Assembly (NCBI GenBank): GCA_023380915.1
Contig: JAMCSM010000021.1
Coordinates: 1-5,719 of the forward strand
Origin: Actinomycetota bacterium
Lineage (GTDB): Bacteria > Actinomycetota > Humimicrobiia > Humimicrobiales > Humimicrobiaceae
DNA length: 5,719 nucleotides
Reading direction: 5' to 3'
Every line of letters begins with the position of its first letter. Positions within the stretch are counted from its first letter, which is position 1. The position numbers and the translations under genes are program-made. The notes under the pieces were generated by a model. That model did not search any database. It was given only the letters and a program-made list of their open reading frames with translations, and was not told the DNA's origin. Positions 1 to 5,719 of the stretch are shown piece by piece.

Positions 1-3
1 AAT

Positions 4-609
4 TTATAGCTTTTTTTGTATTTTTGCTCTTACTAAATTTGTAATAATATGTGAAATTACCAGGTGCATATCTTCAACATATAAGTAATTATTGCTTGGT
101 ACAATTATTGATAAATCTGCAAGAGCTTTCATTTTACCGCCATTTGCACCTAAAAACGCTATTGCTTTTGCTTTATATTCTTTTGCTACTTTAAAAGCTT
201 CTATGATATTTTTGGAGTTTCCACTAGCGCTGAATCCGATAACCAGATCATCCTTTTTTATCCAATTTTTTAATTGTTCTGAAAAACATAAGTCATAACT
301 TACATCATTTGCCCAAGCTGTTATAATTGACACATTGTCATTAAGGGACATCGCTTTAAGTCTTTTATCACGTACGACAACCAGATCTTTTTCATCAGAT
401 ACTAATATATGTTTTGAAAGATCATTTATGAAGTGGGATGCAGTGTTGCTATGCCCACCATTTCCCATCGTAAAAATATGATTTTCATTTTCATAAGCTT
501 CCACAAAAAGATCTGTAGCTTTTTTTATTTCTTCAAGTGGCAGCTTTAGTAATATGTCTTTAAGCTCTCTTATGTAATTATTTATAAATTCTATTTCTTT
601 TACTTTCAT
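4..609 (-). CDS. GmhA-like SIS-domain phosphosugar isomerase
   Basis: This 201-residue protein is a single SIS (sugar isomerase) domain of the phosphoheptose isomerase (GmhA) type, about the family's usual length. It probably interconverts a ketose and an aldose phosphate in the cytoplasm. Visible signatures are the glycine-rich loop MGNGGHSNTASHF (residues 48-60), the phosphate-binding serine loop GFSASGNSKN (125-134), the LGANGGKM turn (153-160) and a C-terminal helix carrying EDMHLVISH (179-187). Aligned by eye to E. coli GmhA, the catalytic His is kept as His182, while the catalytic Glu65 position is Asp63. It is the last gene of the operon: its ATG lies 1 bp past the stop of the RuBisCO-like gene. 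Its only visible ribosome-site candidate (GGGA, 628-625) is rather far away, so translational coupling is likely. No ADP-heptose genes are present, so a catabolic phosphosugar is more likely than lipopolysaccharide heptose. The substrate is unknown. Confidence 0.9.
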   Translation of the reverse strand: MKVKEIEFINNYIRELKDILLKLPLEEIKKATDLFVEAYENENHIFTMGNGGHSNTASHFINDLSKHILVSDEKDLVVVRDKRLKAMSLNDNVSIITAWANDVSYDLCFSEQLKNWIKKDDLVIGFSASGNSKNIIEAFKVAKEYKAKAIAFLGANGGKMKALADLSIIVPSNNYLYVEDMHLVISHIITNLVRAKIQKKL

Positions 610-610
610 T

Positions 611-1792
611 TTAATTAATTTTTATCCCTGTTTTATATGTTTTTTTATATTTATTTACAACTTCCTTCATCTCTTCTACACCTGCAGTAATTCCTCCAGG
701 ATATTGAGTAATGCCAGTCCCCGCTAAAAGCATGACATCTGTTCCGAATTCCCGTAAATTTTCAAAAAGATTGCCAGGTTTTAATCCTCCAGAGAGTGCT
801 GGCATTACTTTTTTAATTCCATAAATAGGCATAGTCATAATATGATTCAATGACTTTATTTCCTCAATCTTACCTCCTACCAGATATCCACCCAATATAT
901 TAGATTTAAAATAATCTCCACCCATTAATCTTGCAAACTTTACAATTACCTCCGGGCTTACCCCCTGGCCTTCTGCCCTTCCAAAAGCTTCTTTGCCGCC
1001 ACAATGAGCATAAATAGGTACATTGTAGCTCTGCTCACGAAGTATTTTTAAACTGCTGAAACTAGCGGCAAAAATATTAATCATTAAAGCATTAGCTCCA
1101 TTTTTTAAAGCAATCTCTGCAAATTTAATGATATTTTCTGGACCAGTAGTTAAATGAGGAGCATATAAAACTCTCTTCCCAGTTATGTCTTCTGCTTTTT
1201 TTAATGCTGTTGCAACCTTTTTCACCCTTTCTTCCAGTGGACAATAATCTGTATTAAGCATCTTTTCATCATCTTTTATAAATTGCAGTCCGCCTAACCC
1301 AAATTGGTAACACATATCAGCAACTTCATCTGCTGTAAGACCGGAAGTAGGTTTGACGATTGTACCAAGAACCGGTTCATTTTTGGAAATACCTAAATAT
1401 TCCTTTGTTTTATCTAGTCCCCACCCAGGACCAGGAAAATATTTATACGCAAAATCCGGTAATTCAAAATCTACAAGTCTTGATTTTTCATAATTAACCA
1501 GAGCATGTGTTGCTCCTCCAATCATTGACAACCAGACCGAAGAAAAAGCACTTTCTTTCATATTGAAATTGATTAATGGAAAAAGTAAGCTTACAAAGCC
1601 CTTTCCTTTTTCAAATTCTTTTATTTCCAATACTTCTCCCCTGCAGCGCTCAAACAGATTTGTTGGTTTATGGTTCTTACTACTCCACTTACCAGTAGTT
1701 TCCAGTTCAGCAAGTTGTTCCGCAACCTCTTTTAAATCTTGATTTGTTTCAATATAATAAACAGCTTTTAAACTATCCTTAATTGAAGGCAT
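611..1792 (-). CDS. RuBisCO-like protein (form IV, non-carboxylating)
   Basis: This 393-residue homologue of the RuBisCO large subunit has an N-terminal alpha/beta domain (about 1-120) and a TIM barrel (about 135-385). It is shorter than true RuBisCO (about 470). Strand motifs align by eye: GTIVKPTSGLT (143-153, RuBisCO K175 region), GGLQFIKDDEK (167-177, carbamylated-Lys and metal site), YAHCGG (261-266, H294 region), GGDYFKSN (291-298, H327 region) and LSGGLKPG (333-340, S379 loop). K173, D175, E176, K147, H263 and S334 are kept. RuBisCO N123, K177, R295, H327 and K334 are replaced by G93, T149, C264, K296 and Y303. CO2 fixation on ribulose bisphosphate is therefore very unlikely. Characterised RuBisCO-like proteins act as enolases or isomerases (methionine salvage) or as decarboxylases/transcarboxylases on acid-sugar phosphates. 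Here the reaction is unknown, but a sugar-derived phosphate enolised through the Mg-carbamate is the natural inference. The ATG at 1792 has a modest AAAAAGGT ribosome site and lies 12 bp after the E1 beta stop. Confidence 0.93.
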   Translation of the reverse strand: MPSIKDSLKAVYYIETNQDLKEVAEQLAELETTGKWSSKNHKPTNLFERCRGEVLEIKEFEKGKGFVSLLFPLINFNMKESAFSSVWLSMIGGATHALVNYEKSRLVDFELPDFAYKYFPGPGWGLDKTKEYLGISKNEPVLGTIVKPTSGLTADEVADMCYQFGLGGLQFIKDDEKMLNTDYCPLEERVKKVATALKKAEDITGKRVLYAPHLTTGPENIIKFAEIALKNGANALMINIFAASFSSLKILREQSYNVPIYAHCGGKEAFGRAEGQGVSPEVIVKFARLMGGDYFKSNILGGYLVGGKIEEIKSLNHIMTMPIYGIKKVMPALSGGLKPGNLFENLREFGTDVMLLAGTGITQYPGGITAGVEEMKEVVNKYKKTYKTGIKIN

Positions 1793-1804
1793 TTTTTACC
1801 TTTT

Positions 1805-2788
1805 TTAATTTACCTTGTTAAAATATTCTTTTATCTTTTGCATGATCATATCAGTTTGCGGTATTACTATTTTTTCTAAATCGCGATTAAACGGAATCGG
1901 TGTATCCATTGCAGCTATCCTCTCAATTGGCCCATCAAGACAATCAAAAGCTTTTTCAGTTATCGCTGCACTAATTTCTGCACCAACCCCCCCTGTTTTA
2001 CAATCCTCTTCAACTATGATCAACCGATTTGTTTTATTTACTGAAGTAATTATTGTCGCAATATCCATTGGAGATAGTGTTCGGAGATCAATAACCTCTG
2101 CGTCTATCCCTTCAAGTTTTAGATTATTAGCAGCTTCAACTGTATTGTGAACCATTTTTGAATAAGAAACTAATGTGATATCATTGCCTTGTTTCTTTAT
2201 TTCTGCTTTTCCAAGTGGAATAGTATATTCTTCTTCCGGTATTAACCCTTTTTCATTATAAAGAAGTTTATGCTCAATAAACAAAACAGGATTATCATCT
2301 CTTATAGAAGATTTCAAAAGTCCCTTTGCGTCAAGAGGTGATGATGGCACTACCACTCTTATTCCAGGTATATGAATAAACCAGGATTCCAAGCTCTGTG
2401 AATGCTGGGCAGCATAACTTTTTCCTGCACCGCCCTGTGTCCTTATAACCAATGGAACTTTTGCGTTCCCTCCAGACATAAACCTTGTTTTAGCAACCTG
2501 ATTAAAAACCTGGTCCATACATGTACCTATAAAATCAATAAACATTATTTCGGCAATTGGTCTTAAGCCTGTTAAAGCACAACCTAGGGCTGCTCCAATA
2601 ATCGCAGACTCCGATATTGGAGTATCAATTACTCTTTCAGGGCCAAATTTTGTAAATAAACCCTTTGAAACTGCCATTGCACCGCCAAACAATCCGACAT
2701 CCTCTCCCAGGAAAATAATATTATTATCTTTATGCATTTCTTCGGCTATCGCTTCATTTAGCGCATCTCTATATGTTATTTCTCTCAA
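1805..2788 (-). CDS. TPP-dependent 2-oxoacid/acetoin dehydrogenase E1 beta subunit
   Basis: This 327-residue, full-length E1 beta subunit belongs to the pyruvate / branched-chain 2-oxoacid / acetoin dehydrogenase family. It pairs with E1 alpha as an alpha2beta2 tetramer in the cytoplasm. The transketolase pyrimidine-binding domain spans about 4-178 and the transketolase C-terminal domain about 195-318. Hallmarks are IFLGEDVGLFGG (25-36), DTPISESAIIGAALG (55-69) with Glu60 as the expected thiamine-activating glutamate, RTQGGAGKSYAAQHSQSLES (116-135) with active-site His129, and VSYSKMVHNTVEA (207-219). The start codon is TTG at 2788-2786. It gives the canonical MREITYRDALNEA N-terminus, and a GGGGAGG site lies 9 nt upstream; the next Met is residue 18, inside a conserved helix. 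The first 20 bp overlap the E1 alpha gene. Family membership is certain, but whether the substrate is pyruvate, acetoin, a 2-oxo acid or something new cannot be told. No lipoyl E2 or E3 gene lies in the window. Confidence 0.95.
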   Translation of the reverse strand: MREITYRDALNEAIAEEMHKDNNIIFLGEDVGLFGGAMAVSKGLFTKFGPERVIDTPISESAIIGAALGCALTGLRPIAEIMFIDFIGTCMDQVFNQVAKTRFMSGGNAKVPLVIRTQGGAGKSYAAQHSQSLESWFIHIPGIRVVVPSSPLDAKGLLKSSIRDDNPVLFIEHKLLYNEKGLIPEEEYTIPLGKAEIKKQGNDITLVSYSKMVHNTVEAANNLKLEGIDAEVIDLRTLSPMDIATIITSVNKTNRLIIVEEDCKTGGVGAEISAAITEKAFDCLDGPIERIAAMDTPIPFNRDLEKIVIPQTDMIMQKIKEYFNKVN

Positions 2789-3782
2789 AAAAAATTGCCT
2801 CCCCGAGTATATCTAAATCTGGCTCAACACTGTTAAACGCGTATTCCAATGCTTCGCTTATTTCTTCATCCACAGTTTTATTAATTTTTTCTATTTCAGC
2901 CATCGATATTTTAAAATTATTTATTAAACTTTTTTTAAAACATTCAATCGGGCACTTTTTTATCCAAATCTGTTCCTCTTCTTTAGTTCTATAAGGTTTA
3001 TGATCGCTTGCACCATGGCCCATGAAGCGGTATGTCTTACACTCTATAAGTGCCGGTCCTTTATTCTGCCTTGTATTATTAATTAATTCCCTTGTTTTAT
3101 CATAAACATCCATGACATCCATACCATCGGCAATTATTCCAGTTATTCCATAAGCTTTAGCTCTGTCAGCAATATCAGGGGTTGCCGATACCCTATGATA
3201 AAGAGTAGATAAGCCATAAAGATTATTTTCACATACAAAAATTACCGGCAGCTTAAAAGCAGCAGCAAAATTCAAAGATTCATGAAATGTACCTTGATTT
3301 GAAGCAGCATCACCAAAAAAACATACACATACCTGCTTTGTGTTTCTGTATTTTATAGAAATCCCGGCTCCAACCGATATCGGTAAACCAGCTCCAACTA
3401 TTCCGTTTGCTCCCAGATTGCCTACTTTCAGGTCTGCTATATGCATAGATCCGCCCAACCCCCGGCAATAACCAGTATCTTTTCCCAAAATTTCAGCAAA
3501 AATTTTTTTTAATTCCCCGCCTTTAGCCAGACAATGCCCATGGCCTCTATGCGTACTAATAATATAATCATCTTTACTTAGGTTTGCACAAACCCCTGCA
3601 GCTACAGCTTCTTCCCCGATATATAAGTGTGGCGACATACCAAACAGTTGACCATGTGTATACAATTCATAAATTTTTTCTTCCATTTTTCTAATTGACA
3701 GCATCTGATGATAAAATGACATCAATAATTCTCTTGGATATTTTTTAATCTCGGTAATTATTTTCTTATTGTTTGAAACCAT
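2769..3782 (-). CDS. TPP-dependent 2-oxoacid/acetoin dehydrogenase E1 alpha subunit
   Basis: This 337-residue E1 alpha subunit is the partner of the downstream E1 beta, and together they bind thiamine diphosphate and Mg at the subunit interface. One dehydrogenase E1 domain spans about residues 20-317. Visible motifs are HLYIGEEAVAAGV (52-64), STHRGHGHCLAKG (76-88) with conserved active-site histidines, CRGLGGSMHIAD (106-117), and the ThDP/Mg motif running from GDAASNQG (157-164) to CENN (184-187). The conserved C-terminal loop is YRFMGHGASDHKPYR (251-265). The central residue of the usual GDG is alanine (GDA). The short N-terminus and HLYIGEEA resemble acetoin dehydrogenase AcoA and Gram-positive PdhA, but specificity cannot be read from this. 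It is the first gene of the four-gene operon and overlaps E1 beta by 20 bp. The ATG at 3782 lacks a clear ribosome site. An internal ATG at 3722 (residue 21) would still leave the whole domain, so the first 20 residues are the uncertain part. Confidence 0.94.
   Translation of the reverse strand: MVSNNKKIITEIKKYPRELLMSFYHQMLSIRKMEEKIYELYTHGQLFGMSPHLYIGEEAVAAGVCANLSKDDYIISTHRGHGHCLAKGGELKKIFAEILGKDTGYCRGLGGSMHIADLKVGNLGANGIVGAGLPISVGAGISIKYRNTKQVCVCFFGDAASNQGTFHESLNFAAAFKLPVIFVCENNLYGLSTLYHRVSATPDIADRAKAYGITGIIADGMDVMDVYDKTRELINNTRQNKGPALIECKTYRFMGHGASDHKPYRTKEEEQIWIKKCPIECFKKSLINNFKISMAEIEKINKTVDEEISEALEYAFNSVEPDLDILGEAIFFERNNI
2798..2804 (-). promoter_or_regulatory. Ribosome binding site deciding the TTG start of E1 beta
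   Basis: On the minus strand GGGGAGG (2804-2798) lies 9 nt upstream of the TTG codon at 2788-2786, inside the 3' end of the E1 alpha gene. It is one of the two strongest Shine-Dalgarno sequences seen in the window. It supports TTG over the internal ATG 17 codons later. Confidence 0.8.
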
Positions 3783-3821
3783 ATATTCTAAAATAATACA
3801 AAAATAATTTTAATTTATTTA

Positions 3822-3860
3822 CAATATCAATATTATTCAGTTAAAATATTGATTATATTG
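3822..3860. repeat. Inverted repeat at the 5' leader of the E1 operon (candidate operator)
   Basis: ATCAATATT (3826-3834) and AATATTGAT (3845-3853) are perfect 9-bp inverted arms with a 10-nt spacer. CAAT (3822-3825) and ATTG (3857-3860) extend the symmetry after a 3-nt bulge. The element begins about 7 bp past the transcription start expected from the promoter at 3902-3874. Repressor operators often sit there, and a leader hairpin would too. Binding by the neighbouring DeoR protein is inference; the sequence differs from the dyad at 4976-5013. Confidence 0.45.
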
Positions 3861-3873
3861 AAAAATTATGTAA

Positions 3874-3902
3874 AATATAATACAAATGATTAAATGTGTC
3901 AA
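3874..3902 (-). promoter_or_regulatory. Sigma-70-type promoter of the E1-RuBisCO-like-SIS operon
   Basis: On the minus strand a perfect TTGACA -35 box (3902-3897) is followed after 17 bp by TATATT (3879-3874), which matches the TATAAT consensus at 5 of 6 positions. The predicted start near 3867 gives a leader of about 85 nt before the E1 alpha ATG. It is the best promoter match I found in the window. Confidence 0.7.
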
Positions 3903-4070
3903 GTATTTTAAACAAATTAGCTTTAATAATTTAATAGTGTTATTTTAATTTATAAAACAATAATAATTTCTTAAATTTTGGCTTTATGATTATCTATATT
4001 TAAGGTAATATTTTAATATTGTCTAGAATTTGAAATATAAATTATAAAAAATATAAAAATTTCAAAAAAA

Positions 4071-4099
4071 TTGTTTAATTTAATAAATACTGTTATAAA
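4071..4099 (+). promoter_or_regulatory. Candidate promoter of the DeoR regulator gene
   Basis: TTGTTT (4071-4076) and TATAAA (4094-4099) are separated by 17 bp. The -10 box is preceded by TG one base upstream (TGTTATAAA, 4091-4099), an extended -10 pattern. A start near 4106 would leave a leader of about 70 nt. Alternatives such as TTGTCT (4019-4024) with TATAAA (4043-4048) exist, as expected in DNA this rich in A+T. Confidence 0.4.
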
Positions 4100-4161
4100 T
4101 TTTAAATACCCTATTTTTTAGATTGTAATTTGAGTTTGAATTTTCTATAGGTTTTACTTTT

Positions 4162-4167
4162 AGGAGG
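4162..4167 (+). promoter_or_regulatory. Ribosome binding site of the DeoR gene
   Basis: A consensus AGGAGG lies 9 nt before the ATG at 4177. It fixes the start codon and implies efficient translation of the regulator. Confidence 0.85.
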
Positions 4168-4176
4168 ATAAATTAT

Positions 4177-4959
4177 ATGAAAAGCTTGGAAAGAAGAAAA
4201 AATATTATAGATATATTGAAACAACATGGAGAAATTAAAGTAAAAGAAATTTCAAAAATTCTTGGAGAGAAGGAAAATAATATAAGAAGAGATATCAGAA
4301 TTTTAAGAGATATGGAACTATTATCTAAAACATATGGCGGAATAAAAGCACTTAGCGAAGATAATTTTATTGAGAAATTTTTTTATAATGAAATTAATAA
4401 CAATTTTGAGAAAGAATTAATTGCACAAAAAGCACTTGAATATATAAAGGAAAATGAATCTATTTTTTTAGGATCCGGTACTACTGTTTTTAAACTTGCC
4501 GAGGTTTTAAATCAATACAACTATCCATTAAATATAGTAACAATTTCATTGCCGATTGCAACTTTGCTAGCTAAAAAGAATAACTTTAATTTGATATTCA
4601 TTGGCGGTACTTTAATAAGAGAAAATTTTTCTTTCGAAGGATCTATGGTCGAACAATTTTTGAATTATTTTAATATAGATAAAGCTTTCATAGGGGTAAG
4701 AGGATTTAGCTATGACCATGGTTTTACAATTCCTGCAATAGAGCAAGCTACAATGTTAAAGGCTCTTGCAAAATTATCAGAGGAAATAATTGTTTTGGTA
4801 GATCATACAAAATTTTTAAAAAAATGTCTGGTTATTCTTTCAACATTTACTGATGAGTTAATTAAAAATAAAATTAAGAAAGTAATTACTGATAAAGGTA
4901 CACCAACTAAAGATATTGAAAGACTAAGAACGGAAGGTACAGAAGTCATTATAGTTTAA
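4177..4959 (+). CDS. DeoR/GlpR-family sugar-phosphate-responsive transcriptional repressor
   Basis: This 260-residue protein has the usual DeoR-family length and layout. An N-terminal winged helix-turn-helix (about 4-57) includes ERRKNIIDIL (5-14), the recognition-helix region EKENNIRRDIRIL (31-43) and the wing KTYGG (51-55). The DeoRC effector domain (about 75-235), of the ribose-5-phosphate-isomerase-like fold, shows FLGSGTTVFKLAEVL (97-111), VTISLPIA (121-128), FIGGTLIRENFSFEG (141-155), a Gly-Phe segment around 173-184, and VDHTKF (208-213) near the C-terminus. Members usually repress nearby sugar-utilisation genes and release DNA when a phosphorylated intermediate binds the SGTT and GG loops. 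It is divergent from the E1 operon and upstream of a sugar kinase, so it probably controls both. The codons are visibly richer in A+T than those of the E1 operon. The effector is unknown. Family assignment is firm; the target set is inferred from position. Confidence 0.95.
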   Translation: MKSLERRKNIIDILKQHGEIKVKEISKILGEKENNIRRDIRILRDMELLSKTYGGIKALSEDNFIEKFFYNEINNNFEKELIAQKALEYIKENESIFLGSGTTVFKLAEVLNQYNYPLNIVTISLPIATLLAKKNNFNLIFIGGTLIRENFSFEGSMVEQFLNYFNIDKAFIGVRGFSYDHGFTIPAIEQATMLKALAKLSEEIIVLVDHTKFLKKCLVILSTFTDELIKNKIKKVITDKGTPTKDIERLRTEGTEVIIV

Positions 4960-4975
4960 TTAAATAAACCTTCGG

Positions 4976-5013
4976 TTAAGTCACACAATCTCTTAAGAGA
5001 GTGTTTGATTTAA
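4976..5013. promoter_or_regulatory. 38-bp imperfect palindrome, candidate DeoR operator before the kinase gene
   Basis: The dyad is centred between 4994 and 4995. Counting outward, 16 of 19 positions are Watson-Crick complementary and one more is G-T. The mismatches are 4988/5001 and 4984/5005. The core TCTCTTAAGAGA (4989-5000) is a perfect 12-bp palindrome. It lies 17 bp past the DeoR stop, and its right arm contains the TTGATT -35 candidate of the kinase gene. No run of T follows, which argues against an intrinsic terminator. An operator recognised by the DeoR protein is the simplest reading. An RNA hairpin separating the two genes in a joint transcript is the main alternative. Confidence 0.6.
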
Positions 5014-5033
5014 GATATTGAACTGCATTTAAT
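5005..5033 (+). promoter_or_regulatory. Candidate promoter of the PfkB kinase gene
   Basis: TTGATT (5005-5010, 4 of 6 to consensus) and TTTAAT (5028-5033, 5 of 6) are 17 bp apart, giving a start near 5040 and a leader of about 42 nt. The -35 box falls inside the right arm of the dyad at 4976-5013, so a bound repressor would block it. Confidence 0.45.
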
Positions 5034-5081
5034 AATATAAGTTTCTTTTTTTCACCGGAAAATTAATTGTAGAGTTTTTGT

Positions 5082-5719
5082 ATGAATGATAATAAATATT
5101 TTGATATCGTAGGTTTTGGTATTACTACACTGGATTATGTTTGTTTAGTTGACAGAATTTCAACTTATGGTAAACAGGCAAACATTAGCGATGTTAAATT
5201 CCTTGGTGGCGGGGTAGCCTCAACAGCACTTGTTACTATTCAAAGACTTGGCAGCAATACTGCATTATATACAGTACTTGGAAGAGATTGCCTTGCAAAA
5301 GAAATATTAAAAGGACTTAAGGAGGAGGGGATAGACTGTAGTTTTATTGATTACAATAAGGATACTCTTTCAACCTTTAGCTTTATTCAAGTTAATAAAA
5401 AGTTAGGAAAACGTGCTATTGCTTATTATTCCGGCTCCGGGAGTTTATTAAAATTTAATGATAAAGTAAAAAATATGATAAAGAAAGGAAAATTTTTACT
5501 TTTAGACGGTATGTCTCCAAAGGAAAATTTAAAAGCTGCGGTATTTGCACATGAAAATAACGTAAAAATAATGCTAGATGCACATATTGTGCTTGATGGG
5601 ACGGATGAACTTTTAAAAAGTGTTGATTATCTGATTACTTCTGAATCTTTTTTATATGAGTATACAAAAAATAAAAATATTGAAAGTGGACTTAAAAAAC
5701 TTTATAGAAATTATAAGCC
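5082..5719 (+). CDS. PfkB/ribokinase-family sugar kinase, N-terminal part (cut by window end)
   Basis: The reading frame is open from ATG 5082 to the window edge: 212 codons plus 2 bases of a gene normally about 290-330 codons long. The PfkB fold is clear: the first strand FDIVGFGITTLDYVCLVDRI (7-26) with the sugar-binding Asp18, the lid region, GGGVASTALVTIQRLG (42-57) as PfkB signature 1, then VLGRDCLAKEILKGLKEEGI (65-84). It resembles the ketohexokinase / YihV branch more than ribokinase: the usual NEEE segment reads ITSESF (185-190). The ATP site and catalytic Asp (DTxGAGD motif) lie beyond the window, so activity cannot be confirmed. It probably phosphorylates the sugar or keto-sugar that feeds this pathway. 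The ribosome site is weak (GTAGAG, 5069-5074). The gene follows the DeoR gene by 122 bp, with its own candidate promoter and operator in between. Confidence 0.88.
   Translation, partial: MNDNKYFDIVGFGITTLDYVCLVDRISTYGKQANISDVKFLGGGVASTALVTIQRLGSNTALYTVLGRDCLAKEILKGLKEEGIDCSFIDYNKDTLSTFSFIQVNKKLGKRAIAYYSGSGSLLKFNDKVKNMIKKGKFLLLDGMSPKENLKAAVFAHENNVKIMLDAHIVLDGTDELLKSVDYLITSESFLYEYTKNKNIESGLKKLYRNYK

Follow-up and report, generated by a model that had tools for sequence, protein, structure and literature searches.

The window, the whole 5,719-nt stretch of DNA that was analysed, contains six ORFs, all at the positions given in an earlier interpretation made from the DNA alone (the sequence-only reading). 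Their products, along with two predicted regulatory sites, are listed below.

4 to 609, minus strand: SIS-domain phosphosugar isomerase, 201 aa, GmhA-like and under the GmhA cut-off (PF13580, 51.2 bits).
611 to 1792, minus strand: RuBisCO-like protein (RLP), 393 aa, of an uncharacterised clade (PF00016, 145 bits; residues, tree, model, and fold search).
1805 to 2788, minus strand: E1 beta, with transketolase-type pyrimidine and C-terminal domains (PF02779 and PF02780; PRK09212).
2769 to 3782, minus strand: E1 alpha, first gene of the operon, with the GMSPHLYIGEEA signature (PF00676, 272 bits; TIGR03182; tree).
3811 to 3868, no strand: imperfect inverted repeat (pair I1) with AATATTGAT in its arms, 75% complementary, a possible candidate for a DeoR operator.
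3874 to 3902, minus strand: sigma-70-like promoter upstream of E1 alpha, TTGACA-17-TATATT (11/12, consensus match only).
4177 to 4959, plus strand: divergent DeoR-family repressor (DeoRC, PF00455, 138 bits; HTH_DeoR, PF08220).
5082 to 5717, plus strand: sugar kinase of the PfkB family, truncated at its 3' end by the window edge (PF00294, 74.5 bits on the part present).

The SIS, RLP, E1 beta, and E1 alpha genes form a tight minus-strand operon that is divergent from the genes for the DeoR repressor and the PfkB kinase, an arrangement that the sequence-only reading had described correctly. The two E1 genes overlap by 20 nt, 12 nt separate E1 beta from the RLP gene, and the gap between the RLP and SIS genes is a single nucleotide; E1 beta begins with a TTG codon that is preceded by GGGGAGG. 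As also described earlier, Pfam analysis of the six window proteins identified no class II aldolase, DUF1537 kinase, or PdxA-like domain, and a megablast comparison of the window with plasmids gave no match. The promoter is assigned tentatively, because 17 promoter-like sites were found in the stretch when 13.4 were expected from shuffled sequences.

The RLP, SIS, E1 alpha, and E1 beta genes are consecutive, in that order, in the MAG Candidatus Zipacnadum vermilionense (locus L004 of genome G004), a distant GC-rich bacterium in which the locus lies on a 236-kb contig. The L004 proteins are 58% (RLP), 46% (SIS), 52% (E1 alpha), and 62% (E1 beta) identical to those of the window. Directly after E1 beta, and thus adjoining its E1 pair, L004 contains an E2 gene whose product has lipoyl, E3-binding, and acyltransferase domains; the six genes of the window include no E2 or E3. 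The linkage of RLP, SIS, and E1 genes is real, and the L004 locus speaks for the sequence-only reading, which absence of the linkage from related genomes would have refuted. It is also rare: an SIS match lies beside the RLP gene in 1 of 80 RLP loci (L004, some of the other loci having short flanks), and an E1 with the GMSPHL signature is present in 1 of the 11 genomes with a core RLP (G004; 25 loci). Given this rarity, members of the RLP clade must also function in the absence of SIS or E1 partners. Other core RLPs occur with PfkB, Gfo/Idh, mannitol dehydrogenase, or IlvD genes with no E1 close by, and the RLP reaction therefore need not feed an E1.

As an indirect substitute for linkage, one that chance can also produce, metagenome proteins were paired when their contigs had equal length. 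Among contigs of at least 3 kb, there were three RLP/SIS pairs (control mean 0.23, maximum 2), three RLP/E1 alpha pairs (control mean 0.29, maximum 2), and four E1 alpha/SIS pairs (control mean 0.30, maximum 3), with one size, 5118 nt, common to all three lists. The signal is weaker when contigs of any size are counted (RLP/SIS, 5, control mean 0.87, maximum 7; RLP/E1 alpha, 3, control mean 1.34, maximum 5; E1 alpha/SIS, 7, control mean 1.53, maximum 6); an RLP/SIS pair at 1619 nt is probably due to chance, and the P0075/P0218 pair at 6588 nt may be. These coincidences suggest that metagenomes contain more cases of the linkage. That the genes are chance neighbours or an assembly artefact is very improbable. 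The window is a single contig and the linkage is rare, as this explanation would have it, but the four genes are contiguous on the long contig of a distant MAG, the coincidences at 3 kb and above exceed the control, and the window genes overlap or nearly abut. Chance adjacency is refuted in the main by L004.

In the window RLP, a RuBisCO_large_N match (PF02788, 29.2 bits) accompanies the RuBisCO_large domain. Its AlphaFold2 model (pLDDT 89.7, pTM 0.89) resembles RuBisCO and RLP structures over nearly the whole length in a fold search, with TM-scores of 0.88-0.89 to the best of them. The two domains, the fold, and an incomplete set of carboxylase residues place the protein in the RuBisCO superfamily as form IV in the broad sense, the class to which it had been assigned from its letters. 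It scores under every NCBIfam cut-off listed, namely those for rubisco_III (203.2 versus 497.45 bits), the RuBisCO large subunit (187.3 versus 438), two mtnW equivalogs (132.9 versus 513.6 and 172.4 versus 409), and OiaX (NF042437, 167.9 versus 700).

RuBisCO forms I-III use residues K175, K177, carbamyl K201, D203, E204, H294, R295, H327, and K334. In what we take to be the corresponding positions, the window RLP keeps the carbamyl-lysine metal site, with K147, K173-D-D-E176, and H263 retained, and has T149, C264, K267, K296, and Y303 in place of RuBisCO K177, R295, H298, H327, and K334. K147, K173, D175, E176, and H263 are invariant in 64/64 core RLPs, which in RuBisCO numbering keep K175, K201, D203, E204, and H294. 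K177, R295, H327, and K334 are replaced in every one of these rows, window included, and the residue set of RuBisCO forms I-III was found in none of the 64.

The RLP tree was built from 55 sequences out of 120 homologues listed, the window among them, together with 30 other RLPs and 2 solved structures (A1 had 30 rows and A2 had 24); the clade of the window RLP accounts for 75 of the 87 rows and stands apart. Members occur in MAGs of Armatimonadota, Chloroflexota, Acidobacteriota, Planctomycetota, and Omnitrophota, and the closest relatives among the matches listed are metagenome or MAG proteins with 62-85% identity. When an RLP profile was used, the one match among 400 genomes from the Pelolinea G005 phylum (at 1e-80) was G005 itself, and 219 genomes of G002's class (at 1e-110) yielded three, G002, G009, and G1160; a profile search of solved structures at an E value of 1e-60, too strict a threshold, yielded none. 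The clade has an active-site signature of its own and a partner set that recurs in part. Cut-offs, tree, and residues place the RLP in no clade of proven function among those compared, with the R. rubrum isomerase lying outside the comparison; this outcome favors the sequence-only reading. We reject assignment to an ordinary methionine salvage or apionate pathway because the equivalog cut-offs are missed and the residues differ.

The RLP might nevertheless be a beta-keto acid phosphate decarboxylase of an OiaX-like acid-sugar pathway, in which a dehydrogenase would form a keto acid, the PfkB kinase would phosphorylate it, the RLP would free CO2, and the SIS protein would turn the ketose phosphate into an aldose phosphate, with a later 2-oxo acid left to the E1 complex. 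RLPs that decarboxylate 3-oxo-isoapionate-4-phosphate are reported in PMC6302742 (citing Carter 2018), Gfo/Idh dehydrogenases are encoded near the RLP in L004, L006, L010, and L147, and the RLP gene has a PfkB gene as its neighbour in L002 and L147. However, OiaX-type or sugar-acid-kinase-linked RLPs keep R295 (6/6), H327 (5/6), and K334 (6/6), all replaced in the core rows, the OiaX cut-off is not reached, and the window lacks both a DUF1537 kinase and a dehydrogenase, so that we hold this pathway to be possible but somewhat unlikely.

The SIS protein has Pfam SIS_2/SIS domains and phosphoheptose isomerases as its best solved relatives, and its score against the gmhA model TIGR00441 is 117.6 bits, below the cut-off of 209.45. 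The kinase belongs to the PfkB family by its Pfam match and reaches no NCBIfam cut-off. Salvage routes use an isomerase of the sugar-1-phosphate isomerase family, whereas the one encoded here is of the SIS/GmhA type. It is quite unlikely that the locus serves methionine or 5-deoxyribose salvage, with the RLP as an enolase or isomerase of methylthioribulose or deoxyribulose 1-phosphate and the E1 converting DXP to acetyl-CoA and glyceraldehyde 3-phosphate. Two reports describe an R. rubrum RLP that, with a cupin, makes DXP from methylthioribulose 1-phosphate (PMC4958253) and a 5-deoxyribose route with a kinase, an isomerase, and an aldolase (PMC6079011). PF01050-type cupins are indeed encoded near the RLP in L001 and L004, but they match the mannose-6-phosphate isomerase family, and the mtnW models argue against salvage as well.

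E1 alpha has an E1_dh domain and E1 beta has Transket_pyr and Transketolase_C domains, which together are the domains of the E1 of a 2-oxo acid/acetoin dehydrogenase complex. The E1 beta score against PRK09212, a pyruvate dehydrogenase subfamily model, is 412.5 bits and exceeds the cut-off of 321, and that of E1 alpha against TIGR03182, the pyruvate dehydrogenase E1 alpha model, is under the cut-off for that model (361.7 versus 393.85). An E1 tree was made from the window, 73 of 120 listed sequences, and 28 other E1s; it is without L136 and L137, probably through ORF pruning, and L105, L112, and L113 were used little or not at all in the analysis. By tree and signature, the window E1 alpha falls in a GMSPHL subfamily, apart from L106, the tree's other E1 from the genome of L004; to that extent the result favors the sequence-only reading, which an ordinary pyruvate dehydrogenase would have helped to refute. 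A housekeeping pyruvate dehydrogenase is unlikely because of this placement and because G004 has other E1s.

An E1 alpha profile search at E <=1e-140 found the GMSPHL type in 1 of 201 genomes drawn from L004's phylum, as the RLP-linked copy. There were no matches in 247 genomes of G006's phylum (at 1e-125), 246 of G010's (at 1e-140), or 14 of G008's (at 1e-138). The 301 genomes of G005's phylum (at 1e-125) gave matches in 33, and GMSPHL was absent from the E1s of 20 loci taken from these. For L133, six-frame translation gives the letters MSPH, although the sequence in its E1 is HGTTHLSIGEEA.

Alternatively, the E1 pair could be an additional pyruvate or acetoin dehydrogenase whose sole role is disposal of the end product, with the RLP and SIS proteins forming the real pathway and the E1 present for co-regulation. 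The PRK09212 match and the absence of a GMSPHL E1 from 10/11 genomes with a core RLP are consistent with this explanation, as is the recurrence of E1-E2 clusters in the Pelolinea G005 neighbourhoods read. The distinct E1 alpha subfamily and its score under the TIGR03182 cut-off speak against it, and the SIS-E1 contig coincidences hint at a tie to sugar phosphate steps. We regard such a role as conceivable, with the odds clearly against it.

The explanation that we favor, with a probability of about 0.55, is a DeoR-controlled operon that breaks down a sugar or sugar acid by way of the kinase and isomerase, then the RLP, and then an E1-E2-E3 complex. Starting from the observed gene content and packing, the linkage in one distant MAG, the E2 gene by its E1 pair, and the kept catalytic residues, the reactions, their order, and the substrate can be predicted as follows. 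The divergent PfkB kinase would phosphorylate the sugar, and the SIS protein, judging by its fold and relatives, would interconvert the aldose and ketose phosphates. The RLP would be a metal-dependent enolising enzyme, with K173, from its place, as the probable carbamylated lysine. It would take the proton beside the ketone and proceed via an enolate. From there it would either shift the carbonyl to another carbon of the chain, in the manner of the R. rubrum MTRu-1P isomerase, or, like OiaX, remove CO2 from a beta-keto acid phosphate; an alpha-ketol such as a deoxyketose phosphate, or else a 2-oxo acid, would result. E1 alpha and beta would then carry out, together with E2 and E3 components whose genes would lie beyond the window, an oxidative, thiamine diphosphate-dependent cleavage that yields an acyl-CoA along with either CO2 or an aldehyde phosphate. 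The interpretation in the sequence-only reading is supported in part, with the order of steps, the role of the kinase, and the substrate as predictions. Because E2 follows the E1 pair in L004, the thiamine-dependent reaction is more likely to be an oxidative cleavage that forms a CoA ester than a free, transketolase-like one.

For the RLP step within this favored explanation, we lean slightly toward carbonyl migration, itself a doubtful assignment, over decarboxylation, which we rate a little lower. Less likely again is a specific, undescribed route in which carbonyl migration by the RLP would yield a DXP-like alpha-ketol and a dedicated acetoin-dehydrogenase-type complex would convert it to acyl-CoA and an aldehyde phosphate. 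Reported chemistry speaks for the favored explanation: the R. rubrum RLP makes 1-methylthioxylulose-5P, leading to DXP (PMC4958253), and in E. coli the DXP level rose about 20-fold with a mutant pyruvate dehydrogenase E1 (PMC3424233), an indication that DXP is within reach of E1 enzymes as a product and, in principle, as a substrate for cleavage. Gene neighbourhoods do so as well. In Pelolinea G005, two RLPs of other clades lie ~90 nt (L101) and 2.8 kb (L102) from E1 alpha-E1 beta-E2 genes, and in Rhizobium/Aminobacter, E1-E2 genes lie behind a DRL-domain oxidoreductase in 3/3 loci read. The DRL parallel is loose, because the Rhizobium oxidoreductases may be of either kind and four tested DXR-II-like (DLO) oxidoreductases could not replace DXR (PMC3847144).

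To our knowledge, few RLP functions are proven. Those named in the available parts of PMC4958253 and PMC6302742 are the methionine-salvage enolase, the R. rubrum isomerase, and apiose-pathway enzymes. Among the papers listed in the literature search, in some cases 12 of 18, 12 of 42, and 8 of 34 of those matching, none describes a linkage between RLP and E1 genes in its title or the start of its abstract, and the link is unmentioned in the accessible portions of PMC3424233, PMC4958253, PMC6302742, PMC6079011, PMC3847144, PMC10892978, PMC8307300, and PMC7895386; subscription journals were mostly outside the search, which makes this negative weak evidence of novelty. That the gene set recurs in L004 suggests a route of sugar breakdown not described in the literature searched, and the active-site signature and partners narrow the possible reactions to a range that isolated enzymes could test. 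Should the RLP supply the E1 complex, bacteria would have a new way to convert a sugar to an acyl-CoA that avoids pyruvate, and the RuBisCO fold would have a new reaction. If the specific route by carbonyl migration to a DXP-like alpha-ketol is correct, the RuBisCO fold would feed a thiamine dehydrogenase and acetyl- or glycolyl-CoA would be formed bypassing pyruvate.

Compared by description only, the R. rubrum MTRu-1P isomerase, a Deep-Ykr RLP of the MTA-isoprenoid shunt, resembles the proposed enzyme in acting on a ketose phosphate to give a DXP-like alpha-ketol, and differs in that the available part of its report describes no E1 or SIS partner (PMC4958253). The AcoAB/PdhAB E1 of acetoin and pyruvate dehydrogenases has the same E1_dh, Transket_pyr, and Transketolase_C domains, and an E2 follows in L004, whereas the window E1 is of the GMSPHL subfamily and sits beside RLP and SIS genes, its E2 and E3 not being in the window. 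MtnW, the 2,3-diketo-5-methylthiopentyl-1-phosphate enolase, likewise keeps the K175 equivalent, KDDE, and H294 and is without R295 and K334 (2oek), but the window RLP is far below the mtnW cut-offs and MtnW forms a long separate branch in the tree. OiaX, the 3-oxo-isoapionate-4-phosphate decarboxylase, and the RLPs beside four-carbon acid sugar (DUF1537) kinases share with the window the pairing of an RLP and a kinase in an operon for sugar catabolism; that kinase is of another family, R295 and K334 are kept in 6/6 where the window clade has C and Y, and these RLPs are separate in the tree. The sedoheptulose-7-phosphate isomerase GmhA has the SIS domain and is among the best solved relatives of the isomerase, but the window protein is under the gmhA cut-off, and the proteins of the window and L004 carry GNGGH..TASH and ED.H, motifs that presumably differ from that of GmhA.

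The sequence-only reading had placed genes for a thiamine-dependent E1 alpha and E1 beta pair, a RuBisCO-like protein (RLP) and a SIS-domain phosphosugar isomerase (SIS) in one tight group beside DeoR and PfkB genes. This arrangement was confirmed by the open reading frames of interest, six in the 5719-base window, and by firm domain assignments for the proteins that they encode:

3782-2769, minus strand: E1 alpha, first transcribed of the four packed genes
2788-1805, minus strand: E1 beta, second transcribed
1792-611, minus strand: RLP, third transcribed
609-4, minus strand: SIS, fourth transcribed
4177-4959, strand opposite to these four: DeoR
5082 to past the window end, same direction as DeoR: PfkB

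On the minus strand, E1 alpha and E1 beta overlap by 20 nt, and the gaps between E1 beta and RLP and between RLP and SIS are 12 nt and 1 nt, respectively. E1 beta was the only one of the six proteins to reach an NCBIfam cut-off, that of the broad subfamily PRK09212. Pattern matching alone identified two features before E1 alpha, the second of which is a candidate DeoR operator:

3902-3874, minus strand: promoter-like site TTGACA-17-TATATT
3811-3868: imperfect inverted repeat whose arms contain AATATTGAT, near the promoter-like site

The linkage of RLP, SIS, and E1 genes was also found beyond the window. In one scan of 80 RLP loci from genome contigs (the best of 428 relatives), 11 contained an RLP at least 50% identical to that of the window, and a SIS match lay beside the RLP in L004 only, several of the contigs being short. 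In this locus, from the metagenome-assembled genome (MAG) of Candidatus Zipacnadum vermilionense (G004), adjoining genes for RLP, SIS, E1 alpha, and E1 beta are followed by one for an E2 carrying lipoyl, E3-binding, and acyltransferase domains, plus a cupin gene. Zinc dehydrogenase and Gfo/Idh dehydrogenase genes lie upstream, and genes farther along were read as those of a putative ABC transporter. The GC content of L004 is 66%, compared with 32% in the window, and its RLP gene is first in the run rather than third of four, indicating that gene order has been shuffled while the set was kept together.

As an indirect test of linkage, equal-sized longest contigs were sought among the 120 best homologues of RLP, E1 alpha, and SIS. 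For contigs of at least 3 kb, there were 3 pairs for RLP/SIS (83203, 4742, and 5118 nt; mean of controls 0.23, maximum 2), 3 for RLP/E1 alpha (5118, 39010, and 6588 nt; control mean 0.29, maximum 2), and 4 for E1 alpha/SIS (22034, 5118, 42405, and 4434 nt; control mean 0.30, maximum 3). The RLP and SIS protein of the 83203-nt pair share the organism name Actinobacteria bacterium. The excess was weaker when contigs of any size were counted (RLP/SIS, 5, control mean 0.87, maximum 7; RLP/E1 alpha, 3, 1.34 and 5; E1 alpha/SIS, 7, 1.53 and 6).

The E1 alpha belongs to a subfamily marked by the stretch GMSPHL(Y/S/C)IG(E/Q)EA, and MSPH is present in 111 of its 120 best homologues. In a 102-row tree, the MSPH-type proteins, including those of the window and L004, make up a single 69-row group (support 91), outside which fall L106 (the other E1 of G004 included) and the E1s of a Pelolinea MAG (G005). 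An E1 alpha matching the GMSPHL profile at E <= 1e-140 occurs in 1 of 201 genomes of the L004 phylum, as the RLP-linked copy; a profile search found the RLP at E <= 1e-60 in 7 of 151 genomes of that phylum. Among the 25 E1 loci that matched the profile at E <= 1e-80 in 11 genomes encoding a core RLP (the window RLP's close clade), MSPH was present in any frame in L145, the L004 copy, alone. The window E1 beta retains the stretch AAQHSQ, of which H-S is present in its relatives. Because an E2 gene lies behind the L004 E1 pair, a CoA-forming dehydrogenase complex is more likely than a transketolase-like enzyme.

Other RLP kinds also lie near E1 genes. In the 2.5-Mb Pelolinea MAG, which has 9 strong E1 matches, two RLPs of other clades lie near E1 alpha-E1 beta-E2 genes. 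In L101 the distance is ∼90 nt and a class II aldolase is also present; in L102 it is 2.8 kb, and class II FBP aldolase and HAD hydrolase genes are there too. By an after-the-fact estimate, the chance of 2 of the 4 RLPs in this genome lying within 3 kb of an E1 is about 0.003. In the stretches read from it (L099-L102), E1-E2 clusters have sugar-type genes around them, these two RLPs lying by two of the clusters, and the genome has at least 9 E1 alpha genes. The RLPs at L101:15396-16799 and L116:8828-10180 are of a kind distinct from the window's clade, closest among solved structures to the methionine-salvage enolase MtnW, with that of L101 under the MtnW cut-off; no E1 match was found near the L116 RLP in the part of that locus listed.

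An E1 match was present in 221 plasmid records. Three Rhizobium and Aminobacter loci from these were read, and in all three a DRL-domain oxidoreductase (PF21135) directly precedes E1 alpha-E1 beta-E2:

L137:7615-13778, cluster that also holds E3, class II FBP aldolase, and HAD hydrolase genes
L138:7610-12257, cluster adjoining glucitol-type PTS and thiamine genes
L139:7616-12350, cluster of the DRL-domain oxidoreductase and E1 alpha-E1 beta-E2 genes

A catabolic route via methylerythritol phosphate or DXP to acetyl-CoA is possible for these clusters. According to PMC3847144, DXR-II (DRL) enzymes use DXP in isoprenoid synthesis, the related families DLO1 and DLO2 seemingly lack that role, and four of their members could not replace DXR. 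The three plasmid oxidoreductases may be of either kind, so their position only hints that the DRL-linked E1s act on DXP-like ketols.

The RLP itself was found to lie outside the clades of proven function considered. Its AlphaFold2 model (pLDDT 89.7) resembles solved structures of RuBisCO and of RLPs, with TM-scores of 0.88-0.89 to the RuBisCO of Pyrococcus. There were 341 homologues at E <= 1e-3, the best among the matches listed being 85% identical, and the sources, where named, are metagenomes and MAGs. In an 87-row tree, a quick search in which two solved structures on long branches are of unsure exact position, the family forms one 75-row clade on a long stem (1.05; SH-aLRT 99), separate from 3-oxo-isoapionate-4-phosphate decarboxylase (OiaX), other acid-sugar-kinase-linked RLPs, MtnW, form III RuBisCO, and the other Pelolinea RLP kinds. 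The window RLP also fell far under the NCBIfam cut-offs for MtnW, OiaX, and RuBisCO.

Neighbors of the core RLPs vary. In L002 and L147, PfkB adjoins the RLP. L005 has, within 4 kb, an FGGY kinase, a DeoC/LacD aldolase, and a kinase that is PfkB-like by BLAST match alone. Gfo/Idh proteins are nearby in L004, L006, L010, and L147. An alpha/beta hydrolase lies near the RLP in both L006 and L010, accompanied by a xylose-isomerase-like barrel in L006 and by a ribulose-phosphate 3-epimerase family protein in L010. Mannitol dehydrogenase is present in L001, together with an IlvD/Edd dehydratase and a cupin, and in L003. From these varied sugar-gene neighbors, the clade seems to act in sugar catabolism with changing partners, the E1/SIS set being one variant. 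Two long proteins (L003:4730-6079 and L009:7375-8766), each from a different phylum, are encoded upstream of the RLP. They have HTH motifs, then L(A/S)ARG near the N-terminus, by eye resemble uronate isomerases, and had no Pfam match at E 1e-5.

Across 64 core RLPs, K147, K173, D175, E176, and H263 are invariant; these correspond to K175, K201, D203, E204, and H294 in RuBisCO numbering. The positions of RuBisCO K177, R295, and K334 are T, C, and Y in all 64, that of H298 is K in 59 and R in 5, and that of H327 is R in 59 and K in 5, including the window. The metal and enolisation apparatus is therefore retained, and residues that serve phosphate and CO2 handling in RuBisCO are exchanged. The 11 second-tier RLPs, more distant members (37-45% identical), diverge further. 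In three of them, 42-45% identical to the window RLP (L108:2986-4185, L110:9397-10590, and L111:9775-10977), S and E replace the equivalents of K201 (the carbamyl lysine) and H294, and on these residues they may be non-catalytic or run other chemistry. Their common setting includes putative folD-like and biotin carboxylase-like genes, as judged from N-termini.

According to PMC4958253, the R. rubrum RLP converts a ketose 1-phosphate to a 1-substituted xylulose 5-phosphate, from which DXP is formed; PMC3424233 describes DXP formation in E. coli by a mutant pyruvate dehydrogenase E1. Based on these precedents, we propose a chain in which a kinase would act first and the SIS isomerase second, followed by a carbonyl shift by the RLP and oxidative cleavage by E1-E2-E3. 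Among the open-licence papers listed, no report of linked RLP and E1 genes was found, which hints weakly that this linkage is undescribed.

The RLP might instead decarboxylate its substrate, and we cannot choose firmly between this and the carbonyl shift. Six RLPs were used for comparison: those of L140-L144 adjoin kinases whose annotation is four-carbon acid sugar kinase, and the neighbor of the L115 RLP was read as a putative one. The residue pattern of the window's clade differs from that of the OiaX-type RLPs compared, and it differs from that of the remaining RLPs compared as well.
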